DNA from: Akkermansia muciniphila | GTDB lineage: Bacteria > Verrucomicrobiota > Verrucomicrobiia > Verrucomicrobiales > Akkermansiaceae | DNA: 64,000 bases | Reading direction: 5' to 3' | NCBI GenBank assembly: GCA_945879075.1 | Contig: CAMCUY010000005.1 | Location: forward strand, 1-64,000 | In this document: piece after piece, positions 1 through 64,000 of the stretch | How positions within the stretch are numbered: the first letter of the stretch is position 1 | Layout of the letters: each line of letters opens with the position of its first letter | Notes under the pieces: model-generated | Databases searched by the model: none | Told to the model about the DNA's origin: nothing | Seen by the model: only the letters and a program-made list of their open reading frames with translations | Translations under genes and position numbers: made by a program

Positions 1-86
1 CGTTCCCGCTGCCATTGGATGACGATCAGCACGCTGAGGATCAGGCAGCCGATGGCGTTGAGAATGGGCAGAACGCGGGATTTCAC
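1..86 (-). CDS. N-terminus of a small membrane protein, cut by the window edge
   Basis: Reading leftwards after exbD, a GTG codon at 86-84 opens a frame that runs off the window. The 29 visible residues begin MKSRVLPILNAIG and form one hydrophobic stretch followed by a charged WQRER, as expected for a signal anchor. The start lies only 3 bases after the exbD stop, so it is probably the last or next gene of the receptor/tonB/exbB/exbD operon. Nothing visible shows its function; it may be an accessory protein of the TonB complex. It is too short for the ORF track. Confidence 0.55.
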   Translation of the reverse strand, partial: MKSRVLPILNAIGCLILSVLIVIQWQRE

Positions 87-89
87 GCT

Positions 90-515
90 TCAGGGATTGG
101 GAGTTTTGGATTCGAAGCTGACCTTTTCGACGCCGGCGTCGCGGACGGCGTTGAGCACGCCGAGGACTTGCTTGTGGCGTGCTTCGGCGTCGGCGGCGAT
201 GAGGACGCGGGTTTCGTCCGGTTTCGCCCCGGCTTTCAGGCGGGCGGTGATTTCAGTCAGGGTGACGATCTTGCCGTCCCAGGTGGTCACGCCGCTGGCG
301 TCGATGGCGATTTGGAACGGCGGCGTCTTGGTGTCGGCGATGCCGGTGGAGGCTTCCGGCAGGTTGATCGGCACGCGGTGGAGCTGGGTCATGCTCAGGC
401 TCACTAACATGAAGGCGGCGAGCAGGAAGAACATGATGTCGATGAGCGGGATGATTTCAATCCGCGCTTCATCGCCCTCGTCGTCGGAGGAGCGGCTATG
501 GAGTTGGACGGGCAT
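90..515 (-). CDS. exbD: ExbD/TolR-family biopolymer transport protein
   Basis: The 141-residue protein has the ExbD layout: a short cytoplasmic N-terminus, one membrane helix (about residues 21-42, starting IEIIPLIDIMFFLLAAF) and a periplasmic domain. The aspartate in LIDIMF matches the conserved proton-pathway aspartate of ExbD/TolR. In the family it works with ExbB to use the proton gradient to energise TonB. The start codon overlaps the exbB stop by one base, so the two are translationally coupled. The neighbours tonB and a TonB-dependent receptor point to outer-membrane uptake rather than to a Tol-Pal role. Confidence 0.9.
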   Translation of the reverse strand: MPVQLHSRSSDDEGDEARIEIIPLIDIMFFLLAAFMLVSLSMTQLHRVPINLPEASTGIADTKTPPFQIAIDASGVTTWDGKIVTLTEITARLKAGAKPDETRVLIAADAEARHKQVLGVLNAVRDAGVEKVSFESKTPNP

Positions 516-1174
516 CAGCGCGGGGTGCGGTTGGCGGCGAAGGCTTCCAGGTCGTGGCCGTGTTCCTTGGCGGATTTCACCAGCAGCTCGGTGTGATTGA
601 TCCAGCGTTCCAAGGAGCCGCGCAGCACGGCGACGCGCTTGCGGAAAAAGTTATAAGGCAGCAGGCAGAGGATGGCGATGGCGATGCCGCAGGCGGTGGC
701 GATGAGCGCCTCGCCGATGCCGCCGGAGACCTTGCTGGCGGCGAGTTGCTCGTCTCCGACGAAGGAGAACGAGCCCATGATGCCGACGACGGTACCGAAC
801 AATCCGAGCAGCGGCGCGAGCGTGATGAGCGTGCTGATGACCCACATGCGGGCTTCGGATTTCTCGATGAGATGGGTGGCGTGGAGTTGCATGGCGGCGA
901 GCATCGAGGTGTGCGCGTGGGTCATGCCCTCGTTGAGGTTGGTCAGAAACGGTTCGCGGGAGTTTTTCCCGAGCTCCCACGCGGTGGCGAAATCGCCGGT
1001 GCCGATGGCGACTCGGGCTTGTTCCTGTTTGTCCGGCTGGAGCGTGGCTTGCAGGCGGAGCCACCAGACGGCGCGGTCGAGGACGACGCAGAGGGCGAGG
1101 AAAAAGGTGGCGAGGATGGGCCACATGACCCAGCCACCTTCAATGAATGTTTCGACGACGATATTGGCGAGCAC
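515..1174 (-). CDS. exbB: ExbB/TolQ/MotA-family proton channel protein
   Basis: This 219-residue inner-membrane protein has a first helix near residues 14-34 (WVMWPILATFFLALCVVLD) and two further helices around 110-135 and 155-180. The last two contain the TLAPLLGLFGTVVGIMGSF stretch that is the hallmark of the MotA/TolQ/ExbB family. It should form the proton-conducting pentamer that holds the ExbD dimer and drives TonB. It lies 7 bases after tonB and overlaps exbD by one base. Assignment to ExbB rather than TolQ rests on the tonB and receptor neighbours. Confidence 0.9.
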   Translation of the reverse strand: MLANIVVETFIEGGWVMWPILATFFLALCVVLDRAVWWLRLQATLQPDKQEQARVAIGTGDFATAWELGKNSREPFLTNLNEGMTHAHTSMLAAMQLHATHLIEKSEARMWVISTLITLAPLLGLFGTVVGIMGSFSFVGDEQLAASKVSGGIGEALIATACGIAIAILCLLPYNFFRKRVAVLRGSLERWINHTELLVKSAKEHGHDLEAFAANRTPR

Positions 1175-1181
1175 GGTGATG

Positions 1182-1877
1182 TTAGCGGAGTTGGAAAACG
1201 ATGGGGCGCTGGAGCTTCATGATCCCGCCGGCGGGGAATGTCCAGCGGCGGACGGTGCGGACGGCTTCGGAATCGAGCAGTGGCCAGCCGGACGAGGATT
1301 TCGGATAGGCGGAGATGACGCGGCCGGAGGCGTCGACGGTGAACTCGATGACGACGGTGCCGGTCTGGCCGGCGCGCTTGGCCTGCGCGGGGTAGCTGGG
1401 TTTCGCCATGCGGCCTTGGGCGAGGCGGGAGGAATCGGACACGCCGGGGCTTGCGGTGCCCGGGGCTCCACCGGGCTTGGTTGGCTTGGCGGTGGAAGCG
1501 GATTTCCCGGCTTGGGTCGGCCGGGGCTTGGCAATCACTTGGACCGGAGCGGGGGATGGTTTCGCCGCGACCGGGGAAATTTCCGGAATCTCGGGCAAGG
1601 GCTCGAACTCCGCGATTTGCGGCAATTCGGGTGGCGCGGGCAGGATTTCCGCCGGAGCTTCGGTGGCTGCGACCGCGACGGTTGTGGGGATTTCCTCGGC
1701 GGTTTCCGCTTCGTCGAGGGTGAAATCTTCCGCGACCGGGTGGAGTTCTTCTTCCGTTTTCACGGCGACGGGCGCGCCCGGGAAACTCGGAACCACCAGC
1801 GCCACGATGCCGAACGCCGCCACGCTCAGCCACCAGGCGAGCGTGCCGATATTGAGGGCGTGGAAGAGGGCGTTCAT
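1182..1877 (-). CDS. tonB: TonB energy-transducing protein
   Basis: The 231-residue protein shows the three TonB parts: one N-terminal membrane helix (about 13-35), a long proline-, alanine- and glutamate-rich periplasmic spacer (about 45-150), and a C-terminal domain of about 80 residues. That domain has the usual features SYPAQAKRAGQTGTVVIEF and VDASGRVISAYPKSSSG, ending in an aromatic-rich strand. It should carry energy from ExbB/ExbD to the receptor encoded immediately upstream. It begins 71 bases after the receptor stop. Confidence is high because both the C-terminal domain and the gene order agree. Confidence 0.92.
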   Translation of the reverse strand: MNALFHALNIGTLAWWLSVAAFGIVALVVPSFPGAPVAVKTEEELHPVAEDFTLDEAETAEEIPTTVAVAATEAPAEILPAPPELPQIAEFEPLPEIPEISPVAAKPSPAPVQVIAKPRPTQAGKSASTAKPTKPGGAPGTASPGVSDSSRLAQGRMAKPSYPAQAKRAGQTGTVVIEFTVDASGRVISAYPKSSSGWPLLDSEAVRTVRRWTFPAGGIMKLQRPIVFQLR

Positions 1878-1948
1878 GGAAGCGGGCGGAAACTAGGGCG
1901 GGTCCGGCAAGAAAACAATCGCCGTGGCGGACCCCGTCAAGGGCCGGA

Positions 1949-4003
1949 TCAGAACTCGAAGGAGGTGCCGATATAGCAGTTGCGACCGTTGGCGGGATCG
2001 ATCCCGTCGTTGCGGACGCGGGCGAAATAGCTCTCGTCGAAGAGGTTGTTGATGCCGCCGATCAGGCGGACGTTGTCATGGATTTTGTATTCCGCGGTGA
2101 GGTCCCAGACCATGTAGGCGGGGACTTTGAAATTGGCGGTGTTGTTGTCGTTGGCGAAATGGTCGCCCAGGAAGGTGCCGCCGAAGGTGACTTTCAGTTT
2201 GTCCTGATAGTTGTAGTTCAGGCCGGTGCGGAGGATGTAATCCGGGGCGTATTGAGGCGTGTTGCCGTCTGCGTCGCCGCTGGTGAACTCTGCGTCCAGC
2301 AGGGTGGCGTTCACATACCAGTCCAGAGCTCCATAGCTGTCAGCTCCCGTGACTAATTCCAGCAGGTCGGTGCTGGCGGAAAGATCGATGCCTTTGTGAA
2401 TGGAATCGCCGACGTTGGCGGTGGTGTTGCCGAGCGTGCCGATCTGGTCCTTGAAGGAGAGCAGGAAAGCGCTAGCGTCAAGTGTCAACCAGTCCTGTGG
2501 ACGGGTGCGGTAACCGAGTTCGTATTCGAGCGCTTTTCCTTCCTCAAGATCGTCCGGAACATCGCTGAGAGCATCGGAAGGAACTGCTTCGGTGTATATC
2601 TTCGGGCGGTAGGACTGTGAGATGTTGCCATAAATGGAGGACCGCGCGTCGGTGGCGTATTCGGCTCCCAAGCCGCCGAGAAGGATGTGGTTTTCGTCAT
2701 CGTCCTTCGCCCCGGTGCCGAGTCTTTCGACATCCTGCCAGACGTTTTCCACGCGGAGTCCCGGCGTGATGAAGAATTTACCGAAGCTGAATTTGTTTTC
2801 CGCAAAGACCGGGAGATAAAACACCTGGCGCTCCGATTTCTTCACCGTCGGGGAGTTGGAAATGGAGTCGGTGCGCGGGGAGTCCACATGATAGATCTGC
2901 ACACCTGTCGTGAAGGTGTGCTGCGAATCCGAACCCCAGTTCACGCGATAGCGCGAGTCGATGCCAAGCGTGTCGAATTGCTGCTCTTCGGTCTTGAACG
3001 GCTTGTTTGGAGCGGGGGGCACGCCGAAGCCGCCGTCGTCCTGCCGGTAGCTGGAACGCCTGTAATCGACCCACCAGGCGCTGGTGGTGAAGAATGAATC
3101 GGGCGTTGGTTCGACTTCGTAGGTCAGCGAGACCGAATCGCGGTCGAGCGATAATTCATCGTTGAGGCGGGTGGCTTTGAGGCTGCCGGAGTTGAAATCG
3201 GCGATGGAGAGGCCGCCGGGTTCGCCGTGGTTTTCCTCGTAGGTGTCGGCGTTGAGTATGATTTTCCCGCCGTTATCGAGCGAGTAGAGGAGTTTGATCG
3301 CGGCGTTGTTGAGGTCGTAGTCGCTGTTGGCGGAGCGGAACCCGTCGCTCTCGCGGTGGTTGAAATAGAGGTAGTAGCCGAGTTTATCGACGGTGCCGTC
3401 CGCGGAGGAGAAGGTGGAGTAGAGATCGTCGCTGCCGATGATATGCTGGGTGCGGGCCGAAAACGGTTTGTCGGTGCGTGGGCGGTGGGTGATGTAATTG
3501 AGCGCGCCGCCGGGTTGCGGTCCGTGTTGGAGGGCGGCGCCGCCGTGCAGGAATTCGATCCGGTCCACGGTGTCGAGCGGCGGGGTGTAGTAGGCCTCCG
3601 GATAGCCGAATTGGTCGGCGTGAATCGGGATTCCGTCGCGCAGGACTTGGGTGAATTGGGCACGGTGCGGATTGAGCCCGCGGTAGCCGAGGCTCACCAG
3701 CGGCGAGGATTCTTCGGCGAGCAGCAGGCCGGGAGTCTGGGAAAGCGCTTGGCGGTAGTTGTTGCCAACAATCCGCGCCTGGGCATCCAGATCAATCACC
3801 GCGGTTTTTTTGCCAGCGAAGATCGCGGCCCCGACCACATCGGGAAGCCAGCCCTGCTGGTTCGTTTCATCGGCTTCCGACTCGGCGGTCACCACCATGG
3901 ATTCGAGCGTGGTCACCGCGTCCTGAGCCGTGGTCAGGCTGGCGTCGGAGAGGGTTGCCATCAGGCAGACGGCGGTGGAGCGGGCAATGGAGTTCTGTTT
4001 CAT
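1949..4003 (-). CDS. FecA-like TonB-dependent outer-membrane receptor
   Basis: I start this 684-residue protein at the ATG at 4003, not at the ORF-track start at 4171. From 4003 it begins MKQNSIARSTAVCLMA, a signal peptide, with an AAGAGAAA-like ribosome site upstream. A plug domain follows (about 55-165, with LGYRGLNPHRAQFTQVLRDG and GPQPGGALNYITHRP), then a 22-strand-type barrel ending in the aromatic outer-membrane signal YIGTSFEF. The plug resembles the FecA iron-dicitrate group. The substrate is inferred to be a ferric chelate from this resemblance and from the Fur-like palindrome just upstream. No N-terminal signalling domain for an anti-sigma partner is visible. Confidence 0.88.
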   Translation of the reverse strand: MKQNSIARSTAVCLMATLSDASLTTAQDAVTTLESMVVTAESEADETNQQGWLPDVVGAAIFAGKKTAVIDLDAQARIVGNNYRQALSQTPGLLLAEESSPLVSLGYRGLNPHRAQFTQVLRDGIPIHADQFGYPEAYYTPPLDTVDRIEFLHGGAALQHGPQPGGALNYITHRPRTDKPFSARTQHIIGSDDLYSTFSSADGTVDKLGYYLYFNHRESDGFRSANSDYDLNNAAIKLLYSLDNGGKIILNADTYEENHGEPGGLSIADFNSGSLKATRLNDELSLDRDSVSLTYEVEPTPDSFFTTSAWWVDYRRSSYRQDDGGFGVPPAPNKPFKTEEQQFDTLGIDSRYRVNWGSDSQHTFTTGVQIYHVDSPRTDSISNSPTVKKSERQVFYLPVFAENKFSFGKFFITPGLRVENVWQDVERLGTGAKDDDENHILLGGLGAEYATDARSSIYGNISQSYRPKIYTEAVPSDALSDVPDDLEEGKALEYELGYRTRPQDWLTLDASAFLLSFKDQIGTLGNTTANVGDSIHKGIDLSASTDLLELVTGADSYGALDWYVNATLLDAEFTSGDADGNTPQYAPDYILRTGLNYNYQDKLKVTFGGTFLGDHFANDNNTANFKVPAYMVWDLTAEYKIHDNVRLIGGINNLFDESYFARVRNDGIDPANGRNCYIGTSFEF

Positions 4004-4018
4004 TGAGATCGGTTTCTC

Positions 4019-4035
4019 TTGAGACTGAGTCTCAA
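4019..4035. promoter_or_regulatory. Perfect 17-bp palindrome, probable Fur-type operator
   Basis: TTGAGACTGAGTCTCAA is a perfect 8-1-8 inverted repeat, 15 bases upstream of the receptor start codon, in the divergent gap with the ABC-F gene. It has the 7-1-7 form and the outer TGAGA/TCTCA bases of Fur boxes, with C/G in place of the usual central A/T. Binding by Fur or a Fur-family regulator is inferred from position and symmetry; no fur gene is in the window. Confidence 0.6.
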
Positions 4036-4148
4036 CAGCGCGAGGACACCATTTGGGGGTGGCTGCGTCAACCGGAAATTTGATTGGGTGATGGGGGTCG
4101 ATCCGCGATGGACGTTTCGCCCGCGATAGGCAACAAGCGCGCCGCTTC

Positions 4149-6059
4149 ATGTCCGCTCTCCTCTCTGCCAACGAAATTCGCCTGACCTACGGTTACCAAA
4201 CGCTGCTGGATGGGGTCACGCTTGCCATCGCCGCCGGGGAGAAAGCGGGCATGGTCGGCCGCAACGGCTGCGGCAAGACCTCGCTCCTCAAAATCCTCAC
4301 CGGCCAGCAAATGGCGGATTCCGGGGAAATCTCGCTGCGCCGCGCCCTCCGCGTCGGCTATTTGCCGCAGGAGTTCGAGTTGGATTCCGAGCTCACCGTG
4401 CAGGAAAACATCGCCTCGGGCGCGGCCGACATCGTCGAGGCCATCCGTCGCTATGAAAACGGCGAGGGCAGCGACGCCGAGCTCAACGACCTGCTCCACC
4501 TCATCGACCACGCCGACGGCTGGAACCTCGACTCCCGGATCAAGGCCGCCTCCACCGCGCTGGGCACGCCGCCGCTCGACGCGATGGTCGGCCCGCTTTC
4601 CGGCGGCGAGAAACGCCGGGTCGCGCTTTGCCGTGCGCTCGCCTGCCAGCCGGATCTGCTGCTGCTCGACGAGCCGACCAACCATCTCGACGCCGAGTCG
4701 ATCCGCTGGCTGGAGGATTATCTGAAGACCTTCCCCGGCGCGGTGATTTTCGTGACGCACGACCGTTACTTCCTCGACGTCATCGCCACGCGGATCATCG
4801 AGATCGACCAGGGCCGGGCGTTTTCGCATCCGGGGAATTACACCGCGTTCCTGGAATCCAAGGCGATCCGCCAGCAGATTGCCAGCCAGACCGAGCGCCG
4901 CCGCCAGCGGTTCCTGCGCGAGGAGTTAGAGTGGGTTAGGTCCGGCGTCAAGGCGCGGGGCACCAAGCAGCGCACCCGGCTCGACAAGTATTACGAAATC
5001 GAAGGCCTCGAAGCGCCGCCCGAGGAGCGGGAAATGGACCTGCTCATCCCGCCGGCTCCGGACTTGGGAAACATCGTCGTCGAGCTGGAAGGCGCGGGCG
5101 TGAACGTCGGCTCCGAGAAATCGCCGCGCTGGTTGTTCCGCAATCTAACCTTGAGCCTGCGTCCCGGCCAGTGCACCGGCATCGTCGGGAAAAACGGCGT
5201 GGGCAAGACGACTTTGCTCAAGCTCTGCCTCGGCCAGCTCGATCCGACCGAAGGCACCGCCGTCACCGGCAAGCGGGTGAAGGTGAACTACATCGACCAG
5301 ACGCGGATGGTGCTCGACGGCACCGGCTCGCTGCTCGACGAGATTTCCGACGGCAACGAGAAGCTGATGTTCGGCAACCAGCCGCTCGGCGCGCGGAACT
5401 ATCTGCGGCGTTTCCTCTTCGATGACAAGCGCATCAACGAGCGCGTCGATCTTCTATCCGGCGGCGAGCGCGCGCGGTTGATGTTGGCCAAGGTTTTGAA
5501 AAACGGCGGCAACGTCATCGTGCTCGACGAACCGACCAACGACCTCGACCTGCCCTCGCTGCGGATGCTCGAGGAAGCGCTTGCGGTGTTCGACGGCTCG
5601 GTGATCGTCGTTTCCCACGACCGCTATTTCCTCGACCGGATCTGCGACCAGATCATCGCCTTCGAGGACGACGGCATCGCGGTGCAGACGGGAAATTACT
5701 CCTACTATCTGGAAAAACGCCAGGCTCGCGAGGCCGCCCAGCGGATCCAGGCGCAAGCCGTCGCCCGCGAGGCCGCCGCCCGGCACAAGGCATCCACCGC
5801 CGCGCCCGCCGCGAAAAAAGGCCGCAAGCTCACCTTCAACGAGAAGAACGAGCTCGAAGGCATGGAGACCGCCATCCTCGCCATCGAGCAGGAAACCGAG
5901 GCGCTGGAAGCCATGCTGCACGATCCGGATTTCCAGGTAAAACGCTTCGCCGAAATCCCCGAACTCGTCGCGAGACTGGACGCGGACAAAGCCAAGGTCG
6001 CCAAGCTCTACACCCGCTGGGAAGAACTCGAAGCAATCCGCGAAGCCGCAGGGGCTTGA
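4149..6059 (+). CDS. ABC-F family ATPase, Uup/EttA-like
   Basis: This 636-residue soluble protein contains two ABC ATPase domains in tandem and no membrane segments. Domain 1 has the P-loop GRNGCGKTS, signature LSGGEKRRVALCRAL and Walker B LLLLDEPTNHLD. Domain 2 has GKNGVGKTT, LSGGERARLMLAKVL and VIVLDEPTNDLD. Between them is the charged ABC-F linker, and a C-terminal coiled-coil segment (about 555-630) resembles the DNA-binding tail of Uup. The family acts on the ribosome or translation. The coiled-coil tail favours a Uup-like member, but the exact subgroup is not certain. It is divergent from the receptor operon. Confidence 0.88.
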   Translation: MSALLSANEIRLTYGYQTLLDGVTLAIAAGEKAGMVGRNGCGKTSLLKILTGQQMADSGEISLRRALRVGYLPQEFELDSELTVQENIASGAADIVEAIRRYENGEGSDAELNDLLHLIDHADGWNLDSRIKAASTALGTPPLDAMVGPLSGGEKRRVALCRALACQPDLLLLDEPTNHLDAESIRWLEDYLKTFPGAVIFVTHDRYFLDVIATRIIEIDQGRAFSHPGNYTAFLESKAIRQQIASQTERRRQRFLREELEWVRSGVKARGTKQRTRLDKYYEIEGLEAPPEEREMDLLIPPAPDLGNIVVELEGAGVNVGSEKSPRWLFRNLTLSLRPGQCTGIVGKNGVGKTTLLKLCLGQLDPTEGTAVTGKRVKVNYIDQTRMVLDGTGSLLDEISDGNEKLMFGNQPLGARNYLRRFLFDDKRINERVDLLSGGERARLMLAKVLKNGGNVIVLDEPTNDLDLPSLRMLEEALAVFDGSVIVVSHDRYFLDRICDQIIAFEDDGIAVQTGNYSYYLEKRQAREAAQRIQAQAVAREAAARHKASTAAPAAKKGRKLTFNEKNELEGMETAILAIEQETEALEAMLHDPDFQVKRFAEIPELVARLDADKAKVAKLYTRWEELEAIREAAGA

Positions 6060-6158
6060 TCCGACCCGGCGACGACGTCTGCTTTGATTTGACAGGCTAA
6101 TTGATCGCCAGTGCGGCCTGCATGGATTCCTTGGCGGGTCTTGGGTTTCTGCTGGGAC

Positions 6159-6683
6159 CTACACTTGATTCCCGCTGCCGAAAATCTCCTCGGCGTAGTT
6201 CTCGCGGAGGAATTGGAGATCGGCGCGGTCTTTTTCGCGATGGGTCTTTTCCTTCATCCGGTAGAGCAGGCGCGGGGAGGCGAAGGGGATCGGGACGCCA
6301 TCGACCACGCGGATGATCTGGTCTTTCGAGGCTTCCTCGTAACCGATGCCGCTGGCGGAGGCCATGAGGTCCACGCAGATTTCATCGCCGACACGGACGA
6401 CGGTGTATTTCGCGATCTCACCGGGCTCGAGTTCGAGGACGGCTTTGTCGGGGAGGGATTCGAGAGCTTTATAGACCTTGGCCTCGTTTTCGGGGTCGGT
6501 GGCGACGACGAGATCGAGGTCCATGGTGGATCTTGCGTAGCCGGAGAGGATGATCGCGAAGCCGCCGATGACGATGTAGTCGGCCCCCAAACGATTCAGC
6601 TCACTGGCGAGCGCGGCCAGATCTTTCTGTCGCGGGGCGCGCGATGTTAGTCCTTCTTCGGTCGTATTGAATTCCTCATCCAT
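6159..6683 (-). CDS. Nucleotidyltransferase-fold protein (AbiEii/DUF6036-like)
   Basis: The 174-residue protein has a nucleotidyltransferase core: YIVIGGFAIILSGYARSTMDLDLVV, with the DLDL acidic pair expected to bind metal, and a later acidic residue in EICVDLMA. Proteins of this kind occur as toxins or toxin partners of AbiE-type abortive infection systems and in orphan loci. Its start overlaps the end of the 75-residue gene upstream (6647-6874) by 37 bases, so the two form one unit. A toxin-antitoxin role is possible by analogy but is not shown by the sequence. Confidence 0.7.
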   Translation of the reverse strand: MDEEFNTTEEGLTSRAPRQKDLAALASELNRLGADYIVIGGFAIILSGYARSTMDLDLVVATDPENEAKVYKALESLPDKAVLELEPGEIAKYTVVRVGDEICVDLMASASGIGYEEASKDQIIRVVDGVPIPFASPRLLYRMKEKTHREKDRADLQFLRENYAEEIFGSGNQV

Positions 6684-6874
6684 GCGTCTGCCTCCTCGTG
6701 GGAATGGAAACGGAAGATCCCCCTGGGTGTCAGGCGGTGTCCGCTTTCCTTGAATTGCTCGTTAATGAATTCCTGAAGGCCATCGGCTGTCGCGAGCGGG
6801 TTGATCGGACGCCTGCGGCGACCGACGGTCTTGCCGGCGGGATCGTCCAGATTGATGACGCTGACCTGTTTCAT
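6647..6874 (-). CDS. Small protein paired with the nucleotidyltransferase
   Basis: This 75-residue protein (start MKQVSVINLDDPAGKTVGRR) is basic in the middle and ends in RFHSHEEADAWMRNSIRPKKD. I recognise no named domain. The SHEEADAWM segment resembles short proteins encoded just before nucleotidyltransferase-fold genes. The 37-base overlap with the downstream gene indicates coupled translation. It could be the antitoxin of a two-gene module, but its size and position are the only support. Confidence 0.6.
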   Translation of the reverse strand: MKQVSVINLDDPAGKTVGRRRRPINPLATADGLQEFINEQFKESGHRLTPRGIFRFHSHEEADAWMRNSIRPKKD

Positions 6875-6889
6875 TGAATCAAGATTAGT

Positions 6890-8191
6890 TCAGGCGGCGG
6901 AAATAGGAAGCTTTGAAAATTGTGCGCAATTTCGTGACTGCCAGCGCTCGATGGCGAGGCGGATGCCGGCGGCTTTGTGGAGGGTCTCCTCGTATTCCTT
7001 GTCTGGATCGGAATCGGCGACGATGCCGGATCCAACTTGATAGACGAGCTCGTTACTCGTGCGGACGAGGGTGCGGATGGCGATGCTGAGCGAGCTCTCG
7101 CCATTGTAGCCGAGCCAGCCGATGGCCCCGCAATAGACGCCGCGCGGGGCTCGTTCGAGCTCGCGGATGATTTCCATGGCGCGCTTCTTGGGCGCGCCGG
7201 TGATGCTGCCGCCGGGGAAACAGGCGGCGAGCGCGGTGAGGGCGTCGGTCTCGGGGCGGAGGGTGCCGGTGACCGTGGAGACGAGGTGGTGGACTTGGGC
7301 GAGGGTTTCGAGCTGGAGCATCTCGGTGACTTCGACGCTGCCAAATTCGCAGACCTGGCCGAGGTCGTTGCGGAGGAGGTCGGTGATCATGACGAGCTCG
7401 GCGATTTCCTTGGCGGAGGTCTGGAGTTCGTAAGCGGAGCGGCGGTCCTCGTCGGGATCGGCGAAGCGCGGGCGGGTGCCTTTGATCGGGCGGGTCTCGA
7501 TGCCGCGGCCGGAGATTTTGAGAAACGTCTCGGGCGAGGAGCTGAGGATTTCGCGGCCGTCGAGATTGAGATAGGCGGCCATCGGGGCAGGGGAGGCGTC
7601 GCGCAGGGTTTCGTAGAGGCTGAAAAGGTCACCGGTGACGGTGACGGTGGCGGTAAAGGCTTGGGAGAGATTCGCCTGGTAGATGTGGCCGGCGGCGATC
7701 CATTCCTTGATGCGGGCGACGCCGGAGGTGAATGTTCCGCGGCTGGCGAGCGGGGTGAAGGGGGAAATTTCGGCGGAGCCGGAGCTGTCGCGGAGCCGGG
7801 TGGAGAGGTCGCCGATTTCCCACCAGGTGGCGTCGCGGTGGCTGTAAACGAGCATTTCCGGGTAGTCGCCAAAGACGAAGTCGCCCTCGTAATCGACCCA
7901 CCCGCAAAGCCCGCCGACGGGCAAGCCGTGGTCGCCGGAGATTTCCGGACCATCTGCGAGAGCGGCGCGAAGGATTTCCAGATCGGCGGAAACGTGGATG
8001 TTTCCCCGCAGCACTTGTCGCGGATTGGCCGCGATCACCGAGACCGGTCGCGAGCTGCCTGTGGGAAAATTTCCGGCGGTGTCGAAAAACACCAGCCCAT
8101 CCAGATGCCGCAGCTGGCCCGCCACCTCGACGGGAGACAGTCCATCGAGCCGGACCGGACTCGCCACGGGTCGCATCAGGGAATCCGCCAT
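6890..8191 (-). CDS. pabB: Aminodeoxychorismate synthase component I
   Basis: The 433-residue protein belongs to the chorismate-binding family. Family landmarks are [35 protein letters not shown] and [17 protein letters not shown]. The PIKGT lysine is the residue that distinguishes PabB from anthranilate synthase TrpE. It should convert chorismate with ammonia to 4-amino-4-deoxychorismate for folate synthesis. I use the ATG at 8191 ([12 protein letters not shown]), because the ORF-track start at 8338 adds an unlikely extension that overlaps the divergent EF-G gene's upstream region. No pabA or pabC is next to it here. Confidence 0.88.
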
Positions 8192-8346
8192 TGCGGCACG
8201 AAACAATGCCGGGCGTCGGGCCGTGGCAAGCCAGAAGCACGAAAAACCCCACCAAATCGACTCTAGGATTGCCAAAGTCCGATCCTCGACTAGGAATCTG
8301 CCCCCGCGCGAAACCGTCGCCCGCCAACCAGAAGCCATTATCCGTT

Positions 8347-10443
8347 ATGAAGGACCTCAGCAAATACCGCAACATCGGCATTTTCGCCCACGTTGATGCG
8401 GGCAAAACGACCACCACCGAACGCATTCTCAAGCTCACCGGCAAGATTCACAAAATCGGCGAAGTGCACGATGGCGCATCCACCATGGATTTCATGGATC
8501 AGGAAGCCGAACGCGGAATCACCATCCAATCCGCCGCCACCACTTGCTTCTGGGCCGACCACCAATTTAACATCATCGACACCCCCGGCCACGTGGACTT
8601 CACCATCGAAGTTTACCGCTCGCTCAAGGTACTCGACGGCGGCGTCGGCGTGTTTTGCGGTTCCGGCGGCGTCGAACCTCAGTCGGAAACGAACTGGCGC
8701 TACGCCAATGATTCCGGCGTTTCCCGTGTCATTTACGTCAACAAGCTCGACCGCATCGGCGCAGATTTCTACCGCGTCGTCGCCCAGGTTAAAAAAATCC
8801 TCGGCGCGCAACCGCTCGTCATGGTTCTGCCAATCGGCACCGAATCCGAGTTCTCCGGCGTCGTCGATCTTCTCACCATGAAGGCCCATATCTGGGACGA
8901 ATCCGGCCAACCCGAAAATTTCACAATCGAGGAAATCCCCGCCGACATGGTGGACAAGGCGAAGGAATACCGCGCCCAACTCATCGAGACCGCCGTCGAA
9001 CAGGACGACGCGATTATGGAAGCCTACCTCGAAGGCACCGAGCCAACGATCGAGCAAGTCAAGAAGTGCATCCGCAAGGGCACCATCGACCTCGCATTCT
9101 TCCCGACCTACTGCGGTTCCTCCTTCAAAAACAAGGGCCTCCAGCTCGTGCTTGACGCCGTCGTCGATTACCTCCCTTCCCCGACCGACGTGAAGCCGCT
9201 TCCCGAAGTGGACGAAGAAGGCAATCCAACCGGCAAGTTCGCCGTCATCGATCCGACTGCTCCTTTCCGCGGTCTGGCGTTCAAAATCATGGACGACAAG
9301 TTCGGTGCGCTCACCTTCACCCGCATTTATTCGGGCACCATCAAGAAGGGCGACACCGTCCTCAACTCCTTCACCGGCAAGACCGAGCGCATCAGCCGCA
9401 TGGTCGAGATGCACGCCGACGACCGCAAGGAAATCGACTCCGCCCAAGCCGGTGACATCATCGCTATCGTCGGACTCAAGAACGTCCAGACCGGTCACAC
9501 CCTCTGCGACGAGAAAAACCCGGCCACTCTCGAGCCGATGGTTTTCCCGGATCCCGTCATCTCCATCGCCGTCGCGCCGAAGGACAAGGCCAACGCTGAA
9601 AAGCTCGCCAACGCCATCGGCAAGATGATCCAGGAAGATCCATCGTTCCGCGTCGAAACCGACGACGAAACCAACGAAATGATCCTCAAAGGGATGGGCG
9701 AGCTCCACCTCGATATCAAAATCGACATCCTCAAGCGCACCCACAAGGTCGAGGTCACCGTCGGCGCCCCGCAGGTCGCCTATCGCGAAACCATCACCAA
9801 GATGGTCAACGACAGTTACACTCACAAGAAGCAGTCCGGTGGTTCCGGTCAGTTCGCGAAAATCGATTACACCATCGAGCCAGGTGAAGTCGGCTCTGGG
9901 TTCATCTTCGAGTCCAAAGTCACCGGCGGCAGCATCCCGAAAGAGTTCATCCCCGCCGTTGAAAAAGGCTTCAAGACCTGCGTCAATAAAGGACCACTTG
10001 CGGGTTACCCCTGCTTGGACTTCAAAGTCGTGCTCAACGAAGGTGGTTTCCACGCAGTGGACTCCAGCAACATTGCCTTCGAAATCGCTGCCAAAGCCGC
10101 GTATCGCCAGACCATGGTCAAATGCGCCCCGCAGATCCTCGAACCCATGATGAAACTCGACGTCTTCGCCCCCGAAGAAAAAGTCGGTGACGTCATCGGC
10201 GACCTCAACCGCCGCCGTGGCATCATCCAAGGCCAAGAACCGACACCAGGCGGCATCCGCGTCAAAGCAGAAGCCCCGCTCAGTGCCATGTTCGGCTACA
10301 TCGGCGACCTCCGCACCATGACCTCCGGCCGTGGCCAGTTCTCCATGGAGTTCAGCCACTACGCCCCCTGCCCGAAAAACGTCTCCGACGACGTCATCGC
10401 CAAGTCCAAGGCCAAGGAAGAAGCCCTCCGCGCCGCGAAGTAA
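8347..10443 (+). CDS. fusA: Elongation factor G
   Basis: From the ATG at 8347 the protein is 698 residues, the normal EF-G length. The GTPase motifs are [15 protein letters not shown] (G1), DTPGHVDF (G3) and NKLDR (G4, where most main EF-Gs have NKMD). Domains II to V follow, with the domain IV loop and the C-terminal [15 protein letters not shown]. It catalyses ribosome translocation or recycling. The gene stands alone, not in a str operon with rpsL, rpsG and tuf, and has several features of the second (EF-G2/mitochondrial-like) group. It may therefore be one of two paralogues. A terminator follows directly. Confidence 0.9.
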
Positions 10444-10466
10444 CGGCGATCACCGGTCGCCGCGAC
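10444..10466. repeat. Single arm of a REP-like repeat (CGGCGATCACCGGTCGCCG)
   Basis: The bases immediately after the fusA stop match the arms of the long palindrome at 39066-39126 over about 19 bases. The unit is itself a small hairpin (CGGCGA / TCGCCG around a 7-base centre). Finding it twice after gene ends suggests a dispersed intergenic palindrome family. Confidence 0.6.
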
Positions 10467-10476
10467 CCGTTTCATC

Positions 10477-10514
10477 AAACCCGCCGTCCCACCAGGGTCG
10501 GCGGGTCTTTTATT
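10477..10514 (+). terminator. Rho-independent terminator of fusA
   Basis: ACCCGCCG pairs with CGGCGGGT across a 12-base loop and is followed by CTTTTATTT. It lies about 35 bases after the fusA stop. Confidence 0.8.
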
Positions 10515-10556
10515 TCGCTAGAAAAGCACCGGAACCGTTTTAGCCAAAGCGGGGAG

Positions 10557-10802
10557 TCAACGCTTATCCGCATTCTTGCCGGATCGATCAACGGCCATTC
10601 GTAGTTCGATCGCGTGCCGGATCTCGTGAGACATCACCGCCAGCCAGGCCAGTAGCGCCAAAACCAGCGACCCGGCCACGATCCAGCCGGCGGTCACCGA
10701 GGCGCCTTCAGACCACGTCACCGCTAACGAAATCACGCCGATCCATAACGGGTAAGACGCGAGAAGAACGATCAACACTTTCGTTGGCTGGATAGCGGTC
10801 AT
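10557..10802 (-). CDS. Small two-helix membrane protein of unknown function
   Basis: An ATG at 10802 opens an 81-residue frame; an in-frame TTG one codon earlier is the ORF-track start. Two hydrophobic segments are clear, about residues 7-30 (VLIVLLASYPLWIGVISLAV) and 38-59 (WIVAGSLVLALLAWLAVM), followed by a charged tail. I do not recognise the family. It stands alone between fusA and ilvC on the opposite strand. The clean two-helix pattern makes a real gene likely, but coding is not certain. Confidence 0.5.
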   Translation of the reverse strand: MTAIQPTKVLIVLLASYPLWIGVISLAVTWSEGASVTAGWIVAGSLVLALLAWLAVMSHEIRHAIELRMAVDRSGKNADKR

Positions 10803-11040
10803 CAAGGATTATTGAATATCAATTCGCGTTCGCTTTGGCGAACACTGAAATCGCGCGTCATCGCGTAGTGTTCGGATGAGTCATGGCAACGGTCATCCAA
10901 GGCGCTTCGCCCGTGGCGCGGAGATCCGCCATTTTCCCTTGTTGTGGCTTGACCCGGACTTTTCATCCCGCCAGTGTGCCGCCCCGCCGCAGCCCCGATG
11001 GCCGCGGCGCGCTCTAATAGAACCAACCTAACGATCAGCC

Positions 11041-12087
11041 ATGGCCGCGAAGATCTACACCACCAAGGACGCCCCGATTGCTCCTCTCAAGAAGAAAACA
11101 CTCGCCGTGATCGGCTTCGGCTCGCAAGGCCACGCCCACGCGCTCAACCTCAAGGACAGCGGCCTCAAGGTCATCATCGGCCTCTATCCGAAGTCGAAGT
11201 CCCGCGAAGTCGCCAAGAAGCTTGGCTTCGAGGTCATGGACACCGCCGAGGCCGTCAAGGCTGCCGACGTGATCTTCGTCGCCACCCCGGACACCGTGAT
11301 TCCTTCCGTCTATAGCAAGGACATCGCGCCGCACCTCAAGAAGGGCAAGACCCTGCTTTTCTCGCACGGTTTCGCCGTTCACTTCAAGACCATCACCTGC
11401 CCCAAGGACGTTGACGTGATCCTCGTCGCGCCGAAAGGCCCGGGCCACACCGTCCGCTCGCAGTTCGTCGCCGGCAAAGGCGTTCCCGGCCTCATCGCCA
11501 TCCATCAGGACGTGTCCGGCAAGGCCAAGCAAACCGCGCTCGCTTGGGCCGGTGGTGTCGGCTGCGCCCGTGCCGGCGTGTTCGAAACCAACTTCCGCGA
11601 GGAAACCGTCACCGACCTCTTCGGCGAACAAGTCGTCCTTTGCGGCGGCACCACGGCACTGGTGAAAGCCGGTTTCGAAGTGCTCGTCGAGGCTGGCTAT
11701 CAGCCCGAGATGGCCTACTTCGAGTGCCTCCACGAACTCAAGCTCATCGTCGACCTCATGAACGAGCAAGGCATCGCCGGCATGCGTTTCTCGATCTCCG
11801 AGACCGCGGAATACGGCGACGTCACCGTCGGTCCGAAGATCATCGACGGCTCCGTCAAGAAGCGGATGGTCGCCCAGCTCAAGAACATCGAGAACGGCAA
11901 GTTCGCCAAGGAGTGGACCGCCGAATACGCGGCCGGCAATAAGAACTTCAACGCGATCCGCAAGTCCGAGGCGCAGCACCCGATCGAGAAAGTCGGCGAA
12001 AAGCTCCGCTCCACGATGAGCTGGATCAAGTCTTCCAAGATCAAGAAGGGCGCCAGCCAGGCGAGCTTCACTTCGTCCTCGAAGTAA
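11041..12087 (+). CDS. ilvC: Ketol-acid reductoisomerase (class I)
   Basis: The 348-residue enzyme has the NADPH Rossmann motif [19 protein letters not shown], the [11 protein letters not shown] and [17 protein letters not shown] segments, and the C-terminal knotted domain with [18 protein letters not shown] and [11 protein letters not shown]. These carry the two magnesium-binding acidic residues. It converts acetolactate to dihydroxyisovalerate in valine, leucine and isoleucine synthesis. The length fits the short class I form. No ilvB/ilvH neighbours are present, so it is a single-gene unit with its own terminator. Confidence 0.95.
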
Positions 12088-12104
12088 TCCGCGACCCCGA
12101 TTTG

Positions 12105-12142
12105 AAAACGCCCGTCGCCCGCAAGGGAGGCGGGCGTTTTTT
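12105..12142 (+). terminator. Rho-independent terminator of ilvC
   Basis: AACGCCCG pairs with CGGGCGTT and is followed by TTTTAT. It lies about 20 bases downstream of the ilvC stop. Confidence 0.85.
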
Positions 12143-12286
12143 ATGTCGCTTGAATCACGGCAACTCCGCGAGTGCGGCTTGCGCGCTGATGGCGGAGTTC
12201 CAGCCCGCGTCCCCACCCCGCGCAGGTATGGGGTTGCAATCGCGGGAAATCTGTCCTAACTCCACCTCTTCAACGCCTCCATTCTC

Positions 12287-12928
12287 ATGATCCCGCTCCG
12301 AATCATCGCCCGGTTTGTCACTGTCGCCGCCACGCTTTGGCTGGCGAGTTGCGCCAACCAGAAGCCGGCCATCACTTACGCCAAAGACGGCAAGCCGGTG
12401 AATCCCTATCCGGCCGGCACCTATGATCATTTCAAGGCCGAGCCCACCTATCCGAAAACCTACTCGGTCTGGAAAAACGAGGAACTGCTCTCGCGCACGG
12501 ATGCCGAGAACTCGTCGATCGTCATCAGCCTCGCCAAGCAGCGCGGCTTCCTCATGAACGGCGAGGAGGTGGTCTTGGACTACCCGATTTGCTCCGGCAT
12601 CCCGAGTCGGCCGACTCCTCCAGGGACTTTCTACATCCTCGAAAAAGTCGTGGATAAAAGATCCAACAAGTATGGCAAAATCTACGACGTCGCCGGCGAA
12701 ATCGTGAACGGCGACGCCGATTCCACGCTCGACGCGATTCCCGAAGGCGGGAAATTCGAAGGCGCCTCGATGCGTTACTGGATGCGGCTGACCAATGACG
12801 GCGTCGGCCACCACATCGGGCCGGTCAAGCGCCGCCCTGCCTCCCACGCCTGCATCCGCGGGCCGAGCGCCACGATGCCGGTCGTCTATTCGAAGGTCAA
12901 ACCGGGCACCCGCGTCATCGTCGAGTGA
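12287..12928 (+). CDS. Lipoprotein L,D-transpeptidase (YkuD domain)
   Basis: The 213-residue protein starts with a lipoprotein signal (MIPLRIIARFVTVAATLWLASC) whose lipobox LASC puts the lipidated cysteine near residue 22. The rest is a YkuD domain with IVISLAKQRGFLMNGEEVV, PTPPGTFYILEK and the catalytic block HACIRGP, in which the cysteine is the expected nucleophile. Such enzymes make 3-3 crosslinks in peptidoglycan or attach proteins to it. The motif is a variant of the usual SHGCIR form. The gene is followed by a hairpin shared with the convergent cytochrome b562-like gene. Confidence 0.85.
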   Translation: MIPLRIIARFVTVAATLWLASCANQKPAITYAKDGKPVNPYPAGTYDHFKAEPTYPKTYSVWKNEELLSRTDAENSSIVISLAKQRGFLMNGEEVVLDYPICSGIPSRPTPPGTFYILEKVVDKRSNKYGKIYDVAGEIVNGDADSTLDAIPEGGKFEGASMRYWMRLTNDGVGHHIGPVKRRPASHACIRGPSATMPVVYSKVKPGTRVIVE

Positions 12929-12956
12929 CCGCGGATCGATCGCGTTTCCTCTCACC

Positions 12957-12992
12957 AAAAAGGCCCGGACGCTTTCGCATCCGGGCCTTTTG
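12957..12992. terminator. Bidirectional terminator between convergent genes
   Basis: AAAAGGCCCGGA pairs with TCCGGGCCTTTT around a 10-base loop, giving a stem with A- and T-runs on both sides. It sits between the L,D-transpeptidase gene and the convergent cytochrome b562-like gene and can serve both. Confidence 0.88.
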
Positions 12993-13004
12993 CTAGAAAA
13001 CTCA

Positions 13005-13424
13005 TTACTCCTCTTCTTCCATGAACTTGTCGTGGCCCGCCTTTTTCATCTCCTTGATCGCGGCGACGATCTTCTCGACCTCGTCCATTTTCCCGTTCAG
13101 GAAGGCTTCCTCCACCTCGCAAAAAGTCACGAACAGCTTGCCAAGCATCTTTCGGTATTCGAGCAGCGCCTTCACTTTCGCCGGGCCCTCCGGCATCGCC
13201 TTGAGCATTTCCGGGGTTTCCAACGCGCTCTTCAGCGCCGCCTGCTGGGCCTCGCGGGCTTGAGCGGCGCCCTTCACCGGATCGGTCTCGCGACGGAAGC
13301 CTTTGTAGGCGTCGTTCATGGATTCCATTTGCTTGGCTAGCGGCGACTCTTCTTTCTCCGCGGCACCCGCAGGCATCAGCATCAGACCCGCCGCGCAGCT
13401 CCATAGAAACAGTTGTTTTTTCAT
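13005..13424 (-). CDS. Cytochrome b562-like periplasmic protein
   Basis: I start at the ATG at 13424 (MKKQLFLWSCAAGLMLMPAGAA), which gives a 139-residue protein with a signal peptide. The ORF-track start adds an 87-residue extension overlapping pbpC. The mature part is an all-helical, lysine/glutamate-rich domain. LAKQMESMNDAYKGFRRE near its start and MKKAGHDKFMEEE at the end match where cytochrome b562 carries its haem-ligating methionine and histidine. It may be a soluble electron carrier or a haem-free relative of the family. It is divergent from pbpC and convergent with the L,D-transpeptidase gene. Confidence 0.7.
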   Translation of the reverse strand: MKKQLFLWSCAAGLMLMPAGAAEKEESPLAKQMESMNDAYKGFRRETDPVKGAAQAREAQQAALKSALETPEMLKAMPEGPAKVKALLEYRKMLGKLFVTFCEVEEAFLNGKMDEVEKIVAAIKEMKKAGHDKFMEEEE

Positions 13425-13499
13425 GTGCTGCGGATACGAGCGAAATTCAGCCGCCTTTCCAACCGTAAATTTTTCGTTTATTTTCCCCGCTTCTCCGGC

Positions 13500-15767
13500 A
13501 TGGTGGCGCGCTTGAAATCGAAATCCAAATGGCAGCGGCGGATCATCCGCACTGCTGGTGCGGCCGTGCCGGTCCTGCTCGGCTGGTTCGCGCTGCCATT
13601 CGCCGTTCCGCTGCCCGAAGGCCTGCTCGAAAATCCCGCCGCCTCGCCGCAGCTGCTCGACCGCCATGGCGCGCCGATCTTGCACCTCACGCTGTCGGAT
13701 TCATCGCGCGCCACGCCGGTCGCGCTGGAGGAAATTCCCGCCGATCTCGTCGCCTGCACGATCGCCGCGGAGGACAAGCGGTTTTACCGGCACGGCGGGA
13801 TCGACGCGCTCGCCACGCTGCGGGCGGGCCGTGATTTCCTCGCCCAGCGGCGGGTGGTTTCCGGCGCGTCCACCATCACCCAGCAGCTGGTGAAAATCTC
13901 TGCGCCGCCCACGAAACGCAGTCCGTTCACTAAACTCTACGAAGCTCTCGCCGCCCGCCGTCTGGAAATGACTTGGTCGAAAGACCAGATTCTCAGCGCC
14001 TACCTGAACCGCCTCGACTACGGAAATCTCCGCACCGGCGCCGCCGTAGCCGCGCGGTTTTATTTCCAAAAACCCCTCGCCGACCTCTCGCTCGCCGAGT
14101 GCGCCCTGCTTGCAGGGCTCCCGCAAGCCCCGTCGCGGCTCAATCCCGTCCGCCATCCGCAGCGCGCGCTGGTCCGGCGCAACACCGTCCTCTCGCGCCT
14201 TGCCGCCGCGGGAAATCAAGGCGCTAGCCGCATCGCCGCCGCCCTCGCCGAGCCGCTCACCCTCCGCCCGCTCGCCGAATCCCAGCCCGCCCCGTGGCTC
14301 GCCGCCCAATCCAAAATTTCAAATCCTAAATCTCCAATCCGCACCACCCTCGACCTTCCGCTCCAGCGCGACCTCGAAGCCATCGTCCGCGAGGAAACCG
14401 CCAAACTCCGCGAGGCGAACCTCCGCCACGCCGCCGTCGTCGTCATCCACAACCCGACCGGGGAAATCCTCGCCCTCGTTTCCTCCGCCGACTGGACCGA
14501 CCCGCGCGGCGGCCAGCTCAACGGCGCGCTCGCCCCGCGTTCGCCCGGGTCCACGCTCAAGCCCTTCACCTACCTGCTCGCCATCGAGCGCGATCACCGC
14601 ATTCCCGCCTCGATCCTCGCCGACATTCCCAGCCCGTTCCGCACCCCGCATGGCCTCGACCTGCCGGAAAACTACGACCGCAACTACCGCGGCCCGGTCA
14701 CCCTCCGCACCGCGCTCGCCTGCTCGCTCAACGTCCCCGCCCTCCGCGAGCTCAATTCCATTGGCGGCCCGCAGCCGCTCCAGCAGCTTCTCGAAAACCT
14801 CGGAATCGCCACCCTCGGCGGCGATTCCTCCATCCACGGCCTCGGCCTCACGCTCGGCAACGCCCCCGTCCGCCTGCTCGAACTCACCAACGCCTACGCC
14901 ACCCTCGCCCGCCAAGGCCGCCACTTCCCGCCCGTCCTCTTCGCTTCAACGTCCAATGTTGGAAGTTCGATGTTCGACGTTCGCAGCGCCTATCTCATCA
15001 CCGACATCCTCGCCGACACCGCCGCCCGCGCCCCGTCGTTTCCGCCCGGCGGCCCGCTGGATCTTCCCTTCCAGTGCGCCGTGAAAACCGGCACATCTTC
15101 CGATTTCCACGACAACTGGTGCATCGGCTTCACCCCCGAATTCACCGTCGGCGTGTGGGCGGGAAATTTCGAGCAGCAGCCGATGAAGGGTCTTTCCGGG
15201 ATCGCCGGAGCCGGCCCTATTTTCAACCGCGCCATGCTCCGCCTCCACCGCGATGTCCAGCCCACTTGGTTTACCCGCCCCGTCGGATTGGTGGAAATCA
15301 CCATCGACCCGCGAACCGGCAAACGCGTCCCCGCCGATGCTGAGAACGCCCGCCGCGATCTTGTCCCGGCCGACCAGGTTCCACCCGCCGCCACTCCCGC
15401 CGACTACGACGCCAACGGCCGCGCCCTGCTCGATTCCAGCTACGCCGAGTGGTTCGCCAGCCACCATAATTTCCGCCGCAACGAGCTCGTGTTAGGCGCC
15501 GCCCTAACCCAGGAAAAACTCCGCATCATCAGTCCGGCCGACAACGCCACCTTCCTCCTCGACCCGGAAATCCCCTCCGGCTCCGCCAAGCTCCGCCCCG
15601 TCACCAACCTCCCCGGCACCGCCCGCTGGGAATCCGCCACCCTCCGCATCGAGCCCGCCAGACCCGAGCCGATCATCCATCTCACCCCCGGCACCCACAC
15701 ACTCACCGCGACCGATCCCGCCACCGGCGTCGTCCACAACCTCACGCTGCGGGTGAAGTCGCTTTGA
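13500..15767 (+). CDS. pbpC: Penicillin-binding protein 1C, bifunctional peptidoglycan synthase
   Basis: The ATG at 13500 gives 755 residues, close to E. coli PBP1C (770). After one membrane anchor comes the GT51 transglycosylase (TIAAEDKRFYRHGGID with the catalytic glutamate, and STITQQLVK). The transpeptidase domain has SPGSTLKPF (SxxK serine), SLN and KTGTS. The C-terminal 90 residues form the BiPBP_C domain typical of PBP1C. Two short segments, SKISNPKSPI between the two catalytic domains and STSNVGSSMFDVRS within the transpeptidase, are encoded by AT-rich repeat sequences unlike the rest of the gene. Both are in frame, so the enzyme may still be active. Confidence 0.9.
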   Translation: MVARLKSKSKWQRRIIRTAGAAVPVLLGWFALPFAVPLPEGLLENPAASPQLLDRHGAPILHLTLSDSSRATPVALEEIPADLVACTIAAEDKRFYRHGGIDALATLRAGRDFLAQRRVVSGASTITQQLVKISAPPTKRSPFTKLYEALAARRLEMTWSKDQILSAYLNRLDYGNLRTGAAVAARFYFQKPLADLSLAECALLAGLPQAPSRLNPVRHPQRALVRRNTVLSRLAAAGNQGASRIAAALAEPLTLRPLAESQPAPWLAAQSKISNPKSPIRTTLDLPLQRDLEAIVREETAKLREANLRHAAVVVIHNPTGEILALVSSADWTDPRGGQLNGALAPRSPGSTLKPFTYLLAIERDHRIPASILADIPSPFRTPHGLDLPENYDRNYRGPVTLRTALACSLNVPALRELNSIGGPQPLQQLLENLGIATLGGDSSIHGLGLTLGNAPVRLLELTNAYATLARQGRHFPPVLFASTSNVGSSMFDVRSAYLITDILADTAARAPSFPPGGPLDLPFQCAVKTGTSSDFHDNWCIGFTPEFTVGVWAGNFEQQPMKGLSGIAGAGPIFNRAMLRLHRDVQPTWFTRPVGLVEITIDPRTGKRVPADAENARRDLVPADQVPPAATPADYDANGRALLDSSYAEWFASHHNFRRNELVLGAALTQEKLRIISPADNATFLLDPEIPSGSAKLRPVTNLPGTARWESATLRIEPARPEPIIHLTPGTHTLTATDPATGVVHNLTLRVKSL
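14311..14340. repeat. AT-rich short repeat inside pbpC (AAATTTCAAATCCTAAATC type)
   Basis: This stretch of about 30 bases is far richer in A and T than the surrounding gene and belongs to the same kind of TTTGAAATCTGAAA sequence found at 33148-33190. It encodes SKISNPKSPI in the linker between the transglycosylase and transpeptidase domains. Confidence 0.55.
14946..14984. repeat. GTTCGATGTTCGA-type repeat inside pbpC
   Basis: The segment AATGTTGGAAGTTCGATGTT and its continuation consist of degenerate copies of a short GTTCGA/GTTGGA unit, out of keeping with the GC-rich flanks. It encodes a serine-rich insertion in the transpeptidase domain, in frame. Confidence 0.5.
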
Positions 15768-15987
15768 TAAAAAGGCCTTATCCGCCAAATGTGTGGGTGG
15801 TGACATCCAACGCGGAAAACTGTTGTTGTACGATCAGTCGCCTCTGGCAGGCTCCAGTTGCAAAGACAAAAATCTTACCCCCAACTTGCGCGCGTTTCCG
15901 GCGGGAAATGGTTCTTGACGCATGGCCCGTGGGTTTCTGTTCTCTTGCCTTTCGTTTGCCGATCCAATCCTGCCGCCATTTTACCCG

Positions 15988-16308
15988 ATGTCTCAAACCC
16001 CGCCCGAAGAAACCGATTTCATCCACAGTGAGGAATTTCTCCACGGTTTGATGAAGCACCAGCTCAAACTCTCCATCTCGTGTGCCGCGGCGTTTCTGCT
16101 GCTGTTGTTCGGAATGCCGCTGCTCAACTACTTCGCGCCGGAACTCATGGCGCGCCGTGTCGGCGGCTTCACCGTGAGCTGGCTGGTGCTGGGCGTGCTG
16201 TTCTTTCCCTACGTCTGGATCATCGCCCGCATCTTCATCACCCGCTCGATGGCCTTGGAAGACGCCGAGGTCCGCAACGCGGCCGAAGGCAACAAGCGTA
16301 AATCCTAA
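15988..16308 (+). CDS. DUF485 membrane protein, partner of the solute symporter
   Basis: Starting at the ATG at 15988 (MSQTPPEE), the 106-residue protein has two membrane helices (about residues 34-55 and 68-92) and ends in a charged tail. Size, topology and the FLHGLMKHQLKLSISCA opening fit DUF485 (YjcH-like). These proteins are regularly encoded just before ActP-type sodium/acetate symporters, as here, with 13 bases between the genes. Its job in the transport unit is not established. Confidence 0.8.
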   Translation: MSQTPPEETDFIHSEEFLHGLMKHQLKLSISCAAAFLLLLFGMPLLNYFAPELMARRVGGFTVSWLVLGVLFFPYVWIIARIFITRSMALEDAEVRNAAEGNKRKS

Positions 16309-16321
16309 CATTTTTTGACCC

Positions 16322-18133
16322 ATGAATTTCTCACAAATTGATCCCTGGATTCTCGCCTTCGCCGGCATCACCGTCGTCGTCACGCTGTGGATGGGCTTCC
16401 GTTCCTCGAAGGGTTCCAAGTCCGCCTCGGACTTTTTCGTCGCTGGCCGCTCGGTGTCCGTCGGCTGGAACGCGTCCGCCATCTCGGGCGAGTATCTCAG
16501 CGCCGCGAGTTTCATGGGCATCGCCGGGATGGTGATGTCCTCGGGCTATGATGCGCTGTGGTATCCGGTCTGTTATGCTTGCGGCTATTTATTCCTGCTA
16601 TTGTTCATCGCCGGGCCGCTGCGGAGATTCGGCGCTTATACGATTCCGGACTTCGCCGAAGGCCGCTTTGATTCGCCGTTGTTCCGCCGCATCGCCGTGT
16701 GCTTCGTGCTCTTCATCGGTTTCTTCTACACCATGCCGCAGATGAAAGGCGCTGGCACCGCGCTTTCCTACATCCTGCCGGGGCTGCCGTATTGGGTCGG
16801 CGTTGTCGTCGTCGGTGCGGTCATCACGCTGAATGTCGCGCTCGGCGGGATGAAGGGCATCACCCTGATCCAGGCGGTCCAGTATTGGATCAAAATGTTC
16901 GCCATTTCCACGCCCGTGTTCGTTCTTCTATCCGTCTATGGCGGCTACGGGAAAAATCTCTCGCTGAACCAATCCGCTGCCGAAGCCGCTTCGAAGCCCG
17001 CCATTGTCCAGCCGGCCGATCCTGCGGAAATGCAACGCAAGGCGCTGCCGGAAAAAGCTCCCAAGGACGACGCCTGGCTCGCGCCCTTCGGCCCGCTCAC
17101 CACCAAGGCCGTGAAGTCCGCCGCCGCCGCGCTGCCGGTCGAGGAACGCGCGCCGTTCCTGGCGAAAAACGAGAAGCCCTTCTCGCTCATCTACACCTTC
17201 TCGCTCATCGTCGCGCTCGTCTGCGGCACCGCCGGCCTGCCGCACATCCTCGTCCGCTTCTATACCAATCCGGACGGTGTGGCCGCCAAGAAGACGACCA
17301 TGTGGGTGATGATCCTCATCGGCGTGTTCTATGTTTTCCCGCCGGTCTTCGGCGTGCTGGGTAGAAACCTGATGCCTGAGCTCTACACCGGACTCGCCGG
17401 CGTCAAGGGCACCGACGCGGTGGTGCTCCGTCTTCCCACCTTGATCTCACAGAAATACGGCGTCGTCGGCTCGATCCTCAGCGGCATCACCTGCGCGGGC
17501 GCCTTCGCGGCCTTCATGAGCACCTTCTCCGGCCTGCTGGTTTCCATGACCGGCGCCCTTGCCCACGACGTTTACGGCCGGATGCTCCGACCTAACTCCA
17601 CGCCCGGCCAGCGCATGCGGATGTTCAAATGGTGCGCCGTTCTCATCGGCAGCATTTCCGTGGTCCTCGGCTGCTTCGTCGAACCGTTGGAAATCAACTT
17701 CATGGTCGGCCAGGCATTCGCCATCGCCGCCGCCAGCTATTTCCCGCTGTTGTTCATGAGCGTCTGGTGGCGCGGCATGACCATGAAGGGCGCCGCCGCC
17801 GGGATGCTGACCGGCGGGCTTTGCGCACTCTTCGCGGCCACCGCGACGAACGTCAGCAACCTCTCGCTCGACAAGGGCGCGATGGGCAAGATTTTCTCCG
17901 GCTTCGCTCCGCTCAATGATTTCTGGGCCGCCCATCCGTTGCTCCGCATCCTCTGCGAGCAACCCGCGATCTGGACGGTGCCGCTGGCGATCTTCCTCAT
18001 GGTCGTCGTCTCCAAGGCCACCCGCTCCAGCGTGCCCAAGGACGTGCGGATGAAAATGCTCGTGCTCCACGCCCCCGAGGCGCTCGGACTCAAGCAGGAA
18101 TACATCCAGGAGCAGCAAGGCCCGGCGCATTGA
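16322..18133 (+). CDS. Sodium:solute symporter, ActP-like cation/acetate symporter
   Basis: The 603-residue protein belongs to the sodium:solute symporter family, with about 13 membrane helices. Family features are SASDFFVAGRSVSVGWNASA and the SGEYLSAASFMGIAGM segment typical of ActP. A soluble insertion of about 75 residues (near 215-290, rich in alanine, lysine and proline) interrupts the helices. Its position is usual for ActP relatives in this phylum, but its role is unknown. Acetate or another short monocarboxylate is the probable substrate, inferred from the DUF485 partner directly upstream. Confidence 0.85.
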   Translation: MNFSQIDPWILAFAGITVVVTLWMGFRSSKGSKSASDFFVAGRSVSVGWNASAISGEYLSAASFMGIAGMVMSSGYDALWYPVCYACGYLFLLLFIAGPLRRFGAYTIPDFAEGRFDSPLFRRIAVCFVLFIGFFYTMPQMKGAGTALSYILPGLPYWVGVVVVGAVITLNVALGGMKGITLIQAVQYWIKMFAISTPVFVLLSVYGGYGKNLSLNQSAAEAASKPAIVQPADPAEMQRKALPEKAPKDDAWLAPFGPLTTKAVKSAAAALPVEERAPFLAKNEKPFSLIYTFSLIVALVCGTAGLPHILVRFYTNPDGVAAKKTTMWVMILIGVFYVFPPVFGVLGRNLMPELYTGLAGVKGTDAVVLRLPTLISQKYGVVGSILSGITCAGAFAAFMSTFSGLLVSMTGALAHDVYGRMLRPNSTPGQRMRMFKWCAVLIGSISVVLGCFVEPLEINFMVGQAFAIAAASYFPLLFMSVWWRGMTMKGAAAGMLTGGLCALFAATATNVSNLSLDKGAMGKIFSGFAPLNDFWAAHPLLRILCEQPAIWTVPLAIFLMVVVSKATRSSVPKDVRMKMLVLHAPEALGLKQEYIQEQQGPAH

Positions 18134-18263
18134 AAATCCAGTTCATCAGAAACACCGCCGCAGGCCGGACTTCCGGGTCCAGCCGTCGTAATCGGCACCG
18201 GTCCTGCATGTCGGCGCGCCGTGCCGGTTGACACGGGCGGAACGGCGGCGTTTGCTTGCGCCG

Positions 18264-19217
18264 ATGTCGCCCGATTCCCAGCAGGACTTTGCGCTCGCCT
18301 TCCTGAGCATCCTTTTTGAAGGCGCGCCGTTCATTTTGCTCGGCACACTGATCAGCGGATTCATCGACATCTACCTCCCGGCGGGGATCATGGACCGCTT
18401 CCTGCCGAGAAATAAATTTTTCGCGGTACTGACCGCCGGGCTGCTAGGCGCGGTGTTTCCCGTTTGCGAATGCGCGGTCGTGCCGGTGATCCGGCGGCTG
18501 GTGAAAAAAGGCCTGCCCGTCTCCTGTGCGCTCACCTACATGCTGGCCGCGCCCATCGTGAATCCCATCACCGCCCTGAGCACCTGGAAAGCCTTCCAAG
18601 GCCAGGGGGCGGCGATGATGACCAGCTCGCGGCTGCTGCTGGGTTTCCTGATCGCTGCGGCCGTGGGAATCATCGTTTCCAAGCTATCGCTCGCCTCGGT
18701 GTTGAAGCCCTCGCTGGTAGAGAGCTTGGAAAAAGACCAGGCAAAGGCCGACCACGACCACTCCTGCTGCGGCCACGATCACGGCGAACCGGCCGAAGAC
18801 AACCGCTTGGTCGCCGCTTTCCGCTCGGCGATGAAGGACTTCGTGGACGTCGCCGTCTATTTCGCCATCGGCGTGTCGATCACCGCGCTGTTCAACACCG
18901 GCATCGCCCCCGGTGCGCAATGGCTCGACGGCCTCGCACAAAACCCGACCGCCGCGCCGGCCGCGCTGATGGCCCTCGCGTTCATCCTCAGCCTGTGCAG
19001 CACCTCCGACGCGTTCATCGCTGCGACTCTGGATAAATTCTCGTGGGGCGCGAAACTCGCCTTCCTCACCTTCGGGCCGATGATGGACGTGAAACTTCTC
19101 TTCCTCTATCAAACGGTGCTGCGCAAGCGCTTCATCGTCCTTCTCGCGATCGGCCTCTTTCTCGCCATCGGCGGGATCTCGATCTACTGGCAACAACTCG
19201 TTTTCACGGCGAAATGA
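18264..19217 (+). CDS. YraQ/DUF318-family permease, probable metal or solute efflux
   Basis: The ATG at 18264 (MSPDSQQDFALAF) gives 317 residues and about eight membrane helices. Characteristic segments are FPVCECAVVPVIRRLVKKGLP and ALTYMLAAPIVNP in the first half, and SLCSTSDAFIAATL in the second, which contain the conserved cysteines of the family. A histidine- and cysteine-rich cytoplasmic loop (DHDHSCCGHDHGEP, about residues 165-180) looks metal-binding. The stop overlaps the next start (ATGA), and the next gene encodes the usual TIGR03943 partner. Metal export is a family-based inference. Confidence 0.82.
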   Translation: MSPDSQQDFALAFLSILFEGAPFILLGTLISGFIDIYLPAGIMDRFLPRNKFFAVLTAGLLGAVFPVCECAVVPVIRRLVKKGLPVSCALTYMLAAPIVNPITALSTWKAFQGQGAAMMTSSRLLLGFLIAAAVGIIVSKLSLASVLKPSLVESLEKDQAKADHDHSCCGHDHGEPAEDNRLVAAFRSAMKDFVDVAVYFAIGVSITALFNTGIAPGAQWLDGLAQNPTAAPAALMALAFILSLCSTSDAFIAATLDKFSWGAKLAFLTFGPMMDVKLLFLYQTVLRKRFIVLLAIGLFLAIGGISIYWQQLVFTAK

Positions 19218-20035
19218 ATCCCCGGAACCGGCGCATCCTGTTTTCCCTCGCGGTGCTCGTCTGGAGCGCGGTGCTGTTATATTTCTACGCCAGCGGGCGG
19301 ATCACCAAATACCTCGCGCCGGACTTCCGGATCATCTCTTTCGCGGGCGGACTGGGGCTTGCGGTGCTCGGGCTTTTCAACCTGCTCACCGCGGGGCAAA
19401 ACGCCGGCGGCTGTTGCGACCACGGCGGCGAGGAACACACGCACGACCACGAAAGCGGCGACATGCACCCGCTCACCGCGGTGCTGCTGATGATCGTGCC
19501 GGTTGTTCTATCAGTCGCGTGGACCAAGGACGAGTACTCCGTGGCGGCGCTCTCGCGCAAGGGACTCTACGACGCGCCCTCGGCGGTTTCCTCGCCGTTT
19601 CTCGCCTCGTCGCTGCCCGCGCTGACCCGTGAGGAAATCGAAAGAAGCCACCGCAAGACGCCGGACGGATTTCTCGAGTTCAACCTGATGGAGTTGTTTT
19701 TCTCCAGCGGCGACCGCGAAATGCAAGGCCTGCTTGACGGCCTCAAGGTGGAAACCGAAGGCCGCTGGATGGACGAGAAGGTCCGCAATCCGCACGGCTC
19801 GCGCAAGCGCCTCTATCGGCTCTTCATCACCTGTTGCGCCGCCGACAGCCGGGCAATCCCGATCATCCTCGAGTTCGGCAAGACGCCGCCCGAGTTCCCG
19901 GAAAACGGCTGGGTGAAAGTCGCGGGCACCATGCGCTTTCCGTTGGAAGAAGGCGTCATCCAGCCGGTGCTGACCGTGGATCGCGTGCTCGCCGCGGAGC
20001 CTCCCTACGAGGAGAGTTTCATGCGGAAAAAGTGA
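19214..20035 (+). CDS. TIGR03943/DUF1980-family partner of the permease
   Basis: Starting at the ATG at 19214, which overlaps the permease stop, the protein is 273 residues. Three hydrophobic segments fill the first 105 residues, with a metal-binding-like CCDHGGEEHTHDHESGDMH loop between the second and third. The remainder is a soluble domain of about 150 residues. The track start at 19043 lies inside the permease and is not used. This family is found next to YraQ-type permeases, and together they are thought to form a two-part transporter. Both carry His/Cys-rich loops, which favours a metal ligand. Confidence 0.8.
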   Translation: MNPRNRRILFSLAVLVWSAVLLYFYASGRITKYLAPDFRIISFAGGLGLAVLGLFNLLTAGQNAGGCCDHGGEEHTHDHESGDMHPLTAVLLMIVPVVLSVAWTKDEYSVAALSRKGLYDAPSAVSSPFLASSLPALTREEIERSHRKTPDGFLEFNLMELFFSSGDREMQGLLDGLKVETEGRWMDEKVRNPHGSRKRLYRLFITCCAADSRAIPIILEFGKTPPEFPENGWVKVAGTMRFPLEEGVIQPVLTVDRVLAAEPPYEESFMRKK

Positions 20036-20037
20036 CC

Positions 20038-20505
20038 ATGGGAAAATCCTCACATCCTCGACCGGAAGGTCACGTGTTAGTTCCGGCCGCCGTCATCGGT
20101 TCGCTCTCGATCCTGCTCGCCGTCGGACTGAGCGTTCTCCGCATTCTGGACCGCGTGGACCTGGCGATCGGGAAGTGGATGTCGCAGGGGAAACCGGCAG
20201 GTTTCCCCAAGGCCCTGCCCGAGTGGGCGGTGTGGCTGGCGGTGGTTTTGTTAACCTTCGGGCTGGCCTCCGCGATCCTCAGCGTGGCCGCCAGCTGGCG
20301 ACGTGTCGTGTTGTGGATCACCACGGCGGCTCTGGTCGCGGCGTGGGCTCCGGTGCTGGCGCTGGCAGCGCACGCGCCTGACATCGCCGCGCCCTTCATC
20401 GCCGTGATCTGGTCCGGAGTCTGCGCCTTGGTTTACGCGGGAAACCACCAGATGGCCTGTGACGAACCAGTAGATTTATCTAAAGCAACTGATGAAGCGC
20501 GTTGA
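20038..20505 (+). CDS. Four-helix membrane protein of unknown function
   Basis: The ATG at 20038 gives 155 residues (MGKSSHPRPEGHVLVPAAVI). Four hydrophobic helices are visible, around residues 14-33, 62-83, 88-108 and 115-136. I do not recognise a named family. It starts 2 bases after the TIGR03943 gene and overlaps recR by 14 bases, so it sits in one operon with the transporter pair and recR. Nothing in the sequence indicates what it does. Confidence 0.6.
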   Translation: MGKSSHPRPEGHVLVPAAVIGSLSILLAVGLSVLRILDRVDLAIGKWMSQGKPAGFPKALPEWAVWLAVVLLTFGLASAILSVAASWRRVVLWITTAALVAAWAPVLALAAHAPDIAAPFIAVIWSGVCALVYAGNHQMACDEPVDLSKATDEAR

Positions 20506-21100
20506 TTTCCCGGAACCCGTCAAAGCACTCGTCGGCGAGCTCAAGCGGTTGCCGGGGATCGGCCCGCGCAGCGCCGAGCGCATCGCGGTGTGGCTTTTGC
20601 AAAGTCCGAAGGCCGATCCCGCGACGCTCGCCGGGGCTTTGTTAGCTGCGAAGGAGGCGGTCCGGCCCTGCCCGGTTTGCGGGTTCTTCGCGACCGAAGC
20701 CGGCTGCGATGTCTGCGACGACCCGGCGCGCGACGACAAGATTCTCTGCGTCGTCGAGCAGGCGACCGACGTCCTTCCGCTCGAGCGCTCCGGCGCGTTC
20801 CGCGGCCGCTACCACTGCCTCGGCGGCAAGCTCTCGCCGCTCGACCGCGTTTCGCCCGAGGACTTGCGCATTCCGCCGCTGGTCCGGCGGATCGAGGCCG
20901 CGCCCGAGGAAATCGAGGTCATCCTCGCGCTCGGCTCCGATGTGGAAGGCGAGGCGACTGCGAACTATCTGGCAGAGCTGCTGCGCGGCCGGAACTGCAG
21001 ACTCACCCGCATCGCCCAAGGCCTGCCCGCGGGCGGCGGTCTCGAGCACGCGGACGAGCTCACCCTCATGCGCGCGCTGCAAGGCCGGCGCAGCGTTTAG
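20492..21100 (+). CDS. recR: Recombination mediator RecR
   Basis: The 202-residue protein is standard RecR length. It has the helix-hairpin-helix (LKRLPGIGPRSAERIAVWLL), the four-cysteine zinc finger CPVCGFFATEAGCDVC, and a Toprim domain with LCVVEQATDVLPLE. It ends in the family-typical DELTLMRALQGRRSV. With RecF and RecO it loads RecA on gapped DNA. Its last 50 bases and the following 50 recur at 23850-23949, at the far end of the toxin-antitoxin debris island. Confidence 0.93.
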   Translation: MKRVDFPEPVKALVGELKRLPGIGPRSAERIAVWLLQSPKADPATLAGALLAAKEAVRPCPVCGFFATEAGCDVCDDPARDDKILCVVEQATDVLPLERSGAFRGRYHCLGGKLSPLDRVSPEDLRIPPLVRRIEAAPEEIEVILALGSDVEGEATANYLAELLRGRNCRLTRIAQGLPAGGGLEHADELTLMRALQGRRSV

Positions 21101-21149
21101 GAATCCGCGTGAAATTCCATTTCGCGTTTCGGCGCGGCATCCGTAGCGA
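21049..21149. repeat. Left copy of the recR-tail direct repeat
   Basis: This stretch of about 100 bases covers the last 52 bases of recR and the next 49. It matches 23850-23949 in the same orientation, with about eight substitutions and one single-base gap by eye. The part after the recR stop, read on the minus strand, encodes the C-terminus of the ORF6N protein found intact next to the right copy, so here it is an orphan scrap. Confidence 0.8.
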
Positions 21150-21262
21150 ATTCCGACCTCGATCTCGTCGTCTTCGCCCCCCCGCCCAGCGCCCGCAAGT
21201 CTCCGAACTCAAGGACGCCCTCGATCAAAATGGCGCTTGATGCTTGTTAGTTGGGACACCAC
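21148..21262 (+). pseudogene. Nucleotidyltransferase (MNT) fragment, copy 1
   Basis: GAATTCCGACCTCGATCTCG encodes NSDLDLVVFA, the metal-binding core of a minimal nucleotidyltransferase. After a run of seven C the sense frame shifts by one to continue as AQRPQVSELKDALDQNGA. The catalytic N-terminus and the C-terminus are both missing. The DNA matches 23733-23846 closely, though there the C-run is six. It is a decayed remnant of an HI0074/MNT toxin-antitoxin pair. Confidence 0.7.
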
Positions 21263-21378
21263 TGACGAGAACCCTAGGTAGTACTAGGGGCAGTCTCCAA
21301 GGCTTAGGAGCATTTCTGGCGGTTCAATGGAAAGAGAAGTTGAAATGACCTCCGATTGAGGCGAGGTTCCCCGATGCC

Positions 21379-22560
21379 ATGGACGCGAAGATTCTACATT
21401 CCGGCATCGCAGCTGGCTCGCCTTCCGCGCTGCTCGGGCTCGGTTTGATAGGTGCCGGAGGATTCGGGCGATTTTGTCTGGATCAATACCGGGGGGTGGA
21501 AGATGTCCGGGCTGTGGCGGTGGTGGATGTGGCGGATGAGGCGGCGGCAGCCGCGGCGGAGGAGTTCGGTATTTCCCATGTGTCCACGCCGGAGGAGCTG
21601 ATTCGGCGGAAGGAGGTGGACATCATTCACATCGCCACGCCACCGTCCACGCACATGCAGCTGGCGGTGGCCGCGCTGAATGCGGGCAAGCACGTGCTGA
21701 CTGAGAAGCCGTTGGCGACGCGGCTGGAGGATGGCCGGGCGATGCTGGAGGCGGCCTCCGCAAACCAACGGGTCCTCGGGGTGAACCTGATCATGCGCTA
21801 TAACCCGCTGTGCCAGTGCGCCCGCAAGATTCTCGAGCAGGGGTTGCTGGGACCGCCGATCCATGCGTTTCACGAAAACTATGCGAGCGATGACACGCTT
21901 CCGCCGGAGCATTGGTTCTGGGACCCGAAGAAGAGCGGGGGAATCTTCATCGAGCACGTGGTTCATTTTTTCGATTTGTTCGAAATGTTCTTCGGCGAGG
22001 GCGAGGTGGTGTCCGCTCAGGAAGGAGTCCGCCCCGGCGGCACGGGGGCTGCCGAAGTGATCGAGCAGGTCCAGTGCGCGGTCCGCTACGGGGACGGGGT
22101 ACTCGCTAATTTCTATCATGGATTCCACCAGTGCGGGCAGCTGGACCGGCAGGAAATCCGGATCGTCTGCGAGCGCGGCGACATCCGCTTGTTCGGCTGG
22201 GTTCCTACGAGCCTGGTGGTCAACGCGATCGTCTCCACCGATGAACGCGAGATGCTGGAGGATCTGATCCCTAACGTCGAGACCACCACGGTTGAGATGC
22301 TGGGGAATGAACACACGATCACGAACCGGCATGGGACGCACGAGGTTGACGGGGTTTTCCGTCTCCGCGGTGACTTGGGAATGAAGAAGCAGGAAGTCTA
22401 TGGATTCGTGCTTCGTGAATTACTGAAGGATCAGATCGCCTCGATCCGGGATCCCGCCCATATCAGGAGGGTTGATCAAGGAAATGGATACCGGTCATTG
22501 GCAATGGCCGTGGCTGCCGACCGGAAGGCTCGACAGTCCCGACTGGAGCCGGAGCGATGA
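21379..22560 (+). CDS. Gfo/Idh/MocA-family oxidoreductase
   Basis: The 393-residue protein has the N-terminal NAD(P)-binding fold (LGLIGAGGFGRFCLDQY, then DIIHIATPPSTH) and the lysine motif GKHVLTEKPLA, the active-site EKP of Gfo/Idh/MocA dehydrogenases. The C-terminal alpha/beta domain follows (HWFWDPKKSGGIFIEHVVHFFDL, with the histidine-containing catalytic helix). The substrate is probably a sugar or cyclitol derivative but cannot be named. It has no metabolic neighbour. It lies alone inside the island bounded by the recR-tail repeats, so it may have arrived with the island. Confidence 0.85.
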   Translation: MDAKILHSGIAAGSPSALLGLGLIGAGGFGRFCLDQYRGVEDVRAVAVVDVADEAAAAAAEEFGISHVSTPEELIRRKEVDIIHIATPPSTHMQLAVAALNAGKHVLTEKPLATRLEDGRAMLEAASANQRVLGVNLIMRYNPLCQCARKILEQGLLGPPIHAFHENYASDDTLPPEHWFWDPKKSGGIFIEHVVHFFDLFEMFFGEGEVVSAQEGVRPGGTGAAEVIEQVQCAVRYGDGVLANFYHGFHQCGQLDRQEIRIVCERGDIRLFGWVPTSLVVNAIVSTDEREMLEDLIPNVETTTVEMLGNEHTITNRHGTHEVDGVFRLRGDLGMKKQEVYGFVLRELLKDQIASIRDPAHIRRVDQGNGYRSLAMAVAADRKARQSRLEPER

Positions 22561-22578
22561 AACGCCCCTCCGCCGCCG

Positions 22579-22610
22579 AGCCGCCTTGTAGCGGCGGTCT
22601 GCGACCGTCG
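22579..22610. repeat. GC-rich hairpin repeat (TTGTAGCGGCGGTCTG type)
   Basis: CCGCC and GGCGG form a small hairpin around TTGTAGC just after the oxidoreductase gene, followed by TCTGCGACCGTCG. The form is that of a dispersed intergenic palindrome, but no second copy was noticed in the window. Confidence 0.35.
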
Positions 22611-22698
22611 ATGCCAATGAGACGTCCCAGTCCCGACCTCCGGCCTTGTCATCCCAGGTCTTCTGATCTTGCCCGCTTCACACCCCACAGGCCTATCC

Positions 22699-22950
22699 AT
22701 GATCGATCAGGAGAAACTCGAAAAATTTCTCAAACGCCTGGAACTTAAATACGCGAACTGCCAGCACGCCCGGGATCGCCCCGAACTCACCGAGATCGAC
22801 CGCGAGGCCGTTGCCGAGTCTGTCCTCCAGCGCTTCAAGACCGCCTACGACGCCCTCGGCCTCCCCTTCCGCGTCGATCTCCACGTCTGGGACGAGGTCC
22901 CGGAACGGTTTTATGAAATCATCCGGGGCGAGTATCTCGCCCTATCATAA
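22699..22950 (+). CDS. Chimera of an HI0074-type protein and a nucleotidyltransferase C-terminus
   Basis: The 83-residue frame from the ATG at 22699 joins two families. Residues 1-53 (LKRLELKYANCQHAR and AVAESVLQRFKTAYDAL) look like the N-terminal half of an HI0074-type nucleotidyltransferase-partner protein. Residues 54-83 (LPFRVDLHVWDEVPERFYEI) look like the C-terminal strand-helix of the MNT nucleotidyltransferase normally encoded just downstream. A deletion that removed the end of the first gene and the start of the second, in frame, explains it. It is probably non-functional, although the frame is intact. Confidence 0.65.
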   Translation: MIDQEKLEKFLKRLELKYANCQHARDRPELTEIDREAVAESVLQRFKTAYDALGLPFRVDLHVWDEVPERFYEIIRGEYLALS

Positions 22951-23013
22951 TGCTCTCGGCCCGATGGGAACGACCCACCGACAAGTTGCCTCTCGTAGCC
23001 GAATGTCTGTTAC

Positions 23014-23349
23014 TTAGGTCTTTTGACCCCGAGGCAGCCCGCGAATCACTATTGCCCTCCGAATTCCGAACGATGGCCGGCGGTGATCGTGCCGAACGAC
23101 CGTCACCCGGATATGATCCGGGAATACCCTGAACAAAAAATGAATCGGAAAGTCCGTCAGGTTGACGCGTCTGAGGCCCACACCCAGCGAGTCGAAATGG
23201 TGTCTTGTGGGATGGCGCTTGGTGTAATTAAGGGCAGTGGAAAGTTCCGACCAGAACCGGTCTCCCAATTCGCGGGAAATCCCATCGTAATACTCCAGAA
23301 GCTCGCGGACCTCTGCAGGCACTTTGGGATTGTAGAAAATCTTTCTCAC
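23014..23349 (-). CDS. RelE/ParE-family toxin
   Basis: The 111-residue protein begins at a GTG that overlaps the antitoxin stop (GTGA). It shows the ParE/RelE fold order: VRELLEYYDGISRELGDRFWSEL (helical hairpin), HPTRHHFDSLGVGLRRVNLTDFPIHFLFR and IRVTVVRHDHRRPSF (strands). The last 15 or so residues after RRPSF exceed the usual length, so the original stop may have been lost. The family includes gyrase poisons (ParE) and mRNA cleavers (RelE); the target here cannot be told. Confidence 0.82.
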   Translation of the reverse strand: MRKIFYNPKVPAEVRELLEYYDGISRELGDRFWSELSTALNYTKRHPTRHHFDSLGVGLRRVNLTDFPIHFLFRVFPDHIRVTVVRHDHRRPSFGIRRAIVIRGLPRGQKT

Positions 23350-23558
23350 ACCGACCGCCCCACTCGATTCAGAAACTCCTCGTGGGAAATGGCTGCAACC
23401 GCGCCGGAATCCATTTCTTCTTCGCGGCGCAGGACTTCCTCATCATCGGCTCTTGAGAGGGGCCCGGGAAGTTCATGGATCAGGAATGCGAGCAAGCCCT
23501 CCTTTTCTTCAAAAGAAAGTTCCGCAGCCTGCTTCTGAACGTCCGCGAGTTTGACCAT
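23346..23558 (-). CDS. Antitoxin of the ParE/RelE-like pair (addiction-module component type)
   Basis: From the ATG at 23558 the protein is 70 residues (MVKLADVQKQAAELSFEEKEGLLAFLIHELPG). The opening resembles the small addiction-module antitoxins paired with ParE-like toxins: a helical N-terminus ending in HELPG, then an acidic tail. Its stop overlaps the toxin start by four bases, the usual antitoxin-first order. The track start at 23690 extends into the nucleotidyltransferase fragment and is unlikely. The operon lies within the debris island. Confidence 0.78.
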   Translation of the reverse strand: MVKLADVQKQAAELSFEEKEGLLAFLIHELPGPLSRADDEEVLRREEEMDSGAVAAISHEEFLNRVGRSV

Positions 23559-23692
23559 CCCCGACTTTAGCAAGGTCAGCTGCCGTTGCAAGTGTCCGCT
23601 TGGAAATCGATGAGAGTCAGCAAATCCCTTCGCTGGATTCGCCGGATTCGCGTTGCCACAATCTCCTTGGTCCACCCCCCCCGGCGTCACCG

Positions 23693-23846
23693 TCTGGGCC
23701 TACGGCTCCCGCGTCAAAGGCACCGTCCGCCCGAATTCCGACCTCGATCTCGTCGTCTTCGCCCCCCGCCCAGCGCCCGCAAGTCTACGTACGCAAGGAC
23801 GCTCACGACCACAATGGGACTTGCTTCTTGTTAGTCGGGAACCCAC
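23693..23846 (+). pseudogene. Nucleotidyltransferase (MNT) fragment, copy 2
   Basis: GVTVWAYGSRVKGTVRPNSDLDLVVFAP is a textbook MNT core: GSR...G followed by the SDLDL metal-binding pair. After a run of six C the frame leaves the family sequence and reads into the recR-tail repeat. Neither the start nor the C-terminus is present. From 23733 it matches fragment copy 1 at 21148-21262. Confidence 0.75.
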
Positions 23847-23849
23847 CGA

Positions 23850-23949
23850 CGCGGACGAGCTCACGCTGATGCGCGCGTTGCAAGCCGGCGCAGCGTTTAG
23901 GAATCCGCGTGAAATCCCACCTCGCGTTTCGGCGAGGCATCCGCAGCGA
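23850..23949. repeat. Right copy of the recR-tail direct repeat
   Basis: This matches 21049-21149 in the same orientation. The left half is a scrap of the recR 3' end (one base shorter, so out of frame). The right half is the 3' end of the minus-strand ORF6N gene, in its natural place. The order here is nucleotidyltransferase piece then recR tail; at the left copy it is recR tail then nucleotidyltransferase piece. Confidence 0.8.
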
Positions 23950-24538
23950 TGATCTGCCGGATGGCGTCAAAGACGAGTTTGAACTGCTGGTCGTGATCGG
24001 CGTATTTGGCTTCGAGCGACTGGAGCTTCTCGGCGAGCAGGGCATTGGAGTCCATCAGGCGGCGGAGTTGGACGAAGGTGCGCATGATGGCGATGTTCAC
24101 CTCCACGGCGCGGGGGGCGCGGGGGGAGCGGAGGACGCTGGAAAGCATGGCGACGCCTTGCTCGGTGAAGGCGTAGTGGAGGTATTTCCGGTGCTACCCG
24201 CGCTTTAAGGTCACAGTTTGTGACCTCAAGATTTCCATCTCATCCTGCGTGAGTTGGAACATGAAATCCTCAGGGAAACGGTCGAGGTTTCGCTGGATGG
24301 CTTGGTTGAGAACTTTGTTGGGGACGCCGTAAAGCTCCGCGAGATCGGAATCCAGCAGGACTTTCTCATGGCGCAGGACATGGACGAGCGGCGCGATTTT
24401 TTCGGGAATGAAAAGGACCGTGCCTTTCCGGGGAGGGAATTTATTATTGTTAGGCGTGGTAATAGCTGGATGAAGCCAACTCGGTTTGCGCCGGGCGTGC
24501 AATGTCCCAGTTCGCATGCGGCATGACTGAAAAATCAT
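23897..24538 (-). pseudogene. ORF6N-domain protein interrupted by an in-frame TAG
   Basis: Two ORF-track entries, 24194-24538 and 23897-24148, lie in the same frame, separated only by a TAG at 24196-24194. Upstream is an ORF6N DNA-binding domain (LRHEKVLLDSDLAELYGVPN, NLDRFPEDFMFQLTQDEME). Directly after the TAG the family sequence continues (HRKYLHYAFTEQGVAMLSSV, EVNIAIMRTFVQLRRLM) and ends in a coiled coil. ORF6N proteins occur in phages and mobile elements. A single stop in an otherwise intact gene suggests recent inactivation, or amber readthrough. The true start is unclear. Confidence 0.8.
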
Positions 24539-24607
24539 GTCCTGCGAGACTAGCCGGGAAGTAAATTTTGACAGAACGCGCGATCCTGAATAACCCTGAT
24601 TTCACCC

Positions 24608-26695
24608 ATGCACCCGTTCCTCGCTCCCGATTTCCAAATCCGCTGGTCCACGCTCGTTCCCGAAGCCATCGAGCCGGACATCCGCCACGCGCTTGCTCTC
24701 GCGAAGCAAAACATCGAGGCGATCTGCGCGCAGGATCCCGCTGCGGCGACCTATGAATCCACTTTCCTTACCTTCGAAAACGCCGCCGAGCAGCTCAACG
24801 ATGGCTGGGGACGCCTCAATCACCTCGACTCGGTGTGCGACTCGCCCGCCCAGCGCGAGGCGCTCGGCAAGATGCTGCCGGAGGTTACTGATTTCTACTC
24901 GTCGCTCGCCCTGAACGACCGCTTGTGGGCGATGATCAAGGCGGTGGGTGCGCGTCAGGAAATCGCCTCGCTTCCCGCAGTCCAGCAGCGCTTCGTCGAG
25001 GAGACCCTTGCGGACTTCCGCAACTCCGGAGCGGATCTGCCCGCCGGGCAAAAGGAACGCATCGCCGCCATCGAGGCCGAGCTTTCCAAGATCACCAAGG
25101 AGTATTCCGAGCACGTCCTCGACTCCACCAACGCGTGGGAACTCGTCATCACCGACGAGGCGAAGCTCGCCGGTCTGCCGGAATCCGCCATCGCCGGCGC
25201 GGCCTCTAACGCCCGCGCCAAGGGCCATAAAAACGCCTGGCGCTTCACGCTCCAGTTCCCATCGATGTTCCCGATCATGCAGCACCTGCACGACGACGCG
25301 ATCCGCCGCCAGGTCTGGGAGGCGTCCTCGAAAGTCGGGGCCACCGGCCAATTCGACAACACCGCGCTCGTCTGGCAGATCCTCAGCCTCCGCCACGAAA
25401 AGGCCGGTATCCTCGGCCACCAACATTTCGCCGATCTAACACTCATCCGCCGCATGGCGAAAGACGGCGGCACCGCTCTCGGCTTTATCGAGAATCTCCA
25501 CGCCCGCATTCATCCGTCGTTTCTGGCAGAGCACAAACAGCTCGCCCAATACAAGGCCGCGAAATCCGGCCAGCCCGTCGGCCCGCTCGAGCCGTGGGAA
25601 GTCGCCTACTGGGCGGAAAAGCAGCGCCAGGAGAACTACGACTTCGACGAGGAGGCGCTGCGCCCATATTTCCCGGTGGACGGCGTGATGGCCGGCATGT
25701 TTGAAATCGCCTCGCGGCTTTTCGGCATCACCATCCGCCAGCTCAAGACCGTCTTCTATCAATCCGGCGGCGGACCCGCCACGCTGCCGGAGGGCGTCGT
25801 GGAAGTCTGGCACCCGGAGTGCGCCTTCTACGAGATCCACGACTCGAAAACCGCCGCCCACCTCGGCTCGTTCTACGCCGACTGGCACCCGCGCGAGTCG
25901 AAGCGCGGCGGCGCGTGGATGAACTCGCTGCACACCGGCGCGCCCGGCGAGCCGCACCTCGGACTGATCATCGGCAACATGAGCCCGCCGGTGGACGGCA
26001 AGTCCGCGCTACTAACGCACAGCGAGGTAGAGACGATCTTCCACGAGTTCGGCCACCTGCTCCACGGCCTACTCAGCCAGGTCGCCGTCAAGTCCCTGGC
26101 CGGCACCAACGTGCCGTGGGACTTCGTCGAGCTGCCCTCGCAGATCATGGAAAATTTCTGTTGGGACCGCGAGTCGCTCGATCTCTTCGCGCGCCACTTC
26201 GAGACCGGCGGGCCGATCCCGGAGGCTCTTTTCATGAAAATGATCGCCGCGAAAAACTACCTCAGCGCCTCCGCCTTCATGCGCCAGCTTGCCCTCGCCA
26301 AGCTCGATCTCGAACTCCACACCCGCCTGGCGGATTTCCTCGGGAAAGACCTCGATGCAGTGGATCGCGAGGTCCTGGCCGACTACCTCGCGCCGCTCAA
26401 GACCCAGTCGCCCTCGATGATGCGGCGCTTCAGCCACCTCTTCAGCAGCCCCACCGGCTACGCTGCGGGCTACTATTCCTACAAGTGGGCGGAAGTGCTA
26501 GACGCCGACGCCTTCACCCGCTTCCAACAGGAGGGCGTTCTCAATCCCGAGACCGGCATGGCCTTCCGCGAGCACATCCTCAGCAAGGGAAATTCCGTCG
26601 CCCCGGACGAACTCTACCGCCGCTTCATGGGCCGCGATCCTGAGCTGGAGCCTCTGCTCGTTCGCGCGGGGCTTGCCGAACCGGTGCTGACTTAG
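24608..26695 (+). CDS. prlC: M3-family oligopeptidase (oligopeptidase A type)
   Basis: The 695-residue cytosolic protein is the right length for oligopeptidase A. The zinc site is TIFHEFGHLLHGLLSQV, with the HExxH-type motif HEFGH, and the third ligand lies in the following ENFCWDRESLDLF region. FYADWHPRESKRGGAWM and FSHLFSSPTGYAAGYYSY are typical of the substrate cleft. It degrades peptides, including signal-peptide fragments. The gene starts after the toxin-antitoxin debris and is probably the far edge of the conserved backbone. Confidence 0.9.
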   Translation: MHPFLAPDFQIRWSTLVPEAIEPDIRHALALAKQNIEAICAQDPAAATYESTFLTFENAAEQLNDGWGRLNHLDSVCDSPAQREALGKMLPEVTDFYSSLALNDRLWAMIKAVGARQEIASLPAVQQRFVEETLADFRNSGADLPAGQKERIAAIEAELSKITKEYSEHVLDSTNAWELVITDEAKLAGLPESAIAGAASNARAKGHKNAWRFTLQFPSMFPIMQHLHDDAIRRQVWEASSKVGATGQFDNTALVWQILSLRHEKAGILGHQHFADLTLIRRMAKDGGTALGFIENLHARIHPSFLAEHKQLAQYKAAKSGQPVGPLEPWEVAYWAEKQRQENYDFDEEALRPYFPVDGVMAGMFEIASRLFGITIRQLKTVFYQSGGGPATLPEGVVEVWHPECAFYEIHDSKTAAHLGSFYADWHPRESKRGGAWMNSLHTGAPGEPHLGLIIGNMSPPVDGKSALLTHSEVETIFHEFGHLLHGLLSQVAVKSLAGTNVPWDFVELPSQIMENFCWDRESLDLFARHFETGGPIPEALFMKMIAAKNYLSASAFMRQLALAKLDLELHTRLADFLGKDLDAVDREVLADYLAPLKTQSPSMMRRFSHLFSSPTGYAAGYYSYKWAEVLDADAFTRFQQEGVLNPETGMAFREHILSKGNSVAPDELYRRFMGRDPELEPLLVRAGLAEPVLT

Positions 26696-26889
26696 AAATC
26701 CCGCAACGACCGCGCCCGGTCCAGCTTCATCTTTCCTCGCCTGGTGGCGACGGCAGGGTATCCAAAAAATGGCGCGGGGAGCACCTCTCGCAAGTCGCAA
26801 CTCTCGATCTTGACTCCGGATTCCGCTTTCCGCGAAATAGCGGTTGTTTTCCGCGCGCAACTTTCGATTTGCGACAGGGTTTACCGGTC

Positions 26890-28410
26890 ATGCTCCCACA
26901 AGCAGAAGAAACCTGGACGATTTTCGAAGCGGCGCACCTCCTCAACCGAGCGGGACTTGGCGGGAGTCCTTCTGAAATCAAGGCTTTCCACGCGCTCGGT
27001 CGGTCAAAGGCCGTGGATTCACTGGTCGCACCAGGCGAGCCTCTCGATGCGTTTCCTCCCCCGGCGTGGTGCGCCGACGAGCAGGCTCTCGCCGACACGC
27101 GCGCTCGCGTCGAACAGCGGAAGTCGCTGCGGCAGGCGATGCACACTCTCTCGCCCGAAGCCGCGGATATGGCCAAACGCGAGGCTCAGAATGAGGCCCA
27201 GAAAGAGGACCGCCAGCGCGCCCTCGAAGCACAGGGTTGGTGGTTCCGCCGGATGCTAAACACCCAGGCTCCGCTGCGCGAGAAGATGACATTGTTCTGG
27301 CACGACCACTTCGCCACCTCGATTCAAAAGGTGAAGCAGCCGGTCTTTATGATGCGCCAGAACGAGCTGTTCCGGCGGAGCGCTTTCGGCAGCTTCAAGG
27401 TCCTGACCCACGCGATTCTGATGGACCCGGCGATGATGCTATATCTCGACACCCAGAGTTCGAAGAAGAACAAGCCTAACGAAAACTTTGCCCGCGAGGT
27501 GATGGAGCTCTTCACCCTCGGCGAGGGCAACTACACCGAGCAGGACGTCCGCGAAGCCGCCCGCGCGTTCACCGGCTACTATCTGAATCAAGGCGAGGGG
27601 AAAGTCAGCCACGACAAGCGGCAATGGGACCCGGCGGATAAAACCCTTTTCGGTAAAACCGGCCCCTTCGCCGGCAAGGACGTCATCGACCTCATCTTCG
27701 GGAAAAAGCAGGCCGCCCGCTTCATGGCGAAAAAACTCTGGGAGTTCTTCGTTTACGAAAATCCGTCGGAGCCCGCGCTCGACGCTCTCGCCGAGAGTTA
27801 CCAGAAAGCGGATTTCCTGACCGGTTCCTTGCTGCGGGAAATTTTTCTATCCAAGGAATTCTACTCCGAGGCCGCCATCCGTTCGCAGATCAAATCGCCG
27901 GCCCAATACCTCATCGAGCTTCTCAAACAGCTTGAAATCACCGAGCCGCCCGTCGGATTTCCGGTCATCGCGCAGCAGCAGTTAGGGCAGGTGTTGTTCA
28001 TGCCGCCCAATGTCGCTGGCTGGGATTGGGGACAAGCATGGATTAACACCAACACCCTGCTCACCCGCTACAACCTCGCCGGATTTCTCACCAAGGGTGC
28101 CGGCGACACGGACAAATCCATGATGCCGGAACGGATGAAAACTCCCGGCATGGCGCCCGGCCCCAAGCGCATGGGCCGCGGCTGGGACGGCCCGGACTAC
28201 GAGAAAATCGCCCCGCGCCTGCTGCGGGAGAATCCCACCGATCTCGTCGATTCACTCGTCTTCCGCTTCTTCCAATGCCCGCTTCCCGACAAAGCCCGCA
28301 AGTCGTTCATCGAATACGCGGTCACCAAAAAAGGCGCCGTTTTCACCGACAAGGAAACCGCTGAGCTCTGCCATCTGATGCTCAGCACGCCATACTATCA
28401 GCTATTCTAA
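26890..28410 (+). CDS. DUF1800-family protein
   Basis: I prefer the ATG at 26890 (MLPQAEETWTIFEAAHLLNRAGLGG); the track start is an upstream TTG. The protein of about 506 residues has the DUF1800 features AHLLNRAGLGG near its start, LFWHDHFATS, NFAREVMELFTLGEGNYTEQDVREAARAFTGY and FMPPNVAGWDWGQAWINTNTL. Its function is not known. In Verrucomicrobia and Planctomycetes it is regularly followed by a DUF1501 gene, as here with a 13-base gap, so the two products probably act together, perhaps at the cell surface. Confidence 0.85.
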   Translation: MLPQAEETWTIFEAAHLLNRAGLGGSPSEIKAFHALGRSKAVDSLVAPGEPLDAFPPPAWCADEQALADTRARVEQRKSLRQAMHTLSPEAADMAKREAQNEAQKEDRQRALEAQGWWFRRMLNTQAPLREKMTLFWHDHFATSIQKVKQPVFMMRQNELFRRSAFGSFKVLTHAILMDPAMMLYLDTQSSKKNKPNENFAREVMELFTLGEGNYTEQDVREAARAFTGYYLNQGEGKVSHDKRQWDPADKTLFGKTGPFAGKDVIDLIFGKKQAARFMAKKLWEFFVYENPSEPALDALAESYQKADFLTGSLLREIFLSKEFYSEAAIRSQIKSPAQYLIELLKQLEITEPPVGFPVIAQQQLGQVLFMPPNVAGWDWGQAWINTNTLLTRYNLAGFLTKGAGDTDKSMMPERMKTPGMAPGPKRMGRGWDGPDYEKIAPRLLRENPTDLVDSLVFRFFQCPLPDKARKSFIEYAVTKKGAVFTDKETAELCHLMLSTPYYQLF

Positions 28411-28423
28411 CAACATTAATCCC

Positions 28424-29746
28424 ATGAAAACCCGCCGCGATTTCCTCCGCTCTACCGTCCTCGGCGTATCCGCCACCTGGACCGTCCCCATGTTCGTCGA
28501 GCGCACCTTCGGCCAGCTCCATGAAGGCGCCCGCGACCTTGCCGTCCAGCCGGTCACCGGCAAGGACGACACCATTCTAATCGTCCTCCAGCTCGCCGGC
28601 GGCAATGACGGGCTCAACACGCTCGTCCCCTTCGCCGATGACGCCTATCACAAGGCCCGCCCGCGCCTCGCCAAGAAGGAAAAGGAAATCATCAAGCTCA
28701 GCGACCACGTCGGCTTGAACGCCTCGATGCCTTTCCTCGGCTCGCTGTTCAAGGAAGGCGACCTCGGCATCGTCCAAGGCGTCGGCTATCCGAATCCGAA
28801 CCGCTCGCACTTCGTCTCCACCTCGATCTGGGAAACCGCCGACACCACCAATCATTCCAACACCGGCTGGCTCGGCCGCTACTTCGACAACGCCTGCCCG
28901 GGTGCCGACCCCACCGTCGGCATCAGCTTCAACAAGACCCAGCCCGAGAGTTTCGGAGCCTTGAAAAACCCCGGCGTCTGCCTCAACTCGCCCGAGCTCT
29001 ACCGCTGGATTCACAGCGGCGGCGACAAGGACCAGGCGGAACAATTCTTCGCCGACCTCAACAAGCCTAACATCGGAGTGGATCACGACGAGAACGAGCC
29101 CACCAGCGGCGGCTCCATCGCCATGGCCGCGGGCGGCAAGGTGGGCGGCATCACCGGCGAGGGAAATCTCGCCTTCCTCGAACGCGTCGCCCTCGACGCC
29201 CGCGTCAGCTCGAAGACCATCCTCGAACTCGCCGCCAAACACAAAACCACCGTCCGTTACGACGGCTCCCCGCTCGCCCGGAATCTCAATCTCGTCGCCC
29301 GCATGATCGCCGGTGGCATGCCCACCCGCGTTTACTACGTCAGCCACGGCGGCTTCGACACCCATAACCAGCAGGCCAACTCCCACGACCGCCTGCTAGG
29401 CCAGCTCGACAGCGGGCTCAAGTCCTTCTTCGCCGACCTCAAGCAGCAGGGCAATGACAAGCGCGTCGTGCTCATGACCTTCTCCGAGTTCGGCCGCCGC
29501 GTCTCGGAAAACGCCAGCGCCGGCACCGACCACGGCAAGGCCTCCTGTCTCTTCCTCGCCGGCCCCGGCATCAAGGGCGGCCTCCACGGCACCCACCCCA
29601 GCCTCACCGATCTATCGGAAGGCGACATCAAGCACACCGTGGACTTCCGCAGCGTTTACGGCACCTTGCTTGGCGACTGGCTCAAAGCCCCGAACCTGAA
29701 ACCCATCCTCGGCGCGAACTATTCGAAGATGGGGCTCATCGGGTGA
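28424..29746 (+). CDS. DUF1501-family protein with a Tat signal
   Basis: The 440-residue protein opens with a twin-arginine signal (MKTRRDFLRSTVLGVSATW), so it is probably exported folded. The body matches DUF1501, a relative of the sulfatase/alkaline phosphatase fold: VLQLAGGNDGLNTLVPF, VGYPNPNRSHFVSTSIWETA, HGGFDTHNQQ, FSEFGRRVSENASAGTDHGKA. The conserved aspartates and histidines suggest a metal site, but no activity is established. It forms a two-gene unit with the DUF1800 gene. A palindromic repeat begins 3 bases after the stop. Confidence 0.85.
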   Translation: MKTRRDFLRSTVLGVSATWTVPMFVERTFGQLHEGARDLAVQPVTGKDDTILIVLQLAGGNDGLNTLVPFADDAYHKARPRLAKKEKEIIKLSDHVGLNASMPFLGSLFKEGDLGIVQGVGYPNPNRSHFVSTSIWETADTTNHSNTGWLGRYFDNACPGADPTVGISFNKTQPESFGALKNPGVCLNSPELYRWIHSGGDKDQAEQFFADLNKPNIGVDHDENEPTSGGSIAMAAGGKVGGITGEGNLAFLERVALDARVSSKTILELAAKHKTTVRYDGSPLARNLNLVARMIAGGMPTRVYYVSHGGFDTHNQQANSHDRLLGQLDSGLKSFFADLKQQGNDKRVVLMTFSEFGRRVSENASAGTDHGKASCLFLAGPGIKGGLHGTHPSLTDLSEGDIKHTVDFRSVYGTLLGDWLKAPNLKPILGANYSKMGLIG

Positions 29747-29748
29747 AT

Positions 29749-29809
29749 GTGTTGCGGCTGTCTCAGTCGGATTCTGAGGCTCCGCTCCCGGCTGAAACAG
29801 CCGGGACAC
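29749..29809. repeat. Palindromic repeat, copy 1 (CTGTCTCAGTCGGATTCTGA family)
   Basis: A segment of about 60 bases whose ends pair (GTGTTGCGGCTGTCTC with GAAACAGCCGGGACAC). It shares CTGTCTCAGTCGGATTCTGA and CAGCCGGGACAC with the copy at 30771-30831. It sits directly after the DUF1501 stop. Confidence 0.7.
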
Positions 29810-29909
29810 TTTCTTGGGCGATCGCGGAGGGGATCTTGACTCAATCCGCTTGGCCGGATTTTCGGCTAATGCACAGGGCCGCCCATTCCTCAGCCTTTCG
29901 CAGACTCTT

Positions 29910-30095
29910 TCATGGCTCAGGGATTTCCAGTGCGCGGCAGATCTTTCGGGCCAGCAGGTCCGGGACTTCGGCATGTCGGGCAACGGGTTCCCGGCGTCCG
30001 GTTTTTGGATTCCAGTAAATCGAATGGGAACCGCCCTCAAGTTTGAGTGGGCAACCATTGGCTTCGAGGTGGCGGATCAACTCCTTGCGCTTCAT
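29910..30095 (-). CDS. hicA: HicA-family mRNA interferase toxin
   Basis: The 61-residue protein (MKRKELIRHLEANGCPLKLEGGSHSIYWNP) is a typical HicA. The glycine-serine-histidine GGSHSIY contains the catalytic histidine of the double-stranded RNA-binding-like fold, and VARHAEVPDLLARKICRALEIP forms the C-terminal helix. It should cleave mRNA when not held by HicB. Its start overlaps the hicB stop by four bases, and the antitoxin is encoded first. Confidence 0.88.
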   Translation of the reverse strand: MKRKELIRHLEANGCPLKLEGGSHSIYWNPKTGRREPVARHAEVPDLLARKICRALEIPEP

Positions 30096-30313
30096 GCAAG
30101 GGCGAGGGGAACCAGTTTCTCACCACTGCCCAAGCTGGCGCGGGCGTCCTCGCGGCGGTCCTCCAGCAGCAGCAGGATGGACTCGCGGAGCGAGTCGAGC
30201 GCCTCCTCCTCGGTGAGTCCCTGGCCGTTGCCCTCGGGAAACTCCGGGGAGAATGCAACGAACCATTCCCCATCGCGCAACACGCGGGCAGTGAACCTGG
30301 CTGGTGTTTTCAT
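30092..30313 (-). CDS. hicB: HicB-family antitoxin
   Basis: From the ATG at 30313 (MKTPARFTARVLRDGEWFVAFSPEFPEGNGQG) the protein is 73 residues and has the partial RNase H-like HicB fold: WFVAFSPEFPEGNGQGLTEEEALDSLRESILLLLEDRR. It lacks a long C-terminal DNA-binding domain, so it may not autoregulate in the usual way. It neutralises HicA, encoded next with a four-base overlap. Confidence 0.85.
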   Translation of the reverse strand: MKTPARFTARVLRDGEWFVAFSPEFPEGNGQGLTEEEALDSLRESILLLLEDRREDARASLGSGEKLVPLALA

Positions 30314-30522
30314 GCGCTCAATCTGCATCCGGCGGCAGCTTGCTGCAAGCGTGGATTGCCATCGCCAACGGGACGAGGATGGCGAGTAGCTGGGCGGGGA
30401 GCCGGGTCATCGGGGCGGCGGGAATCTGGAAAAATGATTGGGAAATGGCAGCACCAAATACCCCAGGGCCGAGCGGCCAAGTTCTTCAGCGGATTTTTAG
30501 AAGCGCCGGCCATGCCAAATCA

Positions 30523-30723
30523 TCAGTAGCCGATGATCAGCACCGTCGCCTTCTTCACATCGTCCACCACGGCCTCGAACTTCTGCTCGTGGGTCTTCGC
30601 ATCGGTCATTCCCGCGCTGGCCTCGGGGACGGCTTCGAGAAAGCCGAGCAGATAGCTGCTCTTCACCGCGTAGTTCACGCTTTGCGCCAGGGTGTCACCG
30701 ATCCAGCCACCAATGCTTGTTAG
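30523..30723 (-). pseudogene. C-terminal scrap of a trypsin-like serine protease
   Basis: The last 65 or so codons of the 30523-30843 frame (SVNYAVKSSYLLGFLEAVPE, then EQKFEAVVDDVKKATVLIIGY) look like the C-terminal tail of trypsin-like (S1) peptidases seen in this phylum. The protease domain with its catalytic triad is absent. The part of the frame further upstream is read through the palindromic repeat. It is a remnant, not a working gene. Confidence 0.55.
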
Positions 30724-30770
30724 TCGGAACAGACCCCAACGAGGCCTCGGCTTGGGCTGGATGGGGAATG

Positions 30771-30831
30771 GTGTCCCGACTGTCTCAGTCGGATTCTGAG
30801 GCTCCTCGTTCAGCGGAGACAGCCGGGACAC
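30771..30831. repeat. Palindromic repeat, copy 2 (CTGTCTCAGTCGGATTCTGA family)
   Basis: GTGTCCCGACTGTCTC pairs with GAGACAGCCGGGACAC (15 of 16 bases), closing a loop that contains AGTCGGATTCTGAGGCTCC. The stop codon and last codons of the acyltransferase gene lie within it. Confidence 0.75.
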
Positions 30832-31882
30832 GCTTTCGGCCATGCGCCGGTCTCGTTTCCAGGTAGCGCCAGCACAGCCAAGCCAGCCCCCAGGAGGTCA
30901 GACCGAAGACTCCGAGGCGGAGGATTTGCCAATATCCGACGAAGAACGGCCCCCACAGCCACGGCAGCGCGAAGCCGAGAAACAACGGCACCGGCGTGTG
31001 AAACAGATAGAGCCCGAAGCTCAAGCGCCCGACGTGCTGCGCCGCCGGATGATCGAGAATTTTTCCAAGCCACCCGCCGAAGCCGGCCAAGGTGGATGAA
31101 ATGAGCCCCGCGAAAACCACCGAGACGAGTGTTTGCTGGAAGTAGCAAAGGCCACCGATGGGCCTGCCCATCTCATTGAAAACGTAGAGCGTGATGTATC
31201 CTGTGAACGCGAGTGCCGCTGCTAGAGTCAGCCTCCCGTCGCCGACCTTCATCCCACGCTCGATGGCCAGCGCGAGCAAGGCGCCCACGCCGAAATAATC
31301 CAGCGCCGTGGGAGTGATCGCCTGGCTGTGATGGATTTCAGGAAACCACTTTTCCAGAATCATCCGTGAAATGGGGGCCAGCGCGACGCAAAGCCCGAAC
31401 ACCCCCGCAAGGAGTTTGCGCGGCGTGAGGAAAACCACCAGCGGCCACACCAGATAGAACTGCACTTGGAGCGCCAGCGTCCAGTAGTGCGCCGTCCCGG
31501 ACGGCCAGCCCTCCATGAACGCCATATGGAAATTCGACCAATGCCCGAAGTAAGCCGGCCAATGCTGCCGGATGTCCGAAGCTCCCACGAGGATCGCGAA
31601 AAGCATCGCCGCGTAGCACGGCACCAGAATGCGCGCCATCCGCCGTTTCTGGAAATCCAGGTAAGCCTTGATGCGCCATTTCCCTCCGGCCTCCTCGCAA
31701 GCCGCCCGCTCGCGCAACAAGATCCGCGTGATCAGGAAGCCGGTCAGAGTCAGGAAAAAGAACAGCCCGATCTCAAACGGGAAATGCCCGCGCCATTCCG
31801 CCGGCGCCCAGTGAAGCCACATCACGCCAAGCACCGCGAAAGCCCGCCATCCGTCTAACTGGTAATTTCGAATCGCCGTCAA
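30785..31882 (-). CDS. Acyltransferase 3 family membrane protein (OafA/YrhL type)
   Basis: The 365-residue integral membrane protein starts YQLDGWRAFAVLGVMWLHW, the classic acyltransferase 3 opening with its catalytic-region histidine. About ten hydrophobic helices follow. The family moves acetyl or other acyl groups onto cell-surface sugars. The last residues (VPAVSAERGASESD) are encoded by a palindromic repeat, so the natural C-terminus was probably replaced by the repeat. It overlaps the upstream GH-GT gene by four bases (ATGA), suggesting joint work on a surface glycan. Confidence 0.87.
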   Translation of the reverse strand: MTAIRNYQLDGWRAFAVLGVMWLHWAPAEWRGHFPFEIGLFFFLTLTGFLITRILLRERAACEEAGGKWRIKAYLDFQKRRMARILVPCYAAMLFAILVGASDIRQHWPAYFGHWSNFHMAFMEGWPSGTAHYWTLALQVQFYLVWPLVVFLTPRKLLAGVFGLCVALAPISRMILEKWFPEIHHSQAITPTALDYFGVGALLALAIERGMKVGDGRLTLAAALAFTGYITLYVFNEMGRPIGGLCYFQQTLVSVVFAGLISSTLAGFGGWLGKILDHPAAQHVGRLSFGLYLFHTPVPLFLGFALPWLWGPFFVGYWQILRLGVFGLTSWGLAWLCWRYLETRPAHGRKRVPAVSAERGASESD

Positions 31883-34014
31883 ATCGACTGCCAGCTTTCA
31901 CGGCGGCTGCCCATCGAGCAAGGCCAATGGGCAAGGTCCTGGGCCCCGAGGATCCGGGCGATCCGGGCCGGGTCTGAGCCCCACACGCGGACGAGCGTGC
32001 GGTTACCGATTCCGCGGCCGCGTTCGGTGGCCATGAGCACACGGGTGCCGGCTTTTTCGACGTCCCAGGCGTCCGTTTCGCCCGCGGCATTCCAGCCTTG
32101 GCGGAGCAGGATCCCGAGGAAATGGTCGCGGTCTTCGCCTTCCGGGGAGTGGATCGCGAACTCTTCGGCTTGCCCGGGCACTTGGGCTTTCCTCGGCGAT
32201 TCCGGGCGAAGGAAAATCGTCCGGTTTCGCGCCCAGGCGCGGATCCGGGGTTGGAGGAATTTCACGGCTCGGAGCGCGAACCGGGATTGCAGGGAGTCGA
32301 AATTTTCCGCCAAGCCACGCAGCGGCGGCATCCGGTTGGTGATCGCCTGATAGCCGGCGTCGCCCATCGGGCCGTGATAGATGATAGAGTCGGACATCAC
32401 GCGGACAGGTCCGCCGCCATAGATGAAGCCGTGCCATCTCGCGTCGCCACGCTTCGAGAAGCGGGCGGGGTGTTTGGCTAACAGCAAGCGCTCGGCGCGG
32501 CCGTAGCCGAGTTGCTGGCCGAGGAATTTCGAGATCGACGGCCGTCGCCAGTGCCAGACGAAGGCACCGGGGACGAAGCCGAGGCGGAAGCCGGCGTCCC
32601 GCAGCCGCCAGCAGAAATCCACGTCGTCGCCCGCTGTGTGGAACTGCGGATCAAAGCCGCCGACGGTGTCGAACGCGGCCCGCGTCACGGCCAGGTTGCA
32701 TCCCGGCAGGTGCTCGGCCTCGTCGTCGTCGAGCATGACGTGGCTCGGTGCGCCGGGCGCGGCGCAGACAACCGCTTCCTCCCAGGTCTTCGGTTTCGGC
32801 GGTAAATTTGGTCCGCCCGCGGCGACGAATCGGCCCTCTTGAAATGTCCGCCGCAGTCTTGCGATCCATTCCCGGTCGGGCTCGCAATCGTCGTCGGTGA
32901 ACGCCAGCACCTCGCCTTTCGCAACCGCCGCGCCGTTGTTGCGGGCGTTGCTCAAGCCGCAGGGATCCAGCCGCACAAGCCGGGTCCACGGGAAATTTTT
33001 CTCCACGAAATCGGCGCTGCCGTCGGTCGAACCGTCATCCACGACGATCGTCTCGAAGCCGCCGTCGTCCATGTCGCGGATCGCTCTGAGGCAGGTGCCG
33101 ATACGGTCGCGGCCGTTTCGCGTGCAGACGATGACGCTGAAGAAATGAAAGTTAGATTTGAAATCTGAAATCTGAAATTTGAGATTCAAGAGCGCGGGTT
33201 TTGCATTGCCAGCGCGGTCGGTCAGGCCGAAGTCCCAGTCCAGCACCTCGGTGCCGACCCACCAGCGGTCGCTCCAGGCGTAAATGGTCATGCCGGCGGT
33301 CTCCAAATCGAGCGCGGCTTGGCTGGCCCAGCGGAGGATTTCCGCCTGCCGCTCCAAGCCATTGCGCCGCGAATCGACGCCGAATTCCGAGATCACCAGC
33401 GGCCGGTCGCCCGCGATGTGGTGCAGTCGCTTGAGGTAGCCGCGGAACTCCGGCTCGTTTTCCAGATAGATGTTGAAGGCGGTGAAATCGGCGTTTTCCG
33501 GTTCCAGATATTCGGTGCTGGGGTAGTTTGCGTAGGCGAATAACAGGCCGGGCGCGAGCTCCTTACCGAGGGCGATGAGATCTTCAAGCACGCGCCGCAC
33601 TTTGAGCGGGCCCATCCAGCGGGCCAGGTCGGCGGGAATCTCGTTGCCGATGTAAACGCCCGCCAGCGCCGGGTGGTCGGCGGTTTCCTTCAAGCCGTTG
33701 ACCAGCGAGACCGCCGCCGCTGAGTAAAGTCCGGGACGCTGGAAAAAATCCGCGCTCTGGCCCCATTCGAGCCCGCCGAAAACTTTCAAGCCGTGCTCCG
33801 CGGCGGCGTCCAGCAGGATCGCGGGTGGTATTTCATAAAGCCGGATCGCGTTGAACCCCGCCGCCGCCATTTGCGAGAAATCCGCCGCGAAGGACCTCGG
33901 CCAACCGCCGGGAAATGGCCCGTAAGTGACCGCGTTCATCCGCACGCGCTGGTTCCCGGCACGGAAAAATTTTCCGTCCGTCTGCCATCGTTGCGGGTCA
34001 TCTCCGTCTGCCAC
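31879..34014 (-). CDS. Fusion of a glycoside-hydrolase-like barrel and a family 2 glycosyltransferase
   Basis: The 711-residue protein starts at a GTG (34014). Residues 1-275 look like a glycoside hydrolase TIM barrel: GPFPGGWPRSFAADFSQMAAAGFNAIRLYE, then YIGNEI with the acid/base glutamate (E125) and LVISEFGVDS with the nucleophile glutamate (E210). Residues 292-560 are a GT2 glycosyltransferase with SVIVCTRNGRDRIGTCLRAI, VVDDGSTDGS, FTDDDCEPD and HTAGDDVDFCWRLRDAG. The join (LNLKFQISDFKSNFHF) is encoded by an AT-rich repeat. It precedes an acyltransferase gene, suggesting surface glycan synthesis. Confidence 0.8.
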   Translation of the reverse strand: MADGDDPQRWQTDGKFFRAGNQRVRMNAVTYGPFPGGWPRSFAADFSQMAAAGFNAIRLYEIPPAILLDAAAEHGLKVFGGLEWGQSADFFQRPGLYSAAAVSLVNGLKETADHPALAGVYIGNEIPADLARWMGPLKVRRVLEDLIALGKELAPGLLFAYANYPSTEYLEPENADFTAFNIYLENEPEFRGYLKRLHHIAGDRPLVISEFGVDSRRNGLERQAEILRWASQAALDLETAGMTIYAWSDRWWVGTEVLDWDFGLTDRAGNAKPALLNLKFQISDFKSNFHFFSVIVCTRNGRDRIGTCLRAIRDMDDGGFETIVVDDGSTDGSADFVEKNFPWTRLVRLDPCGLSNARNNGAAVAKGEVLAFTDDDCEPDREWIARLRRTFQEGRFVAAGGPNLPPKPKTWEEAVVCAAPGAPSHVMLDDDEAEHLPGCNLAVTRAAFDTVGGFDPQFHTAGDDVDFCWRLRDAGFRLGFVPGAFVWHWRRPSISKFLGQQLGYGRAERLLLAKHPARFSKRGDARWHGFIYGGGPVRVMSDSIIYHGPMGDAGYQAITNRMPPLRGLAENFDSLQSRFALRAVKFLQPRIRAWARNRTIFLRPESPRKAQVPGQAEEFAIHSPEGEDRDHFLGILLRQGWNAAGETDAWDVEKAGTRVLMATERGRGIGNRTLVRVWGSDPARIARILGAQDLAHWPCSMGSRRESWQSI
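33148..33190. repeat. AT-rich repeat (TTTGAAATCTGAAA units) in the fusion-gene linker
   Basis: GATTTGAAATCTGAAATCTG and its continuation are tandem copies of a unit of about 8 bases, in strong contrast to the GC-rich gene around it. On the minus strand it encodes the interdomain linker of the hydrolase-glycosyltransferase fusion. The related sequence in pbpC is at 14311-14340. Confidence 0.7.
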
Positions 34015-34237
34015 GGCGTGATCCTAGAGGCGGCGCACGGGATTCCCAATCCCAAATCGATCGTTGAAAACTGGTTTCTCTTGGGTGAAACCGTTGATCG
34101 GCTGTGGCAACCAAGTTCGGATTTCACCGGTTCTATCACCTACGTCCAGAAACAATCCACGCGTTTGGCGCCACCTGTCGCCACGCCGGGATCAAGCCGA
34201 CCGGAAAATCGTCCCATCCATCCCTCGCTCCTGGAGG
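34015..34237. other. Gap between lepA and the fusion gene
   Basis: About 220 bases without a convincing coding frame, promoter or hairpin. The plus-strand ORFs crossing it (33793-34254 and others) are shadows of flanking genes. I see nothing in it beyond the likely leader of the fusion gene. Confidence 0.5.
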
Positions 34238-36037
34238 TCAATCCCCACTCTTGAGCACCTTGATGAAGGCGTCCTGTGGGATGTTCACCTTGCCGAACAT
34301 CTTCATCTTCTTTTTACCTTCCTTCTGCTTTTCTAATAGCTTGCGCTTGCGGGTGATGTCGCCGCCGTAGCACTTGGCGGTGACGTTCTTGCGCATCGCG
34401 GAAATCGATTCGCGAGCGACGATCTTGCCGCCGACGGCGGCTTGGATGGCGACGACGAAAAGGTGCGACGGGATGACTTCCTTGAGCTTGCTGGCTAACA
34501 AACGGCCGTAGGACTCGGCCTTGTCGCGGTGGACGATGGTGGAAAACGCCTCGACCGGATCACCGGCGATGAGCATGTCCATCTTGACCATTTTCGCGGC
34601 GCGGTAGCCGGAGTGTTCATAGTCCATCGAGCCGTAGCCGCGGGTCATGGACTTGAGCTTGTCGTTGAAATCGACGAGGATTTCAGCGAGCGGAAGCACG
34701 CAGGAGAGCATGACGCGGGTGTCGTCGATGGTTTCGGTGTTAGTAACGTCGCCGCGTTTTTCGAGGACGAGTTGCATCATGTCGCCGATGTATTCGCCGG
34801 GGACCATGATATAGACGTTCACGACGGGCTCGCGGATTTCCTGGATGCCTTGCGGGTCGGGGAAAAGCGTTGGGTTGTCGATGATGCGCTCGGTGCCATC
34901 GGTCATCGTGACGTTATAAATAACGGACGGGTAGGTGGAGATGACGTCCATGTCGAACTCGCGGCGGAGACGCTCCTGAATGATTTCCATGTGGAGCAAG
35001 CCGAGGAAGCCGCAGCGGAAACCGAAGCCGAGCGCGGTGGAGCTTTCCGACGAATAGGTGAAGGCGGGGTCGTTGATCTGGAGCTTGCCCATCGCCATCT
35101 TGAGCGCCTCGTAGTCCGAGGAGTCCACCGGATAGATGCCGGAGAACACCATAGGCTGGATTTCCTTGTAGCCGGGAAGCGGCTCGGCGCAGGGGTGGGT
35201 GTTGTCGGTCATCGTGTCGCCGACCTTCACCTCGCTGGCCGACTTCATGTTGGCGATGACGTAGCCGACGTCGCCTGCGGAGAGGACGTCGCGCGGGCTC
35301 ATTTTCGGAGTGAAAACGCCGACTTCCTTGACCTCATAGGTTTTCCCCGTGGCCATGAGTTTCACGCGCTGGCCTTTCCTCACGGTGCCGGAGAAGACGC
35401 GGACGTAGGAGACGACGCCGCGGTAGGTGTCGTAGAGTGAGTCGAACACCGAGCAACGCAGCAGTTTGTCAGGATTTTCCTTCGGCGCGGGGACGCGGGC
35501 GATGATGGCTTCGAGAATGTCCTCGATCCCGATGCCGGCCTTGGCGGAGCAGGGGATACAATCTTCTGCGGGGATGCAGAGGATCTCCTCGAGCTGCTTC
35601 TTGCACTTCGGCACGTCGGCGGCGGGCAGGTCGATCTTGTTGAGGACCGGGATGATGAGCAGGTTCTGCTCGGTGGCGAGGTGGAGGTTGGCGACGGTCT
35701 GGGCTTCGACGCCTTGGGCGGCATCGACCATCAGGATCGCCCCTTCACAGGCAGCGAGGGCGCGGGAGACTTCATAGGAGAAATCGACGTGGCCGGGGGT
35801 GTCGAGCAGGTTGAGTTTGTAGGTTTTGCCGTCCTTCGCCGTGTATTCCATAGCGACCGGGTGGGACTTGATGGTAATGCCCTTTTCGCGCTCCAGATCC
35901 ATGGAATCGAGCTGCTGGGCGCTGCTTTCGCGCATCGTCACGGTGCTGGTCATTTCCATCAGTCGGTCGGAAAGCGTGGTCTTTCCGTGGTCGATGTGGG
36001 CGATGATGGAGAAATTACGGGTCAGCTCGGTGGACAT
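34238..36037 (-). CDS. lepA: Elongation factor 4 (LepA)
   Basis: From the ATG at 36037 (MSTELTRNFSIIAHIDHGKTTLSDRL) the protein is 599 residues, the exact usual size for LepA. G1 is AHIDHGKTT, G3 [16 protein letters not shown] and G4 NKIDLPAAD. The LepA-specific C-terminal domain ends KCYGGDITRKRKLLEKQKEGKKKMKMFG. It acts on stalled or misplaced ribosomes. The track start at 36097 adds 20 unlikely residues. It has no visible partner; the next gene upstream belongs to a separate ExbB/ExbD-type operon. Confidence 0.95.
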   Translation of the reverse strand: MSTELTRNFSIIAHIDHGKTTLSDRLMEMTSTVTMRESSAQQLDSMDLEREKGITIKSHPVAMEYTAKDGKTYKLNLLDTPGHVDFSYEVSRALAACEGAILMVDAAQGVEAQTVANLHLATEQNLLIIPVLNKIDLPAADVPKCKKQLEEILCIPAEDCIPCSAKAGIGIEDILEAIIARVPAPKENPDKLLRCSVFDSLYDTYRGVVSYVRVFSGTVRKGQRVKLMATGKTYEVKEVGVFTPKMSPRDVLSAGDVGYVIANMKSASEVKVGDTMTDNTHPCAEPLPGYKEIQPMVFSGIYPVDSSDYEALKMAMGKLQINDPAFTYSSESSTALGFGFRCGFLGLLHMEIIQERLRREFDMDVISTYPSVIYNVTMTDGTERIIDNPTLFPDPQGIQEIREPVVNVYIMVPGEYIGDMMQLVLEKRGDVTNTETIDDTRVMLSCVLPLAEILVDFNDKLKSMTRGYGSMDYEHSGYRAAKMVKMDMLIAGDPVEAFSTIVHRDKAESYGRLLASKLKEVIPSHLFVVAIQAAVGGKIVARESISAMRKNVTAKCYGGDITRKRKLLEKQKEGKKKMKMFGKVNIPQDAFIKVLKSGD

Positions 36038-36112
36038 GGGCAAGGGAAAGTCGGCGGGGTCGGGGCGAGGGAAAGCAGGAAATCCGCGACAAGGCACGAA
36101 AAATAAAGGCTG

Positions 36113-36352
36113 TCACCCGAGCCGACAGCTGCGGCCTCTATCATTCAGCGCGCCGCAGATCGGGCAATCGACGGTTTTCGCGTGGCTGGTTTGCTCGAAC
36201 GCGTGCAGGCAGAGCCGGCAAATGACACGGTTCGCGAGCGAGCGCTTTTCCGCCCGCGCGTGCAAGGTGCGCGAGACCACCGCGAGAAACGGCACCAGCG
36301 CGAAGGTGCCGACCAGCACGAAGAGCACGAAATCAGCGAGCGTCAGGTCCAT
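36113..36352 (-). CDS. Membrane-anchored zinc-ribbon protein
   Basis: From the ATG at 36352 the 79-residue protein has one hydrophobic helix (DFVLFVLVGTFALVPFLAVVS) followed by a four-cysteine zinc ribbon (CRLCLHAF and CPICGALNDRG). I do not recognise a named family. Its start overlaps the stop of the 265-residue gene upstream by 20 bases, so it is the last gene of the exbB/exbD operon. The track start at 36511 runs inside that gene and is rejected. Confidence 0.6.
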   Translation of the reverse strand: MDLTLADFVLFVLVGTFALVPFLAVVSRTLHARAEKRSLANRVICRLCLHAFEQTSHAKTVDCPICGALNDRGRSCRLG

Positions 36353-37130
36353 CGGCGACGGGTTGGTTGGTGAAGCCGATGCCCACGGCGATCCAGCGGA
36401 AGGACGCTTTGAACTCCGGCTTGAAATGGATTTTATGCAGCCAAGCCTCCAGCTCCGGAGCCCCCGCCTCGCCACCTTTTTCGAGCGAAACGCACTCTGC
36501 CACGCCGCCATCGGGATTCAAACGCACGAGAAAGCGCCAGGACGCCGAGGACATCACGCCATCCACTGCGGCTTCAAACAGCGGGAGAACCGCAGGCAAC
36601 GTCGCGGCGGAAATCCCGGAAAGCGGATAAAGCAGGGGCGCGAGCTTCAACTTGGCGGACTCCGGCGGGTGCGCGGAAGGCGGGGTGCGCTTCGGGAAAA
36701 ACGACTGCCCCCTGGCCGCCAGCTCCACGCCCTGAACCCAATTTCCCGACGGCAAATCCGCCAGAGCGGGCACATAAGGCCGCTGCTGAAACCGGACGGC
36801 ATCCAGCGCGGCGTTTTCCAAGGCGGCCATGCCTTCCCACTGCGACGGCTCGAAGCGCGAAGGAAACGGCCCGCCCTCCCGCGCCCGCAGGGTCAGCGCC
36901 CGTCCTTCGGCATCGTTGCGCAGATGAATCACCGACGCCTTACGCGGGGCGGATTTCTCCATGGCCGTCACCCGGATCCGAACCGACGTGATCGAAAATG
37001 CGAATGCTGCGCCCACGAAAACCAGGGCGAATAACTTCGGCAGCAGCGGCGTCTTGCTCGCGCTCCAGCGAAACACCCACTCCGGAGTGCCCGCCAACTT
37101 GTGCGGTTTGACCCTGCCGTCCGCCATCAT
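36333..37130 (-). CDS. Membrane-anchored protein of the second ExbB/ExbD operon, possible TonB substitute
   Basis: The 265-residue protein has a cytoplasmic N-terminus (MMADGRVKPHKLAG), one membrane helix near residues 33-52 (LFALVFVGAAFAFSITSV) and a periplasmic remainder. It overlaps exbD by four bases. The C-terminal 80 residues include SWRFLVRLNPDGGVAECVSL, which recalls the FTVDxxGxV strand of TonB C-terminal domains. The helix-then-periplasm layout is as in TonB, but there is no proline-rich spacer. A TonB-like energy transducer is a guess from these features and its neighbours. Confidence 0.6.
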   Translation of the reverse strand: MMADGRVKPHKLAGTPEWVFRWSASKTPLLPKLFALVFVGAAFAFSITSVRIRVTAMEKSAPRKASVIHLRNDAEGRALTLRAREGGPFPSRFEPSQWEGMAALENAALDAVRFQQRPYVPALADLPSGNWVQGVELAARGQSFFPKRTPPSAHPPESAKLKLAPLLYPLSGISAATLPAVLPLFEAAVDGVMSSASWRFLVRLNPDGGVAECVSLEKGGEAGAPELEAWLHKIHFKPEFKASFRWIAVGIGFTNQPVADGPDAR

Positions 37131-37579
37131 TCAGCCGCTTCTTTCGAACTTGGAACCACGGCGGCAGGCGGGTTCTTCCCGACCAGCGCCAAGCGAAACC
37201 CCTTGTCCAGCACCAGCTCCGTGACCTCGCGCTCGACTCCGACCGGCGTGCCCGTGTCGGTCTGAAGCAGCACGATCGACTTCGTCGGCGCGCCGTCCGC
37301 CCGCAACTTGTCGAGCCGCCCGGCAAGCTCCTCCAGTGTCACCGCGTCCCGCCCGAAATGAATCCGCAGTCCCGGTTCGCCCGGACCCAGCGTGACCACG
37401 ATCGAATCCTGGTAGCGCTCCATTTGAAACCGCGATGGCGTCAATTCCACCGCCACGCCCGATTGCAAAACCAGCGACGGCCCGAGCAGGAAAAACAACT
37501 GCACCAGCGCGAAAATATTGAGAATCGGCACCGCGTGCAGAAATCCCGGGCGCTCCGGCAGGGTCATTTCCAATTTCAT
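37127..37579 (-). CDS. ExbD/TolR-family protein, second system
   Basis: The 150-residue protein has one N-terminal membrane helix (VPILNIFALVQLFFLLGPSLVL, about 17-38) and a periplasmic domain. It lacks the canonical aspartate in the helix (asparagine in PILNIF), so if it is ExbD-like its proton pathway is altered. Overlaps of four bases with both neighbours show tight coupling. It is clearly diverged from the ExbD at 90-515 and probably serves a different process. Confidence 0.75.
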   Translation of the reverse strand: MKLEMTLPERPGFLHAVPILNIFALVQLFFLLGPSLVLQSGVAVELTPSRFQMERYQDSIVVTLGPGEPGLRIHFGRDAVTLEELAGRLDKLRADGAPTKSIVLLQTDTGTPVGVEREVTELVLDKGFRLALVGKNPPAAVVPSSKEAAE

Positions 37580-38286
37580 TTGGCGGGTTCCCGTTTGGCC
37601 TTCAGCGGCTTTTTCCCGGCCGTCACCTCGCCGCGGAACGGAGCGAATTCCTCCTCCTCCCGCGCGTCCGCGATGAGGTTGACCATTTCAATCCCCGCCC
37701 GCTCCAAGCGGTGCACCAGCCGTTTCGCCCGGCCGAGGAAATAGAGGTAAAACAAATACAGCGGGATCGCCACCGTCAGCCCCATCACCGAGGTGATCAA
37801 CGCGGTGAACACCCCCGCCGAGAGCTCCGCGGGGCCGGTGAAGCCGCCTTGCTCGCTGACATTTTGAAAGGTTTCGAGCATTCCCAACAAGGTCCCGAGC
37901 ATCCCGACCAAGGGTGCGAGCAAAGACACACCGAGGATCGCCCTGATGTTTTTCTCAATCCGCGGCACTTCCAGCTGGCCCGCTTCTTGCACCACGTCCC
38001 GCAAATCCGCACGCGGTAAATAATACCGCAGCAGCGCTGCATGCGCCACCCGCGCCACCGGCCCCGGCGCCCGCGCCGCCTCGTGCAGCGCCTCCGCGAA
38101 CGCCCGCCGCCGGATGTGGTGCGATAAGCCGACCAGCAAATCCCCGACGTTGATCCGCGCCCGGTGGAAGAAAAACAAACGCTCCACCACGCACACCGCG
38201 CCGATGAATGCCAGACCCAGCAGCACCCACACCAGCGGGCCGCCCTGCTCGATCAACCCGGAAGGTTCCATCAATCCTAAAATCAT
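37576..38286 (-). CDS. ExbB/TolQ/MotA-family protein, second system
   Basis: The 236-residue protein carries three helices (about 18-38, 115-140, 160-183). The family core SLLAPLVGMLGTLLGMLETF and the following ELSAGVFTALITSVMGLTVAIPLYLFY match the MotA/TolQ/ExbB channel. Compared with the first exbB it has a longer charged C-terminal tail (EEEEFAPFRGEVTAGKKPLKAKREP). It is first in a four-gene operon (exbB-like, exbD-like, 265-residue protein, zinc ribbon), divergent from pyrE. Confidence 0.85.
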   Translation of the reverse strand: MILGLMEPSGLIEQGGPLVWVLLGLAFIGAVCVVERLFFFHRARINVGDLLVGLSHHIRRRAFAEALHEAARAPGPVARVAHAALLRYYLPRADLRDVVQEAGQLEVPRIEKNIRAILGVSLLAPLVGMLGTLLGMLETFQNVSEQGGFTGPAELSAGVFTALITSVMGLTVAIPLYLFYLYFLGRAKRLVHRLERAGIEMVNLIADAREEEEFAPFRGEVTAGKKPLKAKREPAK

Positions 38287-38444
38287 CTGGCCGAAACTAT
38301 GCGCGGCTCCGACCCGCTGGCGAGCAACAAAAGTCGTTCAGGACTTCGGTCCGCTCTTCCATCGCGCCGCCCCATGAACCGACTGAAGTCTTGGACTGCT
38401 TTTTCCGCTTTCCACCATTTGCACTCCCACCCCATCATCCCGCC

Positions 38445-39014
38445 ATGCTCCAAACCGCGTCCGCCCTTAAAAAACTCCTCCTCCAGAAATCCGTCCGCAC
38501 CGGTAACTTCACCCTCGCCTCCGGTGCCCAAAGCGATCTCTACATCGACTGCCGCGTCACCGCGCTCGATCCCTTCGGAGCCCTTCTCATCGGCGACCTC
38601 GGTTGGCATGCAGTCCGTTCCAAGATCCATTCCGAGCACCTCAAGATCGACGCCATCGGCGGCATGACCCTCGGCGCCGACCCCATTTCCCTCGCCGTCG
38701 GCATGGCCTCCGCGATGAAAGCCCCCGCCGAAGCGCTTCAGGTTTTCACCGTCCGCAAGGAGCCCAAAGGCCATGGCGCGGGCAAACAAATCGAAGGCAA
38801 TTTCCAATCCGGCCACACCGTCATCGTCGTCGATGACGTCATCACCACCGGTGGCTCCACGCTCAAAGCCATCGACGCCATCGAGCGCGAGGGCGGAAAA
38901 GTCGCCTTCGCCTTCGTCCTCGTGGACCGCGAGGAAGGCGGCCGCCAAGCCATCGAAGCGCGCGGCATCCACGTCATCTCGCTCTTCACGCGCAGCTCGC
39001 TGCTCGACGAGTGA
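38445..39014 (+). CDS. pyrE: Orotate phosphoribosyltransferase
   Basis: The ATG at 38445 gives 189 residues (MLQTASALKKLLLQKSVRTGNFTLASG). The PRPP-binding motif is VIVVDDVITTGGSTLKAID, and the substrate loop VRKEPKGHG carries the OPRTase-specific lysines. It makes orotidine 5'-phosphate in pyrimidine synthesis. The track start at 38208 lies in the divergent exbB gene. A long palindrome follows the stop, between pyrE and the convergent purF. Confidence 0.92.
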   Translation: MLQTASALKKLLLQKSVRTGNFTLASGAQSDLYIDCRVTALDPFGALLIGDLGWHAVRSKIHSEHLKIDAIGGMTLGADPISLAVGMASAMKAPAEALQVFTVRKEPKGHGAGKQIEGNFQSGHTVIVVDDVITTGGSTLKAIDAIEREGGKVAFAFVLVDREEGGRQAIEARGIHVISLFTRSSLLDE

Positions 39015-39065
39015 GCCCGCTGACGGCAGCCTCCTTATCTGCGGATATAGGCTTTGTTGAAAGTG

Positions 39066-39126
39066 GCGGCGATCACCGGTCGCCGTGTCTGGACTGTCGG
39101 ACGTCGCGGCGACCGGTGATCGCCGC
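39066..39126. repeat. Long palindrome between convergent pyrE and purF
   Basis: GCGGCGATCACCGGTCGCCG (39066-39085) is matched by its reverse complement at 39107-39126, giving a perfect 20-base stem around a 21-base loop. There is no T-run, but it lies between two convergent genes and could stop transcription or act as a REP element. Its arm recurs at 10444-10466. Confidence 0.85.
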
Positions 39127-39137
39127 GACGTGCGGCC

Positions 39138-41063
39138 TCACAGCGGCAGGTCGTAACTCCGCCCACCAACGCCTTCATACCAGCGGATGTAGGCTTGGTT
39201 GACCATCGCATAGCCGCCGGCGGTCGGGTAGTTGCCGGTGAAATACCAGTCGCCGCAGTCGCCTTTGATCGAGGCGTGGAGGTTGTCGATGTTTTGGAAA
39301 ATCACCTGCACTTCGCCGTGCCACTCAATGCCCTCCGGATAGACCATCCGGCTGATTTCCGCGGAAACCTCCTCATCGGTGAACGCCTCGTAAACCGCCT
39401 GGACGCGGTTCCGGCGCTCGGCGGCGGGCCGCTTGAGCTCCGCCTGGCAGTCATCGTAAATGCGGTCGAGCAGCGATTGCCTGCCCGCCCGGCGGTGCAG
39501 CGCGACGGCGGCGGCGAAGGCGATGAACTTGCCGAGCTCCGACATGTCGATGCCGTAACAATCCGGATAACGGATCTGCGGCGCGGTGGAGCAGACGACG
39601 ATCTTCGACGGCTTGGTGCGGGCGAGGATTTTGAGAATCGACTGCTTGAGCGTGGTGCCGCGGACGATCGAGTCGTCCAGTGCGACGAGGAGATCCCCCG
39701 GTTTCACGACGCCGTAGGTGATGTCGTAAACGTGGGAGACCATCTGGTCGCGGCCCTTTTCCTGCGAGATGAAGGTCCGCATCTTGATGTCCTTGTGCGC
39801 GATTTTCTCGCCCCTCGGCCAGTTGCGGAGGATCAGATCATCGACCAGCTCGGGCGTGAGGGTCCCATCACTCGAAGCCTTGAGGATTTCCGCGCGCACT
39901 TCCTGGCGGCGGTAGAGGCGGAGGCCGTCCATCAGCCCGTAATACGCCGTTTCTGCGGTGTTAGGAATGAAGGAGAAGACCGTCTTGTCAAACGCGCCGC
40001 CGATGGACTCGACGACCTGCGATACGAGCGCGGCACCCATCGCCTTCCGCTCGCGATAAATCTGCGGGTCGTTGCCTCGGGAGAAATAGATCTTCTCAAA
40101 CGAGCACGGCGTGTAGCGCCGCGGCGGCGTGAAGGCCGAGTCGGATATCGAGCCGTCCGACTTGATGGTGATCATCGATCCGGGATCGACTGCTTTCACC
40201 TCGCTGGCGTCTGCTTCGAACACGGTCATCAGCGGCACCCGCTCGGAAGAGAAGGCGATGACCTCGTCGGTTACTAACATGTGACACGGGCGGATGCCGT
40301 GCGGATCGCGCATGACGAACATGTCGCCGTTGCCGATGACGCCGCAAATCGCGTAGCCGCCGTCCCACGCGGCGGCGGATTCCGCGACCAGCTTGGGCAC
40401 GTCCAGTCCGGCGGAAATCATCGCCGGGATTTCCGCGCCGGGCACTCCGGAGTCGCGCAGGTGACGGTAAAGGTCGGTGTGCGCCTCGTCGAGATGGTAG
40501 CCGATTTCCTCTAACACCGTCTGCGTGTCGGTGCCGAAAACCGGGTGCTGACCGCGGTCGATGAGCACCTCATTGAGCGCGCCGGCGTTGGTCATGTTGA
40601 AATTCCCCATCACCATCAGGGTGCGCGTCGGCCAGTTGCTGCGGCGCAAATACGGATGGCAGCAGCCGGCGTCGAATTCCCCGGAAGTCCCGTAGCGCAG
40701 GTGGCCGATGAGGATTTCCCCGCCGAAATCGAAGTGCTTTTTCACACTTTCCGGGTCCTTGGCGTTCAGCAGGCCCTTGCGGGACATTTTGTAGAAATCC
40801 TTGGTTTCCTTGCGGAAAATCTCGGACAGCGCGTCCTTTTCCACGCCCCGGCGGCGATGGACATAGGACTGGCCGATGGGCATGTCGATTTTCACGCAGC
40901 CGATCCCGGTGCCGTCCTGGCCGCGGTTGCGCTGCTTTTCCATCAGGAGAAACAGCTTGTTCAGCCCCCAGAGGCAGGTGCCGTAGCGGTCGTAATAATA
41001 AGCCAGCGGCTTGCGGAGTCGCACTGCGGCGATTCCGCATTCGTGGGTGAGGAAGTCGCTCAT
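39138..41063 (-). CDS. purF: Amidophosphoribosyltransferase, long form
   Basis: The 641-residue protein is longer than the common PurF (about 470-505) and resembles the long Bacteroidetes-type form. MSDFLTHE looks like a cleaved propeptide, leaving Cys9 (HECGIAAVRL) as the N-terminal nucleophile of the glutaminase domain. The phosphoribosyltransferase domain has LVALDDSIVRGTTLKQSI, the PRPP loop. It makes phosphoribosylamine, the first step of purine synthesis. It is 19 bases downstream of purM, with which it shares an operon. Confidence 0.9.
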   Translation of the reverse strand: MSDFLTHECGIAAVRLRKPLAYYYDRYGTCLWGLNKLFLLMEKQRNRGQDGTGIGCVKIDMPIGQSYVHRRRGVEKDALSEIFRKETKDFYKMSRKGLLNAKDPESVKKHFDFGGEILIGHLRYGTSGEFDAGCCHPYLRRSNWPTRTLMVMGNFNMTNAGALNEVLIDRGQHPVFGTDTQTVLEEIGYHLDEAHTDLYRHLRDSGVPGAEIPAMISAGLDVPKLVAESAAAWDGGYAICGVIGNGDMFVMRDPHGIRPCHMLVTDEVIAFSSERVPLMTVFEADASEVKAVDPGSMITIKSDGSISDSAFTPPRRYTPCSFEKIYFSRGNDPQIYRERKAMGAALVSQVVESIGGAFDKTVFSFIPNTAETAYYGLMDGLRLYRRQEVRAEILKASSDGTLTPELVDDLILRNWPRGEKIAHKDIKMRTFISQEKGRDQMVSHVYDITYGVVKPGDLLVALDDSIVRGTTLKQSILKILARTKPSKIVVCSTAPQIRYPDCYGIDMSELGKFIAFAAAVALHRRAGRQSLLDRIYDDCQAELKRPAAERRNRVQAVYEAFTDEEVSAEISRMVYPEGIEWHGEVQVIFQNIDNLHASIKGDCGDWYFTGNYPTAGGYAMVNQAYIRWYEGVGGRSYDLPL

Positions 41064-41082
41064 TCGTGGGGAAATCTTAGTC

Positions 41083-42078
41083 TCACTCGCCGGTTACGCA
41101 AACGCGGACGCCTTCTTCAGGCACCATCCGGCCTAAAACCGTGCCGCCGTCGCCCGCTTGGAGCGCGGCTTCGACGTCTGCCTCGGCGACGATCGCCACC
41201 CAGCCGATGCCCATGTTGAAGGTGTGGAAGCGGTCTTCCGCGTCGACGTGGGAGAGAAGTTTTTCAATGCCGGGAAGATTCCATTTCGGGATTTCCAGAT
41301 CGGCGCCCATGCCGCGGAACAGGCGCTCGAGGTTTTCCGGCAGGCCGCCGCCGGTGATGTGCGACATCGCTTTCGGCTTCACGCCGGATTTCTTCAAATC
41401 GCGGGTGACGTCGTGATAGAGACGCGTCGGCTTGAGCCAGGCGTGGAGCTCCTCGTCGGTGACCTCGCCGGGAAACTCGTTGAGCACGCGGCGGACCAGC
41501 GACCAGCCGTTGGCGTGGATGCTGTCCGAAGCGTAGCCGATGAGCACGTCGCCGACAGCGACGGTGGTCGGGTCGATCAAGTCGGGTTTTTCCGCGCAGC
41601 CGATGCAGAAACCGGAAAGCTCGATCACGTCCACGGGAACGATGCCCGGCATTTCGGCGGTTTCGCCGCCGGCGAGAATGCAGTCGCAGGCTTCGAGGTA
41701 ATCCGCCATGCCTGAAATGAGCCGGGTGATTTTCTCCTCATGCAACGCAGCAATCCCGATGTAATCGAGGAAAAGCAGCGCATCGCCGCCGGTGGTGAGG
41801 ATGTCGTTCACGCTCATTGCGACGAGATCCTTGCCCGCCGTTTCGAGAAGATCGTGCTCCAGCAGCAGTTCCAACTTCGTTCCGACGCCGTCGCAACCGG
41901 TCATCATGACCGGCTCCTTGTAGCTGCTCAGGTCGTAACAGGCGGCGAAAAGCCCGAAGGCCCCCCACAACTTGCGTGTCTGTTGAGTCCTGCGCACGTG
42001 AGTGCCGATGTCGCCCACCAGAGCGGCCGCTTTGCGCGTGTCCACTCCTGCCTGTTGGTATGTTAACTTGCCCGCCAT
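41083..42078 (-). CDS. purM: Phosphoribosylformylglycinamidine cyclo-ligase (AIR synthetase)
   Basis: From the ATG at 42078 (MAGKLTYQQAGVDTRKAAALV) the protein has 331 residues. ATP-binding and active-site segments include MMTGCDGVGTKLELL, VAMSVNDILTTGGDALLFLDYI and ILAGGETAEMPGIV. It makes aminoimidazole ribonucleotide. The track start at 42120 is in a leader with no support. Its first 98 codons and upstream DNA recur at 48062-48504. The operon order is purM then purF. Confidence 0.93.
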   Translation of the reverse strand: MAGKLTYQQAGVDTRKAAALVGDIGTHVRRTQQTRKLWGAFGLFAACYDLSSYKEPVMMTGCDGVGTKLELLLEHDLLETAGKDLVAMSVNDILTTGGDALLFLDYIGIAALHEEKITRLISGMADYLEACDCILAGGETAEMPGIVPVDVIELSGFCIGCAEKPDLIDPTTVAVGDVLIGYASDSIHANGWSLVRRVLNEFPGEVTDEELHAWLKPTRLYHDVTRDLKKSGVKPKAMSHITGGGLPENLERLFRGMGADLEIPKWNLPGIEKLLSHVDAEDRFHTFNMGIGWVAIVAEADVEAALQAGDGGTVLGRMVPEEGVRVCVTGE

Positions 42079-42219
42079 ATTCCGCTGCGGGGCTTTTACC
42101 AGCCACCCTCTTCCCGTCACGAAGAAAAAATCTTTGGTTTTTTTATAGTCCCGCCAATCCGCAAAATCCTTTGTTTTACAAGGATTCGGGTCGTGGAAAA
42201 TCAGTTTTCAAAAAATCCG
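41774..42219. repeat. Left copy of the purM 5'-end direct repeat
   Basis: Covers codons 1-98 of purM and about 140 bases upstream. The right copy at 48062-48504 is in the same orientation. By eye it has 9 differences in the coding part, all synonymous, and more in the upstream leader. The two copies enclose the 5.8-kb accessory region. Confidence 0.88.
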
Positions 42220-42525
42220 ACACTTGGGACCTTGAAATGTTCAAAAAAAAGATTACCAACCCAAAATGATTGTCCTAGCAGGCTGCCGGACTTGAATTTT
42301 TTTTCGGAGGCCGTGTCAACATGCGGCGCACGGTCGTTTGTGGATACCATTTGTTGTAGTCACCCCGCCGTGGTTCTCGCGACAATCCAAACGGACGTTT
42401 GGTTTCGGACTAACCAAAAAAGAGGGGTCTTGGAGGTTCGGCCGGCCGATGAGGTGGATGGTGGAATGGGGGACGCTTTTGGGCAATTCCGTGGATTTTC
42501 AGACTCTTAGCCCCCAACGGCCTTC
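42079..42525. other. purM leader and AT-rich gap
   Basis: About 450 bases without a supported gene. The 140 bases next to purM are conserved in the second purM-end copy and contain a run of about 50 AT-rich bases (TATAGTCCCGCCAATCC, TTTTTTTATAG nearby), so they probably hold the purM promoter or leader. Beyond 42220 the sequence matches nothing else in the window; ORFs there look accidental. Confidence 0.4.
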
Positions 42526-42527
42526 GC

Positions 42528-43050
42528 TTAGGCTCTTTGCAGGTTCATCCCGAGGTTAAAGAGTCGCTTGAGGTTGTAACGGGTGGCCATCAGGGTCCAT
42601 TCAAGGCCGGCCTTCTCCGTGCCGCGCAGCAGGAAGCGGCGAAAACCAATGGCTTGCTTGATGATGCCGATCACGGGCTCCACGGTTTGCTTGCGCAGGC
42701 CGCAGAGTTGTTTGCCTTCCGCGGTTTCCAGACGGTGGGTCATGCGCTCGGCGACGGATGCGTTTTCCGGCGGTGCGGGCGGGTCGGCCCGCGCTTCGAG
42801 CTGGGCGACACTGCGGCCGTGGCGCTCGCGGGCCATGGCGGCGTAGATGGTGGGCGGGTTGTCGCCGGCTTCTGCCGTTAGGGCGGCCGCCCCGCTGTAA
42901 TAGCCGGTGTCGAAGAGGGCTTTTCCCTCCTGGCCGATGGCCGGGCTGGGGGCGGCGAGGTTGGGGATGAGTTGCTCTTTGTCGTTGGCTTGCTGGGTGA
43001 CGTGTTAGCCGACGATGAGCAGGGTGGTGACTTCCACAGCGGCTTGCTAT
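42528..43050 (-). pseudogene. IS1182-family transposase remnant
   Basis: The frame 42528-42836 encodes the C-terminal part of a DDE transposase: ERMTHRLETAEGKQLCGLRKQTVEPVIGIIKQAIGFRRFLLRGTEK, with the catalytic glutamate in TVEP. Upstream on the same strand, the frame reads LFDTGYYSGAAAL and AAVEVTTLLIVG followed by a TAA and then HVTQQANDKEQL. The gene is therefore interrupted by a stop and lacks its N-terminus. The fragment lies next to a second transposase scrap. Confidence 0.72.
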
Positions 43051-43290
43051 TGGTCCTGGGAATGACTTTGGCGATGATTCGCCCATCGAATACCCCGTGC
43101 CACTCAAGCTGACAGAATGGTAAACGAAGCTCTTGATGCGGTGGACTTTGTTGAGCAGGGTCTTGAGAAGAATCGGCGGCCTCCTAGTTGGTTTGTTGTC
43201 GTCAACGGTATCTGCCATGGGCCGCCGGTTCATTAAGCACTCATGCCGTCGGCCGACCATCAACGCCAGGAAGAGAAAGTTGCCCACAAT
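43050..43290 (-). pseudogene. Possible ISL3-type transposase N-terminal scrap
   Basis: MADTVDDNKPTRRPPILLKTLLNKVHRIKSFVYHSVSL recalls the N-terminus of ISL3-family transposases (ILN...FVYG...V). After SVSL the frame changes: EWHGVFDGRIIAKVIPRTNS continues in another frame. It abuts the IS1182-type remnant. The family call is uncertain because the zinc-finger and DDE parts are missing. Confidence 0.4.
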
Positions 43291-43867
43291 AGTCCGCTTG
43301 TCCGACGAGTTTCAGACCCATTCTCGAATCGGCCTATTGTGGACAACTTGCAAGAGAGGCCTGCCGCTTCGCGGCGGTTAGTCCATGGTCTCACCCACAG
43401 ATCTGGCGGAAGAGATATACAATCAAGATGGATGCCATGGCAGCCCCGAAGTGCATGAAAACCGCGACACCGGCCTGAAATCCAGCGATCCGCCTTCCCC
43501 GATCAAGCAACCGCAACGAATATCACGCCTTCAAGCCGCGAAAAGGTGATCTTTGGAAGTGCCCTTTAATCAGGAAGGTCTACCTGCCACGCTGTTCCGA
43601 ACGGAAGTGGATTGATCGATTTTCTGGTTCTCCCATCAGGAACTTTATTTCGATCAGGCATCGAAATACGTTGACTGATTTTTGATGCGCTGGTAAGCAC
43701 GCCACCGTTCGTTCAAATCATCCCCCCGATGCTGATGAGTCCCCCCATGACTCACAGCTGATGCGCTCACTATCTGCTAGGCCAATCTCCCCCAGAGACC
43801 GGCCCATCCATTGGTGAGGATTTAATGATGTCATTGAGCGAATGATTTTATCCCCCAATCCCCCCTC
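43291..43867. other. Upstream region of the large beta-repeat gene
   Basis: About 575 bases with no supported gene, moderately AT-rich. TTGACT at 43671 followed 17 bases later by TAAGCA may be a weak promoter for the large protein. I see no hairpin or operator that stands out. Confidence 0.3.
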
Positions 43868-46800
43868 ATGAAACCGAAATATCGTTCCCTCCACGGCCTT
43901 CACCTCACCGCCATCGCGCTCTCGTTCGCAGGGCTTTCCTCTTATTCTGTCCACGCCGCCAGTCGCACTTGGGATGGTTCGTCCAGCGCTAACTGGGCAA
44001 CGAGCTCCAACTGGAACAACCTTCCTAATACCACAGATAATGCCGTATTCAGCTCGGCAGGCGGCGGCAATACCACGATCGATCTCGGTGTTTCTGGGGT
44101 GACGATCGCGGCCATCAATTTTACCACGAATACTTCAGCAGCCTACACAATTGGTGCGGGGGCTGTCGGGTCTCAGACGCTAACTTTGGGAAATTCAGGT
44201 GCTGTTTCGGTAGATTCAGTCGTGGTGAATGATCAGCTCTTCAATGCCAATTTGATTCTTGGCACGGCCACGGCCAGTAATTACACCCTTACCAATAGCA
44301 GCACCACAAAGGGACTGACCTTTGCCGGGACGATTCAAGGCGGCACCGGTGGCACTGCGGGCGCAAAAATCGTGGCGATCGCAGGGCTGGGTACTACCAC
44401 GGTAGAAGGCGTGATCAGTAACGGGGGAGCCAGCAGTTTGAGTCTTGAAGCCAGTTCGGGTCTTTTGATCCTTTCCGGTGTCAATACGTTCACGGGTAAT
44501 ACGACCATCAAGTCGGGAGTGCTGCAGCTTGCCAACTTGGGCAACTCCGGATCAACGACCAGCAATTTGGGTACGGGTAGCACTCTCAAAATCGGTTCGC
44601 TCACTAGCGGTGGCACCTTGAAATACGTCGGAACGGGTGAGACGAGCAATCGTGTTATCGATTTGTCCGGGACGACTGGGGGCACGACGCTTAATGCCTC
44701 CGGTTCCGGTCTTCTAAAGTTCACCAGCAATTTTACCGCCACTGGGGCAGGTGTTAAGACGCTCAGTCTTACTGGTTCCGGCGCAGGCGAGATTGCCGGG
44801 AGAATCATCAATAACAGTGGATCGAACACCACCGCACTGAACAAAAGTGGCGACAGCATCTGGACGCTCTCCGGAGCGAATACTTATACCGGCCTGACCG
44901 ACGTGCAGGCGGGTACGCTGGCCTACGGCGTGAACAACGCGATCGCCACTGGCGCGGTTCAGGTTTCCGGAGGTATTCTGGATCTTGATACCTACAGTGA
45001 TAGCGTAGGTGCCGTGACGCTGACCAGTGGCAGCATTGCAGGCTCCACGGGTGTCCTGACGGGCACTTCTTACGCCATGAAAAACGGTTCGGTCAGCGCG
45101 ATTCTTGCTGGCAGCGCCAGCCTCACTAAGACGACGTCCGGAACTGTCACGTTATCCAACTCCAATACCTACACGGGAATCACCACGATTTCGGCAGGGG
45201 TGCTGAGTGTCTCATCTTTGGCCAACGGCGGTTCTACCAGCAATCTTGGTCAATCGACGAATGCTGCGGCCAATTTGGTTCTCGGCGGCGGCACCCTTCA
45301 ATACACCGGCGGCACGGTAAGCATGAACCGCAACTTTACCCTCACGACGGGGACAACCAGTTCCGTCGATGTCACCAGCGCCGAAACCGACCTGACCCTA
45401 AGTGGTGCAAGCACCAACACCACCGGTGGCCTGAATAAAGCCGGCGCGGGCCAATTGGTTATCACCGGCGCGAATCTTCATACGGGCCTCACCAATGTGC
45501 AGGCCGGCACGCTTGCCTATGGCGCGAACAACGCACTCTCCAATGGTGCCGTTCAGGTGTCGGGCGGCGTCTTGGATCTGAAGACTTTCAACGACACCGT
45601 AGGTGCCGTGACACTGGCCAGTGGTTCCATCACCGGCAGCACCGGTGTTCTTACTGGGGCGTCTTATGCAGTTCAAAGTGGCTCGATCAGCGCCATTCTG
45701 GCCGGTGCAGTTGCTCTGAACAAGACGACCACGGGGACAGCAATACTGAGCGGCGCCAATACCTACACCGGGGTGACCACCGTAAGTGCAGGCACACTGC
45801 GCGCCACGACCAGCGATAATGCTTTGGGCGCAGGCGCAGCCTCGCTGACTCTGGCTGGCGGGATCTTGGAGTTGGCCAATGACACAGGCCTCGATTTCGC
45901 GCGCAACACGACACTCTCTGCGAATTCGACCGTCAATTCTGACGTGCTGACCCTTGGCGCGGCTGGTGTAACTCATTCGCTGGGCACTCTCACCATGACG
46001 GGGCAGACGCTGACGATCGGCTCGGGGTCAACCGTTGGTAGTGGCACGGCAGGCATCACTTTTGATGCTGTCGCGGTGAATGGTGGAGCGGTGACGACCA
46101 CCTTCAATGCTGATACAGGATCGCTGCTTACCTTGGGTAGTGTAACCCCAGCAGGGGCAGGGGCCAAGGTGATCGCCTTCGGTGGAAATGGTGACACGAC
46201 GGTCAGGGGTGTACTCAACGACGCCTCCGGGGCCAGCACGGCGAGTGTGACCAAGTCCGGCAACGGGACGCTGATTTTGGCGAACGCCAATCTTTATGAC
46301 GCCGCCACCACGATCAGCGCGGGTATCGTCAGGGCAAAGAACAACACGGCGCTTGGAACCACTGCTGCGGGATCGTCGGTCACTGGTGGCGCGACGCTCG
46401 AACTGGATGGTACTGCAGGCCCTCTGACCGTCGGTGCGGAAGCTTTAACCCTCAACGGTACCGGGATTCTAAGTGGCGGCTCCTTGCGAAATATCAAGGG
46501 CAACAACAGCTACGCCGGGATAATTACCCTAGGCAGTGCCAGTCGTATCAACTCGGATGCAGACACCCTCACCCTCGATTCCTCCGGAAGCATCACGGGC
46601 AACTTTGGTCTCACCTTGGGCGGCGCGGGCAACATCGTTCTTTCGGACGCGTTTGCGCCGGCCACGGTTGCCCAGACTCTCACCAAGGACGGCGCGGGCA
46701 AACTCACCTTGAATTCCGCAAACACTTACACCGGGCTGACGACGATCTCCGATGGAATCTTGGCATTAGGCAGCAGTGGAGCTCTGGGTATAACGGGCAC

Positions 46801-47590
46801 CATCGCTTTCGGCGGAGGCACCCTGCAATATTCCAGCAGTAACGCCACCGACTACTCGGGTCGCTTTGCAACCACCGCTGGCCAAACCTACAAAATCGAC
46901 ACCAATGGTCGCAATGTCACCATAGCCTCGGGCCTCATCAGCTCAGAAGCAACGCTGAATAAGAGCGGATCTGGAACTCTGACGATCAATGGTATCAGCA
47001 CCTACACCGGCAAAACGACGGTCAGCGGTGGCACCTTGGCCATTGGCTCCACGGGCTCCATTGCCAATACCTCTGAAATCTCACTCGCGGGTGGCAATTT
47101 CAACGTCTCGGCAGTGACGAGTTACGCTCTGGGCAATACTCAATTCCTGACGGGAAGCGGCTCGGTGACTGGCAATCTAGTAGTCAATGGCACACTCGCA
47201 ATCGGCGCTTCACCGGGAACCATCAGCTTCAACAACAACCTCACTCTGGGACTCGGCTCGGCATCGAACTTCGAGTTTACCTCGGGATCTTTTGGTGCGG
47301 GAAGTTTCGATCTCGCACAGGGCGGATTGGCCCAGACAGTATGCTTTGGCGGAGTTCTCAACCTGTTCTTTAAGCCCGACGAAACCTTCATCCACGAGAC
47401 GACTGTGAAAATCTTCGACTTTGGGCATTACGCGGGCAACTTCTCGGCAGTCAACATCAACGGTTTGAGCGGCGACAGTTCGGCCACTTTTGACTCGGGC
47501 ACGGGGATTGTCACCGTGGTGCCGGAGCCCGCTGCTGCATTGCTTGGCGGGCTCGGCTTGTTGGTCCTACTCCGCCGCCGCAATCGCTAA
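43868..47590 (+). CDS. Large secreted beta-strand-repeat protein with PEP-CTERM anchor
   Basis: The 1240-residue protein has a signal peptide (about 1-31), then WDGSSSANWATSSNWNN and many copies of the autotransporter-associated unit SGANTYTGxTTxxAGTL. The C-terminus VVPEPAAALLGGLGLLVLLRRRNR is a PEP-CTERM signal (PEP motif, helix, basic tail) for exosortase processing, not an autotransporter barrel. It should be a surface or matrix protein. A module of about 111 residues is duplicated (44871-45204 and 45465-45798). It is serine/threonine/glycine-rich and has lower GC than its neighbours. It is flanked by transposase debris and a duplicated purM end, suggesting acquisition. No exosortase is in this window. 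Confidence 0.85.
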   Translation: MKPKYRSLHGLHLTAIALSFAGLSSYSVHAASRTWDGSSSANWATSSNWNNLPNTTDNAVFSSAGGGNTTIDLGVSGVTIAAINFTTNTSAAYTIGAGAVGSQTLTLGNSGAVSVDSVVVNDQLFNANLILGTATASNYTLTNSSTTKGLTFAGTIQGGTGGTAGAKIVAIAGLGTTTVEGVISNGGASSLSLEASSGLLILSGVNTFTGNTTIKSGVLQLANLGNSGSTTSNLGTGSTLKIGSLTSGGTLKYVGTGETSNRVIDLSGTTGGTTLNASGSGLLKFTSNFTATGAGVKTLSLTGSGAGEIAGRIINNSGSNTTALNKSGDSIWTLSGANTYTGLTDVQAGTLAYGVNNAIATGAVQVSGGILDLDTYSDSVGAVTLTSGSIAGSTGVLTGTSYAMKNGSVSAILAGSASLTKTTSGTVTLSNSNTYTGITTISAGVLSVSSLANGGSTSNLGQSTNAAANLVLGGGTLQYTGGTVSMNRNFTLTTGTTSSVDVTSAETDLTLSGASTNTTGGLNKAGAGQLVITGANLHTGLTNVQAGTLAYGANNALSNGAVQVSGGVLDLKTFNDTVGAVTLASGSITGSTGVLTGASYAVQSGSISAILAGAVALNKTTTGTAILSGANTYTGVTTVSAGTLRATTSDNALGAGAASLTLAGGILELANDTGLDFARNTTLSANSTVNSDVLTLGAAGVTHSLGTLTMTGQTLTIGSGSTVGSGTAGITFDAVAVNGGAVTTTFNADTGSLLTLGSVTPAGAGAKVIAFGGNGDTTVRGVLNDASGASTASVTKSGNGTLILANANLYDAATTISAGIVRAKNNTALGTTAAGSSVTGGATLELDGTAGPLTVGAEALTLNGTGILSGGSLRNIKGNNSYAGIITLGSASRINSDADTLTLDSSGSITGNFGLTLGGAGNIVLSDAFAPATVAQTLTKDGAGKLTLNSANTYTGLTTISDGILALGSSGALGITGTIAFGGGTLQYSSSNATDYSGRFATTAGQTYKIDTNGRNVTIASGLISSEATLNKSGSGTLTINGISTYTGKTTVSGGTLAIGSTGSIANTSEISLAGGNFNVSAVTSYALGNTQFLTGSGSVTGNLVVNGTLAIGASPGTISFNNNLTLGLGSASNFEFTSGSFGAGSFDLAQGGLAQTVCFGGVLNLFFKPDETFIHETTVKIFDFGHYAGNFSAVNINGLSGDSSATFDSGTGIVTVVPEPAAALLGGLGLLVLLRRRNR
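44871..45798 (+). repeat. Internal duplicated module of the beta-repeat gene
   Basis: Bases 44871-45204 and 45465-45798 are diverged copies 594 bases apart with no length change, each encoding about 111 residues. Both contain LTxVQAGTLAYGxNNA and GSTGVLTGxSYA. Confidence 0.7.
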
Positions 47591-47616
47591 TTTTGTTTGA
47601 TCGGAGTCGGTATCGC

Positions 47617-47640
47617 CGCCTCCGTGTTCTGAGGCGGACC
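47617..47640 (+). terminator. Possible hairpin after the beta-repeat gene
   Basis: CCGCCTC pairs with GAGGCGG across an 8-base loop shortly after the stop. There is no T-run, so its role as a terminator is unsure. Confidence 0.3.
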
Positions 47641-47799
47641 CCGAAACTCGGGCCAGGGGTTAAGCTTTGATTGTGGTGGTCGGGTGCGGGTCTTGAACCC
47701 AAACTAAACCACACAAAATGAAAGCAAAACGAAGAAGGCTCCTGATGGGATTCGGTGGAAATTCTTGCAGCAAGTCCCCGGAGCGACAAGGCTTTCCCG

Positions 47800-47928
47800 A
47801 TGACGGGCACCGATTTTTACCGTCAGATTCTTGGGATTTCCTCTCCGTGGAAGATCGTGAGCGTGGAACTCGACATGGAGGCCAAGCGGGTTGTCATCAC
47901 GACCGAGGTGGACCAGACTAACAGGTGA
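47800..47928 (+). pseudogene. ISL3-family transposase N-terminal fragment
   Basis: The 42-residue frame MTGTDFYRQILGISSPWKIVSVELDMEAKRVVITTEVD matches the conserved opening of ISL3-type transposases (YRQILG...PW...V.LD). The zinc finger and DDE domain are missing. It lies between the beta-repeat gene and other transposase pieces. Confidence 0.6.
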
Positions 47929-47929
47929 G

Positions 47930-48069
47930 GGCACTCCAAAGCTCCTTGAGCCTGTTCACGGTGTTGGGCTCCGCTCCCACGTATTGCTCTTTCCAACGAA
48001 AATACGTCGGCGAACTCACTCCAAGTTTCTTGCAAACGTCCTCCACTTCGGAGCCTCCGGCCAGCAGCG
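47930..48069 (-). pseudogene. IS3-family OrfA fragment
   Basis: On the minus strand LAGGSEVEDVCKKLGVSSPTYFRWKEQYVG reads like the helix-turn-helix of an IS3 OrfA transposase subunit. There is no start and no OrfB. Its upstream end is fused directly to the truncated purM copy (purM' ...TTGGDA at 48066). Confidence 0.6.
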
Positions 48070-48504
48070 TCGCCGCCGGTGGTGAGGATGTCGTTCACGC
48101 TCATGGCGACGAGATCCTTGCCCGCCGTTTCGAGGAGATCGTGCTCCAGCAGCAGTTCCAGCTTGGTCCCGACGCCGTCGCAACCGGTCATCATGACCGG
48201 CTCCTTGTAGCTGCTCAGGTCGTAACAAGCGGCGAAAAGCCCGAAAGCCCCCCACAATTTGCGTGTCTGTTGAGTTCTGCGCACGTGAGTGCCGATGTCG
48301 CCCACCAGAGCGGCCGCTTTGCGCGTGTCCACTCCTGCCTGTTGGTATGTTAACTTGCCCGCCATAATTCCGCTGCGGGCCTTTACCAGCCACTCCCTTC
48401 CCGTCACGAAGAAAAAATCTTTGGTTTTTTTATAGTCCCGCCAATCCGGGAAATCCTCTGTCTTACATGAATGCGAGTCCCCGAAAACAGTTTTAAAAAA
48501 TCCG
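48062..48504. repeat. Right copy of the purM 5'-end direct repeat
   Basis: Same orientation as 41774-42219. It carries codons 1-98 of purM plus the leader. The protein encoded is identical to purM over these 98 residues although the DNA differs at about nine sites. Confidence 0.88.
48066..48365 (-). pseudogene. Truncated second purM (first 98 codons)
   Basis: Starts MAGKLTYQQAGVDTRKAAAL like the intact gene, keeps MMTGCDGVGTKLELL and VAMSVNDILTTGGDA, then breaks into IS3 OrfA sequence. It lacks two thirds of the enzyme and cannot be functional. All nucleotide differences from purM in the shared part are silent. Confidence 0.85.
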
Positions 48505-48610
48505 CGCATCGCGCCAAGTAGAATGACACCGGCGAGGGGATGAGAAATCGGCTTTCGTCGGTCGTTACGCCAGAAAGAGTGACACCCGGATCAAAACACT
48601 ATCTGGGATC

Positions 48611-48780
48611 ATGAGCCATAAGAGCCAAGAAGAGTATCTGGAGAGCTGCCGCCAGCGTTATCCAAACCGGAACCGGGCGGGTAAAAGTGCGATGATCGAC
48701 GATGTCAGCGACACTCTCGGCTGGGACCGCAAGCACACCATCAAGGCCCTCAACAGGCAAGACCACCCTCTGGCTCAGCG
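48611..48780 (+). pseudogene. Transposase/integrase N-terminal fragment
   Basis: MSHKSQEEYLESCRQRYPNRNRAGKSAMIDDVSDTLGWDRKHTIKALN resembles the N-terminal helical domain of integrase-type transposases (RYR...KG.ILDE...G..RKHAIR.L). The DDE domain is absent and the rest of the frame is unrelated. The family is uncertain. Confidence 0.5.
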
Positions 48781-48893
48781 CCGACGCCGACCGCTTCCCT
48801 GTCGAGCTCCGCGCCACCGCTGACACCAAACCTTGACCAAAGGTCCAAGTGGCTGGAGCGTCCCAGCACCCTCTTCATCCTCCAAATCTTCCT

Positions 48894-49613
48894 ATGAAAT
48901 CCCTTCTCCTCACCCTCTTCACCCTCCTCCCCGCCGCCGCCTTCGAGCTCCCCGCCAGCTCCAGCCAATGCCTCGTCGGCACTGCCGACGGCTGGGACAG
49001 TTCGCACGTCACCCTCCGACTCTATCAGAAATCCGGCAGCAGCTGGAAACCTGTCAGCGCGCCTTGGCAAGGCCGCCTCGGAAAAAGCGGGCTCGTCTGG
49101 GGAAAAGGCCGCCACCCCGTCCCCGCCGGAGCAGTCACCAAAAAAGAAGGCGACAGCCGCTCGCCCGCCGGCGTTTTCTCCATCGGCGGCGCGTGGGGTT
49201 ACTCGCCCGCCATCGCCAAAAACCCCGACCTGCCCTACCGCCAGGTGACTTCCCGCGACCTCTGGGTGGAAGACCCCGCGTCACCCCAATATAACAGAAA
49301 CGTCATCCTCGACCACGAGCCCGCCAGCGCTTGGGAGAAAAAGCAGCAGATGAAACAGACCGATCCGGTCCACTCGCTCAAACTCTTCGTCGCCCACAAC
49401 GCCCCGCCGGACGTCACGCCCCACGCCGGCTCCTCCATCTTTTTCCACATCTGGCGGCGCGACGGAGCCGCCCCCACCGCCGGTTGCACCACCATGGAAA
49501 AGCCCAAACTCGAGTGGCTCATTTCCCAGATCGAACCGACCAAGCGCCCGCTCTACGTCCTGCTGCCGCAAGCCGAATACCAAAAATTCCGCGCCGCCTG
49601 GAAGCTGCCTTGA
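48894..49613 (+). CDS. L,D-transpeptidase-like (YkuD-related) exported protein
   Basis: From the ATG at 48894 the 239-residue protein has a signal peptide ([20 protein letters not shown]) and a domain of the ErfK/YbiS/COG3786 kind: [27 protein letters not shown] and the active-site-like [22 protein letters not shown]. In this last motif the histidine and cysteine occupy the usual catalytic places. It should act on peptidoglycan. The track start at 48849 adds 15 residues without support. It is the first intact gene after the transposon debris. Confidence 0.78.
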
Positions 49614-49662
49614 GAAATCTCCCCTTGAATCACTCGGCATCCCGCCAAACACTGCCGCGTCC

Positions 49663-50871
49663 ATGGCCACCGCAACTTCTCCCACTTCCGCCCTTCCCGA
49701 CGCCACCGGCCACTTCGGCCAATTCGGCGGCATGTTCGTCCCGGAAACCCTGATGGCTCCGCTCCAGGAGCTGGCCACCGCCTACGCCGCCGCCAAGGCC
49801 GACCCGGCGTTCCAAGTGGAACTCGACGATCTCCTCCACAACTACTGTGGCCGTCCCACCCCGCTCTACTTTGCCGAGCGCTGGACGGAATTGCTCGGTG
49901 GCGCGAAAATTTACCTCAAACGCGAGGACCTGCTCCACACCGGAGCCCACAAGATCAACAACGCCATCGGCCAGATCCTGCTCGCCAAGCGCCTCGGAAA
50001 AAAACGCATCATCGCGGAAACCGGAGCCGGCCAACACGGCGTCGCCACCGCCACCGTCTGCGCCCGCTTCGGCATGGAATGCGTCGTTTACATGGGAAAA
50101 GTGGACATGGAGCGCCAAGCCCTCAACGTCGCCCGCATGCGGTTGATGGGTGCGGAGGTCCGCGCCGTCACCGCCGGCCAGGCGACCTTGAAAGAAGCGG
50201 TCAACGAAGCGATGCGCGACTGGGTCGCCACCGTCGATCACACGCACTACATCCTCGGTTCCGCGCTCGGTTCGCATCCGTTCCCGATGATCGTTAGGGA
50301 TTTCCACCGCGTCATCGGCGTGGAAGCCCGCCAACAGATTTTGGAAAAAGAAGGCCGCCTGCCCGATCTGCTCGTCGCCTGCGTCGGCGGGGGATCGAAC
50401 GCCATCGGCCTGTTCCATCCGTTTCTCGAAGATGAGAACGTCCGCATGGTCGGCGTCGAAGCCGGCGGCGACGGCATCATTCCCGAGCGCCACGCCGCCC
50501 GTTTCCAAGGCGGAAAACTCGGCGTCCTCCAAGGCACCAAAACCTGGTTGCTCGCCAACGACGACGGCCAGATCGAGCTCACCCACTCGGTTTCCGCCGG
50601 CCTCGACTACGCCGCCGTCGGCCCCGAGCATGCCTACCTCCAGGACATCGGCCGCGTCGAATACACCTACGCCACCGACGACGAAGCACTCGCCGCCTTC
50701 AAGGAGCTGGCTCACAGCGAGGGCATCATCCCTGCCCTCGAAAGCGCCCATGCCATGGCCTATATCTCGAAAATTGCCGGCAGCCTGCCCAAGGACTGCA
50801 TCCTCGTCGCCAACCTCTCCGGCCGTGGCGACAAGGATGTGGAACAGGCGTCGAAGTATCTGTTGGACTGA
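49663..50871 (+). CDS. trpB: Tryptophan synthase beta chain
   Basis: The 402-residue enzyme has PLP-lysine in [42 protein letters not shown] and the phosphate-binding [16 protein letters not shown] ends the domain. It joins indole with serine to make tryptophan. No trpA lies next to it in this window, so the partner gene must be elsewhere. Confidence 0.95.
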
Positions 50872-50927
50872 GCTTTTCGGGGAATGGCGTTGACGCCCGT
50901 GTCCGGATTCCAAATTTTTTCAAGGAA

Positions 50928-51938
50928 ATGAAATTGCAAATCATGGCCGCCGGGCTGCAACTGGCATGCCTCGCCCCATCGAACGCCTTGGTGGTTTCGC
51001 TGAATCCGGCCGCCGGCATGGACCCCAATGCCTTGGCAGGCTTTCAAGCGGCGGCCAACTATTGGCAGTCGCAGCTCACTGACAACGTCACGGTCAATGT
51101 TAACGTGGGCTTCAGCGCTCTGGGCCCCGGGATCCTGGGCAGCGCGGGATCTACCAGCGCGGTTTTCAGTGTTGCAGACGTCCGTGCCGCTTTGATCGGA
51201 GACGCGACTTCTACTAACGACATGCTCGCGATTGGCAACCTGCCAACGCTTTCCGGTCTCGGAGGTATCAGTTTTCTTACTCAAGTGAACTCCGAGACGG
51301 GAAGCACCGCAGTCACTCTCGACAACGACAATTCCAATAACAACCGATTCCTCGATCTCAACACCGCCAACGCGAAAGCGCTCGGCTTGATGGGTGCCAA
51401 CGCCGCCGCCGATGCCTCGATCACTTTCAGCTCGTTGTTTTCCTGGGACTTCGATCAAAGCAACGGCGTCGGGGCCGGCCTGCAGGATTTTGTCGGCGTC
51501 GCCATCCACGAGATCGGCCATGCCCTCGGCTTTGTCAGCGGCGTGGATACCGTGGATTACTATATCGCCAATCCGTTGAATTTGGACATCTACGCGATCT
51601 ACAGCACGCTCGACATGTTCCGCTACTCCGCCGCAGGAACATTGAATCTGGCGGCCGGAAGCGCCGCGTATTTTTCCCTGGATGGCGGCACCACCAATCT
51701 CGGCAACTTCTCCACCGGCCGCATCTACGGAGACGAAGAGCAAGCCAGCCACTGGAAGGACAATCTCGGCCTCGGCATCATGGACCCTACCGCCCAACCC
51801 GCCGGCCAAATCAACATCCCGTCCACGCTCGATCTGGTCGCCTTCGACGTCATCGGCTGGAATCTCGTTCCCGAGCCATCGTCGGCTCTGCTAGGTTCCC
51901 TCAGCCTCCTGTTCGTGATGACTCGGCGCCGCCGCTGA
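50928..51938 (+). CDS. Secreted zinc metalloprotease with PEP-CTERM anchor
   Basis: The 336-residue protein has a weak signal peptide (MKLQIMAAGLQLACLAPSNA) and an NF038122-like metalloprotease domain with AIHEIGHALGFVSG, the zinc-binding HExxHxxG motif. It ends in VPEPSSALLGSLSLLFVMTRRRR, a PEP-CTERM signal. It should be surface-retained or released after exosortase processing. It has no operon partner; trpB upstream is unrelated. This is the second PEP-CTERM protein in the window. Confidence 0.82.
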   Translation: MKLQIMAAGLQLACLAPSNALVVSLNPAAGMDPNALAGFQAAANYWQSQLTDNVTVNVNVGFSALGPGILGSAGSTSAVFSVADVRAALIGDATSTNDMLAIGNLPTLSGLGGISFLTQVNSETGSTAVTLDNDNSNNNRFLDLNTANAKALGLMGANAAADASITFSSLFSWDFDQSNGVGAGLQDFVGVAIHEIGHALGFVSGVDTVDYYIANPLNLDIYAIYSTLDMFRYSAAGTLNLAAGSAAYFSLDGGTTNLGNFSTGRIYGDEEQASHWKDNLGLGIMDPTAQPAGQINIPSTLDLVAFDVIGWNLVPEPSSALLGSLSLLFVMTRRRR

Positions 51939-51950
51939 AACCACAGGCGA

Positions 51951-52754
51951 ATGGGACTCGGAAATCAAATCGATCCGGCCCAACGCCGGAGCAGCGGCCT
52001 GGAAAAGCTCATTATCGGAATCCTGCTACTCGCAGCTCTCGTCGTTGCACTCACGCTGCTGATCGGCGAGGGATTGATCCAGCGGACACCCAAGACGGAA
52101 CCCGCTATTCCCGAACAAGTCCGGACTCCCCCCGCGCGGATGGAACCCGCCGCGCTGGCCGCGTTAGAAGCGTTTTTCGAAGCGCCCGATCTCGCCGCCA
52201 AGACCGCGCTCGTTCGCGACGGCGCGCGCGTCCGGCCACTGATGGAAGACTTCCACGCACGCCGCGGCCACCCGTTTCCCACGCTCGGGCGGGCCTCACC
52301 AGGCCATTCCGCCAGACTCGGTGAAACGCCGATGGTGCTGTTTGAAGTCGAGCCGTTCTCCGGCCCGCGCTACTTCGTCGCGGTGGTGTGGGATGGCCAC
52401 CGTTTCGCGGTCGATTGGGAAAGCCTGACCTGTTACGGAACCATGGACTGGAGCGAATTCATCGACAGCCAGCCCACAGCCCCCCAGACGCTGCGCGTAT
52501 TCATTCGGCAAGCGGCGGAAACCACCCGCCAGCCGGGCACCCCCGATCCGATTCGGTTCTTCCAAATCGAGCACCGGGACCATCCGCAGCCTCTCATCGC
52601 CGCCGCCAACGCCGCAGTCGCGGCGACGCTCCAGCCGCTGGTCGAAAACCGACGGGCACCCGTCACTCTGGAGATCCTCTGGAAACCGCCGCTCCCCGGC
52701 GCGGCACCCGTTCCATGGATTGAGCGGATGGTCGCCGAAAAATGGAGTCCCTGA
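51951..52754 (+). CDS. Single-pass membrane protein of unknown function
   Basis: The 267-residue protein has one membrane helix (about residues 15-38, LEKLIIGILLLAALVVALTLLIGEGLI) and a soluble remainder. YFVAVVWDGHRFAVDWESLTCYGTMDW may form part of a compact domain. I do not recognise a family. It overlaps the metallophosphoesterase gene by 13 bases at the track start, indicating co-expression. Confidence 0.65.
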   Translation: MGLGNQIDPAQRRSSGLEKLIIGILLLAALVVALTLLIGEGLIQRTPKTEPAIPEQVRTPPARMEPAALAALEAFFEAPDLAAKTALVRDGARVRPLMEDFHARRGHPFPTLGRASPGHSARLGETPMVLFEVEPFSGPRYFVAVVWDGHRFAVDWESLTCYGTMDWSEFIDSQPTAPQTLRVFIRQAAETTRQPGTPDPIRFFQIEHRDHPQPLIAAANAAVAATLQPLVENRRAPVTLEILWKPPLPGAAPVPWIERMVAEKWSP

Positions 52755-53926
52755 AAATGACAGTCATCCTCATCATCATTCTGGCAATCCCGCTGCTGTC
52801 GCTGGCGTGGTGGATATGGGCGGACCGGCGCTTGAGTAAACTGGGCGCGGGCCGCGTCGCGCGGTTGGTCTTGTCCGTCTCGGTCCTGCTGGTCTTGGCT
52901 GGATTTGTGTGGGTCATTTGCGCGCGGCGGGACCTAGTGACGATGCCGATCCCGGCCGCGCTTTACTCGATGGTCCTGCTCTGGGGCTTGATTTTCATGC
53001 CGATGCTCGGCTTGCCGACCATGATGAGTTGGTCGCTTTGGTCGATCGGCCGGCGCTTGACCCGGAAGAGTCCCGCCGCGCCGCCGACGGGCCGGAACTG
53101 GACGCGGCGCGAGTGGCTGGGAGCGGCGGCGGTGACGATGCCGGTGATGGCGACCTTTGGCGCAACCGCTTACGGTATCCCGCAAATGACGCGGTTCCGG
53201 ATTCGGGAAATGACGCTTTCTCTCAAGGATTTGCCGCAGGCCCTCGATGGCATGCGGATCGCGCACGTGACGGACACCCACGTCGGGAAATTCACGCGCG
53301 GGCGGGTGCTGGATGAAATCGTGGCGGCGACCAACCGGCTCGAGGCGGATTTGGTGTTGTTCACCGGCGACTTGATCGACAACACGATCCGCGATCTGCC
53401 GGACGGCGTGAGAATGCTCCAACAGATGCAGGCGAAGTCGGGCGTGTTCGTGGTGGAGGGAAACCACGACCTGTTCGACGACCCGGCTGAGTTCGTGAGA
53501 GGCCTGCGGGACGGCGGCATTGCGCTGCTCCGGAACCAGGTCGCGACCGTGGAAGTGCGGGGCGTGCCGGTGCAGATTCTCGGGATTGTTTGGAATCGCA
53601 GTGAGCAGGAAATGGCGCGGAGCGTGGAAGCCGTGGCCGGCCTGCGCGATCCGGACGCGTTCCCGATCCTGCTGGCGCACCATCCGCACGCCTTCGACTT
53701 CGCGGCCGAGCTCGGCCTCCCGCTGACGCTGGCCGGCCACACCCACGGCGGGCAGTTGATGCTCACACCCGAGCTCGGTGCGGGCTCGGCGATGTTCCGC
53801 TACTGGTCCGGGATCTATCAACAAAACAGCCGCGCGGTGGTGGTGAGCAACGGCACCGGCAACTGGTTTCCCGTGCGGGTGAACGCCCCGGCGGAAATCA
53901 TCCACCTCACGCTGCGGCGGGCGTGA
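52742..53926 (+). CDS. Membrane-anchored metallophosphoesterase
   Basis: The 394-residue protein carries four hydrophobic segments in the first 120 residues, then a calcineurin-like phosphoesterase domain. VTDTHVGKF (DxH), FTGDLID (GD), VEGNHDLF (GNHD), LLAHHPHAF and LAGHTHGGQ (GHTH) are the metal-binding motifs. The substrate is unknown; related proteins cut UDP-lipid or phosphodiester bonds. An alternative start is the ATG at 52757. It overlaps the preceding gene and ends close to a convergent ligase gene. Confidence 0.85.
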   Translation: MESLKMTVILIIILAIPLLSLAWWIWADRRLSKLGAGRVARLVLSVSVLLVLAGFVWVICARRDLVTMPIPAALYSMVLLWGLIFMPMLGLPTMMSWSLWSIGRRLTRKSPAAPPTGRNWTRREWLGAAAVTMPVMATFGATAYGIPQMTRFRIREMTLSLKDLPQALDGMRIAHVTDTHVGKFTRGRVLDEIVAATNRLEADLVLFTGDLIDNTIRDLPDGVRMLQQMQAKSGVFVVEGNHDLFDDPAEFVRGLRDGGIALLRNQVATVEVRGVPVQILGIVWNRSEQEMARSVEAVAGLRDPDAFPILLAHHPHAFDFAAELGLPLTLAGHTHGGQLMLTPELGAGSAMFRYWSGIYQQNSRAVVVSNGTGNWFPVRVNAPAEIIHLTLRRA

Positions 53927-53935
53927 CCCGACTGC

Positions 53936-54586
53936 TCACCGCCGCGCAGTCCACGCGGCCAGCGCATACCGCCCGCGGACCTTCACGGAAATCACCTCTG
54001 CCGGCGGATGGAATTCATGCGTCTCCCAGTTTTCCGCCAGACTCGCAGCCAGGCGCGCCGGATCGCAAACCGCCGCCACCGAGCCTTGGTGCAGCAATCC
54101 GTGCTTGGTCCTGCGCTGCCCCGCACCGGCGATTTTCCGACCCGCGGCATCGACGATGTCATGGCTGACGGGGTTTTCAAAACAAGCGGCCGCTCCGGTT
54201 TCCGCAGCACCGGAGCTGAGGCGGGCGGCGATCCCCTCATCCGCCAGCGCCTCCGCCAGCGCCGCGTGCAGCAGCCGGTAGCTTTCGGCGCCGCGCGCGT
54301 CGGCCAGCGTTTCCCCGGCAGGCGCGACCACCGTGTAAGTCCAGTCCGCCCGATGATCCACCGTGCCCCCGCCGGTCCAGCGCCGCACCCACTCCAGACC
54401 GGGAAACGCCGACTGCGCGTCTGCCAGATTTCCGAAATACCCCACACTGCCCCATGCTCCCAGCCAGCCGTAAACCCGCAGCACCGGCATTTCCGCCGTC
54501 GCCAGCAGCCACTCGTCCACCGCCATCGCCTCCGGTCCGGAGCGTTTCACCGGATCTATCCACAACCGCAAGCGCCCGAAAATCAC
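53936..54586 (-). CDS. Lipoate-protein-ligase-family protein
   Basis: The track entry starts at 54703. I favour the GTG at 54586 (VIFGRLRLWIDPVKRSGPEAMAVDEWLL) because the family begins with a short strand and then xxxMAxDExLL. The product is about 216 residues and holds the signature VRRWTGGGTVDHRADWTYTVV, the ligand-binding RRxTGGG...H. CFENPVSHDIVDAAGRKIAGAGQRRTKHGLLHQGSV is the lysine-containing second half. It is probably a lipoate- or octanoate-transferring enzyme; no substrate can be named. Confidence 0.7.
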   Translation of the reverse strand: MIFGRLRLWIDPVKRSGPEAMAVDEWLLATAEMPVLRVYGWLGAWGSVGYFGNLADAQSAFPGLEWVRRWTGGGTVDHRADWTYTVVAPAGETLADARGAESYRLLHAALAEALADEGIAARLSSGAAETGAAACFENPVSHDIVDAAGRKIAGAGQRRTKHGLLHQGSVAAVCDPARLAASLAENWETHEFHPPAEVISVKVRGRYALAAWTARR

Positions 54587-54699
54587 CCGCCCGTGATAAA
54601 TGCCGAGCGAGCGGATGAGAAAGAAAAATCCGCCGGCGGGACGGACCCGGCGGCGGATTTGAGAAACGGGAAGAACGACGGTCACAGACCGACTACAGA

Positions 54700-55866
54700 T
54701 CAATGCTCGCGGCAGAACTGCTCGAAGCGGGTCAGTCCTTCGTTGAGGATGTCCAGTGTGGTGCAGTAGCTGAGGCGGATGCCCTCGTCGTAGCCGAAGG
54801 CGATGCCGGGAACGGCGGCGACCTTGTAGCGGGAGAGCAGTTTGTCGCAGAGGTTCATCGATTTCAGGCCGGTGTTGCCGGTGTAAACGAAGAAGTAGAA
54901 CGCGCCGAGTGGCTCGACCACGCGGATGTTGTTGATCGCCTTGAGACGGGCGAGCATGAACTGGCGCTTGACGTCGTATTCGCCGCGCATGTCGTCGATG
55001 AACGACTGGTCGCCTTCGAGGGCGGCGAGCGCGCCGTATTGGGCGAAGCTGTTGGCGTTGGAGGTGGTGTGGTTCTGGATCTTCTCGATCGCGTCCGCCA
55101 AAGCCTTCGGCGCGGCGGTGTAGCCGAGACGCCAGCCGGTCATCGAGTAGGCTTTGGAGAAGCCGTTGACGGTGATGGTCAGGTCGTAAAGTTCCTTGCT
55201 GAGCGAGGCGATGGAAACGTGCTTCGCTTCGCCGTAAACGAGCTTTTCGTAGATTTCGTCGGAAAGGATGACGATGTCTTCGCCGAGGGCGATTTCACCG
55301 AGGGCGCGGAGTTCGTCGGCGGTGTAAATGGCGCCGGTCGGATTGCCGGGGGTATTGATGATGACCATCTTGGTGGCCGGAGTCATCGCTTCCTCGAATT
55401 GCTCGGGAGTCATTTTCCAACCGGTCGATTCCTTGGTCTCGACGATAACGGGGACGCCGCCGGCGAGGCGGACCATTTCCGGGTAGGAAACCCAGAACGG
55501 AGAAGGAATGATGACTTCGTCGCCTTCCTCGATGACGGCGAGGATGGCGTTGTAGCAGGCCATTTTGGCTCCGCCGGTCACGCAGATTTGGCTCGGCGGG
55601 TAGTCGAGGTTGTTGTCGACCTTGAACTTGTTGGAAAGCGCGGCGCGGAGTTCGGGGATGCCGCCGGCCGGGGTGTATTTGGTTTTGCCGGACTGGAGGG
55701 CCTCGATGGCGGCGTCCTTGATGAACTGCGGGGTATCAACTTCAGGCTCACCACCGGCGAGCGCGTAAACTTCTTCGCCCTTGGCGATCATCGCTTTGGC
55801 CTGTGCGGTGACGGCAAGCGTGAGTGACGGGGAAACCTTGGCAATACGGGATGAGATGCTTTCCAT
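54700..55866 (-). CDS. Aspartate aminotransferase-type class I aminotransferase
   Basis: Using the ATG at 55866 (MESISSRIAKVSPSLTLAVTAQAKAMIAKG) gives 388 residues. Family motifs are AGGEPEVDTPQFIK, INTPGNPTGAIYTADEL, DEIYEKLVYG and FSKAYSMTGWRLGY, the last with the PLP-lysine of class I aminotransferases. It most closely follows the thermostable Asp aminotransferase subgroup. It probably interconverts aspartate and oxaloacetate, but a broader range is possible. The track start at 56283 overlaps the divergent DUF47 gene. Confidence 0.88.
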   Translation of the reverse strand: MESISSRIAKVSPSLTLAVTAQAKAMIAKGEEVYALAGGEPEVDTPQFIKDAAIEALQSGKTKYTPAGGIPELRAALSNKFKVDNNLDYPPSQICVTGGAKMACYNAILAVIEEGDEVIIPSPFWVSYPEMVRLAGGVPVIVETKESTGWKMTPEQFEEAMTPATKMVIINTPGNPTGAIYTADELRALGEIALGEDIVILSDEIYEKLVYGEAKHVSIASLSKELYDLTITVNGFSKAYSMTGWRLGYTAAPKALADAIEKIQNHTTSNANSFAQYGALAALEGDQSFIDDMRGEYDVKRQFMLARLKAINNIRVVEPLGAFYFFVYTGNTGLKSMNLCDKLLSRYKVAAVPGIAFGYDEGIRLSYCTTLDILNEGLTRFEQFCREH

Positions 55867-56047
55867 TTGAGCGCGCGATTGAGGATTGGGCCGCCATCCC
55901 GGGCGGAGCAACAGAATGTGCGCGACCCCGGCATGGGCGGAGGGCTTTTCTGAGGCTTCGCCCATGGGGTGGCAAGCGAAATGGTGAGCCAATTCTAACC
56001 CGAAAACTCCGCTTGTCGGCGTGTGACGAAATCGTCGCCTTCCCGCT

Positions 56048-56677
56048 GTGATCTCTCTCGCGAAGCTATTTGGAAAGTCGGACCGGTTCTTTGAACTCCT
56101 CGCCTCCAGCGCCAAATCGGCGCACCAGAGCATCGAGGCCCTCGCCCGGTTGTTGAAGGAATCCAACGGAAACGTCTCGCTCGCCGAGCTGGCCGTGGCC
56201 CGCCGCAACGAGAAAAGGAACGCGGAAATCATCAGCGAGGAGCTGGTCAAGGTGTTCATCACCGCCCTTGAGCGGGAGGACATCGAGGCGCTGTCGAAGG
56301 CGCTTTACCGGATTCCCAAAACGGTCGAGAAATTCGGCGAGCGCTACGAAATCATGAACCATCTGGTGAAAGCCGAGGATTTTGCCCCGCAAATGGCCAT
56401 CGCCCAGGAGGCCGCGCTGGTGGTCGTCCGGATGGTGGACATGCTCGCCAAGAGCCCGAAACTCGAGGACATCAAGGCGGAAAACGACAAGATGCAGGAG
56501 CTCGAGGGCCGCGCCGACCAACTGGTGCTCGGCTATTTGAAGGAAATTTACTCCGGCTCGATGGACCCGATCAAGGCCATGGCCATGCGCGATCTCTACG
56601 ATCTGCTGGAAAAGGTCATCGACCGCTGCCGCGACGCCGCCAACGTCGTTTCACAGATCGTCCTGAAAAACTCCTGA
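56048..56677 (+). CDS. DUF47 PhoU-like regulator of phosphate transport
   Basis: The 209-residue all-helical protein starts at a GTG (56048; VISLAKLFGKSDRFFELLASSAKSAHQSIEAL). The amphipathic helices with ARRNEKRNAEIISEELVKVF and DLYDLLEKVIDRCRDAANVVSQIVLK match DUF47/YkaA, PhoU relatives. It lies 12 bases before the PiT transporter gene, the usual arrangement, and probably modulates it. Confidence 0.88.
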   Translation: MISLAKLFGKSDRFFELLASSAKSAHQSIEALARLLKESNGNVSLAELAVARRNEKRNAEIISEELVKVFITALEREDIEALSKALYRIPKTVEKFGERYEIMNHLVKAEDFAPQMAIAQEAALVVVRMVDMLAKSPKLEDIKAENDKMQELEGRADQLVLGYLKEIYSGSMDPIKAMAMRDLYDLLEKVIDRCRDAANVVSQIVLKNS

Positions 56678-56689
56678 GTCTGAAACCGC

Positions 56690-58168
56690 ATGAGTCTCGG
56701 AATTATCTTTTTGGTGATCTTCATCGCCCTGGTGTTCGAATACATCAACGGCTTCCACGACACCGCGAACTCGATCGCCACCGTCGTCGGCACGAAGGTG
56801 ATGACCCCGCGGCAAGCCATCGCGATGGCCGCGATGACCAACCTGATCGGCGCGCTCGCCGGCCATGCGGTGGCGAAAACCGTCTCCTCCGGACTCGTGG
56901 ACGCGCAGTTCATTTCGCCGATGGTTCTCGTCTGTGCGCTGCTGGGCGGCATCGTCTGGAACCTGATCACCTGGTGGTTCGGTCTTCCTTCCAGCTCCAC
57001 TCACGCCCTCGTCGGCGGCCTCTGCGGCGCGGCCGTCGCCAGCGCCCATGACAACTGGCACGCCATCATCTGGTCGGTGAAAAAAGTGAAGGACGGCAAG
57101 GAAGTCATGGAAGGCGTCCTGCACAAGGTCGTTGTGCCGATGGTCACCTCGCCCATCATCGGCTTGGTCGGCGGATTCCTTTTCATGGGCCTGCTCTATT
57201 TCCTTTTCCAAAATGCCCGCCCACGCTTCGTCAGCCGTTTCTTCGGCAAAGCGCAGATTGTCAGCGCCAGCTTCATGGGATTCGCCCACGGCCTGGCGGA
57301 CGCACAGAAAACCATGGGTGTCATCACCCTCGCGCTGGTGACCGCCACCGCGACCGGCAGTTTCCAGAACACTCCTGACTGGCTCGACTTCCTGCGCATG
57401 GACAAGTCGATGCAGGCCGACCAAAGCATCAAGACGCTCCAAGACCCCAAGTCCACCCCCGACCAGCTGCGCCAAGCCGCCGTCGTCCTGGAAACCGAGA
57501 GCACCCGCTTGAAGCCCGGCGAATTCCGCGAAGCCTTCCAAACCCTCTCCGCCAAAACCCACGCCACCATCGGCAACGCGGAAACAGCCCAACGCCTCGC
57601 CGCGATGGCCGCCGCCACCCACCGGGAAATCCTCGCCGCCGAGGACGCCCGCTTCCTGCCGAAGCTGCCCGTCATCGGAAAAATGGTCGCCGGAAAATTC
57701 ACTGACTGGGAGAAAGTCCTCGGAAAGGAAATGAAAGCCGCGGAAGCCGCAGGCAAGTCCCCTCTCGTCGTCGCCGCCGGCAAAGTCCGCGACTTGTCTC
57801 CCGACGTGCCGATGTGGATCAAAATCATCTGCTCTCTGACCATGGCCGCGGGCACGGCGGCTGGCGGGTGGCGGATCATCAAAACCCTCGGCCACAAGAT
57901 GGTGAAGCTGCAACCCGTCCACGGTTTCGCCGCGGAAGCCACCGCCGCCACCCTGCTGGCCGTCACCGGCAGCTTCGGCATGACGGTTTCCACCACCCAC
58001 AGCATCACCACCTCGATCATGGGCGTGGGCTGCGCCAAACGCTTCAGCGCCCTCAAGTTCTCGCTCATCGAGCGCATCCTCTGGGCCTGGGTGCTCACCC
58101 TGCCCGCTGCTGGCGGCGTCGCCTATCTGCTCGTCAAAGCCTTCCGCTTCTGCGGTTGGATTCCCTGA
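56690..58168 (+). CDS. pitA: PiT-family low-affinity inorganic phosphate transporter
   Basis: The 492-residue membrane protein has the duplicated PiT signature: EYINGFHDTANSIATVVGTKVM near the start and SFGMTVSTTHSITTSIMGVGCAK near the end, with GLPSSSTHALVGGLCGAAVA between them. A long hydrophilic insertion (about residues 230-375) in the central loop is rich in charged helices. Transport is probably coupled to cation entry. It follows the DUF47 gene. Confidence 0.9.
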   Translation: MSLGIIFLVIFIALVFEYINGFHDTANSIATVVGTKVMTPRQAIAMAAMTNLIGALAGHAVAKTVSSGLVDAQFISPMVLVCALLGGIVWNLITWWFGLPSSSTHALVGGLCGAAVASAHDNWHAIIWSVKKVKDGKEVMEGVLHKVVVPMVTSPIIGLVGGFLFMGLLYFLFQNARPRFVSRFFGKAQIVSASFMGFAHGLADAQKTMGVITLALVTATATGSFQNTPDWLDFLRMDKSMQADQSIKTLQDPKSTPDQLRQAAVVLETESTRLKPGEFREAFQTLSAKTHATIGNAETAQRLAAMAAATHREILAAEDARFLPKLPVIGKMVAGKFTDWEKVLGKEMKAAEAAGKSPLVVAAGKVRDLSPDVPMWIKIICSLTMAAGTAAGGWRIIKTLGHKMVKLQPVHGFAAEATAATLLAVTGSFGMTVSTTHSITTSIMGVGCAKRFSALKFSLIERILWAWVLTLPAAGGVAYLLVKAFRFCGWIP

Positions 58169-58214
58169 TCGATTGTCGCTGGAAAATCCCGCCGGATCGT
58201 GACAGGTTCCGGCG

Positions 58215-58970
58215 ATGCCACCAGCCACCCCCATTCTTGAGGCGGATCGTCTCGTCAAGGTCTTCGGTGAATTCACCGCCCTCGGCGGACTCTCGTTCAC
58301 CGTGGCGGAGGGCGAGTCGCTCGGCCTGCTAGGCGTCAACGGCGCGGGCAAGACCACCGCCATGAACCTCCTGCTCGGCCTGACCACCCCGACTTCCGGC
58401 ACGGTCCGCATCTTCGGCCTCGACCTCTGGAAGCACCGTATCGAAATCCTGCGGCAGGTCAATTTCTCCTCCGCCTACACCGCCCTGCCGTCCAACCTCC
58501 TCGTCTGGCAGAACCTGCTTGTTTTCGCGAAACTCTACCGGGTGCCGCGCCCCAAGCAGCGCATCGACGAGCTCCTCGAACTCCTCGACATCAGCCACCT
58601 CCGCAAGTCCGTCACCGGCACGCTCTCCGCAGGCGAATCCACCCGCGTCAACCTCGCCAAGGCCCTGCTCAACAAGCCGCGGCTTCTCATGCTCGACGAA
58701 CCGACCGCCTCGCTCGATCCCGACATCGCCGACCGCGTGCGCAAGTTGCTCCGCCACCTCCAACAGGAAACCGGCCTTTCCATCCTCTACACCTCGCACA
58801 ACATGCGCGACATCGAGGAAGTCTGCGACCGGCTCGTCTTTCTCCACGGCGGCAGGGTCCTCGCCGAAGGCACGCCAGACGAGGTCAAGACGCGCTTCAA
58901 CCAAACATCGCTGGAAGACTTCTTCATCGGCGTGGCCCGCGGCGAGATCGACGCGATCGGCCTCAAATGA
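58215..58970 (+). CDS. ABC transporter ATP-binding protein
   Basis: The 251-residue protein has Walker A (LLGVNGAGKTTAMNLLLGL), the Q-loop region NFSSAYTALPSNLLVWQNLLVFAKLYRVP, the signature LSAGESTRVNLAKALLNKP (a SAGES variant of LSGGQ) and Walker B LLMLDEPTASLDPDIA. It energises the ABC-2 permease whose start overlaps its stop (ATGA). The subfamily resembles exporters of the lipid or drug type, but the substrate is unknown. Confidence 0.88.
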   Translation: MPPATPILEADRLVKVFGEFTALGGLSFTVAEGESLGLLGVNGAGKTTAMNLLLGLTTPTSGTVRIFGLDLWKHRIEILRQVNFSSAYTALPSNLLVWQNLLVFAKLYRVPRPKQRIDELLELLDISHLRKSVTGTLSAGESTRVNLAKALLNKPRLLMLDEPTASLDPDIADRVRKLLRHLQQETGLSILYTSHNMRDIEEVCDRLVFLHGGRVLAEGTPDEVKTRFNQTSLEDFFIGVARGEIDAIGLK

Positions 58971-59791
58971 TTTTCCACACCACTCCCATGCCGTTCTCCT
59001 TCCAAACCGTCAGCGCGCTTGTCCTCCGCTACGTGTTCCTCTACACGCGCCATCCGGTGCGCTTCGTGGAACTGATCTTCTGGCCGCTGGTCGATCTGCT
59101 CGTCTGGGGATTCCTAACGATTTACCTCCAGAAGCACGCGGCTGCCGGATTTCCCGCCACCATCACCTTCCTCATCGGCGGGATGATCCTTTGGGACGTC
59201 TTGTTCCGCTCCCAGCAAGGCGTCGCCATTTCCTTCCTGGAGGACGTGTGGACGCGCAACCTGCTCAACGTCTTCGTCGCCCCCGTGCGGACCGTCGAAT
59301 ACGTGGCCGCGACCTGTCTGGTAGGCGTGCTGCGCGTCTGCGTGACCCTGGTCATCCTCACGGTGGTGGCGGCGCTCGCCTACCGATTCCACCTCGCGGA
59401 TCTCGGTCTCGCGCTGATTCCCTTCCTCGGAAACCTCATGCTGTTCGGCTGGTTCCTCGGCATGGTCTCGACCGCGCTGATCATGCGCTGGGGGCAGGCC
59501 GCCGAGAGCTTGGCATGGGCGGTGCCGTTCTTCATCCAGCCGCTCGCCGCGGTTTTCTATCCGGTCTCGGTGCTGCCATGGTGGCTCCAGCCGGTCGCCA
59601 AAGCCCTGCCCTGCACGCCGATCTTCGAAGGCATGCGCGCCGTGCTATCAGGCCAAGCCGCGCCGTGGGGCCAGCTCCAGTCCGCGTTCCTGCTCAACCT
59701 CGTCTGGGGAGGACTCGCCGCCTGGTTCTTCGCCGCAAACCTCCGCCATGTCCGCAAGACCGGCCTGCTGGTCAAGGTGGCCACGCAGTGA
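58967..59791 (+). CDS. ABC-2-type transport permease
   Basis: The 274-residue protein has six hydrophobic helices of the ABC-2 kind, including VELIFWPLVDLLVWGFLTIYLQ, IGGMILWDVLFRSQQGVAISF and FFIQPLAAVFYPVSVLPWWLQP. The last is the hallmark ABC-2 segment before the final helices. It pairs with the ATPase encoded four bases upstream. The substrate is not indicated. Its stop overlaps the end of the convergent formate dehydrogenase gene by 20 bases. Confidence 0.85.
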   Translation: MIFHTTPMPFSFQTVSALVLRYVFLYTRHPVRFVELIFWPLVDLLVWGFLTIYLQKHAAAGFPATITFLIGGMILWDVLFRSQQGVAISFLEDVWTRNLLNVFVAPVRTVEYVAATCLVGVLRVCVTLVILTVVAALAYRFHLADLGLALIPFLGNLMLFGWFLGMVSTALIMRWGQAAESLAWAVPFFIQPLAAVFYPVSVLPWWLQPVAKALPCTPIFEGMRAVLSGQAAPWGQLQSAFLLNLVWGGLAAWFFAANLRHVRKTGLLVKVATQ

Positions 59792-62453
59792 CGCATTGCT
59801 TATCGACGCGCACCGCCACGACCTTGTATTCCGGCGTCATCACCTGCTTGTCCCGACCCTGCCCGGTGAGGCGGTTCAGTCCGATTTCCCTGTCGTGAAA
59901 AGTCGCGAAAAGCCCGCCCGCCTTGACTCTCGGATCGATGTGCAGCGGCATTTCCACCACGCCGTGACGGCTGAAAACCCGCACGCATTCGCCCTCTTCG
60001 AGTCCGAGCCGCGCGGCGTCGGCGGGGGAAATGTCGAGCGTGTCGGTGAGGCGCAGTTCGCGGTTCGGCGTGCGCATGGTCATGGTGCCGGCGTTGAATT
60101 GATAGAGCGTGCGTCCGGTGGTGAGCAAAAACGGATAGTCCGGCGAAGTCGCCTCGGTCGATTCCTGGAAACCGACGCATTGCAACGGCGCGGTCTTGCT
60201 GCCGGCGAAGGATTCCGTGTGCAGAATCGAAGTGCCGGGATGCGACTCGTCAGGACACGGCCACTGCAATCCGCCGTGCTCGAGACGCGCGTAACTGATG
60301 CCCGCGCCCGCCTTCCACACGCTGCGGATTTCATTCCAAACCTCCTCGGCGGAGTGAAATACGAACGCCGCGCCGAAACCCATCTCCCGCGCCACACCGC
60401 AAACGATTTGCCAATCCGCCCGCGCCTGGCCCGGAGCCGTCACCGCTCGCCGCACGCGCTGGATGCGCCGCTCGGAGTTCATGAATGTGCCTTCCTTCTC
60501 AAATGGCGACGCCGCTGGTAGGAACACGTGCCCAAACTCGCGCGCGAGCTCGTTGAAAAACAAATCCTGCACGATGACGAGTTGGACGGAGCCGAGTGCG
60601 TCATGGGTCCGGATCGTGTCGGGATTGGTGAAAGCGACGTCATAACCGATCGCCCACAGCGCCTTGAGCTCGCAGCGTCCCGCGGCGTCGATCATTTCCA
60701 TCAGATTCAAGCCGCGGGCTGTGGGCAGCGGCGCATTCCACGCGGCGGCGAACACATCGCGGCCCTGCTCGATGGGAACATAGCCCGTCAGATGACCCGG
60801 CTCGCAGCCCATGTGCGCGGAGCCTTGCACGTTGTTCTGCCCGCGCAACGGATTCACGCCGCTGCCGGGTTTGCCGAAATTCCCCGTGAGCAGCGCGAGA
60901 TTCACCAGCGCCATCACGCCCTCCGTGCCCTGCACCTGCTCGGTCATGCCGAGTCCGTGGAAGGCCATCGCCGGTGTGCTCGTGCCGTAAATCCTCGCCG
61001 CCGCGCGGATGTCTTCCGCTTTCACGCCGCAGATTTCCGCCGCCCGCTCCGGTGTCCAGTCGCGGATGAATTCGCGGAACTCCCCGCCGCCGCTTACCCG
61101 CTCGCGGAGCGCGGTTTCATCCGCCAGCGACTCGTCGAGAATGACGTGCGCCAAGGCGTTGAGCAGTGGAATGTTAGTTCCGGGTCGCAGCGCGAGATGG
61201 ACGTCGGCGTGAAGCGTCAGCTCGGTGGCCCGCGGGTCGATGACAACCAACCCGGCCCCGCGCAGCACCGCCTGCTTGATGCGCGCGCCGACGATCGGAT
61301 GCCCCTCGGTCGGGTTGCAGCCGCAGATGAGGAACGCGGCGGAGTGCTCGATGTCGTCGAATGAATTGGTCGCCGCGCCGGTGCCGAGCATCCGCCTCAT
61401 CGCCGCCGCGGTCGGAGCGTGGCAGACGCGCGCGCAGCAATCCACGTTGTTGGTGCCGAGCACGACTCGAGCGAATTTCTGCGCCACGTAATTTTCCTCG
61501 TTCGTCCCGCGCGCTGAGCCGAGCATGCCGACACTCTGCGGTCCGTGCGCGTCGAGGGTTTCCTGCAACCGCGTCGCCACGAACCGCGTCGCCTCTTCCC
61601 ACGTCACCGTCCGCCATTCCGAGCCTTCGCGGATCATCGGCTCGCGCACGCGTTCCGGCGAGTGCGTGAAGCCGAACGCATAGCGCCCTTTCACGCAGAG
61701 GTGCCCCTTGCTGACGGGCGCATCGGCCACCGGCTTCACCTGCACGATCCGTTCATCCCGCGTGCCGACAAGCATCTCGCAGCCAGTGCCGCAATACGGA
61801 CAAACCGTCCGCGTCCACGCGTCCGGCCTGCCGTGTTCGAGCACCGAGCGGTCTTCGATCGCGCCGGTCGGGCAGGTGTCCGCGCAAGCACCGCAGCTCA
61901 CGCAATCGCTCTCTAGCAAGCTGCCGCCGCGGTTCGGCAGGATGCGCGTGGCGTCGCCGCGGCCCCACGCCCGCCAAGCGAACTGGCCCTGCACTTCATC
62001 GCAAATCCGGATGCAGCGCGAGCAGGTGATGCACTGCGCCATGTCAACGTGCAGGTAGGGATGCGTGGTGTCGGTGAAATGCTCGCCATCTCCGTCCCCA
62101 GTCGTGACGCCGTAATGCCGCAGCCAGTGATGGAAGGGTTTGTCGGGCGCTTGTAGGACGGCTGCAGCCGGATAGCCAGCGGCTTGCAAGCGCAGCAAAG
62201 TGCGCCGCGCGTCTTCCACCGCGGGCGGATGCGTCTCGATTTCCATGCCGTCTAGCAGCGGCGTGTTGCAGGCGGTGGCGTGACGGCTCCAACCTTTCAC
62301 CGCGACCACGCAAAGGCGGCACGCGCCACTCGGCTGCAGTCGCTCGTCGTGGCAAAGCGTCGGCACATCCGCATCGTGGGCGCGCAGGGCGTCGAGGATC
62401 GTCACTTCCTCGGGTGCCTCGCACGGCTTGCCGTTGATTGTTACGCGAAGCAT
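59772..62453 (-). CDS. fdhA: Formate dehydrogenase alpha subunit (molybdopterin, Cys type)
   Basis: The start is the ATG at 62453 (MLRVTINGKPCEAPEEVTILDAL), giving 893 residues; the track start is too early. N-terminal iron-sulfur binding includes TLCHDERLQPSGACRLC, CITCSRCIRICDE and CVSCGACADTCPTGA. The molybdopterin part begins with the CPYCGTGCEML cluster. VDCCARVCHAPT carries a cysteine where some homologues have selenocysteine, so the Mo or W is bound by Cys. It oxidises formate, passing electrons via FdhB to NAD. It overlaps fdhB by 13 bases. Confidence 0.9.
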   Translation of the reverse strand: MLRVTINGKPCEAPEEVTILDALRAHDADVPTLCHDERLQPSGACRLCVVAVKGWSRHATACNTPLLDGMEIETHPPAVEDARRTLLRLQAAGYPAAAVLQAPDKPFHHWLRHYGVTTGDGDGEHFTDTTHPYLHVDMAQCITCSRCIRICDEVQGQFAWRAWGRGDATRILPNRGGSLLESDCVSCGACADTCPTGAIEDRSVLEHGRPDAWTRTVCPYCGTGCEMLVGTRDERIVQVKPVADAPVSKGHLCVKGRYAFGFTHSPERVREPMIREGSEWRTVTWEEATRFVATRLQETLDAHGPQSVGMLGSARGTNEENYVAQKFARVVLGTNNVDCCARVCHAPTAAAMRRMLGTGAATNSFDDIEHSAAFLICGCNPTEGHPIVGARIKQAVLRGAGLVVIDPRATELTLHADVHLALRPGTNIPLLNALAHVILDESLADETALRERVSGGGEFREFIRDWTPERAAEICGVKAEDIRAAARIYGTSTPAMAFHGLGMTEQVQGTEGVMALVNLALLTGNFGKPGSGVNPLRGQNNVQGSAHMGCEPGHLTGYVPIEQGRDVFAAAWNAPLPTARGLNLMEMIDAAGRCELKALWAIGYDVAFTNPDTIRTHDALGSVQLVIVQDLFFNELAREFGHVFLPAASPFEKEGTFMNSERRIQRVRRAVTAPGQARADWQIVCGVAREMGFGAAFVFHSAEEVWNEIRSVWKAGAGISYARLEHGGLQWPCPDESHPGTSILHTESFAGSKTAPLQCVGFQESTEATSPDYPFLLTTGRTLYQFNAGTMTMRTPNRELRLTDTLDISPADAARLGLEEGECVRVFSRHGVVEMPLHIDPRVKAGGLFATFHDREIGLNRLTGQGRDKQVMTPEYKVVAVRVDKQCVTAWPP

Positions 62454-63862
62454 GACGCGACCTCCTCTCCGTAGTATCGCATCACGGATTCCGCGAACGC
62501 GGCGAGTCCCGTGCCGTGGCCGCAAAGGCTGGTCCATTTCAAGGCGTTCACGATTTCGCGCCACTCGCCGTCGTCCGCTTTCGCGAAAATTTCCTCAATG
62601 CGCCGGGTGCCGAGACGGCAGGGCGTGCATTTGCCGCACGACTCGTAAGCCCCGAACGAAAACACATGCCGCACCAGCGCCGCGATGGAAGTGCGCTCGT
62701 CAAAGGCGATGACCCCGCCATGACCGGCACTCGCGCCGATGGCCGCGAGCTCCTCGAAACCAAACATCGTATCCAACAAACCCGGCGGAATGATGCCTGC
62801 TAACGGACCACCGATGATCACGCCCTTGAGCGCGCCCTTTCGCAAACCGCCGCCGATTTCCTCCACGATCCGCCGCACTGAAATGCCGAACTCGACTTCA
62901 TAAAGACCGGGCCGCGCGAAGAGCGAGTTGAGCGACACCAGCTTCGTGCCGCGGCTCTTGGAAAAGCCGAGCGCCTGGTAGGCGTCGGCGCCGTGCTCGA
63001 TGATCCACGGCACGTTGGCGAAAGTCTCGACGTTGTTCGCCACCGTCGGCTGGCCGAAAATTCCGCGCTCCGTCAAATAGGGGGGCCTCGCCATCACTTC
63101 GGGACGCCGGCCCTCGATCGACAGCAGCAGCGCGCTTTCCTCACCGCAAATATAGCTGCCATGGCCGACGAAAACCTCGATGTCGAAACCACGCCCGAGA
63201 ATTCCCGCATCGCGTGCCTCCGCCAGCGCGCGCTCGAGCGACGAACGCGCGGCGGGGTATTCGTGGCGCAGATAGATCCAGCCGCGCTCCGCGCCAATGC
63301 CGTGGGCGGCGATCGCCATGCCTTCGATCAGCGCGTGCGGATCATCCTCCATCAAGAAGCGGTCACTGAACGCGCCCGCGTCGCCTTCGTCTGCATTGGC
63401 GACGACATACTTCGGCGAGGATTTCTGAGCCGCCGCCGTTAACCACTTTTGGCCGGTCGGAAACCCCGCGCCGCCGCGACCGCGCAGGCCGGACTTCTCG
63501 ACCGCATCGAGCACCGCCTCCGGCGGAGCGGCGCGCGCGATTTCCAACGCGTGATAGCCGCCGCCGCGCCAATACGTTTCGAGGGAGCGCGCCCCGCCTT
63601 CCGCCAACCGCTTGAGCACGACGGCTTCGCGCGAGTGGACTTCGATGCGGGGACGCCGTCCGGAAAGTCCAGTCACCGGGGATTCGAAGCAGCGCCCCAG
63701 GCAGTAAACCCGCGGGTCTTCGCACGGCTGAGCCTCGCCGCTGGAGTTCCGCGCGACGAAGCAAGCCGTGCCTTGGCACGCCCGTCCCGCGAGATCGCAG
63801 CCGCGCAAGTGATAGAACGAATCCACCTCCGGTCCCGGCTCGTAGCGGCGGCGCGCGTGCAT
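62441..63862 (-). CDS. fdhB: Formate dehydrogenase beta subunit (NuoF-like, NAD/FMN)
   Basis: The 473-residue protein combines a short N-terminal cysteine-rich region (HLRGCDLAGRACQGTACF, CLGRC) that recalls a NuoE-type [2Fe-2S] domain with a NuoF-like body. LRGRGGAGFPTGQKWL and ANADEGDAGAFSDRF are the FMN/NAD parts, and ESCGKCTPCRLGTRRIEEI the [4Fe-4S] ligands. It moves electrons from formate oxidation to NAD. It starts 2 bases after the upstream ppsA stop, so all three may be co-transcribed. No separate gamma subunit is seen. Confidence 0.88.
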   Translation of the reverse strand: MHARRRYEPGPEVDSFYHLRGCDLAGRACQGTACFVARNSSGEAQPCEDPRVYCLGRCFESPVTGLSGRRPRIEVHSREAVVLKRLAEGGARSLETYWRGGGYHALEIARAAPPEAVLDAVEKSGLRGRGGAGFPTGQKWLTAAAQKSSPKYVVANADEGDAGAFSDRFLMEDDPHALIEGMAIAAHGIGAERGWIYLRHEYPAARSSLERALAEARDAGILGRGFDIEVFVGHGSYICGEESALLLSIEGRRPEVMARPPYLTERGIFGQPTVANNVETFANVPWIIEHGADAYQALGFSKSRGTKLVSLNSLFARPGLYEVEFGISVRRIVEEIGGGLRKGALKGVIIGGPLAGIIPPGLLDTMFGFEELAAIGASAGHGGVIAFDERTSIAALVRHVFSFGAYESCGKCTPCRLGTRRIEEIFAKADDGEWREIVNALKWTSLCGHGTGLAAFAESVMRYYGEEVASCFA

Positions 63863-63864
63863 GG

Positions 63865-64000
63865 CTAGAATTTCCCTCCCAGTTTCCGCTCCGTCTCCAG
63901 GATCGCGAGCGTTGTCTTGAGCACCGTGTCGGGATTGAGGGAAATGCTGTCGATCCCCTGTTCGACGAGGAATTGCGCGAACTCCGGATAGTCGCTCGGC
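63865..64000 (-). CDS. ppsA: C-terminus of phosphoenolpyruvate synthase, cut by the window edge
   Basis: The last 44 codons before the TAG at 63867-63865 read PSDYPEFAQFLVEQGIDSISLNPDTVLKTTLAILE, a close match to the end of PpsA-type PEP synthases, where ISLNPD is part of the PEP-utilising enzyme's final barrel. The rest lies beyond the window. Such enzymes turn pyruvate and ATP into PEP. The gene is directly upstream of fdhB. Confidence 0.75.
   Translation of the reverse strand, partial: PSDYPEFAQFLVEQGIDSISLNPDTVLKTTLAILETERKLGGKF

Follow-up and report, generated by a model that had tools for sequence, protein, structure and literature searches.

A conserved operon of four genes, encoding ExbB-like, ExbD-like, TonB-like and membrane zinc-ribbon proteins, has been identified in the window (the whole analyzed stretch of DNA, 64,000 nt) and in many other genomes of Verrucomicrobiota, and the motor position of its ExbD helix is held by Asp in some lineages and by Asn in others, including the window. 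In our estimate, there is about an even chance that the operon encodes a trans-envelope complex of the Ton/Tol type, which has been repeatedly freed of proton coupling and is now mainly a tether. The genes and their main features are listed in Table 1.

Table 1. Genes and features of the four-gene operon, with positions in the window.
Feature	Position	Strand	Basis
exbB-like gene, 236 aa, three-helix channel protein of the MotA/TolQ/ExbB type	37576..38286	minus	Pfam, homolog alignment
exbD-like gene, 150 aa, one helix and periplasmic domain	37127..37579	minus	Pfam, alignment
codon AAT of ExbD Asn21, the residue aligned with E. coli ExbD Asp25	37517..37519	minus	
TonB-like gene, 265 aa; F-x-W in the short cytoplasmic N-terminus, then one helix and a periplasmic portion	36333..37130	minus	
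predicted transmembrane helix of the TonB-like protein, residues 29-49	36984..37046	minus	
C-terminal TonB/TolA-III-like domain of the TonB-like protein, residues 160-257	36360..36653	minus	
membrane zinc-ribbon gene, 79 aa; a single helix, a basic region and a Cys4 ribbon, in this order	36113..36352	minus	
CRLC...CPIC of the zinc-ribbon gene, four cysteines	36155..36220	minus	alignment

The original prediction had described a diverged exbB/exbD pair and a membrane zinc-ribbon protein, and both descriptions hold. The exbB product matches the MotA_ExbB family (PF01618; 83.1 bits at a cut-off of 22.9, E 1.9e-23), the exbD product is a marginal member of the ExbD/TolR family (PF02472; 26.4 bits at a cut-off of 25.4), and the exbB product does not reach the NCBIfam equivalog cut-offs for either tolQ (53.6 of 221 bits) or exbB (30.9 of 206.2 bits). 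For the TonB-like and zinc-ribbon proteins, no Pfam family is found over cut-off. The four cysteines of the zinc ribbon are invariant in all 29 aligned sequences of the window's genus, and the ribbon is probably located in the cytoplasm. The genes had also been said to be coupled by 4-base overlaps; this is true of the exbB/exbD and exbD/TonB-like junctions (ATGA in both cases), but not of the last one, where the overlap is 20 bases, as the start of the zinc-ribbon gene kept in homologs (position 36352, MDLTL...) falls within the 3' end of the TonB-like gene. Overlaps of 4, 4 and 20 bases are also the commonest among the 60 named loci considered below (57 of 60, 46 of 59, and 48 of 56, respectively). 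The dN/dS ratios, calculated against three genomes of the genus, are about 0.04-0.07 for exbB, 0.13-0.15 for exbD and 0.21-0.33 for the TonB-like and zinc-ribbon genes, that is, well below 1 in all four, and hence all four genes are under purifying selection.

The order of genes, proposed as a check of the original prediction, is kept in every uncut locus of two sets: in 29 of the 30 loci fetched from the window's genus, the remaining one being cut by the contig end, and in all uncut loci among 60 named records from Akkermansiaceae (Luteolibacter, Haloferula, Rubritalea, and many MAGs). One alignment row (L126), which had wrong coordinates, was left out of the later analysis. The order is also present in Akkermansia, including the 2,664,102-base genome taken as A. 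muciniphila ATCC BAA-835, in other families of the same class (f8, f10, f11, f15, f19, f21), and, outside the class, in a single family (f27). At the f39 and f43 loci exbB, exbD and the TonB-like gene are found in order and the zinc ribbon is not recognized, and in f85 exbB, exbD and the zinc ribbon are in order, with the TonB-like gene missed by the local model. Profile searches yield the TonB-like protein in 34 of 37 genomes of the window's genus and, with a wider profile, in 237 of 332 Verrucomicrobiales genomes from 39 of 44 genera, normally in one copy per genome; at the level of the phylum Verrucomicrobiota it is found by a wider profile in 90 of 384 genomes, some of the weak matches spanning the C-terminal domain alone and possibly representing other TonBs. 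Narrow profiles had suggested absence outside close relatives, which was rejected, as the wider profiles found the TonB-like protein there. Still, some Akkermansia and many more of the sampled Verrucomicrobiota genomes yielded no such system. The operon is no local oddity, its range extending over much of the phylum.

A fifth conserved gene was sought around the operon and none was found, the best neighbor family (fabF-like) being present in 15 of 69 loci. This gene, encoding a beta-ketoacyl synthase, immediately follows the operon (e.g., L081:5502-6788), and lepA downstream or pyrE upstream are each seen in approximately 8 of the 69 loci. The copy at the L254 locus of a 1.6 Mb genome (G573) has diverged strongly; its exbD and TonB-like gene align in part only, perhaps due to decay.

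In several genomes the operon is split. The exbB-exbD pair is located apart from the TonB-like gene in four genomes of f3 (in one of which, G058, the TonB-like gene is known from the order-wide profile search only) and in G685 (8.22 Mb, probably Verrucomicrobium spinosum), and in one more genome, G039, exbD, the TonB-like gene and the zinc ribbon are together, with exbB not adjoining. Each of the four f3 genomes and G685 retains one exbB-exbD pair of the operon type elsewhere, with Asn in ExbD. As the pair is retained, the link between exbBD and the TonB-like gene is likely functional and not only positional. Such splits might also be expected if ExbD and ExbB of the operon mixed with canonical subunits, so that Asn-type ExbD would damp or regulate the canonical motors, and these would drive the TonB-like protein; it agrees with this possibility that the TonB-like proteins of f3 keep the motor-binding His while their ExbD has Asn. 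We nevertheless regard subunit mixing as quite improbable, since pairing with the own type of exbBD is strict even in split genomes and translational coupling elsewhere is tight.

The third protein had been described as a one-helix protein with a possible TonB-like C-terminus, and comparison of its predicted structure with TonB had been proposed, an unrelated fold being the outcome that would speak against it. The fold predicted for the C-terminal domain is of the TonB/TolA type. The AF2 model of the whole protein has pLDDT of 78, exceeding 90 in most of the C-terminal domain, and that of the C-terminal domain alone, 87. The TonB, FusB and TolA-III domains lead the lists of Foldseek matches in PDB for both models; the top 13 matches are all TonB/TolA/FusB domains (best E 0.016), and the vWA fold is absent among the best matches. 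In addition, hhalign against canonical TonB_C termini from genomes of the order yields E 3.4e-6 at a probability of 88%, the match being weaker with narrower alignments, compared to E 0.18 in the control with ExbD. The NCBIfam model TIGR01352 (tonB_Cterm) matches the A. muciniphila TonB-like protein under cut-off (E 0.0022), and Pfam TonB_C matches the Akkermansia genes weakly, also below cut-off; single-sequence scans of the window's protein with Pfam and NCBIfam yield no family and no TonB_C match. Since the Foldseek E values exceed 0.001 and there is no Pfam TonB_C call, the link to TonB follows from the agreement of several weak tests, and the model and the profile comparisons together support a TonB/TolA-type C-terminal domain.

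The motor residues of the system vary between loci. Residue 21 of the window's ExbD, aligned with Asp25 of E. coli ExbD, is Asn and not the proton-carrying Asp. The Asn had been noted in the original prediction; it is real (codon AAT) but does not mark the system, Asp being present in about half of the owners. Among 102 distinct loci at the level of the order, this position is occupied by Asn in 54 and by Asp in 48, and by no other residue, and all 49 entries for paralogous ExbD from the same genomes (several genes having been fetched twice) have Asp. A tree of ExbB and ExbD, constructed with the Asp/Asn column left out, requires approximately 13 changes at this position, at least six of them forced on well-supported branches. 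Outside the order, Thr, Ala and Gly are found at this position as well.

The ExbB Glu and the TonB His have mostly been lost as well. The place of E. coli ExbB Glu176, in TM3, is occupied by Thr in the window, and Glu is kept in 10 of 104 distinct loci, always together with Asp in ExbD. The motor-binding His of the TonB/TolA SHLS motif is missing from the helix of the window's TonB-like protein; with the column dependent on the alignment of one short helix, f2, f3 and several families at the class level have this His, and the window's family and f4 do not. The pore threonines of ExbB (E. coli T148 and T181) are kept in the window, and Thr is found at these positions in 118 and 100 of 122 ExbB rows, respectively. 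His, Asp and Glu are all present in some loci, and in most loci one or more of them have been lost. A review describes the ExbD(D25N) and TonB(H20A) mutants of E. coli as inactive (PMC11658791); in the window's operon, the D25N change is present naturally and the equivalent of TonB His20 is missing.

One could suppose that the complex is still an ion-driven motor, with the ion path formed by other groups, such as the acid close to the TM2 end (ExbB position 138), or with Asn partly deamidated to Asp. The conserved pore threonines and the strict restriction to Asp or Asn within the order would fit such a motor, and the acid (alignment column 133) is Asp or Glu in 47 of 54 loci with Asn. However, it is also present in 37 of 48 loci with Asp and missing in seven with Asn, and therefore a shift of the acid to TM2 as compensation for Asn was rejected. 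A search across the four proteins for a column covarying with the Asp/Asn position yielded none that is clear, at low power, given only six well-supported independent pairs, and Thr, Ala or Gly outside the order likewise argue against ion transfer. We consider a working ion-driven motor unlikely.

We prefer a tether, in which the operon would encode one complex of the Ton/Tol kind, reaching from the inner to the outer membrane. The pore of an ExbB ring would house the ExbD helices. Anchored beside ExbBD, the TonB-like protein would extend through the periplasm, its TonB/TolA-type domain contacting a partner in the outer membrane or peptidoglycan, and the zinc-ribbon protein may belong to the base of the complex as a subunit or regulate it. 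Both the formation of a complex by the four proteins and its stoichiometry are proposed here by analogy only. In the window's organism, the complex would depart from the usual use of the proton-motive force and act as a passive tether or scaffold. As only Asp and Asn are seen at the ExbD position within the order, its side chain probably still hydrogen-bonds within the pore of ExbB; the requirement within the order would then be for a hydrogen bond to the threonine ring of ExbB, and not for carrying protons. Since His, Asp and Glu still co-occur in some lineages, the ancestor of the complex was probably an ordinary proton motor, whose coupling would have been relaxed or lost in several lineages with the architecture retained. 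Against the tether it can be said that Asp is kept in half of the owners, where the complex may be an active motor, and that a single operon is unlikely to serve two unrelated purposes. More tentatively, the system may be described as a member of the MotAB/TolQR/ExbBD superfamily of rotary motors that on many independent occasions has changed from a proton-driven machine to an unpowered complex across the envelope, with the zinc ribbon as one of its subunits, and that is near-core and single-copy in many Verrucomicrobiota.

The closest described systems share some of these features. As in ExbB-ExbD-TonB of E. coli, there are homologs of ExbB and ExbD, a one-helix protein with the TonB-like C-terminal fold, and the pore Thr. 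In contrast to it, the places of ExbD Asp25, ExbB Glu176 and TonB His20 are not kept, the order of four genes is fixed, with the zinc ribbon as the fourth, no receptor is present, and the Pfam TonB_C match is sub-threshold. By its ExbBD and TonB-like composition the operon might be an ordinary second Ton system, responsible for nutrient uptake via TonB-dependent receptors, and, as 29 of the 30 genomes examined encode receptors with plug domains, a lack of targets does not argue against this role. Nevertheless, canonical TonB/ExbD sets are present in the same genomes, the remaining genome (G609) carries the operon with no plug match, no receptor is linked to the operon, and Asp25 and His20 are missing in the window; a second Ton system thus seems very improbable. 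In the window, ExbD, a TonB C-terminus and a plug domain of a TonB-dependent receptor are found close together at 108-473, 1221-1403 and 3509-3793 (minus strand), which is the canonical receptor-linked set mentioned in the original prediction. Another ORF of the window, 711 residues at 31879-34014 (minus strand), appears by eye to combine a glycoside-hydrolase-like part with a following family-2-type glycosyltransferase.

As in TolQ-TolR-TolA, the transducer gene comes after the motor pair within a single operon, the system is single-copy, and the fold is TolA-III-like. The differences are the absence of the long helical domain II, the Asp that is not kept, the zinc ribbon, and, compared to Tol-Pal, the absence of attached tolB or pal genes. 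Of 30 genomes, 28 yield no TolB_N match above the cut-off, and in the other two the match is within ORFs longer than TolB. Given this, a Tol-like role in the envelope is attractive, though not proven, and the operon might be the phylum's replacement of TolQRA, serving outer-membrane constriction and stability at division with a TolB-independent partner; the single copy, the lack of an attached receptor gene and of conserved neighbors, and TolA-III among the fold matches agree with it. On the other hand, no such operon was found in some Akkermansia or in many more genomes across the phylum, and the function of Tol in E. coli requires the Asp of TolR. We consider this replacement rather unlikely.

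Force transducers of the vWA type have been described beside tolQR-like genes in PVC bacteria, including Verrucomicrobia, in a published survey of periplasmic force transducers (PMC12204202). Like the operon studied here, these are uncharacterized operons of the TolQR-like type with a one-helix transducer from Verrucomicrobia. They have the vWA C-terminal domain, a TPR gene, paired tolR, and His or Asp motor residues kept, whereas the C-terminus here is TonB/TolA-like and the extra gene encodes the zinc ribbon. In the passages of the survey consulted, neither a system combining a TonB-like domain with a zinc ribbon nor one without Asp is described. Two adjacent exbD genes, resembling the paired tolR layout of the vWA systems, are found in the window's genome (G000:C4:31522-32377), and a similar pair, in the genome taken as A. 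muciniphila (G170:C1:647290-648218). No prior description of the four-gene system was found in the open-licence literature, in agreement with the statement of the original prediction that no system of this shape was known. The operon genes are not mentioned in the main text of the relevant paper on essentiality in V. spinosum.

To our knowledge, the helix Asp of ExbD, TolR and MotB has been held indispensable. The natural family with Asp and Asn alternating in an otherwise conserved operon provides ready-made pairs for the roles of this position beyond proton carriage. The operon represents an envelope system, conserved and apparently undescribed, in A. muciniphila and probably also in Verrucomicrobium spinosum, and for the latter species transposon and targeted mutagenesis have been published (PMC12283558).
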